Part shown: one piece after another, positions 1 to 64,000 of the stretch | Layout: each line of letters starts with the position of its first letter | Numbering within the stretch: position 1 is the stretch's first letter | Source of the DNA: Clostridia bacterium | GTDB lineage: Bacteria > Bacillota > Clostridia > Oscillospirales > CAG-272 | Reading direction: 5' to 3' | DNA length: 64,000 bases | Assembly (NCBI GenBank): GCA_017621475.1 | Contig: JAGATA010000041.1 | Location: 1-64,000 of the forward strand | Translations under genes and position numbers: made by a program | Notes under the pieces: generated by a model | The model's input: the letters and a program-made list of their open reading frames with translations, nothing else | Databases searched by the model: none | What the model was told of the DNA's origin: nothing

Positions 1-573
1 AACCACATTGCCCGCCGCGTCATAACTGTACGTTTCTTCGTGAAGCACTTCGCCTGTCTCAATACTTTCAGTCAGTTTTTTTGTCACCCTTGAAAGTTCA
101 TCATAAGTATAGCATATCTTTTCATTTTTGGCAAGATGCTTCTCGCAAATTATTCTACCAAGGCTGTCATATTCGTATTCAAAGCCCACGATCACTGTAC
201 CCTGAGCCGTTCTTTCCACCGTGGAAATGACCCTCTGCGCGTCGTCATATACCGTTGCCGCCGTGCTTCCGTCGGGTTTAACAACACCTACGACCTTGTT
301 GTTTTCATCATAACTGTAAACCGTTGTGCGGTTCGCCCAGTCCTTTACGCTTACAAGGTTGTTGTTCGCATCGTAAGTATATACTACCTCCGTATTGTCG
401 GGATAGATGAGTTTTATGAGGTTGCCAACCTCATCATATCTGTATTCAATAACATTGCCCGCCGTGTCTGTGAGCTTTGTAATTCTGCTGAGGGCATCAT
501 ACTGTCTTGTCACGGTGCCGCTGTTGTCTCTTGCGGTCAGCACGTTTTGCAGCCGCCCTCTTACTTTATACCT
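1..573 (-). CDS. RHS/YD-repeat protein fragment, 5'-truncated, runs off the left edge
   Basis: The minus strand is open from 573 to the window edge and encodes tandem YD repeats of the RHS family, with units such as TRQYDALSRITKLTDTAGN, YRYDEVGNL, YTYDANNNLVSV, YSYDENNKVVGV and YTYDELSRV. RHS proteins are large surface or secreted proteins, often polymorphic toxins, whose repeats build a hollow beta-barrel. In-frame stops lie just upstream at 574-579 and the frame opens mid-repeat without a signal peptide or ATG; the only close start is a GTG at 543-541. I therefore read it as the remainder of a gene whose 5' part was lost, not an intact gene. The 3' end lies outside the window, so any toxin tip cannot be judged. 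A full-length gene with an assembly error here is the main alternative. Confidence 0.75.
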
Positions 574-609
574 TTATTAGGTCAGTTTCAGTTATGGTTA
601 GTTATAATA

Positions 610-649
610 AAAATACCAACTAATGCATTTTTGCATTAGTTGGTATTTT
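610..649. repeat. Perfect 18-bp inverted repeat with 4-nt loop
   Basis: The arms at 610-627 and 632-649 are exact reverse complements around a TTTT loop, with A-rich and T-rich flanks. It sits just upstream of the truncated RHS frame. It may be a bidirectional terminator or the scar of a small palindromic element. Confidence 0.6.
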
Positions 650-669
650 ACTGTGGGCTCATATTAAAA

Positions 670-1141
670 TTATAATAAACATTTAAAATCCAAATAAAAC
701 AAGCCAATCCACAATTCCCGGGTCAGTCGCATAAAGCGGATAACGTCCGAAAGCAGAATACGGATAAGATGAAAACGGCGTGTATATGCGTACTTACAAT
801 TATATACTATGTTATTATAGAAATTCCATAATCTTACCAGGCGTTCGTCATCAAGAGAAAGCTCCGTGCGCTCTCCGTTTTTATACAATACCGCACTTAA
901 AGGTTTTCCGTGAAGTCCCGGATATTCTTCATAATACGTCGCGGGAATGGAAGCAATTATGGAATTCCAATCAAGTTTCGGAATTTCCGCTTTTGCCTTC
1001 CCTTCCGTTACGGAAGCATATGCGTCAGGATACAAGCTCTCGCTTTCAATTGTTGTCGAAGACGTCGTATTTTCGGTACAGCTCGAATTAAATATTTCTT
1101 CACTTGCCTTGTATGATATTTTTATATTGAGATGCAGTCAT
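670..1141 (-). pseudogene. Remnant of a lipoprotein-like gene
   Basis: The minus strand has a convincing ribosome binding site (AAGGAGG) ahead of an ATG at 1141, but that frame stops after 13 codons at 1100. A neighbouring frame stays open from 1140 to 670. It reads SSCTENTTSSTT followed by YPDAYASVTEGKAKAEIPKL and ISLDDERL-like polar sequence, the pattern of a Cys-anchored, Thr/Ser-rich lipoprotein linker and its mature domain. The signal peptide is missing, so the start region appears frameshifted or deleted, and the arginine-rich C-terminal tail may also be out of frame. I do not recognise the family. A real short protein from the TTG at 1035 (121 residues) is possible but less likely. Confidence 0.4.
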
Positions 1142-1339
1142 ATTTCCTCCTTATTATAAACTCCAATTCCGATCAATTTTAATTTTAAAGATACTTACAT
1201 ATGTATAAAAAAGTAATTTGTTCGTGAAAATTCTACAGTATCAGACTGATTTTTAAGTTTCTTGTACTTATAGACATATATAGTGTACTTTAGGTCGATT
1301 GTTTAAAAATACTATTAAGTTTAAAATATATATATTGAT

Positions 1340-1354
1340 TGTACAAACAGTACA
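1340..1354. promoter_or_regulatory. TGTAC palindrome upstream of the XRE/sigma operon
   Basis: TGTAC and GTACA arms flank a 5-nt spacer immediately before the ribosome site of the 1371 gene. Further TGTAC words lie near 1262 and 1284, so a regulator could bind several sites. Inference from sequence symmetry only. Confidence 0.35.
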
Positions 1355-1370
1355 CAAAAGGAGATACTCT

Positions 1371-1811
1371 ATGGTCAATGATATATATAACAAAGAAATA
1401 GTTCATAGTAAATTGGATAAACTGAAATTCGGAGCTAAAATATCCGCGCTGATGTCCGAAAAAGGATTTACTGATGATACTTTCTCATATGCTTCGGGAA
1501 TATCTGTGGCAATGATCAGAGAGATCCGATATGGGAGAAGACTTCCAAGCCTCGAAAAATATTTATGGATTATTGAAACACTGGGAGTGAGTGATTTATT
1601 ACCTCTGTCGGATTCACTTAACATCGAATATCAAAATCTTGCAAAAAACGACAGAATAGTTCACGAAATTTCTATTCTAACGGAGGATATGTCACCTGAA
1701 CAGCTTGACCTTTTTATTGAAGGAGTTAAAACTTTGAAAAAAGCGCTTTCGAATAAAAATAACGGTAAAGGAAAATATAATGAAGTCGCTCTCTCAAGAA
1801 GCAAAAAATGA
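1371..1811 (+). CDS. Helix-turn-helix (XRE-like) regulator, first gene of an ECF sigma operon
   Basis: A 146-residue protein. Residues about 19-77 have the lambda-repressor type fold pattern (FGAKISALMSEKGFTDDTFSYAS, then SVAMIREIRYGRRLPSLEKYL), so it probably binds DNA. The rest is an acidic/hydrophobic tail (MSPEQLDLFIEGVKTL) that resembles the dimerisation tail of small XRE regulators. The ATG at 1371 is chosen because AAAGGAGA lies 7 nt before it; a longer reading from 1299 has no ribosome site. Its 3' end overlaps the sigma-factor start by 32 nt, so the two are translationally coupled. A TGTAC-AAACA-GTACA palindrome at 1340-1354 just upstream could be its own operator. Function beyond regulation is inferred only. 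Confidence 0.7.
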   Translation: MVNDIYNKEIVHSKLDKLKFGAKISALMSEKGFTDDTFSYASGISVAMIREIRYGRRLPSLEKYLWIIETLGVSDLLPLSDSLNIEYQNLAKNDRIVHEISILTEDMSPEQLDLFIEGVKTLKKALSNKNNGKGKYNEVALSRSKK

Positions 1812-2355
1812 TATTTTGTATTTAATCATTGCCCACAGAGAAAAATTCACAAGAACGATTATTCGCAAATTTCCTCAAGCAACAACCGAAATTATCGAAG
1901 ATTGTTTTCAGGATTTATTCGTTATCTCTTGTACAAACTATAAATCATTTAATAAATCAAAAAATAAAATCGGCTGGTTATATAAAACTCTGAAAAATCT
2001 TATGTTCACCTACTTCCGTGACCCTGAAAATAAAAATCTCTTGATTTCGCAAATTCCAAATCATATGCTTAAAAATAACACAGCACACGACAATACCGAA
2101 GAAGATATTATTTTTCACGCTATAACTAACAATCTTTCGGAATATAAATTGGCAAATTACATATTTTCTCAATTATCGGAGCAAGAATTATTGCTGTACG
2201 ATTTGCGCTATACGGAAAATCTTTGTGAAAAAGATATCGCTCTAAAGTTAAAAATGCCCTACGGAAGTGTCCGACGTTGTCTGTTTGATCTGAAAAGAAA
2301 AGTTCGAAAAATAATAGAAAACGGTGTTATAAACACTAAAGAAAAAAATTTATAA
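1780..2355 (+). CDS. ECF-type RNA polymerase sigma factor
   Basis: 191 residues, the normal size for an extracytoplasmic-function sigma factor. Residues about 35-80 match region 2 (IEDCFQDLFVISCTNYKSF, then WLYKTLKNLMFTYFRD), which contacts core polymerase and the -10 element. Residues about 130-180 match region 4 (LSEQELLLYDLRYTENLCEKD, then MPYGSVRRCLFDLKRKVRK), the helix-turn-helix that reads the -35 element. AAAGGAAA precedes the ATG at 1780. The gene overlaps the XRE gene upstream and is followed after 65 nt by a single-pass membrane protein of anti-sigma type, so it is probably held inactive at the membrane until an envelope signal arrives. The ECF subgroup and target promoters are not evident. 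Confidence 0.85.
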   Translation: MKSLSQEAKNDILYLIIAHREKFTRTIIRKFPQATTEIIEDCFQDLFVISCTNYKSFNKSKNKIGWLYKTLKNLMFTYFRDPENKNLLISQIPNHMLKNNTAHDNTEEDIIFHAITNNLSEYKLANYIFSQLSEQELLLYDLRYTENLCEKDIALKLKMPYGSVRRCLFDLKRKVRKIIENGVINTKEKNL

Positions 2356-2420
2356 TTTTTTTAAATTTTTCCGAACATTTTGCGGTCATTATACATATAT
2401 ACAATAAGGGGGGGAAAAAG

Positions 2421-3305
2421 ATGAAAAATTCAGACAAATTTGACTGTCGAGCAATTAAGGAGTTGATAAAAGATGAAAAGATTTCCTTAGCGTCGCTTAA
2501 AAGGAATGAGCTTGAGATGCTTATCGATTTTGAAACGGAAAATGTAATGGATTGTAAAACGGAGCCGGACACGAGTTTTCTCGATGAATGTTACGAAGCT
2601 TTGCGAAAATACACGGATTACAGTAATATTGTTTCAGAAGAAAGGATCCGAGAGATTTCCGAAAATGCTTATAACCTGCACTTTTACGAAAATATTCTAT
2701 CCGAAAAGAGAAAAAAGCGAACTCGTATTTTCACAAGAATAGGGGTATGCTTTGCAGCAATTTGCTTTGTTATTTTTTCGTCGTTTTCTGTTATGGCACT
2801 GGCTACGGGAGGATACAGCCAAGCTTGGGAATGTATATCCAATCGCGTTCATAAAATTTTAAATATGGACAAGGATAACGAAGTTATCGATGGTATAGAA
2901 ATAATCAAAAGTGATTATACAAAAAAATACGCAACCATCGAAGAGCTGTTATTGAGTGAAAAATTGGACATACTGTATCCTGCTGCACTTCCCGATGGAG
3001 TGAAGATTGAAAGGTTAAAACTTGATATTTATAATAACAATCAATTCGAAATTAAGTTTTTATTTAATACAAGTGATATAAACTTAACTATAAAAGACAG
3101 ATATTCCGTTAATATAGAAACAATTTCGAAATCAGACGGTATAATGACATATACTGTCGGCGATATAAATTTTTATATAACAAGTAAAAATAACGAAATA
3201 TACCAAGGTATTGCTCAAATAAACGGATATGAATATTTGATAAATACAGCAAACCACGACCTTATGATATATATCATATCGAATTTAAAAGGACTTGAAT
3301 TATGA
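2421..3305 (+). CDS. Membrane-anchored anti-sigma-factor-like protein
   Basis: 294 residues with type-II single-pass topology. A cytoplasmic N-terminal part (about 1-106) ends in the basic stretch EKRKKRTR; one membrane helix follows at about 107-130 (IGVCFAAICFVIFSSFSVMAL); the extracellular domain of about 160 residues is beta-rich and ends GYEYLINTANHDLM. Position directly after an ECF sigma gene and this topology point to the cognate anti-sigma factor with a sensor domain, resembling the clostridial DUF4367-type proteins. There is no clear zinc-binding HxxxCxxC motif, so it is not a classical ZAS protein. AGGGGGGG lies 8-9 nt before the ATG. It overlaps the next gene by 4 nt (ATGA). Confidence 0.7.
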   Translation: MKNSDKFDCRAIKELIKDEKISLASLKRNELEMLIDFETENVMDCKTEPDTSFLDECYEALRKYTDYSNIVSEERIREISENAYNLHFYENILSEKRKKRTRIFTRIGVCFAAICFVIFSSFSVMALATGGYSQAWECISNRVHKILNMDKDNEVIDGIEIIKSDYTKKYATIEELLLSEKLDILYPAALPDGVKIERLKLDIYNNNQFEIKFLFNTSDINLTIKDRYSVNIETISKSDGIMTYTVGDINFYITSKNNEIYQGIAQINGYEYLINTANHDLMIYIISNLKGLEL

Positions 3306-3691
3306 AAAAATTATTATCTTTGATATTAGCAATTTCTTTGGCTTTGGCGGCGTGCCTGCCTATTTACGCACAGGACAGCACATACGTTTACGAGATCGGC
3401 AACAAAACAATAATCTTTGATGAAACAACTCAATTTTCCGCAGAGCAGAGAGAAAATATTGTAAATCTCCTTGCAAACGGCGCGGAAACGGACGATGCCG
3501 AAACATACGGTCTTATGTGTACGCTTTTCGGTCATAAGTACGTTGAAGAGTCTGTAAAAACAATAACACACTGTGTAAGCGATACACAGCCCAGATGCTT
3601 TGAAGAAGACTTTGAAATCGGCGAATGTTCCCGCTGCGGAAAAACATATGCAAACAGAATTTCTTATCAATACATATACTGCTGCGAATAA
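3302..3691 (+). CDS. Small secreted Cys-rich protein, last gene of the ECF sigma operon
   Basis: 129 residues. The N-terminus is a Sec signal peptide (MKKLLSLILAISLALAAC, then IYA before the predicted cut). The mature part contains a C-terminal Cys cluster: GLMCTLFGHKYVEE, THCVSDTQPRC, ECSRCGKTY and a terminal YIYCC, which looks like a zinc ribbon or disulfide-stabilised domain. Comparable small secreted proteins occur in other Clostridia, but I cannot name a function. It is translationally coupled to the anti-sigma gene, so it could be a signal partner of the sensor domain, or an output of the same envelope-stress circuit. An intrinsic terminator follows at 3697. Confidence 0.65.
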   Translation: MKKLLSLILAISLALAACLPIYAQDSTYVYEIGNKTIIFDETTQFSAEQRENIVNLLANGAETDDAETYGLMCTLFGHKYVEESVKTITHCVSDTQPRCFEEDFEIGECSRCGKTYANRISYQYIYCCE

Positions 3692-3696
3692 AATGC

Positions 3697-3724
3697 AAAA
3701 AACGCCCCTTTCGGGGCGTTTTTG
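3697..3724. terminator. Bidirectional intrinsic terminator
   Basis: The arms AAAAAACGCCCC and GGGGCGTTTTT with a short loop have A/T runs on both sides. It ends the sigma operon from the left and the 3735 gene from the right. Confidence 0.85.
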
Positions 3725-3734
3725 CTTGTTGTTT

Positions 3735-3959
3735 TTATCTGCCCAATATGAAATCTTCCACTACATCTTTCATATGAACAAGAGAAAGCTTGTATTTGTT
3801 GCATTTTTCAACTAGTTTTGTGATCTCATCAAAATCTGTGGTTACATCACAAATTCTCTCTAAAATCTTTCCGGCACTTTCAGCCGCTATACCGTATTCG
3901 GCACATTCGTCTTTAGTGGTAAAACCCTTGTTTGAAATAACTATGTAAGTATAATTCAT
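3735..3959 (-). CDS. Small conserved-looking hypothetical protein
   Basis: 74 residues starting MNYTYIVISNKGF with an AAGAAAGGAC ribosome site ahead of the ATG at 3959. It is soluble, alpha/beta in pattern, with an acidic centre (ERICDVTTDFDEITKLVEKC) and two Cys that are not arranged as a metal site. Only 21 nt separate it from the stop of the XRE regulator upstream, so the two are likely co-transcribed, and the regulator may control it. The N-terminal beta-strand pattern resembles small clostridial DUF6514-type proteins, but this is a weak impression. No function is assigned. Confidence 0.55.
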   Translation of the reverse strand: MNYTYIVISNKGFTTKDECAEYGIAAESAGKILERICDVTTDFDEITKLVEKCNKYKLSLVHMKDVVEDFILGR

Positions 3960-3980
3960 TTTTTGTCCTTTCTTATAATG

Positions 3981-4220
3981 TTAACCTGCAATATTGTTTG
4001 TTCCTTCAAAATAAACACACATCTTCAAAATGCCTATATCTATATCCAAAACATTTGATATGCGTATTATAGTGGATAATTTCGGGTTAGAATCACCAAG
4101 CTCAATTTTTTCTATCCCTTTTACGCTCATTTCGCAAAGTTCGGCAAGATATTCCAAAGTCCACTTTCTCCTTTCCCTCTTTTCGCGGACAATTCGACCA
4201 AAATCGTGCGAAAAATACAT
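3981..4220 (-). CDS. XRE-family transcriptional regulator
   Basis: 79 residues. The HTH_3 fold covers about residues 6-65: FGRIVREKRERRKWTLEYLA, then CEMSVKGIEKIELGDSNPKL, then IIRISNVLDIDI. That is the canonical Cro/CI-like order. The ATG at 4220 is chosen because GGAGGAGGTGG sits 5 nt before it; an upstream frame to 4322 lacks any start support. It is followed by the 74-residue gene at 3959, forming a two-gene unit. Such minimal XRE proteins are commonly autoregulatory. Confidence 0.8.
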   Translation of the reverse strand: MYFSHDFGRIVREKRERRKWTLEYLAELCEMSVKGIEKIELGDSNPKLSTIIRISNVLDIDIGILKMCVYFEGTNNIAG

Positions 4221-4500
4221 AATACCACCTCCTCCCTCTTGAATTTTAGGGGAAAAGAGATGATAGCACGAGAAACTACAGTTCCGTTTTGTTATCAAAT
4301 TGTAAATTTTACCTGTGCACAAATATTTTATTTGTCGTTTATATCAACTTCAATTCCCTGCTCTCTTTATGCAGGAAATTGAAAATTGCTCAAATTTTTG
4401 TTGCAATATATAACATTATTTTCAGTTATATAATCTATATTACACCGTATGGCAAGGTCGGTGTTTCGTAAATTTCTATTCATTAAAAAAGCGTCTAACG

Positions 4501-4745
4501 CCACATCGCCTCACCCGTCGCGCCTCACGTCGTGACACCATTCCCTTATGGGGAAGGCTTTCTCGCGGACGTAACACTCGGCATATCCGGCCTTCCCCTT
4601 TGGAGATTTGCCCTACGAACTGTGTGAGCATTAAACAATAATTTAAACCTCGAAATTGCTCTAAAGGGGTACAGATATGTTTGCACTAAAGGTGGATTTT
4701 GCGGAGCAAAAGACGGATGAGGTTTACTCTGTTTCAGAGTAATTT
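4501..4745. repeat. Intergenic repeat block (families R1 and R3)
   Basis: Between 4221 and 4874 no gene with a ribosome site is visible. 4501-4600 holds a degraded copy of the CCTTCCCC...GGGGAAGG family (R1) with a TCACCCGTCGCG-type flank. 4607-4695 (GATTTGCCCTACGAACTGTG ... AGGGGTACAGATATG) is a second family (R3) whose relative lies at about 34166-34250. The pieces appear to be dispersed intergenic elements, not coding sequence. Confidence 0.55.
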
Positions 4746-4761
4746 CCTATGATACTAAAAG

Positions 4762-4793
4762 AAATAACCGCCGATTTTACTCGACGGTTATTT
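4762..4793 (-). terminator. Intrinsic terminator downstream of the 5093 gene
   Basis: AAATAACCGCCGA and TCGACGGTTATTT pair with one mismatch around a 6-nt loop. On the minus strand the hairpin runs into a T-rich tract. Confidence 0.6.
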
Positions 4794-4874
4794 GCATATC
4801 CAATTTTAATAAAGTTCAAAATACATTATAATAGCTTGATTTATTTTTTCTTTACCATTCTTCCTCCTCCGATG

Positions 4875-5093
4875 TCATTTCCTCGCGGTCAATATTTTCA
4901 AAATCGCATTGGGAAGAGAGTGTTCTTTCGTTAAAAGCAACTTATATTCGGACGTTTGCATCACCTTTTCAATAAGATTTTGTTCCTCTGCCTCGGTCAA
5001 ATCGTGAAGTATTTCTTTATGTAAACGATACTGAATTACATCCCTACCGTTTTCAAGCAAAAAATCTATTGATTTTTGATAGTCAAAGCTCAT
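4875..5093 (-). CDS. Short hypothetical protein, probably the N-terminal piece of a larger gene
   Basis: 72 residues starting MSFDYQKSIDFLLENGRDVI and continuing QYRLHKEILHDLTEAEEQNL. An ACGGAG ribosome site and a promoter (TTGACA-N18-TAAAAT at 5146-5175) precede it, so it is probably transcribed. The N-terminal segment resembles the start of a larger clostridial protein family that I recall opening with the same 'SIDFLLENG..VI.YRLHKEIL' pattern; here it ends abruptly at SLPNAILKILTARK. This suggests a 3'-truncated remnant. No enzymatic motif is present in what remains. Confidence 0.5.
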   Translation of the reverse strand: MSFDYQKSIDFLLENGRDVIQYRLHKEILHDLTEAEEQNLIEKVMQTSEYKLLLTKEHSLPNAILKILTARK

Positions 5094-5145
5094 GTTTATC
5101 TCCGTTATTTTTATATTGCAATATCGGTGTTATACTATTTTTAAT

Positions 5146-5175
5146 ATTTTATCACAGCCCTAAGATATATGTCAA
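5146..5175 (-). promoter_or_regulatory. Sigma-A promoter for the 5093 gene
   Basis: On the minus strand TTGACA (5175-5170) and TAAAAT (5151-5146) are 18 nt apart, about 55 nt before the start codon. Confidence 0.6.
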
Positions 5176-5296
5176 TCAACTTTTAATTAAGTAACTATAA
5201 AATTAAAATAATTATATATAGACATTCAGCTATTGTTAAGATATAATATAAACAAGAGTCTCTCGTAAATTAAACATCAAATAAAAGTGATACATA

Positions 5297-5449
5297 ATGA
5301 AAATAGGTCGTCTTATTGGAATAATCACCACTCTGCAACAGAATTGGAATTTAAAGATTACCTGTGACACAGAGCGCGGTGATAACCCCGTGGGCGCAAG
5401 GATCGAGCAATGCAAACAGTGGTATAAAGAATCGAAAGGAACAGAATGA
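5297..5449 (+). pseudogene. 50-codon hybrid frame, probably an internally deleted regulator
   Basis: The ATG at 5297 opens a frame starting MKIGRLIGIITTLQQ, which is the typical opening of HTH/WYL-type regulators (MKIDRLIGIL...). Without a helix-turn-helix following, it passes straight into ITCDTERGDNPVGARIEQCK and ends KESKGTE. Its stop (5447-5449) is one base before the AlkZ-related start at 5451, so the downstream gene is coupled to it. The simplest reading is a deletion that joined the first 15 codons of a regulator to the last 30 codons of the same or another gene. A genuine 50-residue protein is possible. Confidence 0.4.
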
Positions 5450-5450
5450 T

Positions 5451-6497
5451 ATGGATACAAAAATAATTTCTCTGCGAATGGAGCGCCAATGCTTTTTAAA
5501 CAAGGCGGATAAAGAAGAATATATAGAGTTATACCGTGACACCCAACCGGGTCAAAATGTGTATTGGAACGGCTTCGGAGAGCCGCCTACGCTCACTTTT
5601 CGTGCAAACTTCAACGATATAGCGTTTAACAGAACACGTCAGTTTGAGCGCAAGCTCGTAAAGGGACGTTTTTCGGGCGGCAACCTCGGTTGGATTGTAC
5701 CCGAAGATATGGAACTGTTTGCGGCGATTTACCGCAAACCGCTTACAAAGCCCACACCCGAACAAATGCAAATTTTGGAACTTATTGAAACAGCGGGGCC
5801 TTTTAATATTCAGCAAATCAAGGAAGAAACAGGGCTTCTTGTAAAGCAGATTACACCTATTCTCCACCGTTTGCAGGAAGCTTTTTTGATTTATGAAGAC
5901 CAATATGACGGCGAATGGGACCGCGGCTGGTACAAATTCAAGGAAATATTCCCTAACGTTGATTTAAACAAATATACTAAAACGGGAGCACTTAAAATCG
6001 TGCTTCAGCGTTTTGCATACAGGCTTGTGTGGTTTGATACCTCAATGGCAAAATCATTCTATAAGGTTCCCGAAAAGGAAATCAAACTTGCCGCAAAAGA
6101 GCTTGAGGACGAAGGCGTATTGATAGCATCGGACACAGGATATATGCTGAAAACCGACGCGGAACTGCTTAAAAGTTATGAGCCGAAACCTTTAAATTTT
6201 GTTTATGCACTTCACAGAAATGATTTTCTTTATAAGGCGCACGAGCATATATTAAAAGAGTTCGCAAAAGAGCTTACAAAAGGGCTTGAGTATGACTTCG
6301 ACCCGCTTCAATATCTTTTGATTGACGGTGAATTTCACGGTGCATCAGTCGGTCATTTCCGCAACGGGCCGTACGATTTGAACGATATTGTCTGTGATTT
6401 ACCAAACGCGGAAAAGAGGGAAAATGAGATAATTAAGGCAATTCGTGATGTAAACTACGGCAAAATGCCCACACGTTTTATGGGTAAGGATTTGTAA
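5451..6497 (+). CDS. AlkZ/YcaQ-related winged-helix protein
   Basis: 348 residues. The start at 5451 (MDTKIISLRMERQ) is preceded by AAAGGAAC, which rules against the 29-codon extension upstream. Winged-helix segments are visible around residues 105-160 (PTPEQMQILELIETAGPFN, then EETGLLVKQITPILHRLQE) and again near 185-235 (LKIVLQRFAYRLVWFDTSMA, then KLAAKELEDEGVLI). The order matches HTH_42 proteins related to the interstrand-crosslink DNA glycosylase AlkZ/YcaQ. The catalytic QxD motif of AlkZ itself is not apparent in the first 100 residues, so it belongs to the related group whose activity is unproven. A truncated methyltransferase follows after 9 nt. Confidence 0.6.
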   Translation: MDTKIISLRMERQCFLNKADKEEYIELYRDTQPGQNVYWNGFGEPPTLTFRANFNDIAFNRTRQFERKLVKGRFSGGNLGWIVPEDMELFAAIYRKPLTKPTPEQMQILELIETAGPFNIQQIKEETGLLVKQITPILHRLQEAFLIYEDQYDGEWDRGWYKFKEIFPNVDLNKYTKTGALKIVLQRFAYRLVWFDTSMAKSFYKVPEKEIKLAAKELEDEGVLIASDTGYMLKTDAELLKSYEPKPLNFVYALHRNDFLYKAHEHILKEFAKELTKGLEYDFDPLQYLLIDGEFHGASVGHFRNGPYDLNDIVCDLPNAEKRENEIIKAIRDVNYGKMPTRFMGKDL

Positions 6498-6506
6498 CGA
6501 CCGCAT

Positions 6507-6755
6507 ATGAATATAGTATGGTCAAAATACATGCAGGGAATAAAAACCCTTTATTGCAGTAGAAAATTACGCTTTAATGATGTTTTTGCCACCCAATATA
6601 AGAGTTTCTTTGATTTAGATGAAAGCAAACCACTAAAGATTCTTGAAATTGGGTGCGGTCCCGGTGAATTTGCACGTTTGGATATGATTACTATGCTCCC
6701 ATTTTCTTTGCTTACTGAGTATCAAATTTTGACTGCGCGAGGCTGTTCCGCATAA
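6507..6755 (+). pseudogene. Truncated class I SAM-dependent methyltransferase
   Basis: 82 codons. Residues about 43-54 contain motif I (ILEIGCGPGEFA), the glycine-rich loop that binds S-adenosylmethionine, preceded by a helix typical of Methyltransf_11/25 proteins (YMQGIKTLYCSRKLRFND). Straight after motif I the sequence becomes unrelated (DMITMLPFSLLTEYQIL) and stops. Acidic motif II and the rest of the Rossmann fold, normally another 130-200 residues, are missing, so the protein cannot be an active methyltransferase. No ribosome site is evident. A deletion joining it to the region before the DUF6512 gene would explain it. Confidence 0.65.
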
Positions 6756-6806
6756 TTTTCCGTCCTCCCGAATATACTATCATATAAAAATTTTATGGGT
6801 GGAATT

Positions 6807-7337
6807 ATGAAACGATCGATAGGGCTTTGGCAGTTGGTGGGCTTTGCTGCAACCTCGCTCGGAGGCACGATTTTACATTTTCTATACGAATGGCTTGGCG
6901 AGGCGGTATGGATCGCGCCGTTTTCGGGCGTGAATGAATCGACATGGGAGCACATGAAGCTACTCTTTTGGCCGATGTTTATCTTCGCCATCGTGCAGAG
7001 TTTTTTCTTTCGTGATCGAGAATATTTTTTGTGCGTGAAGCTAAGCGGAATTCTTCTTGGAATTATCCTGATTCCCGTGATCTTCTATACCTACAACGGG
7101 GTGGTTGGCAAATCACCTGACTGGCTCAACATCGCTATTTTCTTTGTTTGCGCCGCGATTGCGTATATTTATGAAATGAGGCTCTTTGGCACAGGCAAGC
7201 TGCGTTGCAGGTCGCAAAAATGGGCTGTTATAGCACTTTGCGCTATTGCTCTGCTCTTTATTGTGTTCACGTTCGTTACCCCCGAGATTGGCATTTTCAA
7301 GGATCCGCTTACGGGAACTTACGGAATAGAGTCATGA
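6807..7337 (+). CDS. DUF6512-type integral membrane protein
   Basis: 176 residues with about five membrane helices: WQLVGFAATSLGGTILHFLY, LLFWPMFIFAIVQSFFF, LSGILLGIILIPVIFYTY, IAIFFVCAAIAYIYEM and VIALCAIALLFIVFTFV. The conserved-looking loop APFSGVNESTWEHMK between helices one and two is characteristic of the DUF6512 group found in Clostridia and Bacilli. Function is unknown. The ATG at 6807 has GGGTGGA just before it; the ATG at 6795 is too close to any ribosome site. The gene is followed by 400 nt of repeats and no terminator of its own was recognised. Confidence 0.7.
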   Translation: MKRSIGLWQLVGFAATSLGGTILHFLYEWLGEAVWIAPFSGVNESTWEHMKLLFWPMFIFAIVQSFFFRDREYFLCVKLSGILLGIILIPVIFYTYNGVVGKSPDWLNIAIFFVCAAIAYIYEMRLFGTGKLRCRSQKWAVIALCAIALLFIVFTFVTPEIGIFKDPLTGTYGIES

Positions 7338-7344
7338 CCGCCAG

Positions 7345-7715
7345 CCGTGCCGGTGGCTTTCACAAGCCCCCTTGGGGCATTCCACACACAGAGCCTTTAG
7401 GCTCGTCGAACAATCCGCCACTTGAGGTAGTCCCCCTACCGCCACAGATGTGGCAACTATCTTTAAGCCTCCTTTGTGTAAAGGGAGGTGGCACGGCTTG
7501 CCGTGACGGAAGTATTGTTTTATCGTTCTTTTACACGAGCACAATCCCTAAGTCAGCTTCGCTGACAGCTCCCTTTGCACAAAGGAGCCTCCGCTGCGGC
7601 GGGAACTGTGCAAAGCTAAAGCTTTTTGTAACCACCGGCACTGCTAGTGGTTTTCGTGAACAAAAAAACAGCTTCTGTTCAATATGATTACAAACGGCCT
7701 CGCTTCCTCATCCCA
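7345..7715. repeat. Mosaic of dispersed intergenic repeats
   Basis: This 370-nt gene-free stretch is built of short inverted repeats. Examples are CCGCCAGCCGTGCCGGTGGC, AAGTCAGCTTCGCTGACAGC with CTCCCTTTGCACAAAGGAG, CTCCTTTGTGTAAAGGGAG and GCACGGCTTGCCGTG. The CTCCCTTTGCACAAAGGAG plus GTCAGCTTCGCTGAC pairing is a variant of the repeat family R1 seen elsewhere in the window. Open frames through it are by-products of the repeats. Confidence 0.6.
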
Positions 7716-7750
7716 TAAAATTAAAAGGCTGACCTTCGTCAGCCCCTTTG
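7716..7750 (-). terminator. Intrinsic terminator of the XRE gene at 8935
   Basis: GGCTGAC (7727-7733) pairs with GTCAGCC (7738-7744); on the minus strand the hairpin is followed by TTTTAATTTT. Confidence 0.85.
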
Positions 7751-7753
7751 TGC

Positions 7754-8935
7754 TTATTTATTTTTTGAAATTACGCATTTATCGAGCCTTTCAAAAATGA
7801 CATCAAAACGCTCTTCCGCCCTCATTGCATCGAACCAGCTTCCGGTTGTAAGGTGTTGATAATCCTTCGGAATTATCCAATCCCCCCAGCCGCCCGATTC
7901 CATACAAAGATTTCTATATTCTTTTCCGTTTTCTTCGTGCCAATAAAATTTTCCTTTCAGCGTAAAGCCCTTGAGAGCAGGAGAGGAGCATCCCATTTCA
8001 AAATTTTCCTCCGTGATCGCCATTATGCGTTCAATAACAGATACCGTATCATCAAACGCATCGTACGCGGCATCCATATTTCCAAGCTTTGAAAGCGCCG
8101 CCGTATAACGAAGACCGAGAAGCACCCTCGGGTCGCACCACAGGTCAAGCCCCGCCCCACCGCTTACAATATGCTTTTTATCGGGGTAAAGGCAGTTCAC
8201 GGCATTAAGATAGTTAAGCTGTGTTTCACAAAACCACTTAAAATGAACAGGGTCTTTGCAAAGATATTCCTGCCAATCGTTTGCCGCGCTTATGATGTGT
8301 TCAAGCTCATGCCACAGAATAAACATCCTGACAGGCTCTATCTTATCGAGTTCTTCCTTCTTTTTATATCGATTGAATAATAATGTTGAACGCGCCATAT
8401 CCTCGCGCCCTGCGTATTTATCAAGAAAAGCTCCTATATGTTCGTCGTCCTCCATATCCGCCATGCAGCCGATCACGGCAAAATGCTCTTCCCTTGGGCA
8501 TACCGCAAATATTTCTTCTGCCAAAAGGCGCATTTCTTCAAGCACCCTTTCATTTTTGAAAAGACGCGTTTCCCATAGCTTATTGTACATTCCCCAGAAC
8601 CAATAATATTGGTATTCGCGAAGATTCCTGCGTATCTCGCGCAATAGTTCAATGCTTTTTTGGACGTCCTTTGCGCAAACGGCGGCTTCAAACGAACGCT
8701 GAAGCCCCTCACAAAACTTTTGCTTTTCTTCCTCGGTGCAACCGAGCAACGAGTCTACGGACGTACCGAAAAAGGATGCTATCATAGGCAGCATTTCTAT
8801 ATCGGGATAGGTCGTGCCATTTTCCCAGCGCGAAACGGCTTGGGGGGATGTGCCGAATTTTTCGGCAAGCTGCTCCTGCGTAAGGTCCATACGGCGGCGA
8901 TTTATGCGTATTTGATTTCCCAGATTAAGCTTCAT
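7754..8935 (-). CDS. Large XRE regulator with an alpha-helical C-terminal domain
   Basis: 393 residues. The HTH_3 domain occupies about 5-60 (NQIRINRRRMDLTQEQLAEK, then TSPQAVSRWENGTTYPDIEM). The remaining 330 residues are Trp/Tyr-rich and helical, with runs such as YQYYWFWGMYNKLWETRLF and ALSKLGNMDAAYDAFDDTV. This is reminiscent of TPR-like sensor domains fused to XRE heads in Firmicutes. The start at 8935 is set by ACAGGAGGT 5 nt upstream. Two TGAGAA/TTCTCA palindromes lie upstream at 9033-9069 and are plausible operators. The gene is monocistronic between its own terminator and that of the CoA reductase gene. The ligand is unknown. Confidence 0.75.
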   Translation of the reverse strand: MKLNLGNQIRINRRRMDLTQEQLAEKFGTSPQAVSRWENGTTYPDIEMLPMIASFFGTSVDSLLGCTEEEKQKFCEGLQRSFEAAVCAKDVQKSIELLREIRRNLREYQYYWFWGMYNKLWETRLFKNERVLEEMRLLAEEIFAVCPREEHFAVIGCMADMEDDEHIGAFLDKYAGREDMARSTLLFNRYKKKEELDKIEPVRMFILWHELEHIISAANDWQEYLCKDPVHFKWFCETQLNYLNAVNCLYPDKKHIVSGGAGLDLWCDPRVLLGLRYTAALSKLGNMDAAYDAFDDTVSVIERIMAITEENFEMGCSSPALKGFTLKGKFYWHEENGKEYRNLCMESGGWGDWIIPKDYQHLTTGSWFDAMRAEERFDVIFERLDKCVISKNK

Positions 8936-9032
8936 ATATACCTCCTGTTTATCTTGCTCTGTACAGAGGTCGTGTTTTGCCGGCAATAACAGTATATCAT
9001 ATCCTGCTAATTAAAGTAAGAGCACAGTCTGC

Positions 9033-9069
9033 GAGAATTTTTCTCATTTTTTGAGAATATAGTTTCTCA
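9033..9069. promoter_or_regulatory. Tandem GAGAA/TTCTC palindromes upstream of the XRE gene
   Basis: GAGAA-ttt-TTCTC at 9033-9045 is followed by TGAGAA-TATAGT-TTCTCA at 9052-9069. Both are centred about 100-130 nt before the 8935 start and lie outside any gene. They are candidate binding sites for the XRE protein itself. Confidence 0.5.
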
Positions 9070-9091
9070 TAAATTCCTGTTGATGTATAGT

Positions 9092-9130
9092 AAAAAGTTC
9101 GCCGTTATTAAAATCACAGCGAACTTTTTG
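9092..9130 (-). terminator. Intrinsic terminator of the CoA-disulfide-reductase-like gene
   Basis: AAAAAGTTCGC (9092-9102) pairs with GCGAACTTTTT (9119-9129) just past the stop at 9134. Confidence 0.75.
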
Positions 9131-9133
9131 TGT

Positions 9134-10825
9134 TTATTTATCCATTCCGCAGGCGGTTGCTCTTTCGATCAAGGCGCGGTCATTCATAACCGCATCGTAA
9201 AAGCGGAAACCTCCGGCGAAATTGTAGGTTTCGTAACCGTTACCTTCCAATATTCTGCTTGCAATATAACTGCGAAGCCCACTTTGGCAAATAAGATAAA
9301 CGGGTCTACCCTTTTCCAGCTCATTAAGGCGTCCCCGAAGCTCATCCACGGGAATATTTTTGAACCCGTCTATGTGACCTCGCCTGTATTCGCCGACGGT
9401 TCTCGTATCAAGGAGAGTAACGCTTCCGTCAAAAGGCAAGGTTTCCAAATCATCAATATGCCATTGCTTTACAACACCATTTGCAATATTATCTATTATA
9501 AAGCCTGCCATATTTACGGGATCTTTTGCAGAAGAATACGGCGGTGCATAAGCAAGATCCAACTCTTTAAGCTCCGTTGCCTTCATACCTGCGCGTATCG
9601 CAGTAGCGATCACGTCGATGCGCTTGTCAACTCCGTCATATCCGATTATCTGCGCGCCGAGCAAACGGAAGCTTTCTTTTTCAAAGACAACTTTCATCGT
9701 CATCACTTTGCCGCCGGGATAGTAACCTGCGTGGTTCATAGGCGAAAGAATGACCGATTCCGCGTCAATTCCCGCTTTTTTTGCATTTCGCTCGTTTATT
9801 CCCGTAAGAGCCGCCGTCATATCAAATATTTTGATGATAGAACTTCCCTGCGAGCCCTTGTATCGGCTATCTCTGCCGCAAATATTATCCGCTATAATGC
9901 GTCCCTGCTTATTGGCAGGTCCCGCAAGAGAGATAAGCGCGTCCTCTCCCGTAATAAAATTTTTCACCTGCACCGCATCTCCCGCAGCATAAATATCTGG
10001 TATCGAAGTTTCCATTTTGTCGTTTACGATGATACTTCCCTTTATACCAAGCTCAAGTCCCGCCTCTTTTGCAAGAGCCGTATCCGGCGTTACCCCTATG
10101 GCAAGAACCGCCATATCCGCGTGAAGAGCTGTTCCGCCGTTCAAAATAACGTCAACTCCGCCGCCGCTTTTTTCAATCCCCTCTACCGAACGCCCAAGAA
10201 CCAAGCGAACTTCGTGCTTTCTCATGTCGCTATGGATAAAAGAAGCCATATCGGAATCAAACGGGTTCATCAGTTGTTTTCCGTTTTGAACGATAGTAAC
10301 GTCCATACCAAGCTCACGCAAATTTTCCGCGAGCTCCAGGCTTATAAAGCCGCCACCTGCAAGGATTGCAGACTTGGGATGATTTTTGTTGATATATTCC
10401 TTGATACGAAGAGTATCTTCCACGGTACGAAGCGTAAACAGCGCATCTGTTTTCATTATCGGGAAGCGAGGCTGCACAGGTTTAGCGCCCATAGAAAGAA
10501 TGAGCTTATCATAGCTTTCTTCAAATGCTTCCCCTGTTTCAAGATTATTTACAGATACCGTTTTTCTTTCGGGATGGATGGCTGTCACTTCGTGATGTAC
10601 CCTCATATCCACACGGAAACGATTGAAAAAGCTCTGCGGTGTCTGGAGTGTCAGCTCCTCCGGGTCGGTTATAACATCTCCCAAATAATAGGGCAAACCG
10701 CAATTTGCATAGGAGATAAATCCCGAACGCTCAAATACAACGATCTGCGCATTCTCATCAAGCCTACGTATGCGCGCGGCGGCTGTCGCTCCTCCCGCCA
10801 CGCCTCCAACAATAACTACTTTCAT
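9134..10825 (-). CDS. CoA-disulfide reductase-like FAD/NAD(P) oxidoreductase with C-terminal rhodanese domain
   Basis: 563 residues. It has an FAD-binding N-terminus (KVVIVGGVAGGATAAARIRR), the redox Cys at residue 42 in ISYANCGLPYYLG, and an NAD-binding loop near 155-170 (AILAGGGFISLELAENL). A second FAD motif is IYAAGDAVQV, and residues about 335-445 form the dimerisation domain. Residues about 465-555 are a rhodanese domain with its Cys in YLICQSGLRS. The order matches the CoADR-RHD fusions (NADH-dependent persulfide or CoA-disulfide reductases), which reduce low-molecular-weight disulfides or persulfides; a role in sulfur or oxidative-stress metabolism is likely. It is monocistronic, with a promoter at 10893-10921 and a leader hairpin at 10848-10875. 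NADH oxidase activity is the alternative. Confidence 0.88.
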   Translation of the reverse strand: MKVVIVGGVAGGATAAARIRRLDENAQIVVFERSGFISYANCGLPYYLGDVITDPEELTLQTPQSFFNRFRVDMRVHHEVTAIHPERKTVSVNNLETGEAFEESYDKLILSMGAKPVQPRFPIMKTDALFTLRTVEDTLRIKEYINKNHPKSAILAGGGFISLELAENLRELGMDVTIVQNGKQLMNPFDSDMASFIHSDMRKHEVRLVLGRSVEGIEKSGGGVDVILNGGTALHADMAVLAIGVTPDTALAKEAGLELGIKGSIIVNDKMETSIPDIYAAGDAVQVKNFITGEDALISLAGPANKQGRIIADNICGRDSRYKGSQGSSIIKIFDMTAALTGINERNAKKAGIDAESVILSPMNHAGYYPGGKVMTMKVVFEKESFRLLGAQIIGYDGVDKRIDVIATAIRAGMKATELKELDLAYAPPYSSAKDPVNMAGFIIDNIANGVVKQWHIDDLETLPFDGSVTLLDTRTVGEYRRGHIDGFKNIPVDELRGRLNELEKGRPVYLICQSGLRSYIASRILEGNGYETYNFAGGFRFYDAVMNDRALIERATACGMDK

Positions 10826-10847
10826 AATTAACGCTCCATCATTCCAA

Positions 10848-10875
10848 GAGGGGATTTTTTATATATTGACCCCTC
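10848..10875 (-). promoter_or_regulatory. Hairpin in the leader of the CoADR-like gene
   Basis: On the minus strand GAGGGG and CCCCTC pair around a 16-nt A/T-rich loop between the promoter and the start codon. No T-tract follows, so it is not a terminator. It might affect mRNA stability or translation. Confidence 0.35.
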
Positions 10876-10892
10876 AAAAATTCTATGTTTCT

Positions 10893-10921
10893 ATTATACT
10901 ATAAATTCGCTTTAACTTCAA
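10893..10921 (-). promoter_or_regulatory. Sigma-A promoter of the CoADR-like gene
   Basis: TTGAAG and TATAAT are 17 nt apart on the minus strand, about 70 nt before the start at 10825. Confidence 0.7.
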
Positions 10922-10950
10922 TATAAATATGTATCTGCGCATAATTCATA

Positions 10951-10982
10951 AAAAAAACAGAACGCGCCGCGTTCTGTTTTTT
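10951..10982 (-). terminator. Intrinsic terminator of the ABC exporter operon
   Basis: CAGAACGCG and CGCGTTCTG form a GC-rich stem flanked by A and T runs on both sides, directly after the stop of the 12770 gene. Confidence 0.8.
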
Positions 10983-10985
10983 GCT

Positions 10986-12770
10986 TTATACGTATTTGCT
11001 TGCCTGCAGCCTAAAGAGCTCCGCATACTTTCCGTTCTGCTTCAAAAGCTCGAAGTGAGAGCCCTGTTCCACGATATGTCCGTCGCCGATAACGAGGATC
11101 TTATCGGCAAGGGTCGTGTTGGAGAGCCTGTGAGATATCGTAACGGAACTTTTGCCCTCGCTCAGGCGATAGAGCTTTTCAAATATCCTGTCCTCCGAGA
11201 TCGGGTCGAGCGCGGCGGAGGGCTCGTCAAGTATCATATATTCGCTATCCTTGAAGTAAGCGCGCGCAAGCCCAACGAGCTGCCATTGACCGCCAGAAAG
11301 GTCCTTGCCGTTGTCGGCGTAATATCTTCCCAGCACGCTGTCAAACCCGTCCTCCCAATCCTTTATAACGTCGCTTGCGCCGCTTATGTCGCAAGCCTTT
11401 TTCAGTTTTTCTTCGTTAAATCGCTCGCCAAAATCGGAAAGCGCAATAATCTCGCGCAGCGGCAAACAGTAAGTAACGTAGTCTTGGAAAAGCACCCCGA
11501 ATATTTTTCTTACGGCGTAAACGTCATACTCCCGGATATCCACCCCGTCAAGCTTTATGCACCCCTCCTCGGGATCGTAAAAACGGAACATCAGCTTTAT
11601 GATAGTGCTTTTTCCTGCGCCGTTAAGCCCTATAAGCCCTATCTTTTCGTGCGGTTCTATGGCAAAGGAGCAATTTTTCAGCACGTATTCTTCCGAGTTG
11701 GGATAGCGGAAGGATACGTTGCAAAACTCTATCTTAGGGTTGTTTGAAGGTTTAAGCGTGCCGCTTTTTTCGGTCTTCGGCTCCATATCCATAAACTCCT
11801 GCAGTTCCAAAAGCTTTGCGTTATCATTCAGAAAATGGTTTATCTTCTGCGTTAAAAGCCCCGCTTGCTCGCGCAGGCGCGTCACCATACTAAGGTTGTA
11901 TTGCAGATCTCCTATGCCGATAATACCGCCGAATACGTCGAACGCGGACATCGTAAGCACCAAAAATTCGCTCGATACGTTCACTATCGTGATAAGCGTG
12001 TTGAGGACGGAATGCTTTATATCCTCCGCTTTATTGATACGGTAGAGCTTTTTCCAAAGATCTTTATATTTCGCAATAAAATAATCTCCCGTGTTGTGAA
12101 GCTTTACCTCAAACTGAACGTCATTGTTAAAAAACACGTCGCGGTAATACTCCATTTTGCGGTTATCGCGCACCTGCTCCTTCTCCATACGAAGCCTTTT
12201 CTCCGTATGCTTTTTGTTATAGAGCATATACGGAACGAGAAGCAAGAGCGTTACAAGTCCCAGCCACCATCTATAAGCGCAAACGATGGCAAGCGTTGCG
12301 GCGACGTTGATAACGGCGGAAATTATATCGAACACGACCCACGACATATTCATCACAACAACAAAGCTGCCGCGTGTGTGCTTCACCTTATCGCCCATCT
12401 TTGCGGAATCGAAAAAGGAAAGGTCCATTTTCGCCGTTTTTTCCATCATCATTTTTTCCATATAAAATATCAGCTCATCCGTATAGCGGTCGTCAACGTA
12501 GCTGTCAAACCTGAAAAGCAGATGCGAGGAAAGCAGGAGCAAAATGTAAATGCAAAGGCAAAGGACGATATGCTCCGCATTTTGCCCAAAGCTTGTTATA
12601 CCGTTGAGTACCTCTTTCCAGAGCCAGATATTTAAAAGAGGCATTGCCGTTGTGGAAAGAAGGATGATAAGCTTCATCGAAAAATAAAATTTTGAAGCAA
12701 GAAAGCTTATTTTTATTCCGAACCATACGTTTTTTATGATCCCGGAGAAATTTTCTCTTTTATTGTTCAT
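10986..12770 (-). CDS. ABC exporter half-transporter (membrane domain plus ATPase), subunit B
   Basis: 594 residues. The first 320 residues hold about six membrane helices, including LIILLSTTAMPLLNIWLW, IVLCLCIYILLLLSSHLLF and WWLGLVTLLLLVPYMLY. The C-terminal ATPase has Walker A GLNGAGKST (near 380), signature LSGGQWQLVGLARA, Walker B YMILDEPSAALD and the switch His in TISHRLSN. It is a type IV exporter subunit. Its start overlaps the stop of subunit A by 11 nt, which argues for a heterodimer. Substrate is unknown; peptide, lipid or drug export are all possible. It is the last gene of the operon that begins with the ABC-class ATPase at 16600. Confidence 0.85.
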   Translation of the reverse strand: MNNKRENFSGIIKNVWFGIKISFLASKFYFSMKLIILLSTTAMPLLNIWLWKEVLNGITSFGQNAEHIVLCLCIYILLLLSSHLLFRFDSYVDDRYTDELIFYMEKMMMEKTAKMDLSFFDSAKMGDKVKHTRGSFVVVMNMSWVVFDIISAVINVAATLAIVCAYRWWLGLVTLLLLVPYMLYNKKHTEKRLRMEKEQVRDNRKMEYYRDVFFNNDVQFEVKLHNTGDYFIAKYKDLWKKLYRINKAEDIKHSVLNTLITIVNVSSEFLVLTMSAFDVFGGIIGIGDLQYNLSMVTRLREQAGLLTQKINHFLNDNAKLLELQEFMDMEPKTEKSGTLKPSNNPKIEFCNVSFRYPNSEEYVLKNCSFAIEPHEKIGLIGLNGAGKSTIIKLMFRFYDPEEGCIKLDGVDIREYDVYAVRKIFGVLFQDYVTYCLPLREIIALSDFGERFNEEKLKKACDISGASDVIKDWEDGFDSVLGRYYADNGKDLSGGQWQLVGLARAYFKDSEYMILDEPSAALDPISEDRIFEKLYRLSEGKSSVTISHRLSNTTLADKILVIGDGHIVEQGSHFELLKQNGKYAELFRLQASKYV

Positions 12771-14562
12771 ATCGATCCGCCTCCTTTGCCGTATATTTCT
12801 CTTTCTGGAGGTTATAGAGCCTTGCGTACATACCGCCGAGCGAGGTAAGCTCTTCGTGCGTGCCCTGCCCCGTTATTCTGCCGTTTTCCAGAACGATTAT
12901 CTTGTTTGATATACGCGAGCCCGATATTCTGTGGGATATCATTATGCCCGTTTTGCCGTCCGATATGGACTCGAAATTTTTAAAAATTCTATCCTCCGCC
13001 TGCGCGTCGAGCGCGGCGGAAGGCTCGTCGAAAATAACTATCTGTGCATTTTTGAAATATGCGCGCGAAAGCGCTATCTTCTGCCACTGCCCCTTGGAAA
13101 GCGCCGTTCCCTTATCGTCGAAATTTCGGCTCATAAAGGAATCAAGACCTTTTTCAAGCTTCGGCTGAATATCCCCGTAGATACCGCTTTGCAAAAGCAC
13201 GGCTTCGATCTCTTCGTCATTTTCCATTCTTTCAAGGGCGGAAAGCGAAACGTTCTCTCGGAGCGTAAGCGGATACTGCACAAAGCTTTGGAAAAGCGCG
13301 GAAAAGAGCTTTCGCACTTCTCTTATATCGTAATCCTCCATAGGATAGCCGTTTATAAGTATCCTTCCCGAATCGGGCGTGTAGAGCCCCAGCATCAGCT
13401 TTATGATGGTAGATTTGCCGGAGCCGTTTATGCCGACGATGGAAAGCTTATCACCCCTCTCAAGCGCAAAGGAAGCGCCCGAAAGTATATATTTTTCCGT
13501 ATGCGGATATTTAAAATACACGTTTTCAAAAGCGAGAGATTCAAAACGAGAAAGCACGCGCACGCCGTTTATATTTTCCGTCTTTTCTTCAAAAAACGCA
13601 AACATTTTGCCCATACACTCCGCAACACAGCAAAAAGCATCCGCGATAAACCACGTTATCTCCTGGAAGCGGTCCGTTATCGTTCCGGCGAAGCCGATGT
13701 AGAGCGCAACGTCACCGATGCCGATGGTCCCGTTTACCGCTTTAAAGATAACGTAAGCGATAAATATCATCTCTCCCGATCTTCGGAACAGCTCTATAAA
13801 AAGCTTTCCGCGCAACACCCTTTTCCCGAGCTTTTTGTTTTCTTTTATATAACGTTCCTTTTCTTCCTCGTACCTTCCCTTTATAGGGTCTGTAAGGTCA
13901 TACATCCTCACGTCCTTTGCAGGCCACGCATCCGTCAGCATCCAGCGGTAGTAGAATGATTTCCGAAGATTGGGCGCGTGCTCCCGCCTGAAATCATCCG
14001 TTTTTCGGCAGTAATACTCGTTAAAGATACAGTTCGGAACGGTAAGAACCAAAAGTATGATCGAAAATCCGAGCGAAAAGGAGGCAAGCGTCACAAAAAC
14101 AACGGAGAACGAATAGACGCATGATAACGTATCCGTAACGCGGAAGATAAGCTGTACTGCCACGTTTTTCGTATAGCGCACCTCCGCGACCGTATCCTTG
14201 CATTTTGAAGAATCTAGCATTCCCATAGGGAGCGCGGAAAGTTTTTCTGCAAGGCGGCATTCGTAAAGGTGCTGTGCTTTTTTTGTGATAGTGCTTCTTG
14301 TAAGGCTTTGCGCGGACACAACGCCGCGGTTCAATACCACGGCAAGGCCGTAAAGAAGCACAAAAAGCAATATTTTTTCAATGTCAGGTGCTTCGTGAGT
14401 CAAAGCATCCAAAATATATTTGAGCAAAAAAGCCGTCAAAAGCGGAAACGAGGTCCTGACCGTCTTTAACGCAAAATCAATAAATATCAAAAACCTGCTT
14501 GAACTGAATATAAGATCCCAAGAATATGCCACGGATCTTGCCGTAAGTTTTATATTATTCAT
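12760..14562 (-). CDS. ABC exporter half-transporter, subunit A with altered signature motif
   Basis: 600 residues with about six N-terminal membrane helices (LLFVLLYGLAVVLNRGVV, SFSVVFVTLASFSLGFSIIL and others). The ATPase domain has Walker A GINGSGKST, Walker B QIVIFDEPSAALD and the switch His in MISHRISG. Its signature reads LSKGQWQKIALSRA, with Lys replacing the second Gly of LSGGQ. A degenerate signature in one subunit and a canonical one in the partner at 12770 is typical of asymmetric heterodimeric exporters. The ATG at 14562 follows GGGGGTGAGG at 5 nt; a TTG five codons earlier is not favoured. The XRE gene ends 15 nt upstream. Confidence 0.85.
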   Translation of the reverse strand: MNNIKLTARSVAYSWDLIFSSSRFLIFIDFALKTVRTSFPLLTAFLLKYILDALTHEAPDIEKILLFVLLYGLAVVLNRGVVSAQSLTRSTITKKAQHLYECRLAEKLSALPMGMLDSSKCKDTVAEVRYTKNVAVQLIFRVTDTLSCVYSFSVVFVTLASFSLGFSIILLVLTVPNCIFNEYYCRKTDDFRREHAPNLRKSFYYRWMLTDAWPAKDVRMYDLTDPIKGRYEEEKERYIKENKKLGKRVLRGKLFIELFRRSGEMIFIAYVIFKAVNGTIGIGDVALYIGFAGTITDRFQEITWFIADAFCCVAECMGKMFAFFEEKTENINGVRVLSRFESLAFENVYFKYPHTEKYILSGASFALERGDKLSIVGINGSGKSTIIKLMLGLYTPDSGRILINGYPMEDYDIREVRKLFSALFQSFVQYPLTLRENVSLSALERMENDEEIEAVLLQSGIYGDIQPKLEKGLDSFMSRNFDDKGTALSKGQWQKIALSRAYFKNAQIVIFDEPSAALDAQAEDRIFKNFESISDGKTGIMISHRISGSRISNKIIVLENGRITGQGTHEELTSLGGMYARLYNLQKEKYTAKEADRYEQ

Positions 14563-14577
14563 AGGCCTCACCCCCAA

Positions 14578-14790
14578 TCACTCCGCGCTTCCTTCAAAGA
14601 AATCGTCCACGCGGCATTCCAATATTTTTGCAAGACGGGGCAGGAAGATTATATCGGGATAGCATTTTTCCTGCTCCCATTTGCAAACGGCTTGTGCGGA
14701 AACGCCGATGAGCCTTCCGAAATCATTAAGTGAAAGGGCGTTTTTGCTTCTGTAAGACTTTATTTTTTCTGCAATGGTAATTTTCATCAT
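14578..14790 (-). CDS. XRE-family regulator inside the ABC operon
   Basis: 70 residues, essentially one HTH_3 domain: IAEKIKSYRSKNALSLNDFG, then IGVSAQAVCKWEQEKCYPDI, then IFLPRLAKILECRVDDFFEG. The SQAxxKWE turn and the YPDI tail are typical of DNA-binding XRE proteins. Its ribosome site (AAGGAGG) overlaps the end of the ABC-class ATPase gene upstream (stop at 14798-14800), so it is translated from the same mRNA. A repressor encoded between the ATPase and the exporter probably regulates the whole unit. Two in-frame ATGs (14790, 14787) are equally possible starts. Confidence 0.8.
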   Translation of the reverse strand: MMKITIAEKIKSYRSKNALSLNDFGRLIGVSAQAVCKWEQEKCYPDIIFLPRLAKILECRVDDFFEGSAE

Positions 14791-14797
14791 ATCTGCA

Positions 14798-16600
14798 TCA
14801 CGCCTCCTTCAAAAATTTTATCTTTCTCATACGGTTGATAAGCGCGAAAAGCTCCTGCTTGCGCGGAAGATCGAGAAACCTTTCGCAAGTGGTGAAGAAC
14901 GCGGAATAGAGAATATCTATTCCCTCCTTCTCCGTTTTTTCGTACATATCATCTATCTTTTTGCAAATGTCAACCACGTTATCCTTGTTTGAAAGCTCAA
15001 GATAACGGAGCATAAAGCCGAGCGTGTCGAGCTGACGCGCAGAGATGACGTCGTGCAATCCGCGCACGTCTATCCTCTCGTCCCCGATAAGGATAAAGCC
15101 CATGTCGGAAACCTCCAGCTTTTCCGTGCCGCTTCCCTCCGGGTAGGAGGAAAATCCATCGGCGTAGAGCGTTCTGCCCTGCGCCCAGTTTGCGCCCTCC
15201 GGGAACTGCGGTGCAGAGCCGCGCAAGGCACATATATCCTTTGCTCTTGCCGTAACGTCGTGTATAAGGTAATCCTCCATCAGATAGACCCTGTCCGCAA
15301 CGGAAAGGTATTCGCCGCTTCCGCCGATAACAAGAATGGTGGAAACGCCGCGAGCAAGGAAAAGCTCGTTCACTCTGTCCGTAAACGGCGTTATGGGCTC
15401 TTTTTCGATAAGCTCCTTCATCATACCGTCGCGGATCATAAAGTTCGTGGCACTCCTATCCTCGTCTATAAGAAGAAGCTTTGCGCCCACGTCAACGGCT
15501 TCCATAATATTTGCCGCCTGGGAAGTAGAGCCCGATGCGTGGTCAGTGGAAAAATCCGCCGTGTCCCCGCCGGGGAGCCACTTTATAAAAGGCGAAATAT
15601 TTACGTGTTTTACGCTTCGCCCGTCCTCAGCGGAGATGGTCACGGCGCTTTCGTCCGTGATGCAAAGCTCGCGGCCGTCCCCGAAAACGTGGTCGTATAT
15701 TCCCGCGGAAATGGCATCGAGCAGCGTGGATTTTCCCGAATAGCCGCCGCCCGTTATAACGGTAACGCCTTTTTTGATACCCATACCGCGCACACCGCAT
15801 ATCTCTATCTCGTCGTCGGGCGTGGACTTGAACGGCACGGCGTCGAGCATAGGAAGGTCAGTTCCCTCGGCACGCGGCAATATGCTGCCGTTGGCAACGA
15901 AAGCGCAATATTCGCTCCCTTTAAGGCTTTTGCGAATGTCGCTCTGTTTTCTTGCAAGCGATATGCTCGCTTCAAGCGCGCCACCGTCAAAATTCATTAT
16001 AAAGCGATCGACCGCATCGGGCAGGTCGCGGCAGAGCATCTGCACCGTTTTGCGGAGCTTCTTTTTGGGAAGCTGGACCTGCAACCTTATGCAAAGGCAC
16101 ATAAGCGGCGGGCGAGAAACTCCGTCATTCAAAAGTACAACTTCCGAGCCGCGCAAATATCTGTAATCCTTCTGCGGGCAAAGCCCGAAGTACGCCGTGT
16201 TGCGCTTCAGCACCTCGCCGCCGGGGCGGCACAAATAATATTTTCCGTTTTCGTTATCTGGTCGGCTTCTGTTATAAAGCTCCTCGTTAAGCTCCTCGAT
16301 GTATTTTCCGAAGGCGCGAAGGCAAAAGTCCGCCGCCGCGGTCTTCATATCTGCCTCCATCGTATCGATACTGAGCATATCGCAGGGTATGCTTATAGTC
16401 ACGGTCGGCTTATCCTGCGCCAGCTTGTGCGTTCCCGTTATCTGAAAACCTATTCTTTCGTTATAATAAGTCGGGTTATATTCGTCCACAGGGTCCATAT
16501 CATATGCCGGATCGTGAACGAGCATATAACCCTCATACATTTCCTTGTACGTTGTTGTACTTGTTTCCATAGCCAATAATTTGTTTTTTAATCTCTTCAT
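14798..16600 (-). CDS. Predicted ATPase of the ABC class (PF09818/MRB1590-like), not a transporter subunit
   Basis: 600 residues, soluble. Residues about 1-230 form the family's N-terminal domain (YYNERIGFQITGTHKLAQD, PCDMLSIDTMEADMKTAAAD). The ATPase core follows with Walker A GGGYSGKSTLLDAI (near 290), a Ser/Thr-rich stretch DHASGSTSQAANIMEA in place of LSGGQ, and a Walker B-like LLLIDEDRSATNFMIRD. This arrangement is diagnostic of the bacterial ABC_ATPase family whose trypanosomal relative MRB1590 acts in RNA editing; bacterial function is unknown. The ATG at 16600 is favoured because AAGAGGGG is 6 nt away, while the ATG at 16606 abuts it. An overlapping 40-codon frame starts upstream at 16655. 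It is the first large gene of the exporter operon. Confidence 0.85.
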   Translation of the reverse strand: MKRLKNKLLAMETSTTTYKEMYEGYMLVHDPAYDMDPVDEYNPTYYNERIGFQITGTHKLAQDKPTVTISIPCDMLSIDTMEADMKTAAADFCLRAFGKYIEELNEELYNRSRPDNENGKYYLCRPGGEVLKRNTAYFGLCPQKDYRYLRGSEVVLLNDGVSRPPLMCLCIRLQVQLPKKKLRKTVQMLCRDLPDAVDRFIMNFDGGALEASISLARKQSDIRKSLKGSEYCAFVANGSILPRAEGTDLPMLDAVPFKSTPDDEIEICGVRGMGIKKGVTVITGGGYSGKSTLLDAISAGIYDHVFGDGRELCITDESAVTISAEDGRSVKHVNISPFIKWLPGGDTADFSTDHASGSTSQAANIMEAVDVGAKLLLIDEDRSATNFMIRDGMMKELIEKEPITPFTDRVNELFLARGVSTILVIGGSGEYLSVADRVYLMEDYLIHDVTARAKDICALRGSAPQFPEGANWAQGRTLYADGFSSYPEGSGTEKLEVSDMGFILIGDERIDVRGLHDVISARQLDTLGFMLRYLELSNKDNVVDICKKIDDMYEKTEKEGIDILYSAFFTTCERFLDLPRKQELFALINRMRKIKFLKEA

Positions 16601-16655
16601 GGGCATCCCCTCTTTCTTTTTTCAAAAATGATGTAAAAGTTATAATATAATTCAT
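16533..16655 (-). CDS. 40-codon overlapping upstream frame at the start of the ABC-class ATPase gene
   Basis: The ATG at 16655 has a strong AAAGGAG ribosome site, 7 nt away. The peptide starts MNYIITFTSFLKKERG, and its frame runs 68 nt into the ATPase gene before stopping at 16533. The ATPase ribosome site (AAGAGGGG) lies inside this frame, so ribosomes reading the short frame would cover or clear it. This is the geometry of a translational leader or coupling ORF. Whether the peptide itself has a role is unknown; chance remains possible, but the ribosome site is better than that of the ATPase gene. Confidence 0.45.
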   Translation of the reverse strand: MNYIITFTSFLKKERGDAHEEIKKQIIGYGNKYNNVQGNV

Positions 16656-16720
16656 AAAAAATTCTCCTTTCAAGCTTCCGGATTTTCCGTTATGACTTAT
16701 ATTAAAGGGGCGTTTCCACG

Positions 16721-16750
16721 AAAAACAAAAAGCACCCTCTTCGGGTGCTT
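16721..16750 (-). terminator. Second intrinsic terminator in the leader of the ATPase operon
   Basis: AAGCACCC and GGGTGCTT pair around a 5-nt loop; on the minus strand a TTTTTGTTTTT run follows. It lies between the leader peptide and the 40-codon frame. Confidence 0.75.
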
Positions 16751-16756
16751 TCGCAA

Positions 16757-16850
16757 ACAGATCCATACGGGAATTACGTACCTCTCCTTATCAGCCGCAA
16801 ATCATTCCTTGCCCTCAAGGGGAAGGCTTACGTTCAAGGTAAATTCCCAT
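16757..16850 (-). promoter_or_regulatory. Structured leader segment between the two terminators
   Basis: On the minus strand GGGAATTTACC near the start and GGTACGTAATTCCC near the end can pair (GGGAATT with AATTCCC, ACC with GGT). They enclose a smaller hairpin, CCTTCCCC with GGGCAAGG, which resembles repeat family R1. This is untranslated structure; the ribosome-site-like AAGGAGAGG in it is not followed by a well-spaced start. Confidence 0.35.
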
Positions 16851-16853
16851 AAC

Positions 16854-16880
16854 AAAAAAACACACCCGAGATCGGATGTG
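16854..16880 (-). terminator. First intrinsic terminator (attenuator hairpin) after the 17-codon leader
   Basis: On the minus strand CACATCCGA pairs with TCGGGTGTG and a run of seven T follows. The left arm ACATCCGAT is also perfectly complementary to ATCGGATGT inside the leader peptide coding sequence (16945-16937), so two mutually exclusive structures are possible. Confidence 0.8.
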
Positions 16881-16909
16881 CATAAAAAAGCTATGTGAAA
16901 ATACCTGCC

Positions 16910-16963
16910 TTAAAGTGTTTGCAGGCGATAAATATGACATCCGATAATATAAGTTTTGATCAT
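16910..16963 (-). CDS. 17-residue leader peptide with strong ribosome site
   Basis: AAAGGAGG lies 8 nt before the ATG at 16963. The peptide is MIKTYIIGCHIYRLQTL. A good sigma-A promoter (17008-17036) precedes it by about 45 nt and an intrinsic terminator follows its stop by about 30 nt. Its codons 7-9 contain ATCGGATGT, able to pair with the left arm of that terminator. This layout matches leader peptides of attenuated genes, where ribosome stalling or slow translation decides whether RNA polymerase continues. There is no run of a single regulatory amino acid, so amino-acid starvation sensing is not indicated; antibiotic-induced stalling is a better fit. A free-standing short peptide is the alternative. 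Confidence 0.6.
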   Translation of the reverse strand: MIKTYIIGCHIYRLQTL

Positions 16964-17007
16964 AATAATCGCCTCCTTTGGCTGTATTTGCATCTTACTG
17001 CACTTAC

Positions 17008-17036
17008 AGTATAGCACTTTCCCCTCCGATTGTCAA
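17008..17036 (-). promoter_or_regulatory. Sigma-A promoter of the leader/ABC-ATPase operon
   Basis: On the minus strand TTGACA (17036-17031) and TATACT (17013-17008) are exactly 17 nt apart. Confidence 0.8.
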
Positions 17037-17053
17037 TTATCGGAGGGGAAAGT
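17016..17053. repeat. 15-bp perfect palindrome spanning the -35 region
   Basis: ACTTTCCCCTCCGAT and ATCGGAGGGGAAAGT flank an 8-nt centre that contains the -35 box. On the transcript coming from the aconitase X genes it would fold as a hairpin without a clean T-tract. On DNA it is positioned as an operator. Both uses are possible. Confidence 0.65.
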
Positions 17054-17096
17054 TTTTATCAACCGTTGGTTTATAAAAACTCGGCTGCGTCCGTTT

Positions 17097-17543
17097 TTAT
17101 TCTTCTACTTCAACCACGCCGTCTGCTTTTACGGTAACTTTCATTCCGTCCTTAACGTAGTTCAAAAATTCATCACCGAGGCAGTCCACAACGGGCATAG
17201 AAACGCCGTCCACCCAAACGTCCGCAAGGATAGCGCCTGCCGCCGCAAGGGAATCTATATGATTTGCGAAAAGCATACAAGCGGGGTTTCTTTCCATCGC
17301 GCAAGCGCAGTAGAGCACAAGGCCGCCCGTGGTAGAGCCGATGGTCTGCGGCAGGCACAAAGCCTTGCCGATAAGGGGCTTGCCATGGAGCTCTTCATTA
17401 TTCTGGTCGCCGCATTTTACCTCTTTATCTCCGAATTGGAGCGCCATCTGGAAAGATGCAAGCGTATTGAAGCCCTGCGTTGTTACAACAGCCTCTGCCG
17501 TTACTTCTCCGGGGGCTATTACTCTTCCTTTAAACTGTTTCAT
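17097..17543 (-). CDS. Aconitase X small (swivelling-domain) subunit
   Basis: 148 residues of the DUF126/AcnX swivelling-domain family. The conserved active-site loop is visible near residue 65-80 (LCLPQTIGSTTGGLVLY), where the Ser of GST binds substrate in characterised relatives, and the N-terminus FKGRVIAPGEVTAEAVVT is typical. The start overlaps the stop of the large subunit by one base, so the subunits are made together. AcnX enzymes are Fe-S dehydratases: known ones act on cis-3-hydroxy-L-proline (bacteria) or mevalonate 5-phosphate (archaea). The substrate here is open. Confidence 0.85.
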   Translation of the reverse strand: MKQFKGRVIAPGEVTAEAVVTTQGFNTLASFQMALQFGDKEVKCGDQNNEELHGKPLIGKALCLPQTIGSTTGGLVLYCACAMERNPACMLFANHIDSLAAAGAILADVWVDGVSMPVVDCLGDEFLNYVKDGMKVTVKADGVVEVEE

Positions 17544-18817
17544 TACTTTTTACCTCCTGTGATGGCTTTGAGAATTTCCGCGTCTGTATAGTATCTTGCG
17601 CTGGTGTATGTGCGAAGCTTATTGGAGGATGTTATAACAGGCATCTTCTTGCAAAGCGGATTGTTCATATACATAAGCGGGCAGATATACGACGTAATAA
17701 CGCCCGTTGCCTTAAGTCTTTCAGCATATTCTGTCTTTTCAAACGCCTCAAGAACCTTGGGGGCAGCTGTAAGCACCGTGGGAATGCAAACTTTCTTGCC
17801 ACCGTTTTCTTTAAGGGAGGCTTCTATCTTATCCGTCCAATCCTTGAGCTGTTCAAGGGAGAGGTGAGGGCAGCCAACAAAGCAAAGCTTTGGTGCGGCA
17901 TCGGGATCTTTCCAAATAACGGGGTAATTTTTCTGAACTCTTTCAAGTTCCGCATCGTCAATGATATATTCTTTCGCACCCTCTGAGATAAGCTTTTCGC
18001 CAAGCTCGCACGCTTCGGGAGTGAGGTTTTCGATGTGGTAAAGACCAACAGCGCCGTTGGAAGCTGTTGCCGCACCGAAATCTTTAAGGTAAGCACAAGC
18101 GGCATCGTTAAGCTCTGTGCCGATCCACTTATCAAGACCCACAACGTAAGGAACGTCTTCCATAACCTTCATACCGATGGCAGAACCGAGGAGCTGTGCT
18201 TCGGGCTTCTTCGTTGTGTTTACTTTAACTACCCAAGTAGCTTTTCTGCCCTCGTCTGTGAGAAGTCCGAAATAAGGAACGTAGCCGACGATAGAGCCCA
18301 TAATATCTATAATACCGGAGTTACGGTTGCATCTTGCGCCGAGAACGGAGTTTGCGTAAACTACAGCACTTGATTCCGCCCAGGAAAGCACATCGCCTTT
18401 CTGTGGCTTGTTGCCCATTTCGTCCATATAGCAGGTGCAGGAGAACGCATCCTTATCCATAAGTCCGAGCTTTTCAAGCTGTTCTTCGTAAAAATCCTGC
18501 TTTGTGTACATAAATTTGTTGAACACAAGGTTTTGGAGGAAGTTTGCGGGAACGTTTTTATCAAGAGGTCTTGGGTCAACGGAGAATTTCTGTCCGCTTG
18601 CCACACCTGCGTCAAGGAGCTTTTGCATAAGATCATACACAGGGGACATTACTTTAAGACCGAATGAAGTTACAAGGTGGTTGTATTTTGACGTGATGGG
18701 TACGAGCTTTTCCGCTTCAAAAGCGTCGCCGTACATAACGAGCGTTTTCATTACCTTGGCAAGGGTCTCGCCCTTTTCGCCATCAAGTATAGCTTGCTGT
18801 TCTTTAGTAAGAATCAT
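17543..18817 (-). CDS. Aconitase X catalytic (large) subunit
   Basis: 424 residues of the DUF521/AcnX catalytic family. Signatures are YVPYFGLL, AESSAVVYANSVLGARCN (near 140-158), and three candidate Fe-S cysteines in SCTCYMDEM, FVGCPHLSLEQL and SYICPLMYMNN. Known AcnX proteins usually have ART/ARC-N in the ANSVxGAR loop, so Cys here fits. The enzyme should remove water from a hydroxy acid in the cytoplasm. A GGAAAGG site precedes the ATG at 18817, and the OYE-family gene ends 76 nt upstream, which makes a three-gene operon from the promoter at 21057. No proline-cycle or mevalonate gene is nearby to fix the substrate. Confidence 0.88.
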   Translation of the reverse strand: MILTKEQQAILDGEKGETLAKVMKTLVMYGDAFEAEKLVPITSKYNHLVTSFGLKVMSPVYDLMQKLLDAGVASGQKFSVDPRPLDKNVPANFLQNLVFNKFMYTKQDFYEEQLEKLGLMDKDAFSCTCYMDEMGNKPQKGDVLSWAESSAVVYANSVLGARCNRNSGIIDIMGSIVGYVPYFGLLTDEGRKATWVVKVNTTKKPEAQLLGSAIGMKVMEDVPYVVGLDKWIGTELNDAACAYLKDFGAATASNGAVGLYHIENLTPEACELGEKLISEGAKEYIIDDAELERVQKNYPVIWKDPDAAPKLCFVGCPHLSLEQLKDWTDKIEASLKENGGKKVCIPTVLTAAPKVLEAFEKTEYAERLKATGVITSYICPLMYMNNPLCKKMPVITSSNKLRTYTSARYYTDAEILKAITGGKK

Positions 18818-18893
18818 ATTAAATACCTTTCCTATAATTTAATTTTTGATATTCCAAAGCGTTTCCGAAGGAAACATATCGCTTCAATGAAGC

Positions 18894-20963
18894 TTACAGC
18901 TTCATACATACGTCCCAAGCGCCCCAAATAACCGTTCTGAGGTTGCCCACGGAAGCGGCATCGCCGATAACGTGAACGTTTTTGCCCTTGGAAACGATGG
19001 GCGCGGGGTTGTAGCCCACGGACATAATAACGGAATCCGCGGCAATATCGAAGGTCTTGCCGTCTTTATCTTTAACCGTAACCTTGCCCTCGCCTATCTC
19101 GCAAAGAGAGGTTTCAAGGTGAACGGGAACTTTGTTCGTTTTGAAGAAATCACGAAGGTAGCTTGTATTTGCAAGGCAGATGCCCTTTGTTGTGATAAGG
19201 TCATCCTGCATTTCCACGATAGTTGGCTTTTTGCCGTTGAGGTAAAGTTCGTATGCTATTTCACAGCCCGTAAGACCGCCGCCGATAACGGTAACGTTTT
19301 CGCCAACCTCTGCTTTGCCAAGGAGGAAATCTATGGCTTCGATAGCTGTGTCAGCGCCCTTAACGGGTATCTTCTTCGCGGTAGCACCCGTTGCAACGAT
19401 AATTTCATCGGCATCAAGTGCTTTTACGTCCGTAATTTCGGTGTTCATCTTCACATCGATGGGATATTTTGCAAGCTCACGTATGTACCACGCGATAAGC
19501 GCACGGTCCTTTTCTTTGAAGGAGGGGGACGCCGCCGCGATAAATACGCCGCCGAGCTTATCGCTCTTTTCGTAAAGAGTAACCTTGTGTCCGCGTTTGG
19601 AAAGGAGGATTGCGGCTTCCATACCGCCTATACCGCCGCCGATAACGGCTATCTTCTTCTGCTTCTTTGCAGGCTCTACGTAATATTTCTTTGACTGCAT
19701 CGTTTCCGGGTTGAGCGCACAGCGCGCAAGACCCATCGTATCTGTCAAGTCCTGCGTGTTTGCATGACCCTTGGAGGAGGAGAAATTAAAGCAACCTGCG
19801 TGACAGCAGATGCAAGGCTTAATGTCTTCTACCCTGTCTTCAATCATCTTCGTTACCCATTCGGGGTCAACGAGGAATTGGCGGGCAACACCCACAGCGT
19901 CTATTCTGCCGTCCGCAACGGCGGCAGCGCCAACCTCGGCATCCATTCTGCCCGCGCAGACAACGGGAATATCCACGAATTTCTTAATATGTGCAACATC
20001 GTCAAGGTTGCAGTTTTCGGGCATATACATCGGCGGATGAGCCCAGTACCAGGAGTCGTACGTGCCGTTATCCGCATTGAGCATATCGTAGCCCGCATCC
20101 TGAAGATATTTTGCGGCTTTTTCGGATTCTTCCATATTTCTGCCGACTTCTGTATATTCTTCGCCGGGCATAGCGCCTTCGCAGAAGCCTTTCATCTTGG
20201 ATTCTACGGAGTAGCGGAGCGAAACGGGAAAATCTTCGCCGCACGCTTCTTTTATAGCTTTTACAACGTCCGTTGCAAAGCGGTAGCGGTTTTCAAAGCT
20301 GCCGCCGTAATCGTCCGTACGCTTGTTGAAAAATTCTATTGCAAACTGGTCAAGGAGATAGCCCTCATGAACGGCGTGTACCTCTACGCCGTCAACGCCT
20401 GCATCTCGGCAGAGCTTCGCCGTCTTTGCGAACGCTTCTATAATTTCGTGAATCTGCTCCACGGTCATTTCGGGGCATTCAATATCGTGTGCCCAGCGGG
20501 ATTTCTGAGGGCTGGGGCTTGCAAGCTCGTGGGAAGTATCTATGATAGGTTTGATAAGCGCGCGAGTGAACTTGTTTTTGTGCAAGGGAGCAACAAGCTC
20601 CGTTATCGCCCAGGAACGGCCCATACCTGCCGTAAGCTGGATGAAGAGTTTTGCGCCTGTTTTGTGGAGCTCATCCATAAAAACTTTGAGTTCTTCAAAC
20701 ATTTTGGGGTTCTGCCAAAGCCACTTGCCCCAGAATGTGTCGCGCAGGGGCGCGATGCCGGGAATGATAAGTCCCACGTTATTTTTTGCTCGTTCAAGGA
20801 AAAGCTTTGCCGCCTCTTTATCGAAGTGGCAGCCGCCAAGCTCGAACCAACCGAAAAGCGAGGTTCCGCCCATAGGACACATAACGATGCGGTTCTTAAT
20901 CTCCACATTGCCTATCTTCCAAGGGGTAAACAACGCCTCGTATTTTTTGTCGATCTGATTCAT
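18894..20963 (-). CDS. NADH:flavin oxidoreductase / Old-Yellow-Enzyme family (2,4-dienoyl-CoA-reductase-like)
   Basis: 689 residues. Residues about 1-370 are the FMN-binding TIM barrel (LFTPWKIGNVEIKNRIVM; GVDGVEVHAVHEGYLLDQFA; NKRTDDYGGSFENRYRF). A 4Fe-4S cluster motif follows near 395-430 (CICCHAGCF ... ARCALNPE). The FAD/NAD domains contain KIAVIGGGIGGMEAAILLS and NVTVIGGGLTGCEIAYEL. This three-cofactor layout matches FadH, trimethylamine dehydrogenase and BaiCD/BaiH, which move hydride from NAD(P)H to activated double bonds. As first gene before the aconitase X subunits, it probably acts on the dehydrated product or its precursor. The ATG at 20963 has GAAAGGAT upstream; a 10-codon extension lacks support. 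The electron acceptor is unknown. Confidence 0.85.
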   Translation of the reverse strand: MNQIDKKYEALFTPWKIGNVEIKNRIVMCPMGGTSLFGWFELGGCHFDKEAAKLFLERAKNNVGLIIPGIAPLRDTFWGKWLWQNPKMFEELKVFMDELHKTGAKLFIQLTAGMGRSWAITELVAPLHKNKFTRALIKPIIDTSHELASPSPQKSRWAHDIECPEMTVEQIHEIIEAFAKTAKLCRDAGVDGVEVHAVHEGYLLDQFAIEFFNKRTDDYGGSFENRYRFATDVVKAIKEACGEDFPVSLRYSVESKMKGFCEGAMPGEEYTEVGRNMEESEKAAKYLQDAGYDMLNADNGTYDSWYWAHPPMYMPENCNLDDVAHIKKFVDIPVVCAGRMDAEVGAAAVADGRIDAVGVARQFLVDPEWVTKMIEDRVEDIKPCICCHAGCFNFSSSKGHANTQDLTDTMGLARCALNPETMQSKKYYVEPAKKQKKIAVIGGGIGGMEAAILLSKRGHKVTLYEKSDKLGGVFIAAASPSFKEKDRALIAWYIRELAKYPIDVKMNTEITDVKALDADEIIVATGATAKKIPVKGADTAIEAIDFLLGKAEVGENVTVIGGGLTGCEIAYELYLNGKKPTIVEMQDDLITTKGICLANTSYLRDFFKTNKVPVHLETSLCEIGEGKVTVKDKDGKTFDIAADSVIMSVGYNPAPIVSKGKNVHVIGDAASVGNLRTVIWGAWDVCMKL

Positions 20964-21028
20964 AATAAGTTTATCCTTTCGTAGATATTTCAACCTGCAA
21001 AGTGTATAAATATAACAAATATATAAAT

Positions 21029-21057
21029 ATTATACCATCTGCTTGTTGTGCTGTCAA
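21029..21057 (-). promoter_or_regulatory. Consensus sigma-A promoter of the OYE/aconitase X operon
   Basis: On the minus strand TTGACA (21057-21052) and TATAAT (21034-21029) have perfect consensus and 17-nt spacing, about 65 nt before the start codon. Confidence 0.85.
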
Positions 21058-21101
21058 CAAGGGTGTATTACAATAATATCGGCGTGATTTTGTGAATTTT
21101 T

Positions 21102-21130
21102 TTGAAAAATTCCGTCAAACGTGGTATAAT
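21102..21130 (+). promoter_or_regulatory. Sigma-A promoter of the MmcQ/YjbR gene
   Basis: TTGAAA (21102-21107) and TATAAT (21125-21130) are 17 nt apart, 29 nt before the ATG. Confidence 0.8.
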
Positions 21131-21159
21131 TATCTTGTATAGCCGAAAAGAGGTGTGCT

Positions 21160-21528
21160 ATGAACAGAACGGAATTTGAAAGATCTATTGAAGAAAGCTA
21201 CGGCATATCTGCGGAATATCCTTTTGAGAAATACCCGAATTTTGCCGTTTTCCGCCACGTTGGAAACAAAAAATGGTTTGCCGTGGTTATGACTATACCA
21301 AAAAGCAAGCTCGGTCTGAAAGAGGACGGGGATATAGATATAGTAAACCTTAAATGCGAGCAAGGGCTACTCTGCTCCCTCTGGCAGGAAAAAGGCTTTT
21401 TCCCCGCCTACCATATGAACAAGGGACATTGGATAAGCGCATCTTTGGGGGAGGGCGCGGACGCGGACTTTCTGCGCTATCTTACCGATATAAGCTTTAA
21501 CCTTACACTTGGCAAAAAGAAAGAGTAA
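21160..21528 (+). CDS. MmcQ/YjbR family protein
   Basis: 122 residues, the usual size of this CyaY-like-fold family. Characteristic segments are YPFEKYPNFAVFRHVGNKKW near 20-40, AVVMTIPKSKLGLKEDG, and the C-terminal MNKGHWISASLGEGADADFL, which carries the conserved Asn-Lys-x-His-Trp. Members are often annotated as DNA-binding, but no enzymatic role is established. A GAGGTG ribosome site and a near-consensus promoter precede it, and a strong terminator follows, so it is monocistronic. It is divergent from the OYE operon, with only about 45 nt between the two -35 boxes. Confidence 0.85.
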   Translation: MNRTEFERSIEESYGISAEYPFEKYPNFAVFRHVGNKKWFAVVMTIPKSKLGLKEDGDIDIVNLKCEQGLLCSLWQEKGFFPAYHMNKGHWISASLGEGADADFLRYLTDISFNLTLGKKKE

Positions 21529-21557
21529 AAGCGGTTTTGCGCTTTTACTCTTTTTTT
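21523..21557 (+). terminator. Intrinsic terminator of the MmcQ/YjbR gene
   Basis: GAGTAAAAGCG (21523-21533) pairs with CGCTTTTACTC (21540-21550), followed by seven T. Confidence 0.9.
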
Positions 21558-21613
21558 GTTTTTTAATATCCTTTGCGGTTTTCTTTTATGATCGCCGCTT
21601 TTATAAAAATCCT

Positions 21614-22462
21614 TTAATTCAAATCGAGCAGTTCATATAAAAGGGATGCCTCTGCTGCGGTATACTTTCTTCTCAGTATAATTCTATCCGCATTGTCCTG
21701 ACCGATTATCTCGCATCTGCCGAGGAAGATGCTCTTTAAATAAAGCATATAGTGAAGCATTTCTTCCGTATTCATTTCACAGAAACTACCTTCGCTGAAG
21801 GTATAGGTGTCATCATCAAAAACAAATTGTATTTGAACATAATACCTACTTTTGCCTTTATGGTTAATATGATCAATACCTATTATTACTTTGTCCGCAT
21901 CTGTAATATCAAATGTAGCCGTGTTTTTGTCAAATGAATTATATTTCAATATATTGTTGTTTTCATCAAGCACATATCTCGGACATATACCCAAAATCGA
22001 TAATAAAGAGAACACGACAAGCAAGACAAGGCATATGCAGACAGCTCTCTTTATACTGCGTTTTTTCTTTTCGGGCAGATTTTTCTTAAATTCCTCAGAA
22101 AATATCGGGTGTACCGTTGCCGTTTGATACATTGCTTTAAACTTTTGCGTTGTATAAAACTTTTTGTTGCCGAAAATAGGCTGTTTTTTCTGCCAACTCA
22201 TTCCAACGGCAATTACAGGAACCATTATCAATATCTCAAGCGGAAAAACAAATAAAATTCCCCACCCATTAACAGCCGCCACAACGCCCTCGTAAGAAAA
22301 AGCGTGCGACATAGGTATCGTAATTGCAAAAGAATATATTAAAGCAAACCACAATACGGATAAAAACGCTATCATAAAAAAATATGTAAATTTATCGAGC
22401 GGAGAAAGCGGCGGACGCGGTATATTTTTTATATTTCTTTTTATCTTGTTTACTCTACTCAT
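21614..22462 (-). CDS. Membrane protein of unknown function, paralogue of the upstream gene
   Basis: 282 residues. Three likely membrane helices occur at about 25-50 (FTYFFMIAFLSVLWFALIYS), 68-88 (ILFVFPLEILIMVPVIAVG) and 142-163 (AVCICLVLLVVFSLLSILG). A C-terminal extracytoplasmic or soluble domain follows, starting ICPRYVLDENNNILKYNSF and ending AAEASLLYELLDLN. The QPIFGNKKFY segment lies between helices two and three. It shares all these blocks with the gene at 23323, and the 3' ends are nearly identical at DNA level, so they arose by tandem duplication. The family is not recognised. It is the third gene of the unit that starts with the aminotransferase at 24533. Confidence 0.65.
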   Translation of the reverse strand: MSRVNKIKRNIKNIPRPPLSPLDKFTYFFMIAFLSVLWFALIYSFAITIPMSHAFSYEGVVAAVNGWGILFVFPLEILIMVPVIAVGMSWQKKQPIFGNKKFYTTQKFKAMYQTATVHPIFSEEFKKNLPEKKKRSIKRAVCICLVLLVVFSLLSILGICPRYVLDENNNILKYNSFDKNTATFDITDADKVIIGIDHINHKGKSRYYVQIQFVFDDDTYTFSEGSFCEMNTEEMLHYMLYLKSIFLGRCEIIGQDNADRIILRRKYTAAEASLLYELLDLN

Positions 22463-22480
22463 TTTTCATAAAATTCTCCT

Positions 22481-23323
22481 TTAATTCAAATCGAGCAGTT
22501 CATATAAAAGGGATGCCTCTGCCGCGTTATAGTGATTTTTTTGTATAAGCTTGTCCGCCTTATCTGCATCCGTTATCTCATATCTTTCGGGAAATAAGTT
22601 CTTTAAATAAATCATATGGCGAAGCGTTTCTTCCCTTGTCATTTCATAAAAATTTCCACTTTTAAATGAACACCTATTATCGTCAAATACAAACTCGATT
22701 TGAAGATAATAGGTACTAATCCACCTTTTTGGACCGGAAGAAATACCAACATCTATTATAACTTTTTCCGCGTCCTTAACGTCAAGTGTATCTGTGTTTT
22801 GGTTAAATGAATTGTATTTTAATATATTGTTGTTTTCATCAAGCACGTAACGCGGACATATACCAAAAAGCGATATTACGAAAAAAACGACAAATAAAAC
22901 TACAAACATTGAAAGCATTTGTTTAGCAAAGCGTTTTTCGCTTTGCGTCAAATTTTTTCTGAATTTTTCAGAAAAAATGGGGTAAATACCTATTTGCGAA
23001 TATACATTTTCAAATTTTTTATTGCCTAATATCGGTTGTCTGTTTTCCCAAAGCGATGATATTAGTATAACCGCAGCCAGAATCACAAGAAATATCACGG
23101 GAAAAGCGAGAAAAATACCCACATCAGAATGGTGTACCCCAATAATATCTTTCTCCCGAAAAGCGACCGCTTCAGGTATAAATTTTAAATAAAGTAACAT
23201 TATGAAAAAACACAAAATACAGCACAGTATAATTAAGCAACAGTAAATAATCTTATCCAATAATGAAAGCGGCGGTGTTTTTATCTTTTGTTTCTTTTTC
23301 TTATTCTTTTTACCCTTTCCCAT
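22481..23323 (-). CDS. Membrane protein of unknown function, paralogue of the downstream gene
   Basis: 280 residues. It has a Lys-rich N-terminus (MGKGKKNKKKKQKIK) and three predicted helices (IIYCCLIILCCILCFFIML, FLAFPVIFLVILAAVILIS, LSMFVVLFVVFFVISLFG). The same ICPRYVLDENNNILKYNSF junction and the same terminal AAEASLLYELLDLN occur as in the 22462 gene. The ATG at 23323 follows AAGGTG and lies one base after the stop of the aminotransferase gene, so the two are coupled; a longer reading to 23362 would overlap that gene and has no ribosome site. The C-terminal domain has a regular beta pattern (YYLQIEFVFDDNRCSFKSG). No known family is recognised. Confidence 0.65.
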   Translation of the reverse strand: MGKGKKNKKKKQKIKTPPLSLLDKIIYCCLIILCCILCFFIMLLYLKFIPEAVAFREKDIIGVHHSDVGIFLAFPVIFLVILAAVILISSLWENRQPILGNKKFENVYSQIGIYPIFSEKFRKNLTQSEKRFAKQMLSMFVVLFVVFFVISLFGICPRYVLDENNNILKYNSFNQNTDTLDVKDAEKVIIDVGISSGPKRWISTYYLQIEFVFDDNRCSFKSGNFYEMTREETLRHMIYLKNLFPERYEITDADKADKLIQKNHYNAAEASLLYELLDLN

Positions 23324-23324
23324 A

Positions 23325-24533
23325 TTACACCTTATTAAAAACGTACTTGTCCATACGGTCAAATGCCTCTTTCACTCTTGAAAGCGGGAGCGCCAGGTTA
23401 AGCCTTATGTGTGTCGTGCCGCCGTGCTGTGTGCCGTCCTGCCAAGCAACGCCAACGTCCCAGCCCGCTTTAAGAAGCTCGTGAAGATTTTTGCCGTGCG
23501 CTCCCATCCATTCGCGGCAGTCCATAAACACCATATAAGTTCCCTGCGGTCTTGAAACGTGAACACCTCTAAAATGCTCGTTTATATAGTTGCAGGCGTA
23601 GTCCACATTACACGAAAGCACCGAGAGAAGCTCCGAAAGCCATTCGTAGCCTTCCTTCTTGTAAGCACCGATGAGCGCGTGCTGTGAAAGCACGTTGAGG
23701 GAGTTATAATGAGAAAGAGAAGCCGCTTTTTCGTGCCTTTCGCGCAGGCGCCTGTTGTATATGATGTGATAGGCGCCGATAAGACCCGCAAGGTTGAACG
23801 TCTTGGAGGGCGCGTAGAGAGCTATGGTTCTGTTTCTTGCATCATCGCTTACGGATTGCGTTGGAATGTGCTTATTGCCAAACAGGATTATATCGGACCA
23901 TATCTCATCGGACACAACGTAAACGTCGTGCTTTTTGTATATCTCCATCGCTTTTTCAATCTCCCATCTTTCCCAAACTCTGCCCGTGGGGTTGTGAGGG
24001 GAGCAGAATATCGCCGCGTGGATGCGGTTTTGCTCTATTTTGCGCTCCATATCTTCAAAATCCATGCGATATACGTTGTTTTCATCGAGCACAAGAGGAC
24101 TGTGGACAATGTTATATCCCGCGTTTTTAAGCGAGCCCGTAAAGCCCATATAAGTGGGAGAGTGAACAAGCACGCTATCTCCCATAGAGCAAAGCGTGGA
24201 AAGCGCAGACATAAGTCCGCCGAGAACGCCGTTTTCATACCCGATATGCTCGCGCGAAAGCCCCGTAACGCCGTTGCGCGTTTCGTGCCATTTTATTATC
24301 GAATCGTAATATTCGTCCCTTGTGGAAAAGTAACCAAACATAGGGTGCGCGGCGCGCTCGATTATCGCCTGACCCACCGTGGGAACTGTTGCAAAGTTCA
24401 TATCCGCTATCCACATAGGAATAGCATCGAAGCCTTCTTTAGGCGCATCGGGCGCAAAACCGCCGCCGAGCGCATCTATAGCAAGGGCATCCTTTCCCTT
24501 GCGGTCTATAATAGACGTAAAATCGTATTTCAT
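23325..24533 (-). CDS. MalY/PatB-type pyridoxal-phosphate aminotransferase (C-S beta-lyase-like)
   Basis: 402 residues, fold type I. The N-terminus MWIADMNFATVPTVGQAI matches the MalY/PatB signature 'MWVADMDF', and the PLP-binding Lys is in LYAPSKTFNLAGLIG near residue 235. Other signatures are FCSPHNPTGRVWERWE, VVSDEIWSDI and the C-terminal HIRLNLALPLSRVKEA. Proteins of this group cleave cystathionine or cysteine conjugates, or transaminate. The ATG at 24533 follows AAGGAGTG. A promoter with TTGGAA-N17-TATACT lies at 24585-24613. It is co-transcribed with two unknown membrane proteins. Confidence 0.88.
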   Translation of the reverse strand: MKYDFTSIIDRKGKDALAIDALGGGFAPDAPKEGFDAIPMWIADMNFATVPTVGQAIIERAAHPMFGYFSTRDEYYDSIIKWHETRNGVTGLSREHIGYENGVLGGLMSALSTLCSMGDSVLVHSPTYMGFTGSLKNAGYNIVHSPLVLDENNVYRMDFEDMERKIEQNRIHAAIFCSPHNPTGRVWERWEIEKAMEIYKKHDVYVVSDEIWSDIILFGNKHIPTQSVSDDARNRTIALYAPSKTFNLAGLIGAYHIIYNRRLRERHEKAASLSHYNSLNVLSQHALIGAYKKEGYEWLSELLSVLSCNVDYACNYINEHFRGVHVSRPQGTYMVFMDCREWMGAHGKNLHELLKAGWDVGVAWQDGTQHGGTTHIRLNLALPLSRVKEAFDRMDKYVFNKV

Positions 24534-24584
24534 AATCTCACTCCTTGGGACATATCGTCTTATTTTTCTTATCTTAATAAAGAT

Positions 24585-24613
24585 AGTATAGCATATCTGC
24601 GAATATTTTCCAA
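24585..24613 (-). promoter_or_regulatory. Sigma-A promoter of the MalY-type gene
   Basis: On the minus strand TTGGAA and TATACT are 17 nt apart, about 50 nt before the start. Confidence 0.7.
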
Positions 24614-24653
24614 CAGTATTTTCGCTTTAATTCGATATTTTTATCAAAATCGC

Positions 24654-24683
24654 TTGCAGTAATCGCCACTTGGGTTGTATAAT
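24654..24683 (+). promoter_or_regulatory. Sigma-A promoter of the aldo/keto reductase operon
   Basis: TTGCAG and TATAAT are 18 nt apart, 30 nt before the ATG at 24714. Confidence 0.65.
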
Positions 24684-24713
24684 ATAGATAAAACCACAAT
24701 TAGGAGAAATGCT

Positions 24714-25835
24714 ATGCAAATATTCCCGAATATAAAGAAAAATTTCGGATTCGGCTGTATGAGACTTCCAATGAAAGACGGAAACGTAGATAACGAGCTC
24801 TTTTGCCGTATGGTGGACGAGTTTATGGAGGCAGGCTTTAATTATTTTGATACCGCGCACGGATACCTCGGCGGCAAGAGCGAGGTTGCCGTAAGAGAAT
24901 GCATTACCTCGCGCTATCCAAGGGAAAGCTATATCCTTACAAACAAGCTTTCCTCCAACTTTTTTGAAAAGCAGGAGGATATTCGCCCCTTCCTTGAGAA
25001 ACAGCTCCGCATCTGCGGCGTGGATTACTTCGATTTTTACCTTATGCACGCCCAGAACAAAAAGCTTTTTGAAAAATACAAAAAATGCCGCGCATACGAA
25101 ACGGCGGCAGAGCTTAAAAAAGAGGGCAAGATAAAGCACCTCGGCATCTCCTTCCACGACACGGCAGAGGTGCTGGAAGAAATACTTACCGCATACCCCG
25201 AGGTGGAAGTGGTTCAGATACAGTTCAACTACGCGGATTTTGAGGATGCAAGCGTTCAATCCCGCAAGGTTTACGAGGTCTGCCGTAAATTTGCAAAGCC
25301 CATCATCGTTATGGAGCCCGTAAAGGGCGGAAGCCTTGTGAATCTCCCCGCAGAAGCGCAGGCTATTTTCGCAGAGCTTGGCGGCGGCTCCAACGCAAGC
25401 TACGCCATCCGCTTCGCCGCAAGCTTCGAGGGCATTTTTATGACACTTTCCGGTATGGGAAACCTCGAAATGGTGCGCGATAACATCGGATATATGAAAG
25501 ATTTCCGTCCCCTTGACGAAAAGGAGATGGAAGCCGTGGGCAAGGTCTGCAAAATATTCCACGCGCAAAATCTTATTCCCTGCACGGATTGCAAATACTG
25601 CACTGAGCGCTGCCCGAAAAAAATTCCCATCCCCTCTCTTTTCTCCTGCATGAACGATAAAATAGCGTTCAACAACTGGAACTCCGGCTATTATTACGGC
25701 GTGCATACGGAGGGCGGCGCGAAAGCAAGCGATTGTATTGGCTGCGGCGCGTGCGAAGCCGCCTGCCCGCAGAAGCTGCCCATCCGCAAGTTACTGCGAG
25801 ATGTTGCCGCCGCATTTGAGAAAAATAAGCTATGA
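24714..25835 (+). CDS. Aldo/keto reductase with two C-terminal 4Fe-4S motifs
   Basis: 373 residues. The aldo/keto reductase barrel covers about 1-270: FGFGCMRLPM, FDTAHGYLGGKSE, LTNKLSS and YLMHAQN supply the usual Asp-Tyr-Lys-His catalytic set. The C-terminus holds two ferredoxin-like Cys clusters (CTDCKYCTERCPKKIPIP and CIGCGACEAACPQKLPI). This fusion is common in anaerobes and suggests electron exchange with ferredoxin. The ATG at 24714 has TTAGGAGA upstream. It overlaps the DUF1893 gene by 4 nt and leads a four-gene plus-strand operon. The physiological substrate is unknown. Confidence 0.9.
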   Translation: MQIFPNIKKNFGFGCMRLPMKDGNVDNELFCRMVDEFMEAGFNYFDTAHGYLGGKSEVAVRECITSRYPRESYILTNKLSSNFFEKQEDIRPFLEKQLRICGVDYFDFYLMHAQNKKLFEKYKKCRAYETAAELKKEGKIKHLGISFHDTAEVLEEILTAYPEVEVVQIQFNYADFEDASVQSRKVYEVCRKFAKPIIVMEPVKGGSLVNLPAEAQAIFAELGGGSNASYAIRFAASFEGIFMTLSGMGNLEMVRDNIGYMKDFRPLDEKEMEAVGKVCKIFHAQNLIPCTDCKYCTERCPKKIPIPSLFSCMNDKIAFNNWNSGYYYGVHTEGGAKASDCIGCGACEAACPQKLPIRKLLRDVAAAFEKNKL

Positions 25836-26263
25836 ACGATTTGATAAAAGCAAAAGAAGTTCTTGAAAACGGCGCGTTCACCTGTGTTCTCGTAAACGGA
25901 GATGAAGTTATCTCTTTTTCCGAGCGCGGCGTAAAACCGCTTTTGGCTTTGCTCTCGCAGAGCAAAAGCCTTGAAAGCTTTTGCGCGGCAGATAAGGTCG
26001 TGGGCAAAGCCGCCGCGTTTCTGTATCTATTGCTCGGCGTAAAAAAACTGCACGCGCTTGTTATAAGCAAGCACGCGCTCGCGCTCCTTCGCGAAAATGG
26101 GATTTGCGTTTCATACGATACGCTCGTTCCAATGATACGCAACAGAACGGACACGGGCTTTTGCCCGATGGAGCAAGCAACGATGAACTGTGCCTCCCCT
26201 GAAGAAGCGCTCTCTGCAATAAAAGAAACACTAAAAAAATTAAACGCAAGGAGAAAAATATGA
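25832..26263 (+). CDS. DUF1893 domain protein
   Basis: 143 residues of the DUF1893 family. The opening LIKAKEVLENGAFTCVLVNG, then FSERGVKPLLALL, and the segment VVGKAAAFLYLLLGVKKLHA are the recognisable core, with a conserved Cys-x-Ser near LRENGICVSYDTLVP. Function is unknown; a relation to cytidine-deaminase-like folds has been proposed for the family. The start overlaps the aldo/keto reductase stop (ATGA), and its stop overlaps the exonuclease III start. It is often linked to Fe-S or anaerobic metabolism genes, but nothing here proves a role. Confidence 0.8.
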   Translation: MNDLIKAKEVLENGAFTCVLVNGDEVISFSERGVKPLLALLSQSKSLESFCAADKVVGKAAAFLYLLLGVKKLHALVISKHALALLRENGICVSYDTLVPMIRNRTDTGFCPMEQATMNCASPEEALSAIKETLKKLNARRKI

Positions 26264-27009
26264 AGTTTATTTCTTGGAACGTAAACGGCTTTCGTGCCTG
26301 CCTTGAAAAAGGCTTTTCAGACTTTTTTAATGAGCAAAACGCAGATTTTGTGTGCCTTCAGGAAACGAAGATGCAACAAGGTCAAGCGGAGTTTGCCCCC
26401 GAAGAATATTTTCAGTATTGGAACAGCGCCCAAAAGAAAGGTTATTCAGGCACCGCTGTTTTTACAAAACATAAGCCCCTCTCCGTAAATTACGGCATCG
26501 GCATCCCCGAACACGATACGGAGGGCAGAGCCATCACACTCGAATATGAGGATTTTTACCTTTTGTGCGTTTACACTCCCAACGCACAGCGTGAGCTTGT
26601 ACGCCTTTCCTACCGTATGGAGTGGGAAGATGCGCTTCGCGCATACATTCTCGCGCTTGACGCGAAAAAGCCCGTCATATACTGCGGCGACCTTAACGTG
26701 GCGCACGAGGAAATAGACCTCAAAAATTCTAAGACAAATCACTTTAACGCAGGCTTTTCCGACGAGGAACGCGGAAAATTTACAGAGCTTCTTGAAAGCG
26801 GCTTTTGTGATACGTTCCGCACGCTCTACCCCGATACGGTAAAATACTCCTGGTGGAGTTATATGTTCAAAGCAAGGGAAAAGAACGCTGGATGGCGCAT
26901 AGACTATTTTGTGGTTTCAAAGCGCATCATGGAAAAAGTAACTGACAGCTTTATTCTTACGGACGTTATGGGAAGCGACCATTGTCCCGTGGGAATAGAA
27001 ATTTTTTAA
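26260..27009 (+). CDS. xth: Exodeoxyribonuclease III / AP endonuclease
   Basis: 249 residues, full length for the family. Metal and catalytic motifs in order are FISWNVNGFRACLEKGF (Asn), FVCLQETKMQ (Glu), YCGDLNVAHEEIDLKN (Asp/Asn), WWSYMFKAREKNAGWRIDYF and SDHCPVGIEI (Asp-His). The enzyme incises abasic sites and degrades DNA 3' to 5' in base-excision repair. AAGGAGAAA precedes the ATG, which overlaps the DUF1893 stop. The partner genes do not suggest specialised use. Confidence 0.93.
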   Translation: MKFISWNVNGFRACLEKGFSDFFNEQNADFVCLQETKMQQGQAEFAPEEYFQYWNSAQKKGYSGTAVFTKHKPLSVNYGIGIPEHDTEGRAITLEYEDFYLLCVYTPNAQRELVRLSYRMEWEDALRAYILALDAKKPVIYCGDLNVAHEEIDLKNSKTNHFNAGFSDEERGKFTELLESGFCDTFRTLYPDTVKYSWWSYMFKAREKNAGWRIDYFVVSKRIMEKVTDSFILTDVMGSDHCPVGIEIF

Positions 27010-27018
27010 GGTGCGCTT

Positions 27019-27819
27019 ATGCTACTCTATGAAACAGCAGGCAAAAGCACGCTTACCGCAATTCTCAAAAACAAGCTTTCGTGCTTGCCGCATCTTCACA
27101 GCAGGATAGAGGCAGGATTGATGATCAAAGGCAGCGTTAATATGGTCATCCACGGTAAAAATTACACCGTGAAAGAGGGCGACGCTTTCTTCGTGCCGCC
27201 AAATACCATCCATTCCTATGAGGATAAAGAGGAGGTTTTGGCTCATCTTTTGATCTGCCCGCCGGCGGATATAGCACCATTCTTCGGGGAAACAGCGGCA
27301 TACAGCACTGCGTGCCCCGTAATACACCTTGAAGACCGCCATTTAACGGAACAAATATTCATACGTATGGAAAATCTTGCACAAAGCAGAGAGCCTCTGG
27401 CAGCACAAGGCGCAATGTCATATGCCTCCGCGATAATATCGGAAATGCTGATGTGCGCCAAGGTAGCTCCCGGCGAAAAAGAAAAAGACCTTACCGCCGC
27501 GCAAAAAATACTTGATTTCTGCGATAAAAACTATAAAAGGAATATAAACCTTGATACGCTTTCTGCGGAGCTCGGATACAGCAAATATTATATCTCCCGT
27601 GTTTTTTCGGGGGATATTAAAACGAGCTTTACGGATTATCTGCGCGGGCTTCGCATACACGCGGCAAAACGCCTTTTGAAAGGCACAAATATGAACGTGA
27701 CAGATATTGCATACGAGGTGGGATACACCTGTGTTCGCACGTTCAACAGGCAATTTTCGCAGGTGACGGGCATTTCGCCAAGCGAATATGCCAAAACAAG
27801 AAGACAAACTACCAAATAG
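27019..27819 (+). CDS. AraC-family transcriptional regulator with cupin sensor
   Basis: 266 residues. The N-terminal cupin (LPHLHSRIEAGLMIKGSVN, then VKEGDAFFVPPNTIHSYED) should bind a small ligand or metal through its His residues. The C-terminal double helix-turn-helix spans about 165-262 (NINLDTLSAELGYSKYYISR, then MNVTDIAYEVGYTCVRTFNR and the end TGISPSEYAK). It follows the exonuclease gene by 9 nt with a modest AGGTGCG site and may control its own operon or unlinked genes. A terminator follows immediately. Confidence 0.9.
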   Translation: MLLYETAGKSTLTAILKNKLSCLPHLHSRIEAGLMIKGSVNMVIHGKNYTVKEGDAFFVPPNTIHSYEDKEEVLAHLLICPPADIAPFFGETAAYSTACPVIHLEDRHLTEQIFIRMENLAQSREPLAAQGAMSYASAIISEMLMCAKVAPGEKEKDLTAAQKILDFCDKNYKRNINLDTLSAELGYSKYYISRVFSGDIKTSFTDYLRGLRIHAAKRLLKGTNMNVTDIAYEVGYTCVRTFNRQFSQVTGISPSEYAKTRRQTTK

Positions 27820-27820
27820 C

Positions 27821-27850
27821 AAAAACTTCCCTTTTTCAAGGGAAGTTTTT
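27821..27850. terminator. Bidirectional intrinsic terminator
   Basis: AAAAACTTCCCTT and AAGGGAAGTTTTT pair over 13 bp. It serves the AraC gene and the convergent 28785 gene. A near-identical hairpin recurs at 30061-30093. Confidence 0.9.
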
Positions 27851-27852
27851 GC

Positions 27853-28785
27853 TTATTTGTATCTGTCAAGCTCGTCTTTGAGGTCTTTGAGCTGATCGTT
27901 GAGCTTGCTTGCTTCATCTCTAAGATCTCTTATTTCTTGGCGTTTCCATTCTTCTTGTGCAGCTTTATAGTCATTTTCACGTTCTATCTCACATAATTCA
28001 TTAAGTAAATTAGCAAATCTTTCTTTAGCTACCATCAATTCAGGGGATTCTTCGTGCTCGCATTCTTCTCCAACTTTTTTCCATTGCTTTTCAACTTCAT
28101 CGTGTATGATCAACAAGCTTGAATTCGGATTTTTTTTGCTTTCAGCAAGATAAGTCTCAACGCACAACACAATGCTGCGAACAATATCATCCTTTATATT
28201 CTTTCCCGTATAAATCTTTACTGTTGATTGGATTTGAGGAATCAATTTTCTATAAACATTATGTCTTGCTTTATTCCAAAGTACCACGCAAATGATATGA
28301 GAAACAACAGCTAATCCTATCATTACAAAGTATAAAACTATACCAGAAACCTCAATGGTAATCTTTCCTACGGCTATTTCTTTTGTAACATTTGTTATTA
28401 TAATATCAGGTGAATTACGAGGTGTAAATAACATAACCGAAAAGATAAATGTCATTATAGCTGTAACAATGTATCTCCAAACACATTTGCCTACACCATA
28501 TTCCCCTAAAGATAAAAAAATATAATCACTATCACTACCCGACATATTAAATCTTAAAACAAAGTAAAATAATAATGCAGCCATAGTTACAGCAATTCCT
28601 CCAAGAAGAGGATTGTTTTCATTAGCGAATATCGGACTATCGAAACAAACATATGCCAATAACGCCACGCAAATAATGTACGCAACAGTATAAATTGTTT
28701 TGATAACTTTAATATCATTGAATGATTTTTTTGCGTACTTATCTCTTACCGCTTTTACTTCCTCTAAAATCTGTGTTGTTGTCAT
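27853..28785 (-). CDS. Membrane protein with C-terminal coiled coil
   Basis: 310 residues. Four likely helices lie in the first 185 residues (TIYTVAYIICVALLAYVC, GGIAVTMAALLFYFVLRF, YIVTAIMTFIFSVMLFT, VLYFVMIGLAVVSHIICVV). A soluble part follows, ending in a charged coiled coil (LCEIERENDYKAAQEEWKR and LNDQLKDLKDELDRYK). The last 16 residues are the same as those of the next gene upstream (29546), and their DNA is nearly identical there. AAGGAGAA precedes the ATG. The family is not recognised. It is co-transcribed with the 29546 gene, and the terminator at 27821-27850 closes the unit. Confidence 0.65.
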   Translation of the reverse strand: MTTTQILEEVKAVRDKYAKKSFNDIKVIKTIYTVAYIICVALLAYVCFDSPIFANENNPLLGGIAVTMAALLFYFVLRFNMSGSDSDYIFLSLGEYGVGKCVWRYIVTAIMTFIFSVMLFTPRNSPDIIITNVTKEIAVGKITIEVSGIVLYFVMIGLAVVSHIICVVLWNKARHNVYRKLIPQIQSTVKIYTGKNIKDDIVRSIVLCVETYLAESKKNPNSSLLIIHDEVEKQWKKVGEECEHEESPELMVAKERFANLLNELCEIERENDYKAAQEEWKRQEIRDLRDEASKLNDQLKDLKDELDRYK

Positions 28786-28796
28786 ATTCGTTCTCC

Positions 28797-29546
28797 TTAT
28801 TTATATCTGTCAAGTTCGTCTTTGAGGTCTTTAAGCTGGTCGTTGAGTTCCTTTACTTCGTCGAGAAGTTTTTCTTCCGTTGTGGGTAATACAGCAGAAG
28901 ATGAGTATGAATCGTTGCTTCCGTGTTCATTGATTTTCTTCCACAACCACTTGAGAAACATAAAAATTGGATATTCAACTTCAAGATTGCCGCCCAAAGC
29001 ATCTATTTCATCTGCCAATATCTTAGCTTTATTCATAGCGGAAGATTTTTTTAAACTAAAGTAAATTCCATATATAACAGCGCAAATGAACGGAACTATG
29101 GCAGAAGATAAAGCAAGTGTCCAATAAAGGATTTTCGCAAAATCAGTCTGCCTGCTGTATCTGCTGTTATAACCCACATCCCAAAGAACTGGATTTCCAA
29201 GATTCAACAAAAGAGCAATTATAGAAATTATAAAAACACATCCAAACAGAGCACCACATTCGCCACCATAACCTTTATGGTAAAAAACTTTTTTGCCCAA
29301 TTTGCCTTCTATTTTTTCAAAGCAGGCACACGCAAATAAAAAATATAAAAATATAGGAAAAGCTAACATTATTGAATATATGACTTTCTCATTTAATGGT
29401 CTTTCCGTATTCATATCAATATAATGTCGTACATAGATACAAGAAAAAATTACATATAGCGCAAGATATACGCTCTCTATAATATGCGGTATTGCAAAAA
29501 TTCGGTTTAGCTCCCGTTTCTTTTTTCTTATTTCCTTTTTTGTCAT
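28797..29546 (-). CDS. Membrane protein sharing the LKDLKDELDRYK tail
   Basis: 249 residues with about four membrane helices (HIIESVYLALYVIFSCIYV, YSIMLAFPIFLYFLFACAC, LFGCVFIISIIALLLNLG, ALSSAIVPFICAVIYGIY). A Ser-rich linker (SNDSYSSSAVLPTTEE) follows, then a coiled coil LLDEVKELNDQLKDLKDELD. Only the tail is shared with the following gene, so the two proteins might interact through it. A consensus promoter at 29577-29605 and a GAGAGGG ribosome site precede it, and it is divergent from an XRE regulator at 29683. Function is unknown. Confidence 0.65.
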   Translation of the reverse strand: MTKKEIRKKKRELNRIFAIPHIIESVYLALYVIFSCIYVRHYIDMNTERPLNEKVIYSIMLAFPIFLYFLFACACFEKIEGKLGKKVFYHKGYGGECGALFGCVFIISIIALLLNLGNPVLWDVGYNSRYSRQTDFAKILYWTLALSSAIVPFICAVIYGIYFSLKKSSAMNKAKILADEIDALGGNLEVEYPIFMFLKWLWKKINEHGSNDSYSSSAVLPTTEEKLLDEVKELNDQLKDLKDELDRYK

Positions 29547-29576
29547 ACCCTCTCACCTCAGCCCCATTTTTTCTAA

Positions 29577-29605
29577 ATTATATCACATAAATACCGTATT
29601 GTCAA
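29577..29605 (-). promoter_or_regulatory. Consensus sigma-A promoter of the paired membrane-protein genes
   Basis: TTGACA (29605-29600) and TATAAT (29582-29577) on the minus strand are 17 nt apart, about 30 nt before the start at 29546. Confidence 0.85.
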
Positions 29606-29682
29606 TTTAAAATATCATTTTGATAATGCAAAATCTTTAAGATAATTGTACAATAAAATAAAAGGATTGACGAGGATATAAA

Positions 29683-29964
29683 ATGATTGCGGATAAAATT
29701 AAATTATTAAGAGAAAAAAGAGGCTATACACAAGCCGAGCTTGCAAAAAAGCTTGGCATAACCCGTTCCAGTGTCAACGCTTGGGAAATGGGCGTTTCCG
29801 TTCCGTCAACTCACTACGTTGTTGAATTATCCCTGCTTTTTAACGTTTCCACCGATTTTCTCCTGGATATGCCGAACAGTTCTTCTGTTTCAACAGAGGG
29901 GCTTTCCTCTCGTGAAATTGCATCCGTAATCGAAATAATAGAATGTTTCAGAGAGAGAAAATAA
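29683..29964 (+). CDS. XRE-family transcriptional regulator
   Basis: 93 residues. The HTH_3 fold covers 5-62: IKLLREKRGYTQAELAKKLG, then ITRSSVNAWEMGVSVPSTHY, then ELSLLFNVSTDFLLDM. The C-terminal tail (SSREIASVIEIIECFRERK) is the usual short dimerising helix. It is divergent from the membrane-protein pair at 29546 across 136 nt that contain the pair's promoter and an ATTGTACAAT palindrome, so it probably represses or activates them. GACGAGGATA lies upstream of the ATG. Confidence 0.85.
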   Translation: MIADKIKLLREKRGYTQAELAKKLGITRSSVNAWEMGVSVPSTHYVVELSLLFNVSTDFLLDMPNSSSVSTEGLSSREIASVIEIIECFRERK

Positions 29965-30002
29965 ATAAGATATATGGACATACGTACATATGCCTGTTTT
30001 TG

Positions 30003-30216
30003 TAACCTCTTCCGTCAACCTGCGGTTGACACCTTCCCCGAAGGGGAAGGCTGAATATGCAAAAAACTTCCCTTTTTCAAGGGAAGTTTTTTTATTGACA
30101 AAATGTATATCGGACAGTCGAGGACGCCTGTCCCTGCAAAAAGAATAAATTTTGCACAAACCTCATCCACCGCAAGCGGTCCCCCTTCCCCATCTTGCTG
30201 TCGCGGGGGAAGGCAA
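30003..30216. repeat. Repeat family R1 copies flanking a terminator
   Basis: Between the XRE gene and tpiA there is no gene. 30003-30053 holds a copy reading GTCAACCTGCGGTTGACACC then TTCCCCGAAGGGGAA. 30160-30216 holds a degraded copy (CCTCATCCACCGCAAGCGGT and a CTTCCCC...GGGGGAAGG pair). Between them lies the terminator at 30061-30093. Confidence 0.6.
30061..30093 (+). terminator. Intrinsic terminator, duplicate of the one at 27821
   Basis: AAAAAACTTCCCTT pairs with AAGGGAAGTTTTTT. It shares its stem and loop with 27821-27850, so one is likely a copy of the other. Confidence 0.85.
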
Positions 30217-30241
30217 AATCATTTGAGCAAAGTTCTTTTTG

Positions 30242-30270
30242 CTTACTTTTTCTCCGAAAGAAAAAGTAAG
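30242..30270 (-). terminator. Intrinsic terminator after tpiA
   Basis: CTTACTTTTTCT and GAAAAAGTAAG form a long A/T-rich stem immediately beyond the tpiA stop. It is the same kind of AAAGAAAAAGT hairpin as in other intergenic regions of the window. Confidence 0.6.
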
Positions 30271-31038
30271 TTACTGAGCAGCTTTAACGATAGTTGTGAA
30301 GTCTGCTGTCTTAAGGGAAGCACCGCCGATAAGACCGCCGTCGATGTTTTCCATAGAAAGGAGTTCAGCCGCATTGCCTGCGTTCATAGAACCGCCGTAC
30401 TGGATAGTAACAGCTTCTGCAGCTTCTGCACCGTAAAGACCTACAACAACACCGCGGATGTCAGCGCAAACTTCTTCTGCCTGTGCGGAAGTAGCTGTTT
30501 TGCCTGTGCCGATAGCCCAAACGGGTTCGTAAGCGATGATAACGTTCTTGAGTTCTTCTGCAGTTACGCCGAGAAGAGCGATCTTTGTCTGCTTTGCAAC
30601 AGTTTCAAATGTGATGCCCTGTTCGCGCTCTGTGAGAGTTTCACCAACGCAGAGGATAACTTTAAGACCGTTTGCAAGACCTGCTTTGAGTCTGCCGTTT
30701 ACAGTAACGTCTGTTTCGCCGAAGTACTGTCTGCGTTCGCTGTGACCAACGATAACGTATTTAACGCCGCAAGCAGCGAGCATTTCGCCGGAGATCTCGC
30801 CTGTGTAAGCACCTTTAGCTTCCATATGAACGTTTTCTGCGCCGATCTCGATATTTGTGCCGTTTGCAGCAGCAACAGCAGCAGCGATGTCGACGTAGGG
30901 AACACAGAGAACAACTTTGCAGCCGTCCATACCTGCAACCATGGGAGCAAGTGTTGTAATAAATTCTGTTGTCTGAGCAGGTGTCATATTCATTTTCCAG
31001 TTGCCTGCAATGACAACATTTCTTTTAGCTTTATTCAT
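30271..31038 (-). CDS. tpiA: Triosephosphate isomerase
   Basis: 255 residues, full length. Catalytic residues are in place: Lys in VIAGNWKMNMT (near 12), His in YVIVGHSERRQYF (near 98) and Glu in IIAYEPVWAIGTGKTA (near 168). The phosphate-binding GG lies in IQYGGSMNAGNAAELL and the C-terminus ends DGGLIGGASLKTADF. It interconverts dihydroxyacetone phosphate and glyceraldehyde 3-phosphate in glycolysis and gluconeogenesis. AAGGAAG precedes the ATG, 22 nt after the pgk stop, so pgk-tpiA form one operon. The usual neighbours gap and gpmI are not in this window. Confidence 0.97.
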   Translation of the reverse strand: MNKAKRNVVIAGNWKMNMTPAQTTEFITTLAPMVAGMDGCKVVLCVPYVDIAAAVAAANGTNIEIGAENVHMEAKGAYTGEISGEMLAACGVKYVIVGHSERRQYFGETDVTVNGRLKAGLANGLKVILCVGETLTEREQGITFETVAKQTKIALLGVTAEELKNVIIAYEPVWAIGTGKTATSAQAEEVCADIRGVVVGLYGAEAAEAVTIQYGGSMNAGNAAELLSMENIDGGLIGGASLKTADFTTIVKAAQ

Positions 31039-31060
31039 TTTAACGTCTTCCTTCTAAAAA

Positions 31061-32374
31061 TTATTTATTTTCGAGGCAAGCAATACCGGGGAGTTCAAGA
31101 CCTTCGAGAAGTTCGAGAGATGCGCCGCCGCCTGTGGAAATGTGTGTGATCTGGGAAGCAAAGCCGAGCTGTTCGCAAGCTGCTGCGGAGTCACCGCCGC
31201 CAACGATAGTGATAGCGTCGGAATCTGCAAGAGCCTGAGCTACAGCGATTGTACCTTTAGCGAGTGTGGGGTTTTCAAATACGCCCATAGGTCCGTTCCA
31301 AACAACTGTCTGTGCGTTCTTAACAGCGTCTGCAAAGAGAGCTCTTGTCTTTTCGCCGATGTCAAGACCCATCATATCTGCGGGGATAGCGTTGGAAGGA
31401 ACTGTTGTAACTTCGATTTCAGCGTCGATGGGGTTGGGGAAGTCTTTAGCAACAACTGTATCGATGGGGAGGAGGAGTTTTACGCCATTCTTTTCTGCAA
31501 GTTCGAGCATTTCGCGGCAATAGTCAACCTTTTCTTCATCGAAGAGGGACGTGCCGATTTCATAACCTTTTGTTTTGAGAAATGTGTAAGCCATACCGCC
31601 GCCGATGATAAGCGTATCAACCTTTGTAAGGAGGTTCTTGATAACGTTGAGCTTATCGGAAACTTTAGCGCCGCCGAGGATAGCAACGAATGGACGCTTG
31701 GGATCTTCAAGAGCCTTGCCCATAATGGAGATTTCCTTCTGGATAAGGTAGCCGCAAACTGCGGGAAGTCCGCCGAACTGTGTAACACCTGCAGTGGAAG
31801 CGTGTGCTCTGTGTGCGGAACCGAAAGCATCGTTTACGAATACTTCGCCGAAAGCAGCGAGCTTCTTGGAGAATTCTTCGTCATTCTTTGTTTCGCCTGC
31901 ATTGAAACGTGTGTTTTCGAGAAGAACGATCTTGCCTTCTTCGAGAGCAGCAACTTTTGCCTGTGCATCTGCGCCAACTGTGTCTGCAGCAAATGTTACG
32001 ATGCCGCCGAGAAGCTCATTGAGTCTGTCAGCAACGATCTTGAGGGAGAATTTTGTAACGTCGCCCTGTGCTTTTTCGAAAGCTTTTGCTGTAGCGGCTT
32101 CCTGTTCTTCTGCGGGAAGCTCTGCAATTTTAGCAAGTTCTTTCTTTGTAAGTTTGAAGCTCTTTTCAAAAATAGCGTGGGGTTTGCCCATGTGAGAGCA
32201 AAGAACTACTTTTGCGCCCTGTGCCACGAGATATTTGATCGTGGGAAGAGCTTCTACGATTCTCTTGTCGCTTGTGATAACGCCGTCTTTTACGGGAACG
32301 TTAAAGTCACATCTTACGAGGACCTTTTTGCCTTTGACATCAATGTCTTCGATTGTTTTCTTATTGTAAGTCAT
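31061..32374 (-). CDS. pgk: Phosphoglycerate kinase with an N-domain insertion
   Basis: 437 residues, about 40 more than usual. Family signatures are [16 protein letters not shown] near the start, [44 protein letters not shown], and the nucleotide loop [12 protein letters not shown] with [10 protein letters not shown]. The extra length lies after VLCSHMGKP, where about 30 Lys/Glu/Ala-rich residues ([20 protein letters not shown]) precede [15 protein letters not shown]; canonical enzymes have only a short loop. Longer PGK forms with this insertion occur in some Clostridia. It makes ATP and 3-phosphoglycerate from 1,3-bisphosphoglycerate. The ATG at 32374 follows TTGGAGG; a promoter lies at 32408-32436. 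Confidence 0.96.
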
Positions 32375-32407
32375 TTTTTCAACCTCCAAAAAAATTTTAT
32401 CAAAAAT

Positions 32408-32436
32408 ATTTTACCACATTATAAAATTATTTTCAA
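32408..32436 (-). promoter_or_regulatory. Sigma-A promoter of pgk-tpiA
   Basis: TTGAAA and TAAAAT are 17 nt apart on the minus strand, about 35 nt before the pgk start. Confidence 0.7.
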
Positions 32437-32442
32437 TAGTTT

Positions 32443-32486
32443 TGAAAAAAAGTATGAGGTATATGCAAAAAAGTATATACCTCATA
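32443..32486 (-). terminator. Intrinsic terminator after the U32 gene
   Basis: TATGAGGTATAT (32453-32464) and ATATACCTCATA (32475-32486) pair perfectly. The minus strand continues into CTTTTTTT. It separates the U32 gene from the pgk promoter. Confidence 0.85.
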
Positions 32487-32496
32487 TATCGTTTTA

Positions 32497-33723
32497 TTAT
32501 CTGTTAGCGCCGCGGAGTATGTCGCCGGGGTTTACCTCAAAGGGAACCTCAAGGTAAAATTCCATAAACGGATGCGGAGCAGAGGGTATCTCTTCCCCAT
32601 CCATACCCGTCATCTTCCGTGCGGTAAATCTTCTTCCGAGCTTTCCGGGGGAGATAAGCTCCACCTCGTCACCCACGCAGAATTTGTTTCGCTGAATAAA
32701 GAGCGCACGTCCGTTTTCGCCGTCATATTCCTTTACAACGGCAAGATACGCCTTTTCGCGAAGATAGCCGGGTACGGTGCAGGTCTGCGCGTTGTTCATA
32801 GGGTCGTCGTAGAAATATCCCGTGCAGTATTCGCGGTGGCTTACGGAATCAAGCTCAAAAAGCCAAGCAGGGTCAAGCGCAAAATCCGCGCCCTTTTCCA
32901 TATAGCCGTCTATTGCCGCGCGGTATGCGTTCGTAACGACGGCGGTATAGTACGCACTCTTCATTCTTCCCTCTATCTTAAAGGAGGTGATGCCCGCTTC
33001 GATAAGCTCGTTCATATGCTCCACCATACACATATCCTTGGAGCTCATTATGTACGTGCCCTCGCGTTCTTCTTCAATGGGAAGCCCGATGTCGGGTCTT
33101 TTCTCCTCGCGGATGGTGTAGTTCCAACGGCAGGGCTGGGCGCACGCGCCGCGGTTTGCGTCTCTGCCGACAAGGTTGTTGGAAAGAAGGCATCTTCCGC
33201 TGAAGGAAACACACATGGAGCCGTGAACGAACACTTCTATCTCCATATCGTCGGGAATATTTTTTCTGATCTGCTTTATTTCTTCAAGAGAAACCTCGCG
33301 CGCAAGAACAGCGCGGCGCGCACCGAGCTTGTACCAGAAATTGCAATCTGCGGAGCTTACAACGCCCGCCTGCGTGGAGATATGCAGTTCAAGTTCGGGA
33401 TATATCTCTTTTATAAGAGCAAAGACGCCCGCATCCGCAACTATAGCCGCATCCACCTTGTGAGGAAGCGCCGCAAGCTCGCGGATAAAATCCGCAAGGT
33501 CTGCATATTCGTATTCGCGCGGGAGCGTGTTGAGAGTAAGATAAACTTTTTTGCCTCGCTCGTGCGCATATTTCGCCGCCTCCGAAAGTTCTTCAAGCGT
33601 AAAATTATCCGCCGCGGCTCTCATACCGAATCTTTTTGCAGCAAGATAGACCGCATCCGCGCCGTAAAGGAACGCGGCTTTCATCTTTTCAAAATTTCCC
33701 GCAGGGGAAAGAAGCTCTGTCAT
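32497..33723 (-). CDS. U32 peptidase family protein (TrhP/PrtC-like, probable tRNA hydroxylation factor)
   Basis: 408 residues. The N-terminus ELLSPAGNFEKMKAAFLYGA and ADAVYLAAKRFGMRAAADNF are U32 signatures. The cluster of Cys residues near 168-235 (VFVHGSMCVSFSGRCLLSNN, then RGACAQPCRWNY, then SSKDMCMVEHM) matches the Fe-S-type Cys set of TrhP. TrhP-type members are needed for hydroxylation of uridine 34 in tRNA, while older work assigned collagenase activity (PrtC). The C-terminal domain (AYLAVVKEYDGENGRALF and VPFEVNPGDILRG) is the usual small beta-barrel. AAGAAAGGG precedes the ATG. It is monocistronic. Confidence 0.9.
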   Translation of the reverse strand: MTELLSPAGNFEKMKAAFLYGADAVYLAAKRFGMRAAADNFTLEELSEAAKYAHERGKKVYLTLNTLPREYEYADLADFIRELAALPHKVDAAIVADAGVFALIKEIYPELELHISTQAGVVSSADCNFWYKLGARRAVLAREVSLEEIKQIRKNIPDDMEIEVFVHGSMCVSFSGRCLLSNNLVGRDANRGACAQPCRWNYTIREEKRPDIGLPIEEEREGTYIMSSKDMCMVEHMNELIEAGITSFKIEGRMKSAYYTAVVTNAYRAAIDGYMEKGADFALDPAWLFELDSVSHREYCTGYFYDDPMNNAQTCTVPGYLREKAYLAVVKEYDGENGRALFIQRNKFCVGDEVELISPGKLGRRFTARKMTGMDGEEIPSAPHPFMEFYLEVPFEVNPGDILRGANR

Positions 33724-33819
33724 AAAAATACCCTTTCTTGCGCTTTCCCAAAAGAAAGCGTTATTTTGTTAAGCTTTTTTGCAAAAAATAGGAAAAATGC
33801 TATAGAGTTTTTTAAAAAT

Positions 33820-33957
33820 ATTATATTCAACTTTTTCTTATTTAAAGAAAAAGTTGCAAAAAGATAAAAAACCGTTCCGGTTTATCATCAGTGTAAATTT
33901 TAAGTTATTGCAATTTCGACTCCCCGCGCAGTTTTCACTCACAAGCTCGCAAAAACT
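33820..33957. repeat. Dispersed repeat family R2, copy 1
   Basis: TTCAACTTTTTCTTATTTAA and AAGAAAAAGTTGCAAAAAGA, then a TAAAAAACC/GGTTTATC hairpin with a 5-nt loop, then TTTTCACTCACAAGCTCGCA. The same blocks in the same order occur at about 53311-53445. The whole 33724-34404 gap is gene-free. Confidence 0.7.
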
Positions 33958-34165
33958 ACTCGGAACCACGTCGAAGGGCGCCAAAATCTGATTTTATCTT
34001 TAAAACGCGTGATAAAAAAGCAAAAATTTTAATTAAAAATATCACGCGGATTTGCCGAAGTCAGGACTTGCTACCTTACGTTCGAGTTGAGCGTAAATAC
34101 AGCGACTATCAAAGTGAAAAATTTTATCCAATTTCCTTGTCGCTGTGTGCAACGCGATTGTTTGA

Positions 34166-34250
34166 GATTCGCCCTTCGAGCTATTTATAGCGAGAATTTA
34201 GCTGAATAATAATTTAGAACTCGGTTTAAAAGGGTATAGATATATTATCT
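34166..34250. repeat. Dispersed repeat family R3, copy 2
   Basis: GATTCGCCCTTCGAGCTATT ... AATAATTTAGAACTCGGTTT ... AGGGTATAGATATATT matches, with substitutions, the segment at 4607-4695. Between R2 and this piece (33960-34165) I see no gene, only A/T-rich sequence with short hairpins. Confidence 0.5.
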
Positions 34251-34329
34251 TTTAAGCTTATACGGTATATAAGTCCAAGCCAGAACACGCCGATAAAGCC
34301 GACGCGAGGCTTTTTTACTTCTTTTGCTC

Positions 34330-34420
34330 CGCTTTTCTTTGTTTAAAAGAAAAGCGGAAATAAAATAAATTCATTAAAACGCATAGCGTTTTAATTCCAC
34401 AAAATCACGCTTGTGATTTT
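34330..34420 (-). terminator. Cluster of three hairpins after mltG
   Basis: AAAATCAC-gctt-GTGATTTT (34401-34420) overlaps the stop. ATTAAAACGC-ata-GCGTTTTAAT (34373-34395) comes next, then CCGCTTTTCTTT-g-TTTAAAAGAAAAGCGG near 34330-34358. The second one is the best terminator for the minus-strand operon. Confidence 0.65.
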
Positions 34421-35394
34421 ATTCTCTCTATCGCCCTTTTATGCTCCGCATACGTTTTGGAAAACACTGCTTTTTTATCCTTCCCCGTTACAAAATAATA
34501 ATATTTCGTATTCGCAGGGTAAACCGCCGCTTCCAGTGCGGCGTATCCCGGACTTGCAATAGCACCGGGAGGAAGTCCGGCATTTTCATAGGTATCGTAG
34601 CCTTCGCCATAGAGGCCCGTCGCGTCACTTTGCAGATATTTCATGCCCGATGCAAGTCTGTTTCTGAAAACCGAGGATATCCCTGCCATATCGGAAAGGT
34701 AATACGCTTCCCTTTGTATCATAGAAGCGAGCGTCACAATGCTGTCAACGCTATACCCTGCCCTTGCGGCGTCCGCCATCATCTCCGCGGTAAACTTCCG
34801 CGAGAAATTGGAAAGCAGCTTGTCTATAGCCGCCGCCTCCGAGGAATCGGAGTAAAACATATACGTATCGGGAAAAAGATAACCGTCAAGACGGTATTTT
34901 CTCCCCTCATTCGCAGGGATAAGCGATATAAAATCGTAATCGAAATCATAATTATTTATAACTTCAATAAATTTTTCCTTTGTGCCTATACCGTTTGCAA
35001 TAAAAAGATCGATTATCTCATCCGTGGTAAGCCCCTCCGGAATGGTTATGCGCACCTGTGTGCGAACTTTTCCTATACCGAAAAGCTCGTATCTTATCTC
35101 ATCATAGCTCATTGCGCGTGAAAGCGTGTAAACACCCGAGGGAACTGTTTCTTTATCGCTTTTAAGGGAAAAATACACCCTGAAAAGCAAGGGAAAAGAA
35201 ATAAATCCTTCCTCTTTTAGTTTTTTAGAAACTTCCGAAACGGAAGCCTCTGTATCAAGGCAGAACGTGCGCTCCTCTCCGCTTTTGCAGAGCGCAAAGG
35301 CATCGTTTGCCGCAAATATAACAAAAGCGGAGATAGCTGCGGACGCGATCAGCACGCAAAAAATATATATCGCCGCCTTATATCCTTTTTTCAT
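34405..35394 (-). CDS. mltG: Endolytic murein transglycosylase
   Basis: 329 residues. An N-terminal membrane helix (AIYIFCVLIASAAISAFVIF) is followed by a LysM-like region (VSEVSKKLKEEGFISFPLLF) and the YceG catalytic domain. The catalytic Glu sits in LASMIQREAYYLSDM near residue 218, close to the ASIVEKE of characterised enzymes, and the domain continues SSVFRNRLASGMKYLQSDAT, NAGLPPGAIASPG and NTKYYYFVTG. It cuts nascent glycan strands outside the membrane. It is the last gene of a long minus-strand run starting at uppP; a GGCGGTG site precedes the ATG. Confidence 0.93.
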   Translation of the reverse strand: MKKGYKAAIYIFCVLIASAAISAFVIFAANDAFALCKSGEERTFCLDTEASVSEVSKKLKEEGFISFPLLFRVYFSLKSDKETVPSGVYTLSRAMSYDEIRYELFGIGKVRTQVRITIPEGLTTDEIIDLFIANGIGTKEKFIEVINNYDFDYDFISLIPANEGRKYRLDGYLFPDTYMFYSDSSEAAAIDKLLSNFSRKFTAEMMADAARAGYSVDSIVTLASMIQREAYYLSDMAGISSVFRNRLASGMKYLQSDATGLYGEGYDTYENAGLPPGAIASPGYAALEAAVYPANTKYYYFVTGKDKKAVFSKTYAEHKRAIERIKSQA

Positions 35395-35460
35395 TTTTCA
35401 CCGCCAAAACAATGTTTCTATAACATTATTCTGTGCGAATATTTTTAAATTATGTGCTTA

Positions 35461-36384
35461 TCAAAACAGCGCAATTATTCCGAAAACAAGGAAAAGCAAT
35501 GTTTCACCAATAAGCGGGAGAGATGTAAATACATCGAACAGCATAAGAACGACCTTATCTTTGGGAACAGGCCTTTGTGCGCTCTCCCCTCTTTCCGAAT
35601 GTGAGCGCAAAAGTCTTTCCGCAAAGGAAAGGAAGAAGAACGCACACACAAGCAAAAAAACTATAAGTATGAGCCAGAAAAGTATATCGCTGTCGGGATT
35701 GGAGGAGAAAAGCCATATGTACTTTTCCCAGAACAGCGCAAACACGTTGTAAGCAAAATGTGCAATGACCGATGCCCAAACAGACTTTGTCAGGAACACG
35801 AGCCACGCGAGTATCACTCCCGAAACAAAATATATGGGAAACTGCGGAAGATCAAAATGCACGAAGGCAAAAAGCAGTGCCGACATAAGAATTGAAAAAA
35901 GAGAGCCGCCCATTCTGTATTCGCGCATAACTATTCCGCGGAAAACAAGCTCCTCCAAAAGAGCAGGCACGGCAGCAAGCGAAAGCACCATAAGCACGCC
36001 CGAACCGAAGGATGAGGGGCGGATCGAAATACTGCTGCCGTACAGCGAATAAGCGGAAGCATCGTATGCAAAATGAAAAAGCCCGAATTTCAGCACGCAC
36101 AGGGAAAGTATCAGAAAGATCGTGCCGAATATTATCACGGGGGCGGATTTCTTTTTGGGGAGCCCGAAACCAAGCTTAAAAACATATCCCTGCCCGCGGA
36201 AAGCACAAAATACCGCAGCAGGTATGCCGAAAACGGCGATCTGCAAAGCCATCATCACGGCATAGACCGCCGTCTTGCTCATATTTTCGACATTCACAAG
36301 CTGTATGAACAGCACAAACACCGATATTGCAAGCACCAAAAGAGGTGAAGCAAAAAAAGGATGCGAAGCATTAACTCTTCGCAT
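35461..36384 (-). CDS. CPBP-family intramembrane metalloprotease
   Basis: 307 residues, multi-pass membrane protein (about eight helices, e.g. PLLVLAISVFVLFIQLVNV, MALQIAVFGIPAAVFCAF, VIFGTIFLILSLCVLKFGLF). The catalytic motifs of the CAAX-protease/bacteriocin-processing (Abi) family are present: ALLEELVFRGIVMREYRMG (Glu-Glu and Arg near 170) and ALLFAFVHFDLPQFPIYF (His), plus SVWASVIAHFAYNVFAL (His/Asn). The ATG at 36384 lies inside the end of the cyclo-ligase gene after GAAAGAGG; a start five codons earlier is less well placed. The substrate is unknown. Confidence 0.88.
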   Translation of the reverse strand: MRRVNASHPFFASPLLVLAISVFVLFIQLVNVENMSKTAVYAVMMALQIAVFGIPAAVFCAFRGQGYVFKLGFGLPKKKSAPVIIFGTIFLILSLCVLKFGLFHFAYDASAYSLYGSSISIRPSSFGSGVLMVLSLAAVPALLEELVFRGIVMREYRMGGSLFSILMSALLFAFVHFDLPQFPIYFVSGVILAWLVFLTKSVWASVIAHFAYNVFALFWEKYIWLFSSNPDSDILFWLILIVFLLVCAFFFLSFAERLLRSHSERGESAQRPVPKDKVVLMLFDVFTSLPLIGETLLFLVFGIIALF

Positions 36385-36958
36385 AAAGTCCTCTTTCACT
36401 CATCATAACATCAACCGTAAGGTCGAATCTTCCGTGCGGTACGGAGTTTACGATGAAATCTCTGTAAGCCATACCAACCTTTGTTCCGCGGAAACCGGAA
36501 AGGTAACGGTCATAGTAACCGCCGCCATACCCTATGCGGAAGCCTTTTTTATCAAATACGACCGCGGGAACGATGCAAACAACGTTTGCTGTTTCAGCGG
36601 TGAGCTTATCGAACGCGGGAAGCGTTGCGGGCGGTTCCATAATATTATAAGAACCGGGTTCAAGCTCGTCGAAGGAATTTACAAAATAGAAAACCATAGA
36701 GTGGTCTTCGGGGTTGCAACGGGGGAAGGCAACTTTTTTGCCTGCCGCAAGTGCCGCCTCTGCAATGGGGCGGATGTCTATCTCGTCATCCTTTGGATAG
36801 AACATAAGAATGATGTCCGCATATCTGAAAGTTGCGGAGCTTATCATATTGCGGCAGATCTTTTCACCCATCTGCGCGCGAAGCTCCGGGTCAAGAGAGC
36901 GTCTTTTTTCAAGATAATATTCTCTTATTTCTGTTTTATGCTTTCTTATTTCATACAT
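36371..36958 (-). CDS. 5-formyltetrahydrofolate cyclo-ligase
   Basis: 195 residues, normal for the family. Signatures are IREYYLEKRRSLDPELRAQM at the N-terminus, YPKDDEIDIRPI and the C-terminal phosphate/Mg loop KGFRIGYGGGYYDRYLSGF. It converts 5-formyl-THF to 5,10-methenyl-THF, clearing an inhibitory folate and feeding one-carbon metabolism. The ATG at 36958 follows AAAGGCGG and overlaps the DJ-1 gene by 8 nt; the long upstream extension runs through that gene in another frame and is rejected. Its 3' end overlaps the CPBP gene by 14 nt. Confidence 0.92.
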   Translation of the reverse strand: MYEIRKHKTEIREYYLEKRRSLDPELRAQMGEKICRNMISSATFRYADIILMFYPKDDEIDIRPIAEAALAAGKKVAFPRCNPEDHSMVFYFVNSFDELEPGSYNIMEPPATLPAFDKLTAETANVVCIVPAVVFDKKGFRIGYGGGYYDRYLSGFRGTKVGMAYRDFIVNSVPHGRFDLTVDVMMSERGLYAKS

Positions 36959-37499
36959 AGGGATTGACCGCCTTTCTGATCTGTTCTGATTTTTCTTCGC
37001 TGTAAAGCGCGCGTATGAGCGCGTATGCAAACTCACCCGCCGCACCTGCGCCGCAGGAGGTTATAACGTTTTTATCTATAACAACGGGCGCTTTTTCATG
37101 CTGTGCGCCGATAAGATGCTCTTCAAAGCCCGGATAGCACGTTGCGCGCTTGCCGCAAAGCATACCCGCCTTGCCAAGCACGGAGGGGGCGGCACATATA
37201 GCGGCAACGAACTTGCCCACATCATACGCCTTGCGGAGTATCTTCTGCACGTTTTCATCGTTTTCAAGGTTCAAAGTGCCGGGAAGTCCGCCGGGGAGAA
37301 CCACCATATCGAACTCCTCGTCCAAGCAGTCGCTTGCCGCCTTATCTGCGGTGATGGCAATGCCGTGGGAACCAACGCATTCTTTTTCGGGAACGCCTGC
37401 AAAAGTGACGTCCGCACCGGCGCGGCGAAGATAATCAACGGGGGTAAGAACTTCAACTTCTTCCGTTCCGTTTGCTATGAAAACAATAACTTTTTTCAT
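36951..37499 (-). CDS. DJ-1/PfpI family protein
   Basis: 182 residues. The nucleophile elbow is FVAAICAAPSVLGKAG (Cys near 106), with an upstream Glu in VIVFIANGTEEVEVLTPVDY (near 15) and the LPGGLPGT loop. These are the hallmarks of DJ-1-type proteins (ThiJ/YajL/Hsp31 relatives). Roles claimed for the family include glyoxalase III and protein or nucleotide deglycation; none can be fixed from sequence. AAGGAGAAC precedes the ATG, and the gene is 12 nt after the GNAT gene. Confidence 0.9.
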   Translation of the reverse strand: MKKVIVFIANGTEEVEVLTPVDYLRRAGADVTFAGVPEKECVGSHGIAITADKAASDCLDEEFDMVVLPGGLPGTLNLENDENVQKILRKAYDVGKFVAAICAAPSVLGKAGMLCGKRATCYPGFEEHLIGAQHEKAPVVIDKNVITSCGAGAAGEFAYALIRALYSEEKSEQIRKAVNPYV

Positions 37500-37511
37500 G
37501 TGTTCTCCTTA

Positions 37512-38300
37512 TTATTTTTTAAATATCTCGTATTTCGGTTCAAACATCATATTGAAAGCAAGCTCGCCCGTTTTAAATTCATCGCAGAATATCTTGCATA
37601 GCGCGCGGTCTTCCCTCTTTCCGATATCGAGAAGACTGCCCCTCTCCATTCTGTCGTAAACGGTAATATCGCCATCATAGCGCGGTGCATATATGATGTA
37701 GCCGTTTTTGGCAATGGCAAAGCATTTTCCGCCCTCTTCCGCATCGCGCAGAGTATGGTTGAAAAGTTCCATATCCTTTACAAATACATCGTGCGCCTTG
37801 GAATATACCTTCCAAAGCATATATATGTCATCCGTGGGGTTATATTCGCGAAGTATTTCTCTGGGTGCAACGTAAGGAAACCCGTTTTTAACTTTATTTG
37901 TATATCCAAACTTTTCATACATCGTGAAAAGACCCTTTTGGGCAGGAACAACGAGTGCAAAATCGTATCCGCGCGCACGCATCTCCTCCTCAGCTTTTGC
38001 CATAAGGAGGGAGAAAACACCGTTTCCTCTGTATTCGGGTTCCATCCATGCGGCGAAAATATAGCCGCCCGTGTAAGTTTTATCCTTTGTAGGGAAAGTT
38101 ATTTCAGGGAAATTTACAGCGCCTATCAGCTTTCCGTCAAGGAAAGCTGCAAGCGTATTTTTCTTGCCTATTTCAATATAAAGGTCATCGTAAAAAGCTT
38201 CTCCGTCACCGAAGATAGCCGCTTCTTTAGCGATAAGCTCCGACATTTCCGCTTCATTTTCGGGCAAGCGGAAACATACCCTTTCTAAGATATCGTTCAT
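37512..38300 (-). CDS. GNAT-family acetyltransferase
   Basis: 262 residues. The acetyl-CoA-binding motif A is visible near 95-120 (YIFAAWMEPEYRGNGVFSLL, with the R-x-x-G-x-G-like ..YRGNGVF), and motif B follows as LVVPAQKGLFTMYEKFGY. The C-terminal half (YSKAHDVFVKDMELFNH and onward) has no recognised partner motif, which suggests an Eis-like or two-domain GNAT. Only 2 nt separate it from the tmk stop, so it belongs to the operon, but the substrate is unknown. Confidence 0.8.
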   Translation of the reverse strand: MNDILERVCFRLPENEAEMSELIAKEAAIFGDGEAFYDDLYIEIGKKNTLAAFLDGKLIGAVNFPEITFPTKDKTYTGGYIFAAWMEPEYRGNGVFSLLMAKAEEEMRARGYDFALVVPAQKGLFTMYEKFGYTNKVKNGFPYVAPREILREYNPTDDIYMLWKVYSKAHDVFVKDMELFNHTLRDAEEGGKCFAIAKNGYIIYAPRYDGDITVYDRMERGSLLDIGKREDRALCKIFCDEFKTGELAFNMMFEPKYEIFKK

Positions 38301-38302
38301 TT

Positions 38303-38980
38303 TTAATCCGCCACGTCAAGGAACATTGTAACTTTTTCCTGTATTTTTGCCTGTATTTCGTCGATGGGCAAAAGCTCGTCTCCGTCACAGCACTGTATTC
38401 TCTCCCAGCCGAGCTTATCCGCGGCATAGATCGCCGCCTTGTAGCAATGCATAATGTATTCATTGTCAAGCTCGTGTATGTCAAGTCGCTGACCCGTTTC
38501 TTCGCTGCGCTTCTTAACGTAAGCAAGGGATACTTCGGGTTTTACCTCAAGGTAGAGCACCAAGCCGGGTTCGGGAAGACCGAGCTTGTTAAACTCGAAG
38601 TCATAGAGCCAATTAAGGTAATCGTCCCAATCGTCACGGTCAAGCTTGGAAAGCTGATGGATGGCGTTGGATGTGGAATATCTGTTTGCAATAATAACGG
38701 AATCTTCGTCATCGTATATCGCTTTCCAGTCTTTTTCGTAGGAAGCGAAACGGTCAACGGCAAAAAATGTAGTTGCCGCATATGCGTTTACACTGTCGGG
38801 GTCATTTCCGAACTCTCCGTCCAAATACATCTGAACGAGCGCAGAGGAACGGCTCGTATAATTGGGGAAGGAGAGAAGGTTCACATTTTTCCCCTGAGCA
38901 ATAAGATCATTGTAAAGGAGTTTAGACTGGGTATCCTTTCCGGAACCGTCAAGTCCTTCTATTGCAATAAGTCTGCCCAT
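38303..38980 (-). CDS. tmk: Thymidylate kinase
   Basis: 225 residues. It opens GRLIAIEGLDGSGKDTQSKL, the P-loop (GLDGSGKDT) of the TMP kinase family. The DRY-like segment VDRFASYEKDWKA and the substrate region VIIANRYSTSNAIHQLSKLD follow, and VLYLEVKPEVSLAYVKKRSE lies before the lid. The enzyme phosphorylates dTMP to dTDP. The ATG at 38980 follows AGAGAGGC; an upstream extension to 39010 is less supported. It is 60 nt after ftsK in the same direction. Confidence 0.92.
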   Translation of the reverse strand: MGRLIAIEGLDGSGKDTQSKLLYNDLIAQGKNVNLLSFPNYTSRSSALVQMYLDGEFGNDPDSVNAYAATTFFAVDRFASYEKDWKAIYDDEDSVIIANRYSTSNAIHQLSKLDRDDWDDYLNWLYDFEFNKLGLPEPGLVLYLEVKPEVSLAYVKKRSEETGQRLDIHELDNEYIMHCYKAAIYAADKLGWERIQCCDGDELLPIDEIQAKIQEKVTMFLDVAD

Positions 38981-39039
38981 ATTCGTATTTGCCTCTCTTT
39001 TATATATCAATATTTTTGTTGTAATTCAAATGTTTATTT

Positions 39040-42000
39040 TTATATTTCATCCTCGGGAATGTCGTCGCGGGAAAGGGTACTTTCCGCGCCTGCTCCCGTG
39101 TCATCGTTCATCATCATGCGCAGATAATCTTCCTTGGAAAGGAGAACTTCACGCGGCTTCTGTCCTTCAGGGGGCGCAACGATACCTCGGCGCTCCATAA
39201 CGTCAATAAGCTTTGCGGCTCTGCCGTAACCAAGGGAGAGCTTGCGCTGGATGAGAGAAGTGGAGATCTTGCCGGATTCTACCGCGAGCTGTATTGCGCT
39301 CTTGAGCTTAGGATCTTCCTCTTCCTCGCCGTCGTCAAGGTCAGCCTCCGCCTCTTCGCGGGCTTTGCCCTTCTTGCCGCAGAGTGCGGCTTCTTTTTCG
39401 ATGCGATCCATAATGGCGCGCGTATTTTCCGCGTGATTTTCTTCCTTAACGGAATTTTCTTTTATAAATTCGATAATGGATTCAAGCTCCGCGTCGGAAA
39501 CGAAAGCACCTTGCGCACGCATAGGCTTCGTACAGCCTACGGGGGCATAGAGCATATCGCCGCGGCCGATGAGCTTTTCCGCACCGGATGCATCGATAAT
39601 GGTTCTGGAGTCCACCTGGGACATAACCGTGAACGCAATACGGGAGGGGACGTTCGCTTTGATAAGACCTGTGATAACGTCAACGGAGGGTCGCTGCGTA
39701 CCTATGATAAGGTGCATACCCGCCGCGCGCGCCTTCTGCGCGATACGGCAAATGGAGGTTTCAACTTCGTTTGCCGCCGTCATCATAAGGTCTGCAAGCT
39801 CGTCTATAACGATAACGATCTGCGGAAGTTTTTCCTTTGTGGGGTCATCCGCGATAGCTTCGTTGTAGCCTGCAATGTTACGCACATTCATAGATTCGAT
39901 AAGGTCGAAACGGCGTTCCATTTCCGTTACGCACCAATGCAGTGCGCCCGCCGCTTTTTTGGGGTCGAACACAACGGGAACAAGAAGGTGCGGAATGCCG
40001 TTATATACGTTAAGTTCAACCTTTTTGGGGTCGATAAGAACGAGCTTTACTTCTTCGGGGGTTGCCTTGTAAAGAAGGCTTATGAGCATCGTATTAATGC
40101 AGACGGATTTACCCGAACCCGTCGTACCCGCTATCATAAGGTGGGGCATCTTGGCAATGTCAAGGTAAACGGGGTCGCCCGAAACGCTTCTGCCAAGGGC
40201 CGCGGTAAGCTTGCTCTTTGCATCCGTAAATTTGGGGTTTTCAAGGAGCGTGCGAAGATATACCGTTTCTGCCGTCTTGTTCGGCACTTCAATACCGATG
40301 GCACTCTTGCCCGGGATAACGCCCTCTATGCGTACACCGTTTGTGGCAAGAGCATAGGAAATATCGTCCACAAGGTTCATGATCTGGCGGACTCTGGTGC
40401 CTGCTTCAAGACCTATTTCATATCTTGTAACGGTGGGACCGCTTGCCACGTCAACAACGTGCGCGCGCACGTTGAAGCTGCGAAGAGTTTCAACGAGTTT
40501 TTCCGCGTTGAGCTGAAGCTCACCGGATTTTCCGCCGCCCGTTTTTGCAGGTTCGGGCTTGAGAAGGTCAAGCGGAGGGAAAATATATTTCGGAAGTTCG
40601 GGAACTGCTTCATCTTCTTCGGAAGGTTCTTCCGGCATAAGTGCCACAGCGGCTGTTGCGGAAGCGGCGATACCCTTTTCTTCGGGAACGCTCTCGCCGC
40701 GCATTTTTCTGCGCGTTATGTCGAGCGTGCGGCGAAGCTCGTCCGCCAAAGGATCGGCATTTTTCTTTTCTTGTGCAGGTGGAGCAATGGGTTCCGGCTT
40801 GTTCGCGCCGATAAGCTCGTCGTAGCTATCGTCCCACGGAACATCATTCTCGTCCTCTTCACACGGTGCTTCCGTCGGAATGGGGTTCGGCGCAGGGGGA
40901 ATGACCTCGTCTTCAAAGTCATCATCAATAATATCTTCCGGCTCTTCTTTTGCCGTAGTGCCGGAAAAAGAGCTTGATGCAGGAATAACTTCTATCTTGT
41001 CTTCCGTTACGCGAAGGGCGTGAGCCACGCTTCCCGTGCGCTCCTGTGCAGGAGTTTCCGTTACGGTAACGTCTTCTTCTATTGTATGCTCCATAGGAGT
41101 GAGCGTTTCATCATACTGCGTGTAATATGCGTTTTCCACACTGCGGTCCGTTTTCGTTTTGACAGGTGCAGGCTCTTTTGCGGGAACGGGAGCGGTGCTC
41201 TTCTTTTCCTCCGTCTCGCTTCTGCGCATATAATCCTCCACGGAAGAACCGCGGAAAACTTTATCTTCTTTTACTTCCGCTTTATGAGGAAGTTCTTTTT
41301 TCTTTTCTGTTTTTTGGGTCTTTTTCTTTTCGGGTTTTGTGTTTATGAGGTCACGGTCAAATATCTCGTCAATATCGCCGCGGCTTCTGCGCACTTCGTT
41401 AGTATTCGTGCCATATGCATCGTAACGGGAGTAAGCGCGTGTATCCGTATCGGTATTGGGGGAGTATGCGGCATACTCGTTTGTTTCCTCCTCATCTGCC
41501 GCCACTTGGCGTGCAAACGCTTCCCTTGCTCTTGCCGCCGCACGCTCTTTTTTGCGCTTTTGACGGTTTTCGCAATAGCGGAAGAAATAGAACGCAATGC
41601 GTTTCCAGAACATTTGCGGCGTAAAGCCGAAAAGAAATATGGAAAACACAAGCAAAAAGAGGATGGAGAATATCATCGTTCCGGGAATACCCACTGCGGA
41701 AACAAGCAAAGCACCGAAAACGCCGCCCACAACACCGCCGCCGATGAACTCTTTGCCGTTATTGTAAAATTCCTTAACGTCTCCGAAGGAAAGTTCTGCC
41801 ACGTCCGCATTGAATATGCAGAATATGGCGTGCAACATTACGGAAAGGAAGATGATCGCCGCAAGCGCGAAGAACACCTTCAAAGCAACGGAGCCGTTTT
41901 TAATATCGCGTTTTAAGTATATCGCTTGCAACAAAAGCAAGAAAGGTATTATCATTGCCGCGCCGGAAAACGTGCCGTAAAGGAACATACGGATGCCGCT

Positions 42001-42333
42001 TCCCACAAAGCCGCAGAAATCAGGGAAAATATAGCAAATTATGACGAACAGCGCGATTGCCGCCATCAAAAGCATAATGACCTGATATTTGGGCGCAGAG
42101 GGATCTATCGGCGCATTTTCTCTTTTTACAGGGACATCCGCGCCATCATCCACGTCGCTGTAAATTTCATCGTAATCGTAAACGTCGTATTTTTCGTCTG
42201 CGGAACGGCGGCTCTTACCGCTTTTTCCCGAAGAGCCCGTATTTTTTGCAGTGCTTTTCGCAGAGCTTTTGGAATTTTTAGCACCCGCACTGCCGCTTGA
42301 TGTTTTTTTGACATCTTTTTCTTTGTTAGCCAC
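39040..42333 (-). CDS. ftsK: DNA translocase FtsK/SpoIIIE
   Basis: 1097 residues from the GTG at 42333, which has AAAGGAAG 6 nt upstream; an ATG at 42411 would overlap uppP. The N-terminal part has a basic Ser/Lys-rich leader, then four membrane helices (VIMLLMAAIALFVIICYIF, GAAMIIPFLLLLQAIYL, VFFALAAIIFLSVMLHAIF, IFSILFLLVFSIFLFGF). A long acidic/Pro-rich linker precedes the motor. The motor has Walker A LMIAGTTGSGKSVC (near 737) and Walker B IVIVIDELADLMM (near 845). The gamma winged-helix is STSLIQRKLSLGYGRAAKLI (near 1030). It moves chromosomes during division or into the forespore. In a spore-former, SpoIIIE is equally plausible. Confidence 0.95.
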   Translation of the reverse strand: MANKEKDVKKTSSGSAGAKNSKSSAKSTAKNTGSSGKSGKSRRSADEKYDVYDYDEIYSDVDDGADVPVKRENAPIDPSAPKYQVIMLLMAAIALFVIICYIFPDFCGFVGSGIRMFLYGTFSGAAMIIPFLLLLQAIYLKRDIKNGSVALKVFFALAAIIFLSVMLHAIFCIFNADVAELSFGDVKEFYNNGKEFIGGGVVGGVFGALLVSAVGIPGTMIFSILFLLVFSIFLFGFTPQMFWKRIAFYFFRYCENRQKRKKERAAARAREAFARQVAADEEETNEYAAYSPNTDTDTRAYSRYDAYGTNTNEVRRSRGDIDEIFDRDLINTKPEKKKTQKTEKKKELPHKAEVKEDKVFRGSSVEDYMRRSETEEKKSTAPVPAKEPAPVKTKTDRSVENAYYTQYDETLTPMEHTIEEDVTVTETPAQERTGSVAHALRVTEDKIEVIPASSSFSGTTAKEEPEDIIDDDFEDEVIPPAPNPIPTEAPCEEDENDVPWDDSYDELIGANKPEPIAPPAQEKKNADPLADELRRTLDITRRKMRGESVPEEKGIAASATAAVALMPEEPSEEDEAVPELPKYIFPPLDLLKPEPAKTGGGKSGELQLNAEKLVETLRSFNVRAHVVDVASGPTVTRYEIGLEAGTRVRQIMNLVDDISYALATNGVRIEGVIPGKSAIGIEVPNKTAETVYLRTLLENPKFTDAKSKLTAALGRSVSGDPVYLDIAKMPHLMIAGTTGSGKSVCINTMLISLLYKATPEEVKLVLIDPKKVELNVYNGIPHLLVPVVFDPKKAAGALHWCVTEMERRFDLIESMNVRNIAGYNEAIADDPTKEKLPQIVIVIDELADLMMTAANEVETSICRIAQKARAAGMHLIIGTQRPSVDVITGLIKANVPSRIAFTVMSQVDSRTIIDASGAEKLIGRGDMLYAPVGCTKPMRAQGAFVSDAELESIIEFIKENSVKEENHAENTRAIMDRIEKEAALCGKKGKAREEAEADLDDGEEEEDPKLKSAIQLAVESGKISTSLIQRKLSLGYGRAAKLIDVMERRGIVAPPEGQKPREVLLSKEDYLRMMMNDDTGAGAESTLSRDDIPEDEI

Positions 42334-42361
42334 TTTTTTCTTCCTTTCTTCATTTTCCGCA

Positions 42362-43180
42362 TCAGCCGAAAAGCAACGAAACTGCGCCAAGAAGCGCACA
42401 ATAGCAGGCAAAAATGCGGAAATTCGATTTTTTGGATATGAATATCAATAGTTTTATCGCCGCAAGCCCCGAAACAAGCGCCGCCGCCATTCCAAGCGCA
42501 TAAAGCGGAAGGGAAGCGCGCGAAATTTCGCCGAGCGCGGATATATTTGTAATGTTAGCGCCAAGAACCGCGGGAATGGAAAGCAGGAAAGAAAACCTTA
42601 CCGCTTCCTCTCGCGAAAGCCCCATAAGAGAACCGCCTGCAATGGTAGCTCCCGAGCGCGAAAGCCCCGGGAACACTGCCAGAAGCTGAAAAAGCCCCAC
42701 GGCGCACGCCTGCCCCGATTTAAGAGAGGGAAGCTCTTTTTTTCCGCAGCCCCTGTCCCCAAACAAAAGCATTACCGAATTCAAAATAAGCAACGCACCT
42801 ATTATTTTCGGATAAGATGCGGCGGTTTCCACCGCATCCTTTATAAAAAGAGCCGCCGCAAGCGGAAGTGTGCCGAAGAACAGGCACACAAGCGTGCGTT
42901 CTTCCGCAGAGTATTCCGAAACAGAAAACTTTCCGCGCAAAAGCTTTTTGCAAAGGGTAAAGAATGCAGGTATAAGCGCAATAATATTTTTAAAATAAAC
43001 GATAAAAACCGCGAACAATGTTGCAAGATGTAAGAGTATATCAAACGTAAGATCCGCACCCGAAAAAGCCTCTCCGCCGAAAAAAGCGTGGAAAAGCGCA
43101 AGGTGTCCCGAACTTGATATTGGCAGGAATTCTGCCGCACCTTGCAAAAGTCCGCACAAAAGAGCTTCCATAACAGTCAT
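42362..43180 (-). CDS. uppP: Undecaprenyl-diphosphatase
   Basis: 272 residues, polytopic (about eight helices). The two catalytic signatures of the BacA/UppP family are present: GAAEFLPISSSGHLAL near 20-30, and FPGLSRSGATIAGGSLMGLS near 165-185, which contains the conserved Ser and Arg. The enzyme recycles the lipid carrier for peptidoglycan synthesis and can give bacitracin resistance. The ATG at 43180 (MTVMEALLCGLLQG) follows ACGGAG. It is the first gene of the run that ends at mltG and precedes ftsK by 28 nt. Confidence 0.93.
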   Translation of the reverse strand: MTVMEALLCGLLQGAAEFLPISSSGHLALFHAFFGGEAFSGADLTFDILLHLATLFAVFIVYFKNIIALIPAFFTLCKKLLRGKFSVSEYSAEERTLVCLFFGTLPLAAALFIKDAVETAASYPKIIGALLILNSVMLLFGDRGCGKKELPSLKSGQACAVGLFQLLAVFPGLSRSGATIAGGSLMGLSREEAVRFSFLLSIPAVLGANITNISALGEISRASLPLYALGMAAALVSGLAAIKLLIFISKKSNFRIFACYCALLGAVSLLFG

Positions 43181-43331
43181 ACGCAACTCCGTTTCTCTGC
43201 CCCGTCTGCTCTTACAGTATAACAAAATAATTATAGCACATAATAACAGAAAAGACAACATTATTTTAATTCATATTTTTCAGTTAATTTTAATTTTTTA
43301 ATAATAAATATATGTCGGAAGGAAGAATAAA

Positions 43332-43724
43332 ATGCACCTCTCCCCATCACGCACAAAAAGCGGTATTTTCTTTCTCTGCGTCTGTGCCCTTGCCGCAGGC
43401 GTAGTAAACGGAGTTTTCGGAACAGGCGGCGGTATAATCACGGTCTTCGCGCTTTCACGTCTTTCGCGCACGAACACTTCTCTTTCAAAAAAAGATATTT
43501 TTGCCACAACGCTGTTTGCCTGCTTTGCTATGTCGCTTTCCTCCGCCGCAATATATGCGCTTTCGGGTAAAGCTTCGCCGGAGGATGCACTTCCGTATCT
43601 TTTGCCGGCGGCGCTCGGCGGCGTTTTCGGTGCGCTTCTTATGGATAAGATAAAGCCCGCCGTACTTTCAAAAATATTTGCTCTGCTTGTTATATGGGCG
43701 GGCATTTCCCTTATTATGAGGTGA
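43332..43724 (+). CDS. TauE/SafE-type sulfite/anion exporter half, N-terminal type
   Basis: 130 residues with four membrane helices. The opening SGIFFLCVCALAAGVVNGVF and GTGGGIITVFALSRLS correspond to the GxxxGxxGGGGG-type repeat of TauE proteins, which normally contain two such four-helix repeats in about 250 residues. Only one repeat is present here. The other is encoded separately 2 nt downstream (43727). GGAAGGAAG precedes the ATG. Two co-expressed halves would give one transporter; substrate (sulfite, organosulfonates or other anions) is unknown. Confidence 0.85.
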   Translation: MHLSPSRTKSGIFFLCVCALAAGVVNGVFGTGGGIITVFALSRLSRTNTSLSKKDIFATTLFACFAMSLSSAAIYALSGKASPEDALPYLLPAALGGVFGALLMDKIKPAVLSKIFALLVIWAGISLIMR

Positions 43725-43726
43725 TC

Positions 43727-44077
43727 ATGTATATTCTCGATACTGCCGTAGCTTTTTTTGCATCGATGCTTGCCTCCATGGGCGTTGGCGGCGGAGGCTT
43801 GCTTGTAATATATCTTACCCTTGTAAAAGGAACGGAACAGCTGGGCGCACAGGGCATAAACCTCTTTTTCTTCCTTTTCGGGGCGTTCCCCGCAATGTGC
43901 GTTCACCTGTTCAAGCGTAAAATAAACGCAGGTATCCTTATACCGCTTTGCTTCTTCGGCGTTGCGGGAACGCTTTTCGGCTATTTTGTGATGACGCTTC
44001 TGCCGCGCGCGCTTCTGGGCAAGGCGTTCGGCGCGCTTTTGCTCGTTTCGGGCGTTATCGCCCTTTTCAAAAAATGA
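43727..44077 (+). CDS. TauE/SafE-type exporter half, C-terminal type
   Basis: 116 residues with four helices. The repeat signature is in AFFASMLASMGVGGGGLLVI near residue 10-25, followed by QGINLFFFLFGAFPAMCVHL. The ATG at 43727 begins 2 nt after the stop of the 43332 gene, with the ribosome site (GAGGTG) inside its last codons. Split TauE genes of this type occur in Clostridia. The coupled arrangement argues that both halves are needed, as a heterodimer. Confidence 0.85.
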   Translation: MYILDTAVAFFASMLASMGVGGGGLLVIYLTLVKGTEQLGAQGINLFFFLFGAFPAMCVHLFKRKINAGILIPLCFFGVAGTLFGYFVMTLLPRALLGKAFGALLLVSGVIALFKK

Positions 44078-44086
44078 AAGTGCGTT

Positions 44087-44662
44087 TTATGATTGTTCGC
44101 CCGTGCGTGATGAAATATTCTCTATCTCCCTTTTTGTTTCCCTTGTATAATCGCAAAGGCGGATGCGCCGCCCTGCTTCTGTTTGTGCTTGCGGGAAAAG
44201 ATTCTCCACGATAACAGCGTGTTCCCCATTTATATAAAACTCGTTTTTCTCCGCTTTTTTTGCGTCGCGGCGGGATAAAAAGCGGCGCGGCGGAAGGAGC
44301 AGTTCGCGCTCCGTGTCCCAAACCTGGCAAAATTTCCTGTAAAACAAAAGCTCTTTTCCGCTTGATACGGCATATTCCTGCACGATGCTCGCAATTTCTT
44401 CCTCGGCAAACGCGGCAGATGAAAAAAGGCGAATGCAAAGCGGTTCAAAATTTTTTCTCTCTCCTCTTGCCATATTTTCGTACTCCGCAAGGTAAGCTCC
44501 CGCCGCTTTTTCAAAAAACGTGTGAAGCTCCTCTGCCATTTCCGCGTAAAAATCGGATATTCTCTGCGCCGCAGGAAAGCGCGGATAAAGAAAATATGCC
44601 CGTGCCACGGCGTTGCCGTAGGAAGATACGCTGTATTTTTTCTCCTCCATAACAATATTCAT
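44087..44662 (-). CDS. Hypothetical protein, possibly secreted-signal-less DUF3298-like
   Basis: 191 residues, basic and aromatic-rich. It opens MNIVMEEKKYSVSSYGNAVA with the short repeat-like FYAEMAEELHTFFEKA, and contains ELLFYRKFCQVWDTERELLL and NEFYINGEHAVIVENLFP. The centre resembles the last part of RsiV/DUF3298 domains, but there is no membrane helix and the match is weak. An ACGGAGATT site precedes the ATG at 44662. It lies convergent to the split TauE genes and divergent from the LRR lipoprotein gene. I assign no function. Confidence 0.6.
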   Translation of the reverse strand: MNIVMEEKKYSVSSYGNAVARAYFLYPRFPAAQRISDFYAEMAEELHTFFEKAAGAYLAEYENMARGERKNFEPLCIRLFSSAAFAEEEIASIVQEYAVSSGKELLFYRKFCQVWDTERELLLPPRRFLSRRDAKKAEKNEFYINGEHAVIVENLFPQAQTEAGRRIRLCDYTRETKREIENISSRTGEQS

Positions 44663-44783
44663 AAAAAATCTCCGAAAATGTGTTTTCCTAAATATTATGC
44701 GGAAAAAGAGGCAAAAAGCACTTTCCCTTTCACTGTTTCGGTAAATAATTTTTGTATATATTGTTAACTGATCCGCGCTTTTA

Positions 44784-44812
44784 TTGACTTTGCCCTTTCT
44801 TTGTAGTAAAAT
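44784..44812 (+). promoter_or_regulatory. Sigma-A promoter of the LRR lipoprotein operon
   Basis: TTGACT (44784-44789) and TAAAAT (44807-44812) are 17 nt apart, 35 nt before the ATG. Confidence 0.75.
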
Positions 44813-44847
44813 AAAAATACTTAATCTAATTTATCATTGGGGGATAT

Positions 44848-46845
44848 ATGAAGAAAATTACAGCGTCCATCTGCGTGCTTCTCTGCACGGCAATACTCCT
44901 TTGCTCCTGCTCTTTCGGCGGCGGCGAAACGACCGCATCGCCCACAGTTATGTCCGACCTGTATATACAGAACGGCGTGCTTTATAACTGCAAGGATCAA
45001 GCGGATGAAAACGGCTCCTTTACCGTTCCCGCAGAGGTAAGCATCATCGGCGAGCGCGCTTTTTCCGCCGATACATCCATCAAAAAACTTGTAATCGGCA
45101 AAAACGTAAAGCAGATCGCAGAATGCGCGTTCTACGGCAACGAAACTATAGAAGAAATAATCATCGCAGACGGCGTTGAGATAATCGGCGGCGGTGCGTT
45201 CATCGGCTGTACAGCCCTTACGGAAATCATAATTCCCGCAAGCGTAAAAGAGCTTGGTCCCTACGCCTTCTACCATTGCACGGGGCTTGAAAAAGTAAGA
45301 CTCCCCGAAACGCTTTCCGAAATATACGAATATACGTTTTCCAAATGCTCCTCTCTTGAAAGCATTACAATACCCGAAGGTGTTAAGAAAATAAACACAG
45401 CGGCGTTCTTCGATTGCAAAAATCTTAAAGAGGTGAACTTTCCCTCCACGCTTACGGTGCTGGAGGAAGCGGCGTTTGCCCTTTGCTCCGTTCTTGAGAA
45501 ACTCGACCTTTCCGCAACGGCGCTTGAAACTTTCGACGGAAGCGTTTGTGTTTCCTGTAAAAAGCTTAAAGAGGTACGCTTCCCCGAAACGCTTAAGACC
45601 ATCGGATACCAAGCGTTTTATGAGTGCTACGCGCTCTCCGAGCTCAATATTCCCGATTCCGTTTCATACATCGGCGGCTTTGCGCTCAGTCAAACAGCCT
45701 GGTACGATAATCTTTTGGAAGATTACGCCATCGTCGGTGACGGCGTGCTTGTAAAATGTAACGTAAAAGAGCCCGACCTTTTCGGTAAAGGCATAAAAGC
45801 CATCGGTTCTTCCGCATTTTGGAACGCGGAAACAGGATATAAATATTCAGAGGAGCTTTCAGAGCTTGAAATACCCGAGGGTGTTACCGTTATTTGCGAC
45901 TATGCTTTTTACGGCAGCAAGCTTGATAAGATCACACTTCCCTCTTCTATTGAAAGAATAGAAAAATTTGCTTTTGACGGCGTACTGACCGAAGGAACGG
46001 CGAATATCGACTTTTCCGCACTTACAAACCTTACCTACATCGGCGAAAATGCGTTTGCAAACTGTACAGCTCTCAAAAAGATAGAGCTTCCTGCATCCGT
46101 GACGGACGTGGGAAAATACGCTTTCTTTAAAACGGGCGCAATGGAAACCTTCCTTAAAAACGCGCGCGAAACAAAGACAACGGATGACGATTTTTGGATA
46201 AGCGGCAACGGTGTGCTCCTTCACTGTATGGTAACAGACAGTCAGGAAAGCATCAAAATTCCCGACGGCGTTAAGATAATCGCAGGCGGCGCGCTTGCAG
46301 GATGGGACAACACCATCATATATCAAACAAACGAAGGAATTACGGATGAATATTGGTACAACGCATGGAATGCGGATAAATTAAAGAAGATAACACTTCC
46401 CGAAACCGTTGAAAAGATATGCGGCGGCGCTTTCGTTTCCGCAACCTCTCTTGAAGAGATCAACATTCCCGAAAAGGTAAGCTCCATCGGAGACGGCGCG
46501 TTTATGTACTGCACAAATCTTCACGACATCACTATCACGAACGGAGTTAAAGCAATCGGAAACAGAGCATTCTCCTACAGCGGTCTTTACTCCATCGTGC
46601 TTGAACTGACAGGCGTTGAAAAGCTCGGTCACGAGGTATTCTACGGTTGCAAAAATCTTGTTTGGGTAACATTCCCCGTGGGCGTTTCCGATATAGGCTC
46701 CAACCTGCTCCTCGGCTGCACCGCGCTTCGCAACGTATATATCTCTCCCAAAGCAAGCGCAAGAGTTTACGATATAATCGGAAACGACATCTATTCCTCC
46801 GAAATGAGAAACAACATCTCGCTTCATTACTACGTTGAAAACTAA
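44848..46845 (+). CDS. BspA-type leucine-rich repeat surface lipoprotein
   Basis: 665 residues. A lipoprotein signal peptide with lipobox LLCSC (Cys near 22) precedes at least twelve LRR_5 repeats of about 23 residues, for example LTEIIIPASVKELGPYAFYH, SLESITIPEGVKKINTAAFF and LKEVNFPSTLTVLEEAAFAL. BspA-type repeats form a curved beta surface used for attachment to host or bacterial partners. Two breaks in repeat spacing occur near residues 300 and 440 (YSEELSELEIPEGVT; TKTTDDDFWISGNGVL), suggesting subdomains. The promoter is good, but the ribosome site (GGGGG) is short. It is followed by the DUF896 gene without a terminator. Confidence 0.88.
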   Translation: MKKITASICVLLCTAILLCSCSFGGGETTASPTVMSDLYIQNGVLYNCKDQADENGSFTVPAEVSIIGERAFSADTSIKKLVIGKNVKQIAECAFYGNETIEEIIIADGVEIIGGGAFIGCTALTEIIIPASVKELGPYAFYHCTGLEKVRLPETLSEIYEYTFSKCSSLESITIPEGVKKINTAAFFDCKNLKEVNFPSTLTVLEEAAFALCSVLEKLDLSATALETFDGSVCVSCKKLKEVRFPETLKTIGYQAFYECYALSELNIPDSVSYIGGFALSQTAWYDNLLEDYAIVGDGVLVKCNVKEPDLFGKGIKAIGSSAFWNAETGYKYSEELSELEIPEGVTVICDYAFYGSKLDKITLPSSIERIEKFAFDGVLTEGTANIDFSALTNLTYIGENAFANCTALKKIELPASVTDVGKYAFFKTGAMETFLKNARETKTTDDDFWISGNGVLLHCMVTDSQESIKIPDGVKIIAGGALAGWDNTIIYQTNEGITDEYWYNAWNADKLKKITLPETVEKICGGAFVSATSLEEINIPEKVSSIGDGAFMYCTNLHDITITNGVKAIGNRAFSYSGLYSIVLELTGVEKLGHEVFYGCKNLVWVTFPVGVSDIGSNLLLGCTALRNVYISPKASARVYDIIGNDIYSSEMRNNISLHYYVEN

Positions 46846-46869
46846 CTTTCAAGAAAAGGATACATTATT

Positions 46870-47076
46870 ATGAGCCAACTCACAGACAGAATAAACGAGC
46901 TTGCCCGCAAAGCCAAAACGGAAGGACTTACGGACGAAGAAAAGCTTGAACAGGCAAAGCTGCGCGATGAATTCCGCGCGGCTTTCCGCAGAAATTTCGG
47001 GCTTCAGCTTGAAAACACCACTTTCGTGGACGAAAAAGGCAACGTGCTCAAGCCCGGAAACAAAAAAGGAGAATAA
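46870..47076 (+). CDS. DUF896 family protein (YnzC-like)
   Basis: 68 residues, the usual length. The family core is clear: LTDRINELARKAKTEGLTDE, then EKLEQAKLRDEFRAAFRRNF and GLQLENTTFVDEKGNV. In Bacillus subtilis the member YnzC forms a helical hairpin and is linked to the SOS regulon; no biochemical role is established. AAAAGGAT precedes the ATG at 46870. It ends one base before the aminopeptidase start, so the two are coupled. Confidence 0.88.
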   Translation: MSQLTDRINELARKAKTEGLTDEEKLEQAKLRDEFRAAFRRNFGLQLENTTFVDEKGNVLKPGNKKGE

Positions 47077-47077
47077 A

Positions 47078-48313
47078 ATGAACGAAAAGCTCATCGAAAA
47101 ATACGCTCGCCTCATAGCGTGCGCGGGCGCAAATATCGGTGCGGGCGAAGAAGTAGTCATCTATTCCTCTGTGGAAACACACTCCTTTGCAAGGGTCTTT
47201 GCAAAGGAGTGTTATCTTGCAGGGGCATCTGCCGTGCGCGTGGATTTTCGCGATGACGAGCTTACGAAGCTTTCCTGTGAACACCAAACGAAAAAGGATT
47301 TTTGCCGCATTTACCCTTGGCAAACGGCGAAGATGCGTTACCGTGCGGAAAAGCACCACATCCGCATCTATATTGACAGCGAATCTCCAAACTCGCTGGA
47401 CGGCGTAGACCGTGCAAAATACGACACTGCCCTGCACGCAAGATATAAAAAGTTTAAAAAATACGTCGATATGGCACAAGGCATGGAAAAATGGGTCGTT
47501 GCGGCTTACCCTTCCCGCGAGTGGGCAAAGGTAGTTTTCCCGAATGACGATGAAAACAAGGCTTTTGAAAAACTCCTTTCGGCAATACTCGAAAGCGTAA
47601 ACGTAAACGAGGAAAACGATCCCCTCGCAGCATGGCAGGCGCACGATGCCGCCCTTCACACCCGTTGCGAAAAACTCAATAAATATAAATTCGATTACCT
47701 TGAATATAAAAGCGCAAACGGAACGGATTTTCGCGTTTGGCTCATTCCCGAAACGCATTGGTGCGGCGGCGGTGAATTTACAAAAACGGGCAAATATTTC
47801 AGCGCAAATATGCCCACAGAGGAAATATTTATAAGCCCCCGCGCGGGAAAGGCGGAGGGCAAGCTCGTTTCCACAATGCCGCTGTCATATAACGGTCAGC
47901 TTATAGATAAATTTTCCATTACGTTCAAGGACGGCAAGGTTTCCGATTTTTCCGCAGAGAAAGGCTTCGAGCAGCTTAAAACCATGATAGAAAGCGACGA
48001 AGGGGCGCGTATGCTCGGCGAGGTCGCTCTCGTTCCCAAAGGGAACGGCATTGCTCGCCAAGGCATTCTTTTCTACAGCACGCTGTTCGACGAAAACGCA
48101 AGCTGTCATGTGGCTTTGGGCGAGGGGTATATCGACACGGTTGATGATTACGCTTCCCGCACGCTTGAAGAATGCCGGGCTCTGGGCATAAACGAAAGCC
48201 GGATCCACGTCGATTTTATGATAGGCTCGGATGACCTTTCCATCGTCGGATACAAGGACGGCAAAGGCACTAAAATTTTCGAAAACGGCACGTTTACGAA
48301 AGAATTTGAATAA
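47078..48313 (+). CDS. M29-family (AmpS/AmpII/PepS-type) aminopeptidase
   Basis: 411 residues, typical length. Metal-ligand and active-site regions of the family are visible: AGANIGAGEEVVIYSSVETH at the N-terminus, FNIPTEEIF-like segment (NMPTEEIFISPRAGKAEGKL near 245-262), NASCHVALGEGYIDTVDDY (His near 345) and SRIHVDFMIGSDDLSIVG (His-x-Asp near 375). It hydrolyses N-terminal residues from peptides in the cytoplasm, usually with Co or Zn. AAAAGGAGA lies 6 nt before the ATG at 47078. Codons 35-45 contain a perfect 14-bp inverted repeat. Confidence 0.9.
   Translation: MNEKLIEKYARLIACAGANIGAGEEVVIYSSVETHSFARVFAKECYLAGASAVRVDFRDDELTKLSCEHQTKKDFCRIYPWQTAKMRYRAEKHHIRIYIDSESPNSLDGVDRAKYDTALHARYKKFKKYVDMAQGMEKWVVAAYPSREWAKVVFPNDDENKAFEKLLSAILESVNVNEENDPLAAWQAHDAALHTRCEKLNKYKFDYLEYKSANGTDFRVWLIPETHWCGGGEFTKTGKYFSANMPTEEIFISPRAGKAEGKLVSTMPLSYNGQLIDKFSITFKDGKVSDFSAEKGFEQLKTMIESDEGARMLGEVALVPKGNGIARQGILFYSTLFDENASCHVALGEGYIDTVDDYASRTLEECRALGINESRIHVDFMIGSDDLSIVGYKDGKGTKIFENGTFTKEFE
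47179..47212. repeat. 14-bp perfect inverted repeat inside the aminopeptidase gene
   Basis: ACACTCCTTTGCAA (47179-47192) is the exact reverse complement of TTGCAAAGGAGTGT (47199-47212), with a 6-nt loop, encoding HSFARVFAKECY. Its words overlap the CTCCTTTGCACAAAGGAG elements of the dispersed repeats. Confidence 0.6.
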
Positions 48314-48319
48314 ATACAA

Positions 48320-48355
48320 AAATCAGTCGGACTTGCATCCGACTGATTTTCTTTT
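48320..48355. terminator. Bidirectional intrinsic terminator
   Basis: AAATCAGTCGGA and TCCGACTGATTT pair around a 6-nt loop, with T-rich flanks, between the aminopeptidase and the convergent CotH gene. Confidence 0.85.
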
Positions 48356-50297
48356 ATCTCTTTTTCTTAATGAATATCAGAATTCCAACACACGCGCCTA
48401 TGGCAATAACGCCTGCGCACACCCATATCACCGCGCCGTATGCAAAAGGTTCTGCAACATCGCCAGAAGAAGGCTCGGAAACGCTTGTTTCAAGCGTTTG
48501 TGATGTGGAGGGAGTAGTCTGCACCGTAGTTGTCTGTGCCGAGTCTGTCGCAGCTGTGCTTTGCGTCGTTACGGGAAGCACCGTTGTGTTATCGCTCGGT
48601 TTTTCCTCTATCGGGGCTTTTCCTATGCTGTCAAGAAGTGACGAGGAACGGGAAGAAAGGTAATAGCGCATAAAGCCGAGCGCCGTTTCCTGCGATGTGT
48701 CTTGCGCCGTTCCGTATTTCTCAAACTGAACAAATTTTACGCTCGTCTTATAACCGCCCGCGGAAAGAAGCCAAGAGTTTGTGTCATAAAGTTTCCAACG
48801 CGTTCTGTCCATCATAACGGAAGAGTATATTTCATTTACGCTTTCTTCAAACCACCCGCCGGGGAGAAGATATTCTTTCACTTTTGCGTGCGCTGTTTCG
48901 TATATCTTTGCAACCGCCGCCGCGAAATCATCGTGCTTCATAAGGGGAGAAGCAAGACCGCGGTGATAGCTTTGGAAAACTCCGTGCTGCGCCCAAAGAT
49001 ATGCCGTATCCGTGCCGAATTCCTTATTGAAGTTGATGTTTCCAAGGGTATTGTCCATATCCCAGATAGGGCCGCAGAAAATTTTTGACGTCGTACTGCC
49101 AACGTTTTTATCCTTGAAGAAGAACATACTGGAAAGGTATGCGTCCCAGTTCTTGAGAAGCTCCTGCACGGTATAAACGGCAGCAAAGCTTTCAATATCT
49201 ATATACTCGGAATAATGCTTGCCTTTTTTATTGTAACCCGTTTCGGAGTAAGCCGCTTCTTCCATATCGGCAAAAAGCCTTGCTATATATTCCATCTCCT
49301 CCTTGCTTGCAAACTCTGGGGATTTTACAACGTAGGTGTTTCCGTTTTCCGTAGTAAAGCGCGAAGGCTCGGAAGAACCGCGGATATTATCAAGCTCCAC
49401 GATGTAGCCGCCCGTAATATCCTCAGGCGATTTTACGCCTACGGTATATGTGTAGCTTGTGATGATGGAATTTTTAATAAGCGTTCCGCTTGTGACCGTT
49501 TTTTGAGAAAGAGCTGCAAAATCCACGTTCGGATTTGCCGCTTCGTTGTCCTTTTCAAGCTCGGAAATGTCTATTCTGTTCCCGTCTATCTGCACCTTTT
49601 CGCAGATCATATAAAGACCGCGGTATGAACCGTCTATGTAAAGATCTACAAAATTATATTCGATATTGTAAGGAACGGAAAGATCCTCGCCCAGCTTGAA
49701 CGCAAGTGCGTTATGAAGAGCAGATTGGTCAGTATAGTTTGCAAGGAGTATCCACGTTTTTGCTTTATCCATACCGAGTATCTCTTTTTTCGAAGAGAGC
49801 TTTATCTGGTACGGCTTTTTATAATAGCTCCATGTGGCGTTGCCTCTGCCCTTTATTTCGCTTGAGGTTTCTTCCGTATCGCAATACTCAACCTCGCCTT
49901 TTTCGTTCACGATGGCGATCTTTGCTTTTTTATCGCGGTTGTTTTTGCTCTGTTCAATGTAGCTAAGCCCATTGGATGTCCCCACAAAGAGAGAAGCAAC
50001 TCCGCCGTGGTAAAAAGTATATTTCGTTCCGTCAACGGAAAGAACGTAGCATTCCGCGCCGCGCGCGTCCGTAGTCTTCGCGCCCGAAAGGTCGAGCATC
50101 TGACCTGTGGAAAGCTTTACATTTTTAATGTCAACGCTTGCAGGGAGATAGAATATATTTCCGCTTGGTAAAACATTCTGCGTTTTTTCTCCTATGGTAA
50201 CTACCGCGGAAAGACCGCTTTCCGCGGCAAGAGAGCCTACGCAGAAAAGTGAACAGAAAATCGCCAATACAACCAGTAAAGATATTATCTTTTTCAA
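48354..50297 (-). CDS. CotH-family kinase-like protein, secreted with C-terminal membrane anchor
   Basis: 647 residues from the TTG at 50297, preceded by AAAGGAG at 6 nt. It has a signal peptide (KKIISLLVVLAIFCSLFCVG), then the CotH domain: IKGRGNATWSYYKKPYQIKL near 160-180, TWILLANYTDQSALHNALAF, FVDLYIDGSYRGLYMICEKV and KIFCGPIWDMDNTLGNINF near 430-448. These are the family's nucleotide- and metal-binding regions; CotH of Bacillus is an atypical kinase that phosphorylates spore-coat proteins. A Thr/Ser-rich spacer and the helix GAVIWVCAGVIAIGACVGIL with terminal KKKR end the protein, a sign of surface anchoring. No partner coat gene is adjacent. The Asp of DMDN is the likely metal ligand. 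Confidence 0.88.
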   Translation of the reverse strand: MKKIISLLVVLAIFCSLFCVGSLAAESGLSAVVTIGEKTQNVLPSGNIFYLPASVDIKNVKLSTGQMLDLSGAKTTDARGAECYVLSVDGTKYTFYHGGVASLFVGTSNGLSYIEQSKNNRDKKAKIAIVNEKGEVEYCDTEETSSEIKGRGNATWSYYKKPYQIKLSSKKEILGMDKAKTWILLANYTDQSALHNALAFKLGEDLSVPYNIEYNFVDLYIDGSYRGLYMICEKVQIDGNRIDISELEKDNEAANPNVDFAALSQKTVTSGTLIKNSIITSYTYTVGVKSPEDITGGYIVELDNIRGSSEPSRFTTENGNTYVVKSPEFASKEEMEYIARLFADMEEAAYSETGYNKKGKHYSEYIDIESFAAVYTVQELLKNWDAYLSSMFFFKDKNVGSTTSKIFCGPIWDMDNTLGNINFNKEFGTDTAYLWAQHGVFQSYHRGLASPLMKHDDFAAAVAKIYETAHAKVKEYLLPGGWFEESVNEIYSSVMMDRTRWKLYDTNSWLLSAGGYKTSVKFVQFEKYGTAQDTSQETALGFMRYYLSSRSSSLLDSIGKAPIEEKPSDNTTVLPVTTQSTAATDSAQTTTVQTTPSTSQTLETSVSEPSSGDVAEPFAYGAVIWVCAGVIAIGACVGILIFIKKKR

Positions 50298-50334
50298 AAT
50301 AAGCTCCTTTCTCAAATGACGTAAGATTGTTTCG

Positions 50335-50368
50335 ATACAAAACAAGGCGTATTTTCATACGCCTTGGA
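50335..50368 (-). terminator. Intrinsic terminator of nadA
   Basis: CAAGGCGTA and TACGCCTTG pair around a 6-nt loop; on the minus strand TTTTGT follows. It lies between nadA and the CotH gene. Confidence 0.8.
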
Positions 50369-50379
50369 ATAAATTATTA

Positions 50380-51297
50380 TCAGCCGCCGAGGCGAATCAT
50401 TTCGTCGATGCAGCCGCGAGCCTTTGCGATAACTTCATCGTCAAGCTCGATCTCTTCACCGCCCTTGCCGCGAACAGCGTTGTAAACGTCCATAAGTGTT
50501 GTCGCCTTCATATCGGGGCAGATGAGCTTCATAGAAAGGGGATAGAATTTCTTATCCGGAAATTCATACTGAAGCTGTTCCGCAATGCTTATTTCCGTGC
50601 CGATGATAAATTCGTCAGCATCGCTCTTGCGCGCGTAATCGAGTATGCCCGCCGTAGAGCCTGCGTAATCTGCCATAAGGCTTATTGCGGGAACACATTC
50701 GGGGTGAACGAGCATCTTTGCGTTCGGGTGAGCTTTCTTCATCTCTTCCGCTTCCTTGGGGTCGATGGCAGAGTGGATGGGACAGCCGCCCTGCAAGAGC
50801 TTTATGTTCTTTTCGGGAACCATCTTTGCAACGTATGCGCCGAGATTGCAATCGGGAATGAAGATAATATTCTTATTGTCTATGTTTTTTACTATCTGAA
50901 CGGCGGAGGATGATGTTACACAAACATCGCAAACCGTTTTAAGAAGCGCCGTTGTATTAACGTATGCCACAACGGTATAACCGGGATTTTCTTTTTTAAC
51001 GCTTTCGATAAAATCCTTGCTCATCTGCTCTGCCATGGGGCAGCCGGCAATTCCGTTGGAAAGGAGCACGCGCTTTTCGGGGGAGAGGATCTTAACCGTT
51101 TCAGCCATAAATCTTACGCCGCACATAAGCACCGTTTTCTGTTTTACATCCTTTGCAAGCACGCTGAGCTTATATGAGTCGCCCGTGTAATCGGCAACCT
51201 CGCGCACATCCCTTGCAACATAGCTGTGAGCCAAGATGCAAATATCGTTTTCTTTTTTGAGTCTTATGATCTCGTCCTGTATTTCACGTATATTCAT
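50380..51297 (-). CDS. nadA: Quinolinate synthase
   Basis: 305 residues. Conserved Cys of the 4Fe-4S cluster are in VLMCGVRFMAETVKI (near 80), TVCDVCVTSSSAVQI (near 125-128) and LICPDMKATTLMDVYNAV (near 270), with substrate-binding HSYVARDVREVADYTGDSYK near the start and MLVHPECVPAISLMADYAGS. It condenses iminoaspartate with dihydroxyacetone phosphate on the way to NAD. No nadB or nadC is adjacent, so the partner enzymes must be elsewhere. ATG at 51297 follows GAGAGGAAGA. It is monocistronic with its own terminator. Confidence 0.95.
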   Translation of the reverse strand: MNIREIQDEIIRLKKENDICILAHSYVARDVREVADYTGDSYKLSVLAKDVKQKTVLMCGVRFMAETVKILSPEKRVLLSNGIAGCPMAEQMSKDFIESVKKENPGYTVVAYVNTTALLKTVCDVCVTSSSAVQIVKNIDNKNIIFIPDCNLGAYVAKMVPEKNIKLLQGGCPIHSAIDPKEAEEMKKAHPNAKMLVHPECVPAISLMADYAGSTAGILDYARKSDADEFIIGTEISIAEQLQYEFPDKKFYPLSMKLICPDMKATTLMDVYNAVRGKGGEEIELDDEVIAKARGCIDEMIRLGG

Positions 51298-51484
51298 ATT
51301 TATTCTTCCTCTCGATAAAATTTCTTGAATGAAAAATGTTTTTCCGTCTTACATAATAATGATACACAAAAAACGAGCAAAAATCAACAGGAAGTTTTTA
51401 TGTTTTATTAAAATAAGCCCAAAAAGCTCAATTTCATGTAAATTTCTCAATAATGAGGTAAATTTTAATGTTTTCAATCTCGTA

Positions 51485-51513
51485 TTGATTTTAAAAAGAG
51501 CGTGTGTTATACT
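51485..51513 (+). promoter_or_regulatory. Sigma-A promoter of the cysK operon
   Basis: TTGATT (51485-51490) and TATACT (51508-51513) are 17 nt apart, 33 nt before the ATG at 51546. Confidence 0.75.
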
Positions 51514-51545
51514 GAAAAAAAGAATATATTATAAGGAGATATTTT

Positions 51546-51872
51546 ATGGAACTCATTCTCTTGGTTTTGTACATTATCCTCTTGGTTTTTGACATTATAT
51601 TGCTTATCGATACCGCAAGAAAACCCGCAAAGTCAAAATGGCTCACGCTTTTTATAAGCGAAGCGGTGTTCGCTCTCGTTTCCGTGGGTGTTGCCATGTT
51701 TTTTGATAATCTTCCCGGTTCGGGAACGATGCCGGGGCTTACGTATTTTGCGCACGTTATGTTCAGCCTAGGCGCCGCCCTTGCATTTACGGTAGCTTTC
51801 GCTGTTTCTGCTGTAGTCTATATAATTTTGAAAATAAAAAGCAAGCATTTGCTCGGAGGTGACGAAAAATGA
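51546..51872 (+). CDS. Small integral membrane protein
   Basis: 108 residues with three membrane helices (ELILLVLYIILLVFDIILLI, WLTLFISEAVFALVSVGVAM, FSLGAALAFTVAFAVSAVVY) and a short Lys-rich C-terminus (KIKSKHLLGGDEK). TAAGGAGATA precedes the ATG at 51546. No family is recognised. It is the first gene of an operon with a zinc-ribbon membrane protein and cysteine synthase; the relation to cysteine synthesis is unclear. The 4-nt overlap with the next gene shows translational coupling. Confidence 0.7.
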   Translation: MELILLVLYIILLVFDIILLIDTARKPAKSKWLTLFISEAVFALVSVGVAMFFDNLPGSGTMPGLTYFAHVMFSLGAALAFTVAFAVSAVVYIILKIKSKHLLGGDEK

Positions 51873-52264
51873 GAAGCATTAAGCCCGGCAGAGGTCCTTC
51901 ACGTAATTCTGCGGTGATGTCCGTCTTTATGGCAATATTCGGTGTTATTTGGACGGTCATTGCAATATCCATCGGCAGTCATATGGGCTTTATCGGAATG
52001 ATATTCCCGCTTTTCGGCGTTTTGTTCATCGGCATCGCAATATATAACGCAGTATATCACTCCAAAAACGCGAACAGCAAAAACAGACATTCTTTATACG
52101 ATATAACCGAAAACGGCGAAGAGCCCGACCCCCTTGAAAAAAATTTTTCCGCACCCGAAAAAGAGAATGACGAAACTTTCTCGGAAAAGCGTTTTTGCCC
52201 TTACTGCGGAAAAAAGACAGACGGCGGCAGATTTTGCAGCAACTGCGGCAAAAAGTTAAACTGA
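51869..52264 (+). CDS. Membrane protein with C-terminal zinc ribbon
   Basis: 131 residues. Two membrane helices (FMAIFGVIWTVIAISIGSH and IGMIFPLFGVLFIGIAIYNA) are followed by a polar linker and a terminal zinc ribbon RFCPYCGKKTDGGRFCSNC with two CxxC knuckles. This layout is common in Clostridia. The ribbon probably binds structural zinc or an RNA/protein partner. CGGAGGTG precedes the ATG. Linked by 16 nt to cysK. Confidence 0.75.
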   Translation: MRSIKPGRGPSRNSAVMSVFMAIFGVIWTVIAISIGSHMGFIGMIFPLFGVLFIGIAIYNAVYHSKNANSKNRHSLYDITENGEEPDPLEKNFSAPEKENDETFSEKRFCPYCGKKTDGGRFCSNCGKKLN

Positions 52265-52280
52265 AAAAGGAGAAATAACT

Positions 52281-53201
52281 ATGAAGATATACGGATCTAT
52301 CGAAGAACTTATAGGCGGCACACCCCTTCTTGCGCTCTCCAACTACGGCAAAGATATTCACGCAAATATTTGGGCAAAGCTCGAATACCTCAATCCCGCA
52401 GGCTCCGCAAAGGACAGAATCGCGCGGGAAATGATAGCGGAAGCGGAAGCGCGCGGTATTCTTAATAAAGGTGACACGATAATCGAACCCACGTCGGGCA
52501 ACACAGGCATAGGTCTTGCCGCGATCGCCGCCGCAAAAGGCTATAAAGTTATCATCACGATGCCCGAAACTATGTCCGAAGAGCGCAAGCTCCTTATGAA
52601 AGCATACGGAGCAGAGCTTGTTTTGACGGACGGGTCAAAAGGAATGAAGGGCTCTATTGAAAAAGCAGAGGAACTTGCCGCAAAGATACCGGGGTCGTTT
52701 ATTCCCGCGCAGTTCGAAAATCCTGCAAATCCCGCCGCACACAGAAAGACAACGGGGCCTGAAATATGGCGCGATACAGACGGCAAGGTTGACATTTTTG
52801 TTGCCGGAGTCGGCACAGGCGGCACTATAACGGGCGTTGGAGAATACCTTAAAGCGAAAAACCCGGCTATAAAGATAATCGCAGTTGAACCTGCAGACTC
52901 TCCCCTGCTCTCAAAGGGCGTGGCAGGCGCACACAAGATACAAGGCATCGGCGCAAACTTCGTTCCCTCCACCCTCAACAGAGACGTTTACGATGAGATC
53001 ATCACGGTTGAAAGTGAAGACGCTTTTGCCGCAGGCAGAAAGATAGCGGCGACAGAAGGAATTCTTGTTGGTATCTCTTCGGGTGCTGCACTCCACGCCG
53101 CAACTCTTGTTGCACAGAGAGAAAAAAATAAAGGTAAAAACATAGTGGTGCTTCTTCCCGACACAGGGGATAGGTACCTTTCCACAGAAATGTTCAAATA
53201 A
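52281..53201 (+). CDS. cysK: Cysteine synthase (O-acetylserine sulfhydrylase)
   Basis: 306 residues of fold type II PLP enzymes. PLP Lys is in LNPAGSAKDRIAREM (near 40), the substrate loop is IEPTSGNTGIGLAAIAAAKG (near 70) and the phosphate loop is GVGTGGTITGVGEYLK (near 175). The C-terminus ends VVLLPDTGDRYLSTEMF, as in CysK. It makes cysteine from O-acetylserine and sulfide. No cysE is adjacent. AAAGGAGAA precedes the ATG, and a strong terminator ends the operon. Confidence 0.95.
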   Translation: MKIYGSIEELIGGTPLLALSNYGKDIHANIWAKLEYLNPAGSAKDRIAREMIAEAEARGILNKGDTIIEPTSGNTGIGLAAIAAAKGYKVIITMPETMSEERKLLMKAYGAELVLTDGSKGMKGSIEKAEELAAKIPGSFIPAQFENPANPAAHRKTTGPEIWRDTDGKVDIFVAGVGTGGTITGVGEYLKAKNPAIKIIAVEPADSPLLSKGVAGAHKIQGIGANFVPSTLNRDVYDEIITVESEDAFAAGRKIAATEGILVGISSGAALHAATLVAQREKNKGKNIVVLLPDTGDRYLSTEMFK

Positions 53202-53234
53202 AAAACGTCGGCTCGATCGAGCCGACGTTTTTTA
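53200..53234 (+). terminator. Intrinsic terminator of the cysK operon
   Basis: AAAAACGTCGGCTCGA and TCGAGCCGACGTTTTT pair over 16 bp without a mismatch. Confidence 0.9.
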
Positions 53235-53299
53235 GTATACTAACTTTTTCTTTTTGAGAGAAAACTGCTAAAAACGCCAAGCGTTTTTTTGAAATTTAT

Positions 53300-53455
53300 T
53301 ATATTCAACAGATTCAACTTTTTCTTGTTTAAAGAAAAAGTTGCAAAAAGATAAAAAACCTTACAGGTTTATCGTTATCGAAAAGCTAAACGGTTCGTTG
53401 TTCGCTACCACGCAATTTTCACTCGCAAGCTCGCAAAAATCACGTGGAATCCCGC
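53300..53455. repeat. Dispersed repeat family R2, copy 2
   Basis: TTCAACTTTTTCTTGTTTAA, AAGAAAAAGTTGCAAAAAGA, AAAAACC and GGTTTATC, then TTTTCACTCGCAAGCTCGCA, in the order seen at 33820-33957. The hairpin loop differs (TTACA here, GTTCC there) while the stem is kept. The rest of 53202-53681 is gene-free, apart from the spoIVA leader. Confidence 0.7.
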
Positions 53456-53615
53456 GAATGCCATTTGCTGTGCTGCTTTGAACCGAGCACGTTATATTTT
53501 TAGCTGAAATTTTGATATAAGTCCTCTCGCGGTTTCATCCTGAACGTTAAATTTTTACCATTCAGGCTATTTTTACTCGTTTACTTTCAAAAACAAAAAA
53601 GCTACGGAAATAATC

Positions 53616-53644
53616 GCATATTTTTGCGGAAAGCCCAATATATT
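53616..53644 (+). promoter_or_regulatory. Possible sigma-E promoter of spoIVA
   Basis: GCATATT (53616-53622), a 14-nt spacer and AATATATT (53637-53644) partly match the mother-cell sigma-E consensus. The expectation that spoIVA is sigma-E dependent is the main support. Confidence 0.3.
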
Positions 53645-53671
53645 TTTCTATAAAGAAAAAAATATATTGGA
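53635..53671 (+). promoter_or_regulatory. Hairpin ending at the spoIVA ribosome binding site
   Basis: CCAATATATTTTTCT and AGAAAAAAATATATTGG pair with a 2-nt bulge. The second arm runs into the ribosome site TTGGAGGA, so folding could limit spoIVA translation. Confidence 0.45.
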
Positions 53672-53681
53672 GGACACCCAA

Positions 53682-55154
53682 ATGAGCAATATTTACCGCG
53701 ACATAGCCACGCGCACATCGGGCGATATATACATCGGCGTTGTGGGCCCTGTCAGAACCGGCAAATCTACCTTTATAAAAAAATTTATGGAAACGGTCAT
53801 CGTTCCCAATATCGCAAACGAATATGATAAAAAACGCGCCAAGGATGAAATGCCGCAATCCGCGGCAGGCAAGACCGTTATGACAACGGAGCCGAAATTC
53901 ATACCCGATGAAGCAGTAACGGTAACGCTTGAAGGCGGAGAAGAATTTTCCTGCAAAATGATAGACTGCGTGGGCTATATCGTTCCCGAAGCGCTCGGCA
54001 ACTACGAAAACGGAGAGGTCCGTATGGTTATGACACCGTGGTCGGACGAAAGCATGCCCTTTGACCGCGCGGCGGAGATCGGCACGGAAAAAGTCATCCG
54101 CGAACACGCAACCATTGCCGTACTCGTCACCTGCGATGGCTCTTTCGGTGAGATCGGCCGCGAAAATTACGAAGCCGCAGAAGCCAGAGTCGCATCCGAG
54201 CTTAAAGAGATAAGCAAACCTTTTGTTATCGTTCTTAACTCCGCGCACCCCGAAAGCCCCGCTGCCATAAGCCTTGCGCTCGAACTTGAGAAAAAATACA
54301 AAGCCCCCGTCGCGCTCGTAAACTGCCTGACACTTGACAAAGAAGATATAGGTCACATCCTGGAGCTTGTGCTTATGGAGTTTCCCGTGAGCGAAATATG
54401 CGTAAAGCTTCCCTCTTTTATCGCTTCTCTCGATAAAAACCACCCCGTTTACAAAAGCGTTTTCGAAACAATAAGCGAATGTGCAAAAAACGTAAAGGTT
54501 ACAGGGGATATTTCCACGGCGTTTTCCGAAGCCTCGGATAACGAAAACATCAAAAGCGCATATGTTTCCCGCCTTGACCTTGGCACAGGCAACGCCCAGG
54601 TACTTATCACTCCCGGCGACGGTCTTTTCTACCGTTTGATAAGCGATATAACGGGAACACCGATTTCGGACGATGCGGATCTTATGCAGGCTCTTTGCGT
54701 TTTTTCGGAAGCAAAGAAGAAGTATGACAAAGTCGCCGCAGCTCTCGAGGAGGTAAATACAACAGGTTATGGTATAGTCGTTCCCGATATTTATGACCTT
54801 AAACTTGAAGAGCCGCAGATCGTCAAGAAAAGCGGCGGCTACGGCGTTGAACTTCGAGCTTCCGCCCCATCCATCCACATGATAAAAGCGGATATAAAAA
54901 CAGAGGTCTCCCCCATTGTCGGCACGGAAGCTCAGTCCGAAGAGCTTGTAAACTTTCTCTTGCGCGAATTTGAAACAGATCCTCAGAAGATATGGGAGAC
55001 AAATATGCTCGGCAAGTCTCTTTACGAGCTTGTCAATGAAGGGCTTCACACAAAGCTTTCCCATATGCCCGATGATGCCAGAGCCAGACTTTCCGAAACG
55101 CTCCAGCGTGTTATAAACGAGGGCGCGGGCGGTCTTGTTTGCATAATTCTTTAA
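53682..55154 (+). CDS. spoIVA: Stage IV sporulation protein A (spore coat assembly ATPase)
   Basis: 490 residues, normal for the family. The P-loop is GVVGPVRTGKSTFIKKF near 20-32, followed by the characteristic NEYDKKRAKDEMPQSAAGKT, VTPWSDE-like MTPWSDESMPFDRAAEIGTE and the C-terminal PDDARARLSETLQRVINEG with a final GGLVCIIL. SpoIVA polymerises by ATP hydrolysis on the forespore outer membrane to build the coat basement, with a role also in cortex formation. Its presence means the organism encodes the conserved sporulation program. TTGGAGGA lies 7 nt before the ATG at 53682. glmS follows after 4 nt. Confidence 0.96.
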   Translation: MSNIYRDIATRTSGDIYIGVVGPVRTGKSTFIKKFMETVIVPNIANEYDKKRAKDEMPQSAAGKTVMTTEPKFIPDEAVTVTLEGGEEFSCKMIDCVGYIVPEALGNYENGEVRMVMTPWSDESMPFDRAAEIGTEKVIREHATIAVLVTCDGSFGEIGRENYEAAEARVASELKEISKPFVIVLNSAHPESPAAISLALELEKKYKAPVALVNCLTLDKEDIGHILELVLMEFPVSEICVKLPSFIASLDKNHPVYKSVFETISECAKNVKVTGDISTAFSEASDNENIKSAYVSRLDLGTGNAQVLITPGDGLFYRLISDITGTPISDDADLMQALCVFSEAKKKYDKVAAALEEVNTTGYGIVVPDIYDLKLEEPQIVKKSGGYGVELRASAPSIHMIKADIKTEVSPIVGTEAQSEELVNFLLREFETDPQKIWETNMLGKSLYELVNEGLHTKLSHMPDDARARLSETLQRVINEGAGGLVCIIL

Positions 55155-55158
55155 GCGT

Positions 55159-56982
55159 ATGTGCGGAATAATCGGTTATACGGGAAAAAGCCCATGCAAA
55201 AATATACTCCTTTCGGGGTTATATGCTCTGGAGTACAGGGGCTATGACTCCGCAGGAATGGCGCTTCTCGATAACAAAGGTTTTACAATTATAAAAAGCC
55301 GTGGGGAGGTTTCGCGCCTTGAAGAAAAAATGAGGGCGTTCCACGCCCCGGAAAGCTCCTGCGGAATCGCTCACACGCGCTGGGCAACGCACGGAGAGCC
55401 CGGCGAGCGCAACGCGCACCCTCATGTCGTCGGCAAAACCGCGCTCGTTCACAACGGCATAATAGAAAACTTCAAGGAAATACACGAACTTCTCCTATCG
55501 AAAGGATACGTTTTTGCTTCGGAAACGGACACGGAAGCGGCGGCGGCTCTTATCGATCTTTACTACAGCGAAACGGGCGAGCCGCTTTCAGCCCTCTCCC
55601 TCGCATGCGAAAAACTTTGCGGCTCATTTGCTTTTGCCGTGATGTTTGAGGATAGAGAAGGTGAACTTTACGGTGTGCGCGTGGGCAGTCCCTTGCTTAT
55701 CGGCGCGGGAGATGGAGAAAGCCTTCTTGCTTCCGACACAGCCGCCTTTCCCGCCAACATAGATCGATATATAGCTATGGAAGACGGAGGGATCTCTCGC
55801 ATCTTTCGTGACGGCTTTCAGCTTTTCGATATGAGCCTTTCCGAAATCAAGGCAAACGAGCAACCGCTTACGCAAATTTCTCGCAACACGCACAAGGACG
55901 GCTACGAGCATTTTATGCGCAAGGAGATACACGAGGAAGCCGCCGCCGTGCTAAAAACGCTTGCCGCGTATATCAAAAACGGCTTGCCCGATTTTAGCGC
56001 AAGCGGCGTGGATACATCCATATTAAAACGGCTTTCCTCCCTGCATATCGCCGCATGCGGCACGGCTATGCACGCAGGACTCTTTGCAAAATTCTTGATA
56101 GAAAAATTTTTGCGCATACCTGTTTTTGCAGAGGTCGCATCCGAATTTCGATATAAAGAACCTATATTTGAGGAAAATACCGCGCTCCTCGTCATTTCTC
56201 AATCGGGCGAAACGGCAGATACACTTGCCGCCCTACGCCTTGCAAAAGAGAGGGGGATATACAGCATCGCCGTTGTAAACGTACCCTCCTCCTCCATTGC
56301 AAGAGAGGCAGACGCGGTAATATACACCCACGCAGGGCGCGAGGTCTCCGTTGCAAGCACGAAGGCTTACACGGTGCAAACGGCGCTTTTATCGCTCTTT
56401 GCGCTACACCTTGGGCTTTTGCGCGGAAACATCTGCGAAAGTGAGGCGCAAAAGTTCTGCTTTTCGCTTTCCCGCGAGCTTCCGGAAAAGATTGACGAAG
56501 TCATCGCACGCGAAGACGAGGTACGCGCCCTGTGCCTTTCTCTTTCACAAAAAGAAAGTGCGTTTTTCATCGGCAGAGGGGTGGATGCACACATCTGCGC
56601 AGAGGGCGCGCTCAAGCTAAAAGAAGTATCGTATATAAACGCGCAAGCGTACCCCGCAGGGGAGCTAAAGCACGGCACTATCTCTCTTATCTGCAAGGGT
56701 TTGCCCGTTATAGCGGTGTCGACACAGCTCTCCACCGCGGAAAAGACCGCCGCGAACATTCGCGAGGTTGCCGCGCGCGGAGCCGACGTTTACCTTGTCG
56801 CGCCTGCGGATTTTCCACAGGACGGTGCAAAATATATTTTTTCGCTTCCAAAAGCGACAGAGCCGCTTCTGCCCATACTCGCCGCAACGGTGACACAGCT
56901 GCTTGCGTACCACGCCGCCCTTTTGCGCGGCTGCAACGTGGATAAACCGAGGAACCTCGCCAAATCCGTAACGGTGGAGTAA
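55159..56982 (+). CDS. glmS: Glutamine--fructose-6-phosphate aminotransferase (isomerizing)
   Basis: 607 residues. The N-terminal Cys nucleophile (CGIIGYTG) and the class II glutaminase loop (YALEYRGYDSAGMALL) are followed by ARTRWATHG-type IAHTRWATHGEPGERNAHP. The two SIS domains carry HIAACGTAMHAGLFAKF and VISQSGETADTLAALRLA, and the C-terminus is NVDKPRNLAKSVTVE, as in all GlmS. It makes glucosamine 6-phosphate for cell-wall precursors. There are only 4 nt between the spoIVA stop and this start and no strong ribosome site, so it is coupled to spoIVA, and there is no room for a glmS ribozyme. Confidence 0.97.
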   Translation: MCGIIGYTGKSPCKNILLSGLYALEYRGYDSAGMALLDNKGFTIIKSRGEVSRLEEKMRAFHAPESSCGIAHTRWATHGEPGERNAHPHVVGKTALVHNGIIENFKEIHELLLSKGYVFASETDTEAAAALIDLYYSETGEPLSALSLACEKLCGSFAFAVMFEDREGELYGVRVGSPLLIGAGDGESLLASDTAAFPANIDRYIAMEDGGISRIFRDGFQLFDMSLSEIKANEQPLTQISRNTHKDGYEHFMRKEIHEEAAAVLKTLAAYIKNGLPDFSASGVDTSILKRLSSLHIAACGTAMHAGLFAKFLIEKFLRIPVFAEVASEFRYKEPIFEENTALLVISQSGETADTLAALRLAKERGIYSIAVVNVPSSSIAREADAVIYTHAGREVSVASTKAYTVQTALLSLFALHLGLLRGNICESEAQKFCFSLSRELPEKIDEVIAREDEVRALCLSLSQKESAFFIGRGVDAHICAEGALKLKEVSYINAQAYPAGELKHGTISLICKGLPVIAVSTQLSTAEKTAANIREVAARGADVYLVAPADFPQDGAKYIFSLPKATEPLLPILAATVTQLLAYHAALLRGCNVDKPRNLAKSVTVE

Positions 56983-57001
56983 AGAGTAAAACCAAAAAAA
57001 G

Positions 57002-57040
57002 AGTAGGAACAAAGTTTTTTCTTTTGTTCCTACTTTTTTT
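57002..57040 (+). terminator. Intrinsic terminator of spoIVA-glmS
   Basis: AGTAGGAACAAA and TTTGTTCCTACT pair over 12 bp, followed by TTTTTTT. Confidence 0.85.
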
Positions 57041-57046
57041 AATATT

Positions 57047-57607
57047 TTACCAAGATTTCAATTCCTCATAACACGCATTAGATGCTTTATAATAAATAGT
57101 TATTTTTGTATCGTTGTAACCCAGAAATTTTGAACACGAAAAAGATATATCTTCAGAGCCGCTTACATCTTTAGGGAAACGCGCTCTAAGCATAGCTATA
57201 GATTTATTCGCTATCACACTTCCCAAAGCAGTCCTTTCGGCACTTCTTTCCAATCTAGGATACCTATGTTCATCAAAATCATAATACCACATTCTAAAAT
57301 CGCATTCAACAAATTTATAGTTGCAAAAACAGCTAGATACTTCACTCGGCGATACAGAAAAAGAACACGAAAATTCAAGTTTTTCTTCCGTTTTATATCT
57401 AGGATATTCTGCAATAATATCCCCAAATGTTTGTGCAATTTTCGCGCTTGCATAATTGGCGGCTTCCGAATTTTGAAACCTTTCCATTTCATCCTTTGCC
57501 ATTATTTCATCAAGTTTATGAGGTATAGCTTCCTGACAATACATAATAAAACAAAAAATAATTATACCAATAACACCAAAAGCCAAAATTCCAAAAATAA
57601 ATTCCAT
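57047..57607 (-). CDS. Hypothetical single-pass membrane protein
   Basis: 186 residues. An N-terminal helix (FIFGILAFGVIGIIIFCFI) anchors a soluble domain of about 155 residues containing five Cys and many aromatic residues (KFVECDFRMWYYDFDEHRYP, SFSCSKFLGYNDTKITIYY). It has no lipobox. GAGGTTG precedes the ATG at 57607, and 35 nt separate it from the gene upstream, so the two are probably co-transcribed. The family is not recognised; the fold looks beta-rich. Confidence 0.6.
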   Translation of the reverse strand: MEFIFGILAFGVIGIIIFCFIMYCQEAIPHKLDEIMAKDEMERFQNSEAANYASAKIAQTFGDIIAEYPRYKTEEKLEFSCSFSVSPSEVSSCFCNYKFVECDFRMWYYDFDEHRYPRLERSAERTALGSVIANKSIAMLRARFPKDVSGSEDISFSCSKFLGYNDTKITIYYKASNACYEELKSW

Positions 57608-57642
57608 TTTTCAACCTCAAAAATGTCCATAATTTTTATTGC

Positions 57643-57996
57643 TTATTCGTTTGTCCACATTTTAGATAGTTCTTTAATAATTTCTTCTTCGCTTACAGTT
57701 TTTTCATCCGAATCTTCTTCGTCAGAATCATCATCTTCGTCATTGCTGTCGCACAAGCTGTTTTTAATACAAAAAAGATAATCCACTATTGCCGCCATAC
57801 CAAGAAAAAAACATCCTAATATAATTGCAGTAAATGCATATTTTGCAAATATATCAAAATGAAATTCCGTTACCTTTTCACCCCACGACATACGAGTTTC
57901 CGTTGCAGCAACAATGCTATGTATCAAGCCCAAAACATATATTGCTATTGATGTTCCGAACAATTCTTTTGTTATAAAGTTATCCTTATTTTTCAT
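57643..57996 (-). CDS. Hypothetical two-helix membrane protein with acidic tail
   Basis: 117 residues. Helices at about 15-33 (IAIYVLGLIHSIVAATETR) and 50-68 (YAFTAIILGCFFLGMAAIVD) are followed by an acidic stretch (CDSNDEDDDSDEEDSDEKTV) and EEEIIKELSKMW. AAAGAGGGGGA precedes the ATG. It lies between the hairpin at 58035-58063 and the 57607 gene. Its promoter may be read-through from the 24-residue-peptide gene. Function is unknown. Confidence 0.6.
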   Translation of the reverse strand: MKNKDNFITKELFGTSIAIYVLGLIHSIVAATETRMSWGEKVTEFHFDIFAKYAFTAIILGCFFLGMAAIVDYLFCIKNSLCDSNDEDDDSDEEDSDEKTVSEEEIIKELSKMWTNE

Positions 57997-58034
57997 TTTT
58001 ATTTCCCCCTCTTTAACATTTCAGAATAATATAT

Positions 58035-58063
58035 TAAAAGCGATTACAGAAAGTAACCGCCTT
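58035..58063 (-). terminator. Imperfect hairpin after the 24-residue peptide gene
   Basis: On the minus strand AAAGGCGGTTAC pairs with GTAATCGCTTT through one bulge and a G-T pair, followed by TTTTAATATATT. Its strength is intermediate, which would allow some transcription to enter the membrane-protein genes. Confidence 0.5.
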
Positions 58064-58085
58064 TAATATTCAGAAAATCAGAACA

Positions 58086-58160
58086 TTAGCAACCAAGAAG
58101 AATTCTTCCAAATGTTCCGAGTGCGTACATAAATACGCCGAAATACAATCCACCGATCAT
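58086..58160 (-). CDS. 24-residue hydrophobic peptide with strong ribosome site
   Basis: AAGGAGGATG lies before the ATG at 58160. The peptide starts MIGGLYFGVFMYALG and ends FGRILLGC; it is one membrane-spanning helix without charge except one Arg. A consensus promoter (TTGACT-N17-TATAAT at 58213-58241) precedes it by about 50 nt, so expression is very likely. It is divergent from an XRE regulator, with three palindromes between the two. Size and hydrophobicity fit small membrane peptides such as type I toxins or small sensor/regulator peptides, but I cannot name a family. A chance frame is unlikely given the promoter and ribosome site. Confidence 0.55.
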   Translation of the reverse strand: MIGGLYFGVFMYALGTFGRILLGC

Positions 58161-58195
58161 TTTTTCATCCTCCTTTTTTCAAAACTAGTTAAAAA

Positions 58196-58272
58196 TTAAC
58201 TTTTGTAAGTTAATTATATTCTTTTTAAAACTAAAAGTCAATACTTTTAGTTAAAATTGTTATAATTTTAAC
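58196..58272. promoter_or_regulatory. Three palindromes between the 24-residue peptide and the XRE gene
   Basis: TTAACTT/AAGTTAA (58196-58213), AACTAAAAG/CTTTTAGTT (58229-58252) and GTTAAAATT/AATTTTAAC (58250-58272) overlap the promoters of both divergent genes. Repeated TTTTAGTTAAAA-like words suggest a regulator that binds cooperatively. Confidence 0.6.
58213..58241 (-). promoter_or_regulatory. Sigma-A promoter of the 24-residue peptide gene
   Basis: TTGACT (58241-58236) and TATAAT (58218-58213) on the minus strand are 17 nt apart. Confidence 0.75.
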
Positions 58273-58288
58273 TAAGGAGGGGATTTTT

Positions 58289-58564
58289 ATGAATATAGGA
58301 GAAAAAATCAGAAACAAACGGGAAGATATGGATCTATCCCAAGCCGATATGGCAAAATTGATTCCTATGAATCAATCCAACTACTCCAAGATAGAACGAA
58401 ACGTCCAAGAGCCGAATTTGGAGCAGCTGAGAAGAATTTGCCAGATTCTCAAATTAGACCCTCGTTATCTTTTGGACCTCGGTGAATTTGAATCCATCTC
58501 CCAAAGCGATATACAGCTTATCCACGATATAAAGGAATTTATTAAAAAACATAATTTTGACTGA
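58289..58564 (+). CDS. XRE-family transcriptional regulator
   Basis: 91 residues. The HTH_3 domain covers 5-60: IRNKREDMDLSQADMAKLIP, then MNQSNYSKIERNVQEPNLEQ, then RRICQILKLDPRYLLDL. The tail is a short helix (SDIQLIHDIKEFIKKHNFD). TAAGGAGGGG is 8 nt before the ATG. It faces the hydrophobic-peptide gene across three palindromes and probably represses both. Monocistronic with a strong terminator at 58571. Confidence 0.85.
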   Translation: MNIGEKIRNKREDMDLSQADMAKLIPMNQSNYSKIERNVQEPNLEQLRRICQILKLDPRYLLDLGEFESISQSDIQLIHDIKEFIKKHNFD

Positions 58565-58570
58565 AAATGC

Positions 58571-58602
58571 AAAAAGAAGCCTTGCGCAAGGCTTCTTTTT
58601 TT
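58571..58602 (+). terminator. Intrinsic terminator of the XRE gene
   Basis: AAAAAGAAGCCTTG and CAAGGCTTCTTTTT pair over 14 bp and continue into T. Confidence 0.9.
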
Positions 58603-58611
58603 ATGTTTTTT

Positions 58612-58672
58612 GAGCCTTCCCCTTGTGGGGAAGGTGTCAGCGTAAGCTGACGGATGAGGTGAGTGCGGTTTT
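58612..58672. repeat. Repeat family R1, well-preserved copy
   Basis: AGCCTTCCCCTTGTGGGGAA, then GGTGTCAGCGTAAGCTGACG and GATGAGGTG: two nested inverted repeats in the order typical of the family. It lies between the XRE terminator and argF. Confidence 0.65.
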
Positions 58673-58690
58673 TCGCACTTTTTACATTCC

Positions 58691-59602
58691 TTATTCTCTG
58701 TTCTTCATGCACATAACCATAACAGCTTTCTGTGCGTGGAGTCTGTTTTCGGCTTCGTCGAAGATCTCGTCCGCGTGAGCTTCGAGAACATCCGCCGTGA
58801 TCTCTTCGCCGCGGTGCGCGGGAAGGCAATGGAGCACCATTGCGTCGGGCTTTGCAACGCTCATAAGTTCTGCGTTTACCTGATAGCCTGCAAAGATCTT
58901 CTTTCTTTCTTCAGCCTCGGCTTCCTCGCCCATAGATGCCCAAACGTCTGTGTAAACAACGTCTGCGTCCTTTGCCGCTTCAAATACGTCGTCCGTGCAG
59001 AGGAAATCGCCGCGATCTGCCGCCCACTTCATAAGGTCGGCATCCGGCTGATGAGTCTTGGGGCAGCCGATTGCAACGGACATACCCATCTTAATGCAGC
59101 CTGCAATAAGGGAGTTTGCCATATTGTTGCCGTCGCCGATGAAGCAAAGCTTCTTGCCCTTAACGCTTCCCTTGTGTTCGCGGATAGTCATAAGGTCCGC
59201 AAGCACCTGGCAGGGGTGGCAATAGTCCGTAAGACCGTTGATAACGGGTATGGAACCGTATTTTGCAAGGTTTTCAACCTCTTCCTGGTCGAAAGTTCTG
59301 ATCATAATACCGTCAAGATAACGGGAAAGAACGCGGGCTGTATCCTGTATAGGTTCGCCGCGGCCGATCTGAAGGTCACGGGGAGAGAGGAAGAGGGCGC
59401 TGCCGCCGAGCTCGAACATACCAACTTCAAAAGATACGCGTGTACGCGTGGAAGACTTCTGGAATATCATCCCGAGAGTTTTGCCCTTGAGGTGGTGGTG
59501 TTCTATACCGTTTTTCTTTTCATATTTAAGCTGATCTGCAAGATTCAATATTTCCAAGATCTCTTTTGTCTGGAGATCCTGAAGTTTGAGTAAGTGTTTC
59601 AT
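58691..59602 (-). CDS. argF: Ornithine carbamoyltransferase
   Basis: 303 residues. Carbamoyl-phosphate site FQKSSTRTRVSFEVGM near 50-60, the ornithine/HPCQ region TDYCHPCQVLADLMTIREHK near 128-145 and the HCLP loop MVLHCLPAHRGEEI near 265 are all intact, so it should be active. It makes citrulline from ornithine. The ATG at 59602 overlaps the argD stop by one base (TAATG), which is why a start three codons upstream is rejected. Last gene of the argBDF block. Confidence 0.95.
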   Translation of the reverse strand: MKHLLKLQDLQTKEILEILNLADQLKYEKKNGIEHHHLKGKTLGMIFQKSSTRTRVSFEVGMFELGGSALFLSPRDLQIGRGEPIQDTARVLSRYLDGIMIRTFDQEEVENLAKYGSIPVINGLTDYCHPCQVLADLMTIREHKGSVKGKKLCFIGDGNNMANSLIAGCIKMGMSVAIGCPKTHQPDADLMKWAADRGDFLCTDDVFEAAKDADVVYTDVWASMGEEAEAEERKKIFAGYQVNAELMSVAKPDAMVLHCLPAHRGEEITADVLEAHADEIFDEAENRLHAQKAVMVMCMKNRE

Positions 59603-60762
59603 TATGCACAAACCTCCTTTATAACTTCAACTGCTTTTTCAAGTTCTTCAAATGTGATGGAAAGCGGAGGAAGAAGTCTTACCTTCTTCTTCGCCGTAAG
59701 AAGAAGCACGCCGCGCTCCATTGCCTCGGCAACGACCTGCGCCGCTTCCTTTTCCGTTTCAAGCCCTATCATAAGACCCATACCGGAAACTGTTTTTATA
59801 CCTTTTGCGCCTTCAAGCGCATTTTTTATATATTTCGCTTTAGCGCTTACTTCCGAAAGGAAGTCATCCGTCAAGCGGGAGATGACGTTCACCGCACCTG
59901 CGGCGCAAACGGGGTTGCCGCCGAAAGTGGAGCCGTGCATACCGGGCTTGTAAATATCCGCCGTCTTTTCGCCAAAGAGCGTAGCGCCCATAGGAAGGCC
60001 AGCGGCAAGTCCCTTTGCCGTGGAAACTATGTCGGGAACAATATCAAAATTCATATATGCGTAAAGCATGCCCGTTCTGCCGTTGCCCGTCTGAACCTCG
60101 TCCGCAATGGTAACAAGGTCATATTTCTTCGCAAGCTCCGAAATCTTTGCAACAAACTCTTTTGTAAGGGGCATAACGCCGCCCTCGCCCTGCACGCACT
60201 CGAACATAATAGCGCAAACCTTATTTTCCTCAACGGCTTTTTCAAGAGCCTCGCAGTCGTTCGCGGTGGTATGGATAAATCCCGCAAGCATGGGGCCGAA
60301 ATGCTCATGGAACACCGCCTGACCCGTTGCGGAAAGAGTTGCCATGGTTCTGCCGTGGAAGCTGTTTTCAAGCGTGATGATATTGTAATATTCTTCGCCC
60401 TTTGTGGTTATACCGTATTCGCGCGCGGCTTTGATGGCGCACTCGTTTGCCTCAGCTCCAGAGTTGGAGAAGAACACTTTCTTCATTCCCGTACGCTCGC
60501 AGAGCATCTTCGCAAGCTTCGCGCAGGGCTCTGTATAATAGAGGTTAGAGGTGTGCTGGAACTTTGCAAGCTGTGCCGTTACCGCACCTATCCACTCGTC
60601 GTCCGCCATACCGAAGGTATTAACGGCGATACCCGCGCCCATATCTACATATTTTTTTCCCGCTTCATCGATAAGAGAAGCGCCCTTTCCCGAAACTATT
60701 TCAACGGGAAAGCGTTTATACGTATTTGCAACGTATTTTTCGTCAAGTTCCTTTACGTTCAT
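59602..60762 (-). CDS. argD: Acetylornithine aminotransferase
   Basis: 386 residues of PLP class III transaminases. Signatures are VFFSNSGAEANECAIKAARE, HGRTMATLSATGQAVFHE, the PLP Lys in IVSTAKGLAAGLPMGA (near 240) and TIADEVQTGNGRTGML just before it. It converts N-acetylglutamate semialdehyde to N-acetylornithine. The start overlaps the argB stop by 4 nt. Ornithine aminotransferase activity is the usual alternative for this family, but the arg cluster context decides. Confidence 0.95.
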   Translation of the reverse strand: MNVKELDEKYVANTYKRFPVEIVSGKGASLIDEAGKKYVDMGAGIAVNTFGMADDEWIGAVTAQLAKFQHTSNLYYTEPCAKLAKMLCERTGMKKVFFSNSGAEANECAIKAAREYGITTKGEEYYNIITLENSFHGRTMATLSATGQAVFHEHFGPMLAGFIHTTANDCEALEKAVEENKVCAIMFECVQGEGGVMPLTKEFVAKISELAKKYDLVTIADEVQTGNGRTGMLYAYMNFDIVPDIVSTAKGLAAGLPMGATLFGEKTADIYKPGMHGSTFGGNPVCAAGAVNVISRLTDDFLSEVSAKAKYIKNALEGAKGIKTVSGMGLMIGLETEKEAAQVVAEAMERGVLLLTAKKKVRLLPPLSITFEELEKAVEVIKEVCA

Positions 60763-61625
60763 AAGCTGTCTCCCGCAATAAGCATTGTTCCCATACCTTC
60801 GTCCGTAAGCGTTTCAATAAGCAGGGAGTGCGGCACTCTGCCGTCGATGATAAATACTTTCTTAACTCCTCGGCGTATAGCCTCCGTGCAACATTCCACC
60901 TTGGGTATCATACCGCCGGAGATAATTCCCTCTGCCACGAGTTCGGGCGTGTCGCTTACGTATATCGTGGAAATAAGCGTTTCGGGGTCGTCCTTATCGC
61001 GCAAGATTCCGCTTATATCCGTCATAGAGATAAGACATTCCGCGCCGAGCGCCCCCGCGATCTTTGCCGCCGCCGTATCCGCGTTAATATTATACGTATT
61101 GCCCTCTTTATCGCAGGCAACCGTGGAGATTACGGGGATATAGCCTTTGTCAAGCATATCCGTCACGATCTGTGTGTTTACCTCCGTTATCTCGCCAACG
61201 TAGCCAAGAGCTTCATCTTTTGCCTGAGCCACTATCATCTGACCGTCGATACCGGAAAGACCGATAGCCTTACCGCCCTGAACGGAAAGAAGATTTACAA
61301 GGTTTTTGTTTATCTTTCCGGCAAGGACCATCTGCACGATGTCCACGGTCTCCTTGTCCGTCACGCGAAGCCCGTTTACAAACTCCGTTTTTTTGCCCAC
61401 GCGGGAGAGCATATCCGTAATTTCGGGACCGCCGCCGTGAACGAGCACAACGCGTATATCCATAAGTGAAAGAAGAACTATATCTCTCATAACGGAATCT
61501 TTAAGATCTTCGTTTATCATTGCGTTGCCGCCGTATTTTACAACGATTATTTTATTCTTATATTTCTGTATGTAAGGGAGTGCGTGAACAAGCACCTGCG
61601 CCCTCTGTGCATTTGTTATCTTCAT
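60759..61625 (-). CDS. argB: Acetylglutamate kinase
   Basis: 288 residues. Substrate and ATP motifs are KIIVVKYGGNAMINEDLKDS near the start, VVLVHGGGPEITDMLSRVGK, then NADTAAAKIAGALGAECLI and SGGMIPKVECCTEAIRRGVK, the last containing the Lys that closes the phosphoacceptor site. It phosphorylates N-acetylglutamate, the regulated step of the cycle. The ATG at 61625 follows GAGGAAG; a 13-codon extension into the repeat is rejected. The 299 nt to argJ contain repeats. Confidence 0.95.
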   Translation of the reverse strand: MKITNAQRAQVLVHALPYIQKYKNKIIVVKYGGNAMINEDLKDSVMRDIVLLSLMDIRVVLVHGGGPEITDMLSRVGKKTEFVNGLRVTDKETVDIVQMVLAGKINKNLVNLLSVQGGKAIGLSGIDGQMIVAQAKDEALGYVGEITEVNTQIVTDMLDKGYIPVISTVACDKEGNTYNINADTAAAKIAGALGAECLISMTDISGILRDKDDPETLISTIYVSDTPELVAEGIISGGMIPKVECCTEAIRRGVKKVFIIDGRVPHSLLIETLTDEGMGTMLIAGDSL

Positions 61626-61639
61626 ACTTCCTCTTCTCC

Positions 61640-61870
61640 GCTTTCTTGAAAGAAAGCTCGGCAAAGAACTTTCCTCAAAAAATGTTATTTATTTTATTAC
61701 CCAAAAGGGATTGTGTCACAGTTTCCTTAAAGAAAGCCCGCAAGTAACTTTCCTCAAAAAATACTTTTGCTTTATTTGTACGTGGCATTATCTCAACACC
61801 GCGTTTTATTTTTTAGCCTTCCCCTATGGGGAAGGTGCCGAGTTTACGAGGCGGAAGAGGTTTTCGAGTT
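61640..61870. repeat. Repeat insertion between argJ and argB
   Basis: Two semi-identical units (TTTCTTGAAAGAAAG...AACTTTCCTCAAAAAAT and TTTCCTTAAAGAAAG...AACTTTCCTCAAAAAAT) are followed by an R1 copy AGCCTTCCCCTATGGGGAAG (61817-61866). No gene is present in 61626-61923. Confidence 0.6.
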
Positions 61871-61923
61871 AAATCATAACATTCCAAAATCCTCTTCCTG
61901 CTTCTCCAAAACGCAAGCCTTAA

Positions 61924-63144
61924 TTATGTTCTGTAATCGCCGTTTATCTTAACGTAATCGTAAGTGAGGTCGCAGCCCCAAGCAGTAGCAGAGGCATCTC
62001 CGCTGTTAAGGTTTATAATTACGTTTATCTCTTTTTCGGAAAGAACTTCTTTTGCAGTTTCCTCGGAAAAATCAATTCCCGCGCCGTCGCGGCAAACATC
62101 TATTCTGCCCGCGCGGCTTTCAAAGGAAACATCTATCTTATCAACGTCAACGTCTGCGCCGCTGTAACCGATAGCGCAGAGGACTCGGCCCCAGTTAGCG
62201 TCTGCACCAAACATAGCCGCTTTGAAAAGAGAGGAGCAGATAACGGATTTTGCAACCGTCTTTGCAATTTCTTCCTCCTTTGCACCTGTAACGGAGCATT
62301 CAAGAAGCTTTGTTGCGCCCTCGCCGTCGCCCGCTATCTTGCGGCAAAGGTAAACCGTGATGGTGTTGAGCGCTTTCATAAATTCCGCAAAATCTTCATC
62401 TTCTTTAGAGATGGGAGCATTGCCGGCCATACCGTTTGCCATAATTGCAACCATATCGTTTGTGGATGTATCTCCGTCAACACTTACCATATTGAACGTA
62501 TTCTTTATATCCGCAGAGAGCGCTTTTTTAAGCATCTTTGGAGAAATACTTGCGTCCGTTGTGATGAACACGAGCATCGTCGCCATATTGGGGTGGATCA
62601 TACCGGAGCCCTTTGCAATACCGCCTATGTGGCATTCTTTGCCGCCAACGGTGAATTTCACCGCGATCTCTTTGAGCACCGTATCCGTTGTCATAATTCC
62701 TTCTGCCGCGCGAACGCTGCTTCCCTCGGAAGAACCGAGCTCGGAAACGAGAAGCGGAAGTCCAACCGCAATAGGAGTTATATCAAGGCGCTGACCGATA
62801 ACGCCGGTTGATGCCACGATAACGTCGCTCGGCTTTACAGCAATATTTTCGGAGAGGAGCTCGCACATTTTTTCCGCAACCTCAATGCCGTCCGCGTTGC
62901 AGGTGTTTGCGTTGCCGCTGTTGCAGAGCACCGCCTGTGCAACACCGTCCGTTATATGCTTTTTAGTAACCGTGAGGGGAGCGCCCTTCACAAGATTTTT
63001 CGTATAGACAGCCGCCGCAGATGCGGGAACTTCGCTATATATGAGCGCAAGGTCGCGCTTTGTTTTGTTTTTACGGACACCGCAATGTATGCCGGAAGCA
63101 CTAAAGCCTTTCGCGGCGCAAACGCCGCCTGTTATAATTTCCAT
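61924..63144 (-). CDS. argJ: Bifunctional ornithine acetyltransferase / N-acetylglutamate synthase
   Basis: 406 residues. The self-cleavage site is in GSGMIHPNMATMLVFITTDA (near 183), where the Thr of ATML becomes the nucleophile of the beta chain. Other signatures are SGIHCGVRKNKTKRDLALIY near the start, LCNSGNANTCNADG (near 97) and the C-terminal TAWGCDLTYDYVKINGDY. It transfers the acetyl group of N-acetylornithine to glutamate, so no ArgE is needed. AAAGAGG precedes the ATG; argC ends 18 nt upstream. Confidence 0.95.
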   Translation of the reverse strand: MEIITGGVCAAKGFSASGIHCGVRKNKTKRDLALIYSEVPASAAAVYTKNLVKGAPLTVTKKHITDGVAQAVLCNSGNANTCNADGIEVAEKMCELLSENIAVKPSDVIVASTGVIGQRLDITPIAVGLPLLVSELGSSEGSSVRAAEGIMTTDTVLKEIAVKFTVGGKECHIGGIAKGSGMIHPNMATMLVFITTDASISPKMLKKALSADIKNTFNMVSVDGDTSTNDMVAIMANGMAGNAPISKEDEDFAEFMKALNTITVYLCRKIAGDGEGATKLLECSVTGAKEEEIAKTVAKSVICSSLFKAAMFGADANWGRVLCAIGYSGADVDVDKIDVSFESRAGRIDVCRDGAGIDFSEETAKEVLSEKEINVIINLNSGDASATAWGCDLTYDYVKINGDYRT

Positions 63145-63162
63145 TGTAAATACCTCTTTAAT

Positions 63163-64000
63163 TTATACATTCATACCCTCGGTCATATCTGCGCCGAGTA
63201 CAAGATTAAGACATTCTATAGCCGCACCGCACGCGCCTTTTCCAAGGTTATCGTATCTTGCGACAAGGAGGATTCTTTCCTCGTTTCCGTGAACGGAAAT
63301 TTCCATCGTGTCCGTTCCCGATCTTTTTCCTGCGGAAAGAAAGCCTTCCTCATCCGCGCCCTCTGCAAAGCTTACAACGGGGCCTGTATATTTTTCCGCG
63401 TAAATTTTCTTTATTTCTTCAATGCCAAAGCCTTCTGCAAGCTCGCTTGCGAAAAGCGGAACTGTAACCTCCATACCGCTGTAAAAATCCGAAACTATCG
63501 GGCAGAACACGGGAGCGTTTTCAAGCCCTGTTATCTTCTGCATTTCGGGAAGGTGCTTGTGCTTTTGAGAAAGCGCATACTGTCTGGGTGCGGAAAGCAG
63601 CGCGTCTCTTTTCTCTTCCTCGTAAGCACCTATCATCTTTTTGCCGCCGCCGCTGTAGCCCGTTAAGGAAAAGCAGGTAAGCTTGGCATCCTTCGTCAGC
63701 GCTCCGCATTCGATAAGCGGATAAACAAGAGCGATAAAGCCGCTTGCGTGGCAGCCGGGAACGGCAATTCTTTTGGAGTTTTCTATCTTCTGTTTTGCGC
63801 CAACGGAAAGTTCCGGGAAACCGTATGCCCACGCGGGGTCGGTTCTGTGCGCTGTGGATGTATCAAGAAGAACGGTGTTTTCGTTTTCCACAAGTGAGGC
63901 GGATTCTGTCGCTGCGGCATCGGGAAGGCACAGAAAAGCAATATCTGCGGAATTGAGCGCTTCGCGGCGTGCTTCCACGTCTTTTCTCTTGTCTTCGGAA
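63163..64000 (-). CDS. argC: N-acetyl-gamma-glutamyl-phosphate reductase, 5' end outside the window
   Basis: 279 codons are visible; the N-terminal NADP-binding GxxG segment lies beyond the right edge. The catalytic Cys is in AVPGCHASGFIALVYPL (near residue 95 of the visible part), with the following LTGYSGGGKKMIGAYEE and HLPEMQKITG. The short spacing and PGCHASGF motif mark the type 2 (about 310-residue) group of ArgC. It reduces acetylglutamyl phosphate to the semialdehyde. It is the first visible gene of the cluster, so its promoter and possible arginine regulation lie outside the window. Confidence 0.93.
   Translation of the reverse strand, partial: SEDKRKDVEARREALNSADIAFLCLPDAAATESASLVENENTVLLDTSTAHRTDPAWAYGFPELSVGAKQKIENSKRIAVPGCHASGFIALVYPLIECGALTKDAKLTCFSLTGYSGGGKKMIGAYEEEKRDALLSAPRQYALSQKHKHLPEMQKITGLENAPVFCPIVSDFYSGMEVTVPLFASELAEGFGIEEIKKIYAEKYTGPVVSFAEGADEEGFLSAGKRSGTDTMEISVHGNEERILLVARYDNLGKGACGAAIECLNLVLGADMTEGMNV

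Follow-up and report, generated by a model that had tools for sequence, protein, structure and literature searches.

A conserved leader upstream of a PF09818 ATPase and ABC exporter operon of Clostridia, probably a ribosome-dependent attenuator

The operon and its leader

The window (the whole stretch of 64,000 nucleotides analysed here, from a Clostridia bacterium) carries an operon of four almost gapless genes on its minus strand. The first gene, which is the main target of the leader described below, encodes an ABC-class ATPase (14798-16606; PF09818 and MRB1590_C by Pfam; nearest solved structure, 5d6a). The match of its N-terminal region to ABC_N is below the cut-off. It is followed by a gene encoding a small Cro/C1-type HTH protein (14578-14790; Pfam), found 3′ of the ATPase gene in many relatives, and by the genes of two ABC exporter subunits. 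Subunit 1 (12760-14577; Pfam) has orthologues accompanying the ATPase at three other loci (L144, L167, L173); subunit 2 (10986-12770) was assigned by Pfam and by comparison of relatives. The genes located 5′ of the leader (17097-20993) encode the small and large subunits of aconitase X and an old-yellow-enzyme-type reductase; they are unrelated to the leader in relatives.

The leader, present in one copy in this genome, is also on the minus strand. A consensus scan found a near-consensus promoter (17008-17036; TTGACA at 17036, 17 nt, TATACT at 17008; 11/12 match), and promoter-like boxes are found at the matching place in most leaders of relatives. The -35 box lies in the loop of a perfect 15-bp inverted repeat (ACTTTCCCCTCCGAT/ATCGGAGGGGAAAGT; 17016-17053). 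This repeat shows compensating changes in G001 and was not seen in G004; it could be an operator or a plus-strand terminator.

The promoter is followed by a Shine-Dalgarno (SD) sequence (AAAGGAGG; 16972-16979) and by an upstream open reading frame (uORF) of 17 codons plus stop (16910-16963) encoding the leader peptide MIKTYIIGCHIYRLQTL. Both the SD and the start of the uORF are kept in relatives. The 5′ arm of a first hairpin, hairpin A (AGGCGAT; 16968-16974), overlaps the SD, and its 3′ arm (ATCGCCT; 16923-16929) corresponds to codons 12-14; this hairpin is the putative anti-antiterminator. Two other segments lie within the uORF: a (in codons 2-6; the stretch ACTTATATT at 16946-16954 corresponds to about codons 4-6) and b (ATCGGATGT; 16937-16945; codons 7-9). 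Segment b, the 5′ strand of the putative antiterminator, is exactly complementary over 9 bp (16945-16937 with 16879-16871) to segment b′ (ACATCCGAT; 16871-16879), which is both the left arm of the intrinsic terminator T1 (16860-16881; T run after the stem) and the 3′ strand of the antiterminator. The U-rich tracts 5′ of T1 resemble TTNTTT, the pause motif found in the vmlR leader (PMC9226507).

The right arm of T1 (segment c, TCGGGTGT; 16862-16869) is able to pair with the left arm (c′, GCACCCGA; 16748-16741) of a second terminator, T2 (16728-16752), which is kept in most relatives. The gap between T1 and T2 contains an inserted palindromic element (16768-16850) resembling a dispersed repeat: its core AAGCCTTCCCCTTGAGGGCAAGG matches many sites in genomes of the genus, and the T1-T2 spacers of relatives differ. 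Downstream of T2, segment e (TTTTTCGT; 16718-16725) pairs with e′ (ACGGAAAA; 16683-16690), so that segment a′ (AATATAAGT; 16695-16703), complementary to segment a of the uORF, sits in a loop. The start of a 40-aa open reading frame, ORF2 (16533-16655), includes a sequence (AUGAAUUAUAUUA) that can pair with a′. ORF2 (MNYIITFTSFLKKERG...) overlaps the start of the ATPase gene, out of frame with it, perhaps for translational coupling; a similar ORF is found in several relatives and is missing in others.

The promoter, the 17-codon peptide, the intrinsic terminator and the 9-bp complementarity to codons 7-9 are thus all present as described in an earlier sequence-only reading of this locus. The observation is confirmed; the interpretation drawn from it is partly supported, with corrections given below. 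The RNA folding proposed there as a check is also favourable, the leader being more stable than shuffled sequences (z -2.75 over 151 nt; z -4.4 over 283 nt). That reading proposed a design with a single terminator: T1 is real, but T2, hairpin A, the palindromic insertion and ORF2 were missed, as was what is probably a layer of translational control.

Covariation, distribution and targets of the leader family

Every possible 7-bp helix (n = 17,955) was ranked in a structure-blind alignment of 46 leaders. In addition, each strand was paired with the partner from its own leader and with partners from other genomes (own-versus-foreign test). These two approaches were used instead of plain mutual information on column pairs, which was too noisy. 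T1 ranks 1st, c:c′ 6th, b:b′ 7th and hairpin A 10th. The own-versus-foreign p-values, which count related genomes as separate observations, are 2e-9 for T1, 2.4e-7 for b:b′ (31/36), 5.4e-6 for a:a′ (30/36), 0.001 for T2, 0.001 for e:e′, 0.0036 for hairpin A and 0.021 for c:c′, the last pairing being partly a by-product of the likeness between T1 and T2; two control pairings gave 0.81 and 0.85. A further candidate, d:d′ (right arm of T2 with GGAAAGC), is unsupported (p = 0.14).

The changes are compensatory. The CGGATG:CATCCG core of b:b′ in the window is CGAATG:CATTCG in G002 and G003 (G-C to A-U), and GGCGAT:ATCGCC of hairpin A is GGTGAC:GTCACC in G034. As shown by sequence comparison, hairpin A, b:b′, T1, a:a′ and e:e′ are held by compensatory change. 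The family thus has intrinsic terminators before the gene, a covarying antiterminator exclusive with a terminator and, as in vmlR-type leaders, a covarying anti-antiterminator that includes the start region of the uORF. The mutually exclusive pairings claimed by the sequence-only reading for a ribosome-controlled attenuator are therefore conserved and covarying among relatives. With regard to the comparison of relatives that it proposed, the pairings covary and the frame is open in 45/46 leaders, but the peptide sequence is unconserved beyond about codon 5.

A covariance model built on seven leaders was used on genomes of the order and of the family; matches were found in 33/394 and 67/395 genomes, respectively. 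A second model gave a few matches in other orders. Four weak matches (L073, L075, L076, L077) were left out: they resembled chance terminators, and the genes downstream were cellulosome-like or unrelated to transporters. A protein-first survey gave 80 named ATPase loci, mostly from herbivore-gut Clostridia, Oscillospiraceae and Lachnospiraceae; the leader is located 5′ of the ATPase gene in 64 of the 73 orthologues with enough flank. ATPase orthologues within the genus have the same leader, and the leader-gene linkage is kept across two or more orders. Searches of plasmid and phage DNA for the leader gave no match. The window leader and 12 related loci gave no match above the gathering threshold in Rfam release 15. 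Homologues with compensatory changes across dozens of genomes indicate, at the level of sequence, that the leader is more than a chance arrangement; the family, absent from Rfam, is new, although the kind of attenuator is known.

Other genes than that of the ATPase are found behind the leader. A Lsa-family ABC-F gene lies directly behind it in L058. In L104, the leader is followed by a decayed ATPase remnant (330-788) and then by an intact Lsa-family ABC-F gene, 458 nt downstream. Heterodimeric ABC exporters are found behind the leader at eight loci (L115, L125, L131, L133, L134, L138, L140, L225). L133 carries orthologues of the exporter pair of the window (56% and 73% identity) behind their own leader; in the same genome (G568), the ATPase and HTH genes are located behind a separate leader (L106). 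G568 and G021 (L084, L134) each have two leaders, one 5′ of the ATPase gene and the other 5′ of a heterodimeric ABC exporter. GNAT, methyltransferase and HTH genes are found behind lower-scoring or partly decayed leaders. A further subfamily of leaders (GTCGGATGCCATG-GTCGCC; L139, L141, L126, L136) is located 5′ of more typical PF09818 genes; in L139 and L141, the complementarity between uORF and spacer is apparently on a 20-bp scale (-28 to -32 kcal/mol).

Ribosome position, proposed mechanism and competing explanations

In 45/46 leaders, no stop codon interrupts the uORF frame up to and including hairpin A; the other two frames stay open in 39/92 cases. The b motif occurs in each of the three frames (25, 17 and 4 of the 46 leaders). 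It begins 16-20 nt from the start codon in 39/46, and most leaders have their stop codon 31-38 nt past the start of b. A 1-nt shift makes the peptides of the window and G004 diverge after codon 6 and leaves the RNA motif intact, and the peptide sequence past about codon 5 lacks conservation. A ribosome positioned at the start codon is expected to have its leading edge at this 16-20 nt spacing. By these comparisons, the conserved feature is the position of the ribosome, not the peptide sequence.

The effect of the ribosome was modelled by folding RNAs ending after b′ in which the stretch covered by a ribosome was masked, codon by codon. The mean probability of b:b′ is 1.00 when codon 1 is occupied, 0.95 for codon 2 and 0.00 for codons 5-12. 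This agrees with the start-codon geometry and supports the proposal of the sequence-only reading that early stalling is the permissive state. Its other claim, termination upon complete translation, is an oversimplification: the pairing is lost at codons 5-12 but returns near the stop codon, where a modelled ribosome frees the antiterminator again. Without a ribosome, the mean probability is 0.62, and in the window leader, with T1 incomplete, it is 1.00. Since b:b′ forms both without a ribosome and with one on the stop codon, the OFF state must come from the transit of ribosomes, from pausing or from kinetics. At equilibrium, T1 outcompetes b:b′ even when the start is masked; antitermination must therefore be kinetic. 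In these folding models, the dependence of the OFF state on transit, pausing or kinetics is the main gap of the attenuator model.

The leader is probably, on sequence evidence, an attenuator that depends on the ribosome, like those of vmlR and bmrBCD; it would sense ribosomes held on the start codon and be induced by drugs that stall them there. We infer the order of events, the drug trigger and the role of a:a′ as follows. In the OFF state, the ribosome site of the uORF would be hidden by hairpin A, T1 (b′:c) and T2 (c′:d) would fold, and transcription would end before the operon. In the ON state, the first ribosome would be held by an antibiotic on codons 1-2. It would cover the SD, blocking hairpin A and leaving b free just past its leading edge; b would then capture the left arm of T1 before the right arm is transcribed. 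The released right arm could capture the left arm of T2, and RNA polymerase would run on into the ATPase, HTH and exporter genes.

Segment a′ could add a translational lock and its release through alternative pairings: one with a, the other, present in many relatives, with the ribosome-binding site or start of the main gene or of ORF2. The long-range a:a′ helix (codons 2-6 of the uORF with 16703-16695, past T2) was not predicted. Lachnospiraceae have another a (CTTATTTAAGTCGG) and a matching a′ (CCGGCTTAAATAAG in L208) at a variable distance; in the second ATPase subfamily, GACGATTCTGTAT is matched by ATAGAATCGTC. In a blind search, the best spacer complement to codons 2-6 has a z below -2 in 22/67 leaders. 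In subfamily 2, a′ is able to pair with the uORF and with the gene SD (about -14 to -21 kcal/mol); for the ATPase-gene SD (GGACGAT), the value is about -14 to -18 kcal/mol. In the main subfamily, several leaders (L079, L084, L055, L098) show strong pairing of a′ with the beginning of ORF2 or of the gene, but this pairing is weak overall (p = 0.04). In this subfamily, a start-codon ribosome covers a, which excludes the simultaneous formation of a:a′. By analogy with vmlR, a:a′ may, with moderate confidence, be regarded as the release of a translational lock; the leader probably acts on translation as well as on transcription.

The vmlR leader of Bacillus subtilis (PMC9226507) shares with this family a uORF, an anti-antiterminator and an antiterminator overlapping the terminator. 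It also has an SD-sequestering structure opened by pairing in readthrough transcripts; the candidate counterpart here, the pairing of a′ with the ribosome-binding site of the main gene, is strong in subfamily 2 and weak in the main subfamily. The trigger of the vmlR leader has been shown experimentally to be the stalling of initiation by lincomycin or retapamulin (PMC9226507). It has a 3-codon uORF (MIN), one terminator and an ABC-F target (PMC9226507); the present family differs by a uORF of about 17 codons, usually two terminators, other sequences and a PF09818 ATPase as main target. The leader would work like a vmlR-type attenuator by a likeness of logic. In the bmrB-bmrCD system of B. subtilis, according to the available part of its description (PMC4191407), translation of a leader ORF also governs a terminator located 5′ of a heterodimeric multidrug ABC exporter; the inducers given there are lincomycin, erythromycin and chloramphenicol. 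The terminator lies within a longer leader ORF, and that part of the source does not describe a start-codon geometry, tandem terminators or an a:a′ helix. The inducers of the window leader are likely to be drugs trapping initiating ribosomes (lincosamides, pleuromutilins, streptogramin A).

The best surviving alternative, although an unlikely one, is a general attenuator of translation rate or starvation, opened by any early slowing (shortage of amino acid or charged tRNA, ppGpp, cold), without being a drug device. It agrees with a leader that reads only the position of the ribosome, for which any early stall is enough, and with a response of vmlR to (p)ppGpp reported in PMC9226507. Against it, no conserved codon or amino acid was found at positions 2-6 among the 46 leaders, and the leader peptides have no repeated or shared residue of the kind seen in amino-acid biosynthesis attenuators; there is no conserved residue to sense, and the sequence-only reading had noted the lack of a repeated one in the window peptide. 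Moreover, the targets are ABC-F ribosome protection proteins, exporters and GNATs, not biosynthesis genes. The sister leaders in front of Lsa ABC-F genes and of exporters favour the preference of that reading for drug over starvation sensing.

Sensing of the ermC/msrD type, in which a nascent-chain motif arrests a drug-bound ribosome, is very improbable. Such leaders are common 5′ of resistance genes, and many peptides of the family begin with M-x-x-Y-I or include RMSY-SP, but the peptide follows the RNA motif, which uses three frames, and the 1-nt shift separating the window and G004 peptides after codon 6 left that motif unchanged. No conserved arrest motif was found in the peptides. Peptide-specific stalling and amino-acid attenuation were both rejected, given the three frames and the lack of a conserved or repeated residue. 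Least probable of all is a constitutive leader whose terminators end a short RNA or upstream transcripts, with a separate operon promoter 3′ of T2: a weak promoter-like match (16673-16644; 10/12), though overlapping the ORF2 start, and the bidirectional look of the palindrome at 17053-17016 would fit it, but covarying alternative pairings, a conserved uORF and a leader that stays linked to its gene in two or more orders would not.

The PF09818 ATPase and the meaning of the leader

The protection given by Lsa proteins covers lincosamides, streptogramin A and pleuromutilins. These are drugs of a kind that stalls initiating ribosomes (PMC9226507); this and the Lsa targets are the indirect grounds on which drug sensing is proposed. 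The window locus shares its leader with the Lsa ABC-F genes of L058 and L104, the only ABC-F targets, but has no Lsa gene itself: its target is a PF09818 protein of a different ATPase fold (PF09818/MRB1590), not an ARE ABC-F. The P-loop and MRB1590_C domains of the target are common with the PF09818 ABC_ATPase/MRB1590 proteins (PDB 5d6a, 4yix). MRB1590 binds RNA; the structures of the ATPase family include PDB 5d6a. No bacterial function of a PF09818/MRB1590-type ATPase was described in the literature searched. Viral contigs gave no relative of the ATPase, and plasmids gave only distant PF09818 relatives (e.g. in S. epidermidis, beside MepB and transporter genes), which are uninformative.

Since the same leader is found on Lsa ABC-F genes and on ABC exporters, the PF09818 ATPase is nominated as an inducible antibiotic-response factor. 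By this analogy, it is possible that it is an unrecognised protein of antibiotic protection or antibiotic response. More tentatively, and with somewhat less than even confidence, it could represent a new class of drug-inducible protection factors acting on the ribosome or RNA in gut Clostridia, in parallel with ABC-F proteins, the leader family, which Lsa ABC-F genes and exporters also have, then being a sequence-independent sensor of start-codon stalls.

The leaders form a family of probable attenuators that sense ribosomes; it occurs in gut Clostridia and was uncatalogued until now. Their geometry points to a ribosome held on the start codon as the signal, whatever the peptide, and the leader may be usable as a tag in the search for more resistance genes.

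What the first reader, a model, noticed from the sequence alone, without database searches (positions are those of the whole stretch)
57047..58564. XRE regulator with three palindromes and a divergent 24-residue hydrophobic peptide
The peptide has a consensus promoter and a very strong ribosome site, which is rare for chance frames. Three palindromes overlap both promoters. The leaky hairpin downstream could allow expression of two unknown membrane proteins. The layout resembles controlled toxins, small sensor peptides or membrane-stress modules.
Basis: partly seen in the sequence, partly recalled or inferred. Interest (0 to 1): 0.65.

Follow-up and report, generated by a model that had tools for sequence, protein, structure and literature searches.

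The report
Portable repressor switch with swappable genes
The small DNA-binding protein keeps one matching DNA site and one very strong outward promoter across many gut Clostridia, but the genes it sits in front of differ in almost every genome; the tiny hydrophobic peptide in this window is just one of those exchangeable genes.

Summary
The layout is real: a 91-aa XRE gene, palindromes between two divergent promoters, a 24-codon hydrophobic frame with an 11-of-12 consensus promoter and 7-base ribosome site, a hairpin, then two membrane-protein genes. The reading as a conserved toxin or sensor-peptide module fails: the peptide has no homologue among 196 family genomes, and a relative with an identical XRE at the same glmS-argF site has other genes there. 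The stronger finding is the switch itself. In 71 of 82 rows an operator AGTTA-N5-TAACT (or AGTAA-N5-TTACT) lies just past a near-perfect sigma-70 promoter pointing away from the XRE gene (34 of 71 perfect). Conservation ends at the operator. The 67 first divergent genes form 50 families, mostly lipoproteins, surface or small membrane proteins. The exact operator occurs once in each of 10 genomes, in 8 at the XRE's own promoter. A second XRE family repeats the plan with another operator and overlapping cargo types. Best reading: a self-contained repressor/operator/strong-promoter cassette serving as a regulated slot for exchangeable envelope genes. Repression is inferred; inducing signal and peptide role are unknown.

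The parts
58289..58564 (+). XRE repressor gene, 91 aa
   Evidence: HTH_3 44.6 bits; orthologues at 80 named loci; AlphaFold model mean pLDDT 88.7, recognition helix 29-36
58274..58280 (+). AAGGAGG ribosome site of the XRE gene
   Evidence: sequence
58261..58266 (+). TATAAT of the XRE promoter, preceded by TG (extended -10)
   Evidence: sequence; -10 of at least 5/6 in 70 of 71 rows
58247..58275 (.). proximal operator: inverted repeat TTAGTTAAAATT/AATTTTAACTAA over the XRE promoter
   Evidence: half-site at this place in 65 of 71 rows
58213..58241 (-). divergent sigma-70 promoter TTGACT-17-TATAAT
   Evidence: 11 of 12; mean 11.2 of 12 in 71 rows against 7.8 shuffled
58194..58215 (.). inverted repeat AATTAACTT/AAGTTAATT overlapping the distal operator
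   Evidence: lacking in L063, so not part of the conserved core
58187..58201 (.). distal operator AGTTA-N5-TAACT
   Evidence: its only exact copy in this genome
58169..58175 (-). AAGGAGG ribosome site of the peptide
   Evidence: sequence
58086..58160 (-). 24-aa hydrophobic peptide, first cargo gene
   Evidence: no homologue in the family
58031..58069 (-). hairpin with weak T tail after the peptide (leaky terminator/attenuator)
57643..57996 (-). 117-aa membrane protein with acidic tail, second cargo gene
   Evidence: homologues beside other XRE types at G000:C17, G001:C27, G003:C82
57047..57607 (-). 186-aa protein with one N-terminal anchor, third cargo gene
   Evidence: no relative in the fetched loci
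56996..57040 (.). terminator-like hairpin between glmS and the cargo block
58571..58600 (+). terminator-like hairpin after the XRE gene

Best explanation
A self-contained regulatory cassette: an XRE repressor, its private operator, and a near-perfect sigma-70 promoter pointing outward. The XRE dimer is inferred to sit on AGTTA-N5-TAACT, placed 8-11 nt after the -10 box, and so to block the strong cargo promoter; a half-site over its own extended -10 promoter would give weaker autoregulation. When the repressor is lost or inactivated the cargo would be expressed strongly. Repressor, operator and promoter are kept while the cargo behind them is exchanged between genomes; most cargo is envelope-directed (lipoproteins, surface proteins, small membrane proteins). 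In this window the cargo is the 24-aa peptide and then, through a leaky hairpin, the 117-aa and 186-aa membrane proteins. Shown by sequence: conserved switch, sharp edge at the operator, single operator per genome, different cargo at one and the same site. Inferred: binding, repression, derepression, signal, function of the peptide.
For: Operator in 71 of 82 rows. Divergent promoter mean 11.2 of 12 against 7.8 shuffled, 34 of 71 perfect; spacer 17 in 69 of 71, operator 8-11 nt past the -10 in 68 of 71. Information falls from 1.55 bits per column in the operator to 0.34 and then 0.05 beyond it. Window against L063: XRE gene 4 of 276 bases differ, 78 of 87 identical between operator and XRE, 24 of 100 beyond it, with glmS and argF flanks shared. 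67 first cargo genes in 50 families. Exact operator once per genome in 10 of 10, at the own promoter in 8. N31/S31 follows AGTTA/AGTAA. A second XRE family with another operator shows the same plan.
Against: No binding or expression data. The N31/S31 covariation is one event on the tree. Partner diversity is partly plain loss of gene order between distant MAGs; only window/L063 (both flanks) and L076/L094 (one flank) show different cargo at a shared site, while four close pairs keep flanks and cargo. Five of 67 N31 rows lack the operator. 22 of 67 first cargo genes show no membrane or secretion signal by my simple test, and first frames were called by rule, so some short ones may be wrong.
Confidence: 0.68

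Rival explanations
1. An ordinary local autoregulator: the XRE represses itself and its divergent neighbour, and the diverse partners only reflect general loss of gene order among distant genomes, with no exchange slot.
For: The genes after the XRE are also diverse (67 clusters, mostly singletons); at 95% or more XRE identity 3 of 4 pairs keep the cargo family.
Against: The outward promoter and operator stay near-perfect although the target is not kept; window/L063 differ in cargo at a site with both flanks shared; G31 members of the same XRE family, without the operator, keep their neighbours in 5 of 6; a second XRE family shares cargo types.
Confidence: 0.22
2. Toxin-antitoxin-like: the peptide is a membrane-acting toxin that the XRE keeps silent.
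For: Small hydrophobic peptide under a strong, apparently repressed promoter with its own hairpin; L066 has a lone 26-aa hydrophobic peptide in the same slot.
Against: Private to this genome; L063 has an identical XRE without it; window and L066 peptides not significantly similar; no TA model at its cut-off.
Confidence: 0.1
3. Peptide signalling or anti-repressor: the peptide acts back on the XRE as SHP on Rgg, SinI on SinR or AimX on the phi106 repressor.
For: Best PDB sequence hits include SinR and 9sf2, the latter titled as phi106 repressor with AimX.
Against: The XRE is 91 aa with no peptide-binding domain and is identical in L063, which lacks the peptide.
Confidence: 0.05
4. Remnant of a phage or integrative-element immunity region.
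For: Fold and sequence nearest to P22 c2, SinR and ICEBs1 ImmR; TP901-1 CI has a similar half-site, AGTTCACG (passage, PMC7250872).
Against: No match in 50,697 phage or 72,556 plasmid records at E 1e-8; 0 of 29 pattern hits in viral contigs confirmed; window flanks are glmS and arg genes; RstR model 42.8 bits against a cut-off of 80.
Confidence: 0.08

Closest known systems
Phage CI-type switches (P22 c2; TP901-1 CI/MOR)
   Same: HTH fold, divergent promoters with palindromic operators; similar half-site in TP901-1 (passages, PMC7250872)
   Different: Not found in phage or plasmid records; no second repressor seen; target differs from genome to genome
Borrelia erp loci
   Same: Conserved promoter and operator before variable surface lipoproteins (passages, PMC10016077)
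   Different: There the proteins share leader sequences and lie on cp32 prophages, and the repressor is not the divergent neighbour (passages and recalled); here the repressor travels with the operator and cargo is unrelated
Horizontal regulatory transfer / mobile promoters
   Same: Regulatory DNA and genes exchanged independently (abstract and passages, PMC9944727)
   Different: There intergenic regions; here a full switch with its own repressor, and at the window site it is the cargo that changed
C proteins of restriction-modification systems
   Same: Small XRE autoregulators; fold hits C.AhdI, C.BclI, C.Esp1396I; PADLOC control-protein model E 1.8e-7
   Different: Only 1 of 66 scanned cargo proteins matches a DNA methyltransferase model (N6_Mtase)
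Xre_2225 of Clostridium thermocellum
   Same: XRE said to regulate only its own operon through inverted repeats (passages, PMC8457756)
   Different: There a type II toxin-antitoxin operon; no exchanged divergent cargo described in the passages seen

Membership tests
XRE / HTH_3 regulators | HTH_3 domain above the gathering score | tested here: met
   44.6 bits against 23; fold matches P22 c2 at TM 0.64-0.88
Rgg/SHP signalling | C-terminal peptide-binding repeat domain in the regulator (recalled) | tested here: not met
   91 aa; last helix 72-87
Rgg/SHP signalling | Short hydrophobic peptide gene kept next to the regulator | tested here: not met
   Present in the window, absent beside the identical XRE of L063; no homologue in the family
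Type II toxin-antitoxin | Antitoxin and toxin genes in one operon | tested here: not met
   Genes are divergent
Type II toxin-antitoxin | Member of a curated antitoxin model | tested here: not met
   HipB, PezA, Y4mF models far under their cut-offs
SinR/SlrR | Above the SlrR equivalog cut-off | tested here: not met
   19.1 bits against 250
SinR/SlrR | Binding by a SinI-type antagonist | not testable with these tools
   no antagonist candidate kept with the gene
RstR-type phage repressors | Above the RstR cut-off, in phage records | tested here: not met
   42.8 bits against 80; no phage record
C proteins of R-M systems | Linked to restriction-modification genes | tested here: not met
   N6_Mtase in 1 of 66 cargo proteins
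Horizontal regulatory transfer | Regulatory DNA and the regulated gene have different histories at one site | tested here: met
   Window against L063, both flanks shared

The most novel reading that the evidence does not exclude
Gut Clostridia carry several families of complete plug-in switches (repressor, private operator, near-perfect repressed promoter). Each is a fixed expression slot whose occupant is drawn from a shared pool of envelope genes, much as an integron is a slot for cassettes, but with tight repression instead of an integrase. The slot would let surface and membrane proteins be renewed by recombination at the operator without losing control.
Probability: 0.4. Interest if true: 0.78.

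Novelty: new variant of a known kind. Interest (0 to 1): 0.6.

Why it matters
A local repressor is usually recognised by its conserved target. Here repressor, operator and an almost perfect promoter are conserved while the target is not, in at least two XRE families. If it holds, such switches mark many otherwise unannotatable small membrane and surface genes as conditionally and strongly expressed, offer repressor/operator pairs with a readable N31/S31 code, and make it testable how bacteria exchange surface genes without losing their regulation.

Tried and rejected
Peptide homology: 196 family genomes at E up to 1; the ten hits besides the window (E 0.07 to 0.72) lie mostly inside longer frames. 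Window peptide against the L066 peptide: shuffle p 0.31, so I claim no peptide family although I first thought I saw a shared motif.

Regulon: other operators in the genome. Rejected: the exact operator occurs only at the XRE's own site; one further site with one mismatch at C17:43192 was not followed.

Phage or plasmid origin: no matches. Defence system: the XRE matches generic HTH models only and the two membrane proteins none.

The first, loose clustering of cargo gave 36 clusters with a 20-member lipoprotein cluster, an artefact of signal peptides and low complexity; replaced by the strict one.

Rows dropped or doubtful: L144 was lost because my pattern did not find its XRE start. L143 looks like the same record as L071, and L136/L137 are identical at XRE and cargo; all are counted in 82/71/67. 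L143 was left out of the 66 proteins. Loci that match records were not counted twice. In one search I examined 30 of the 36 matches; 3 of its 25 first frames (L182, L183, L185) come from loci without the two palindromes. L104, L112, L115, L131 and L142 are N31 rows without a recognisable operator.

Not in print: searched for XRE switches with exchanged targets or divergent peptides and none of their listings showed this; one search searched mobile promoters and regulatory transfer, TP901-1. Only open-licence papers are held.

Full report
What is there. Between glmS (55159-56982) and argF/argD (gene names from recall of the translations) lie an XRE gene (58289-58564) and a divergent block: a 24-aa frame, a hairpin, a 117-aa and a 186-aa frame.

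The peptide. Its promoter (11 of 12), its 7-base ribosome site and its start 41 nt from the operator fit the place of the first gene in relatives (55 of 67 start 29-70 nt from the operator), so the frame is very probably translated. But it is private to this genome: no homologue at E below 0.07 in 195 other family genomes. The nearest relative of the switch, L063, has a 91-of-91 identical XRE at the same site and, in place of the peptide and the two membrane genes, a 96-aa Cys-containing protein and an 83-aa membrane protein. The XRE therefore does not depend on the peptide.

The switch. A scan of named genomes gave 80 loci (90 of 103 pattern hits encode a relative; the best 80 kept). With the window and L143 I examined 82 rows. 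In 71 an operator of the form AGTTA-N5-TAACT, or AGTAA-N5-TTACT, lies 75-125 nt before the XRE start. Beside it is a divergent sigma-70 promoter that is almost perfect: mean 11.2 of 12 against 7.8 in dinucleotide shuffles, 34 of 71 exactly TTGACA/TATAAT, spacer 17 in 69 of 71, and the operator begins 8-11 nt after the -10 box in 68 of 71. A half-site lies over the XRE's own promoter in 65 of 71. Conservation stops at the operator: 1.55 bits per column inside it, 0.34 in the next 20 nt, then 0.26, 0.11, 0.09 and 0.05 (62 N31 rows). In ten genomes the exact operator occurs exactly once each, in eight at the XRE's own promoter; in G004 and G363 the single exact copy is elsewhere and the own site has one mismatch. 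The reversed control pattern occurs 31 times in all. I do not read this as avoidance, since TAA and TTA are constrained in coding frames, but it argues for a one-target repressor.

Recognition. The XRE profile aligns with P22 c2 and SinR, and the model (mean pLDDT 88.7) puts residue 31 in the recognition helix 29-36; the best fold match is P22 c2 on DNA. N31 proteins have AGTT-type half-sites in 62 of 67 rows (5 without operator); the 9 S31 proteins never have AGTTA (8 have A at that base, 1 has G); the 6 G31 proteins have no such operator (its two rows marked '?', L084 and L085, are N31). This couples protein and operator, but the tree needs only one N-S change, so it is one event, not nine.

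The cargo. Of the 71 rows 67 have a first divergent frame with a ribosome site. By strict comparison they form 50 families, the largest with 7 and 4 members; among pairs at 70-80% XRE identity 8 of 420 share a family, at 80-95% 2 of 12, at 95% or more 3 of 4 (the exception is window/L063). By simple hydropathy 16 have lipoprotein signals, 11 an N-terminal signal or anchor, 16 are membrane-like (two of them, L093 and L101, look like the two AMP-binding enzymes, so probably are not), 2 are short hydrophobic peptides and 22 show nothing, among them the window peptide just under the cut. Pfam finds BspA-type leucine repeats in 7 of 66, zinc ribbons in 6, collagen repeats in 3, TM2 in 2 and single cases such as an N6 DNA methylase and an M23 peptidase.

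Generality. The 117-aa cargo has homologues beside a second XRE family in the same genome (C17) and in G001 (C27), and beside a third XRE type in G003. That second family (34 of 196 family genomes) repeats the plan: in 25 of 30 loci two palindromes ACTCA-N5-TGAGT lie exactly 25 bp apart between XRE and divergent gene, 25 first frames fall in 22 clusters, and some of its cargo is homologous to cargo of the first family. A third XRE of this genome (L017) has inverted repeats of its own and a divergent 263-aa frame with hydrophobic stretches.

Control and limits. Five of the six G31 members of the same XRE family, which lack the operator, keep the same downstream genes, so stable neighbourhoods do occur at such divergence. 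L076 and L094, which have the switch, share one of those downstream genes yet carry different cargo. Four close pairs (L071/L143, probably one record, L084/L085, L095/L096, L136/L137) keep flanks and cargo. Most loci are distant MAGs, and part of the partner diversity must be plain loss of gene order. Binding and repression are inferred throughout.

Relation to known things. It works like a phage CI switch or a C-protein autoregulator but was found in no phage or plasmid record. Conserved promoter and operator before variable lipoproteins are known from Borrelia erp loci (passages, PMC10016077), and independent transfer of regulatory DNA is known (abstract and passages, PMC9944727). In Clostridium thermocellum Xre_2225 is said to regulate only its own operon through inverted repeats (passages, PMC8457756). 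A complete switch with its own repressor, kept while its sole target is exchanged, was not in my listings. Hence: new variant of a known kind.

Noticed in passing
L002 / L011 (G000:C17), XRE at L011:1498-1716: A second XRE family (34 of 196 family genomes) with two palindromes ACTCA-N5-TGAGT exactly 25 bp apart in 25 of 30 loci and again varied divergent cargo; in this genome it heads a run of small membrane-protein genes including a homologue of the window's 117-aa protein.
   Followed up: partly
L017 (G000:C45), about 1300-1500: A third XRE gene of the same genome with inverted repeats (TAGACGAAATTCGTCTA) and a divergent 263-aa frame with hydrophobic stretches: same layout, other operator.
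   Followed up: no
L092:502-660, L120:3672-3866, L129:3763-3876 (all -), and a second frame in L088: Short charged peptides of the type MKK-x-Y..P...-x-DVI-x-S in the cargo slot; they look like a recurring small-peptide family of gut Firmicutes (impression, not tested).
   Followed up: no
L110, L113, L118, L123, L126: G31 members of the same XRE family (MSQSGYS) lack the operator and keep two conserved downstream genes: a stable subfamily with another role.
   Followed up: partly
L080:2088-3878 (-): The cargo is an N6 DNA methylase (E 1.4e-29) directly behind the switch, which makes the XRE there resemble a restriction-modification control protein.
   Followed up: no
window 58601-58690: About 80 bp between the XRE terminator and argF that L063 lacks, with a hairpin-rich stretch (CCTTGTGGGGAAGGTGTCAGCG); looks like a small mobile repeat, but occurs only once in the window.
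   Followed up: partly
L071:3514-3735 (-): 74-aa cargo protein made of near-repeats of about 15 residues (Y-x-D-x-SG-x-WR).
   Followed up: no
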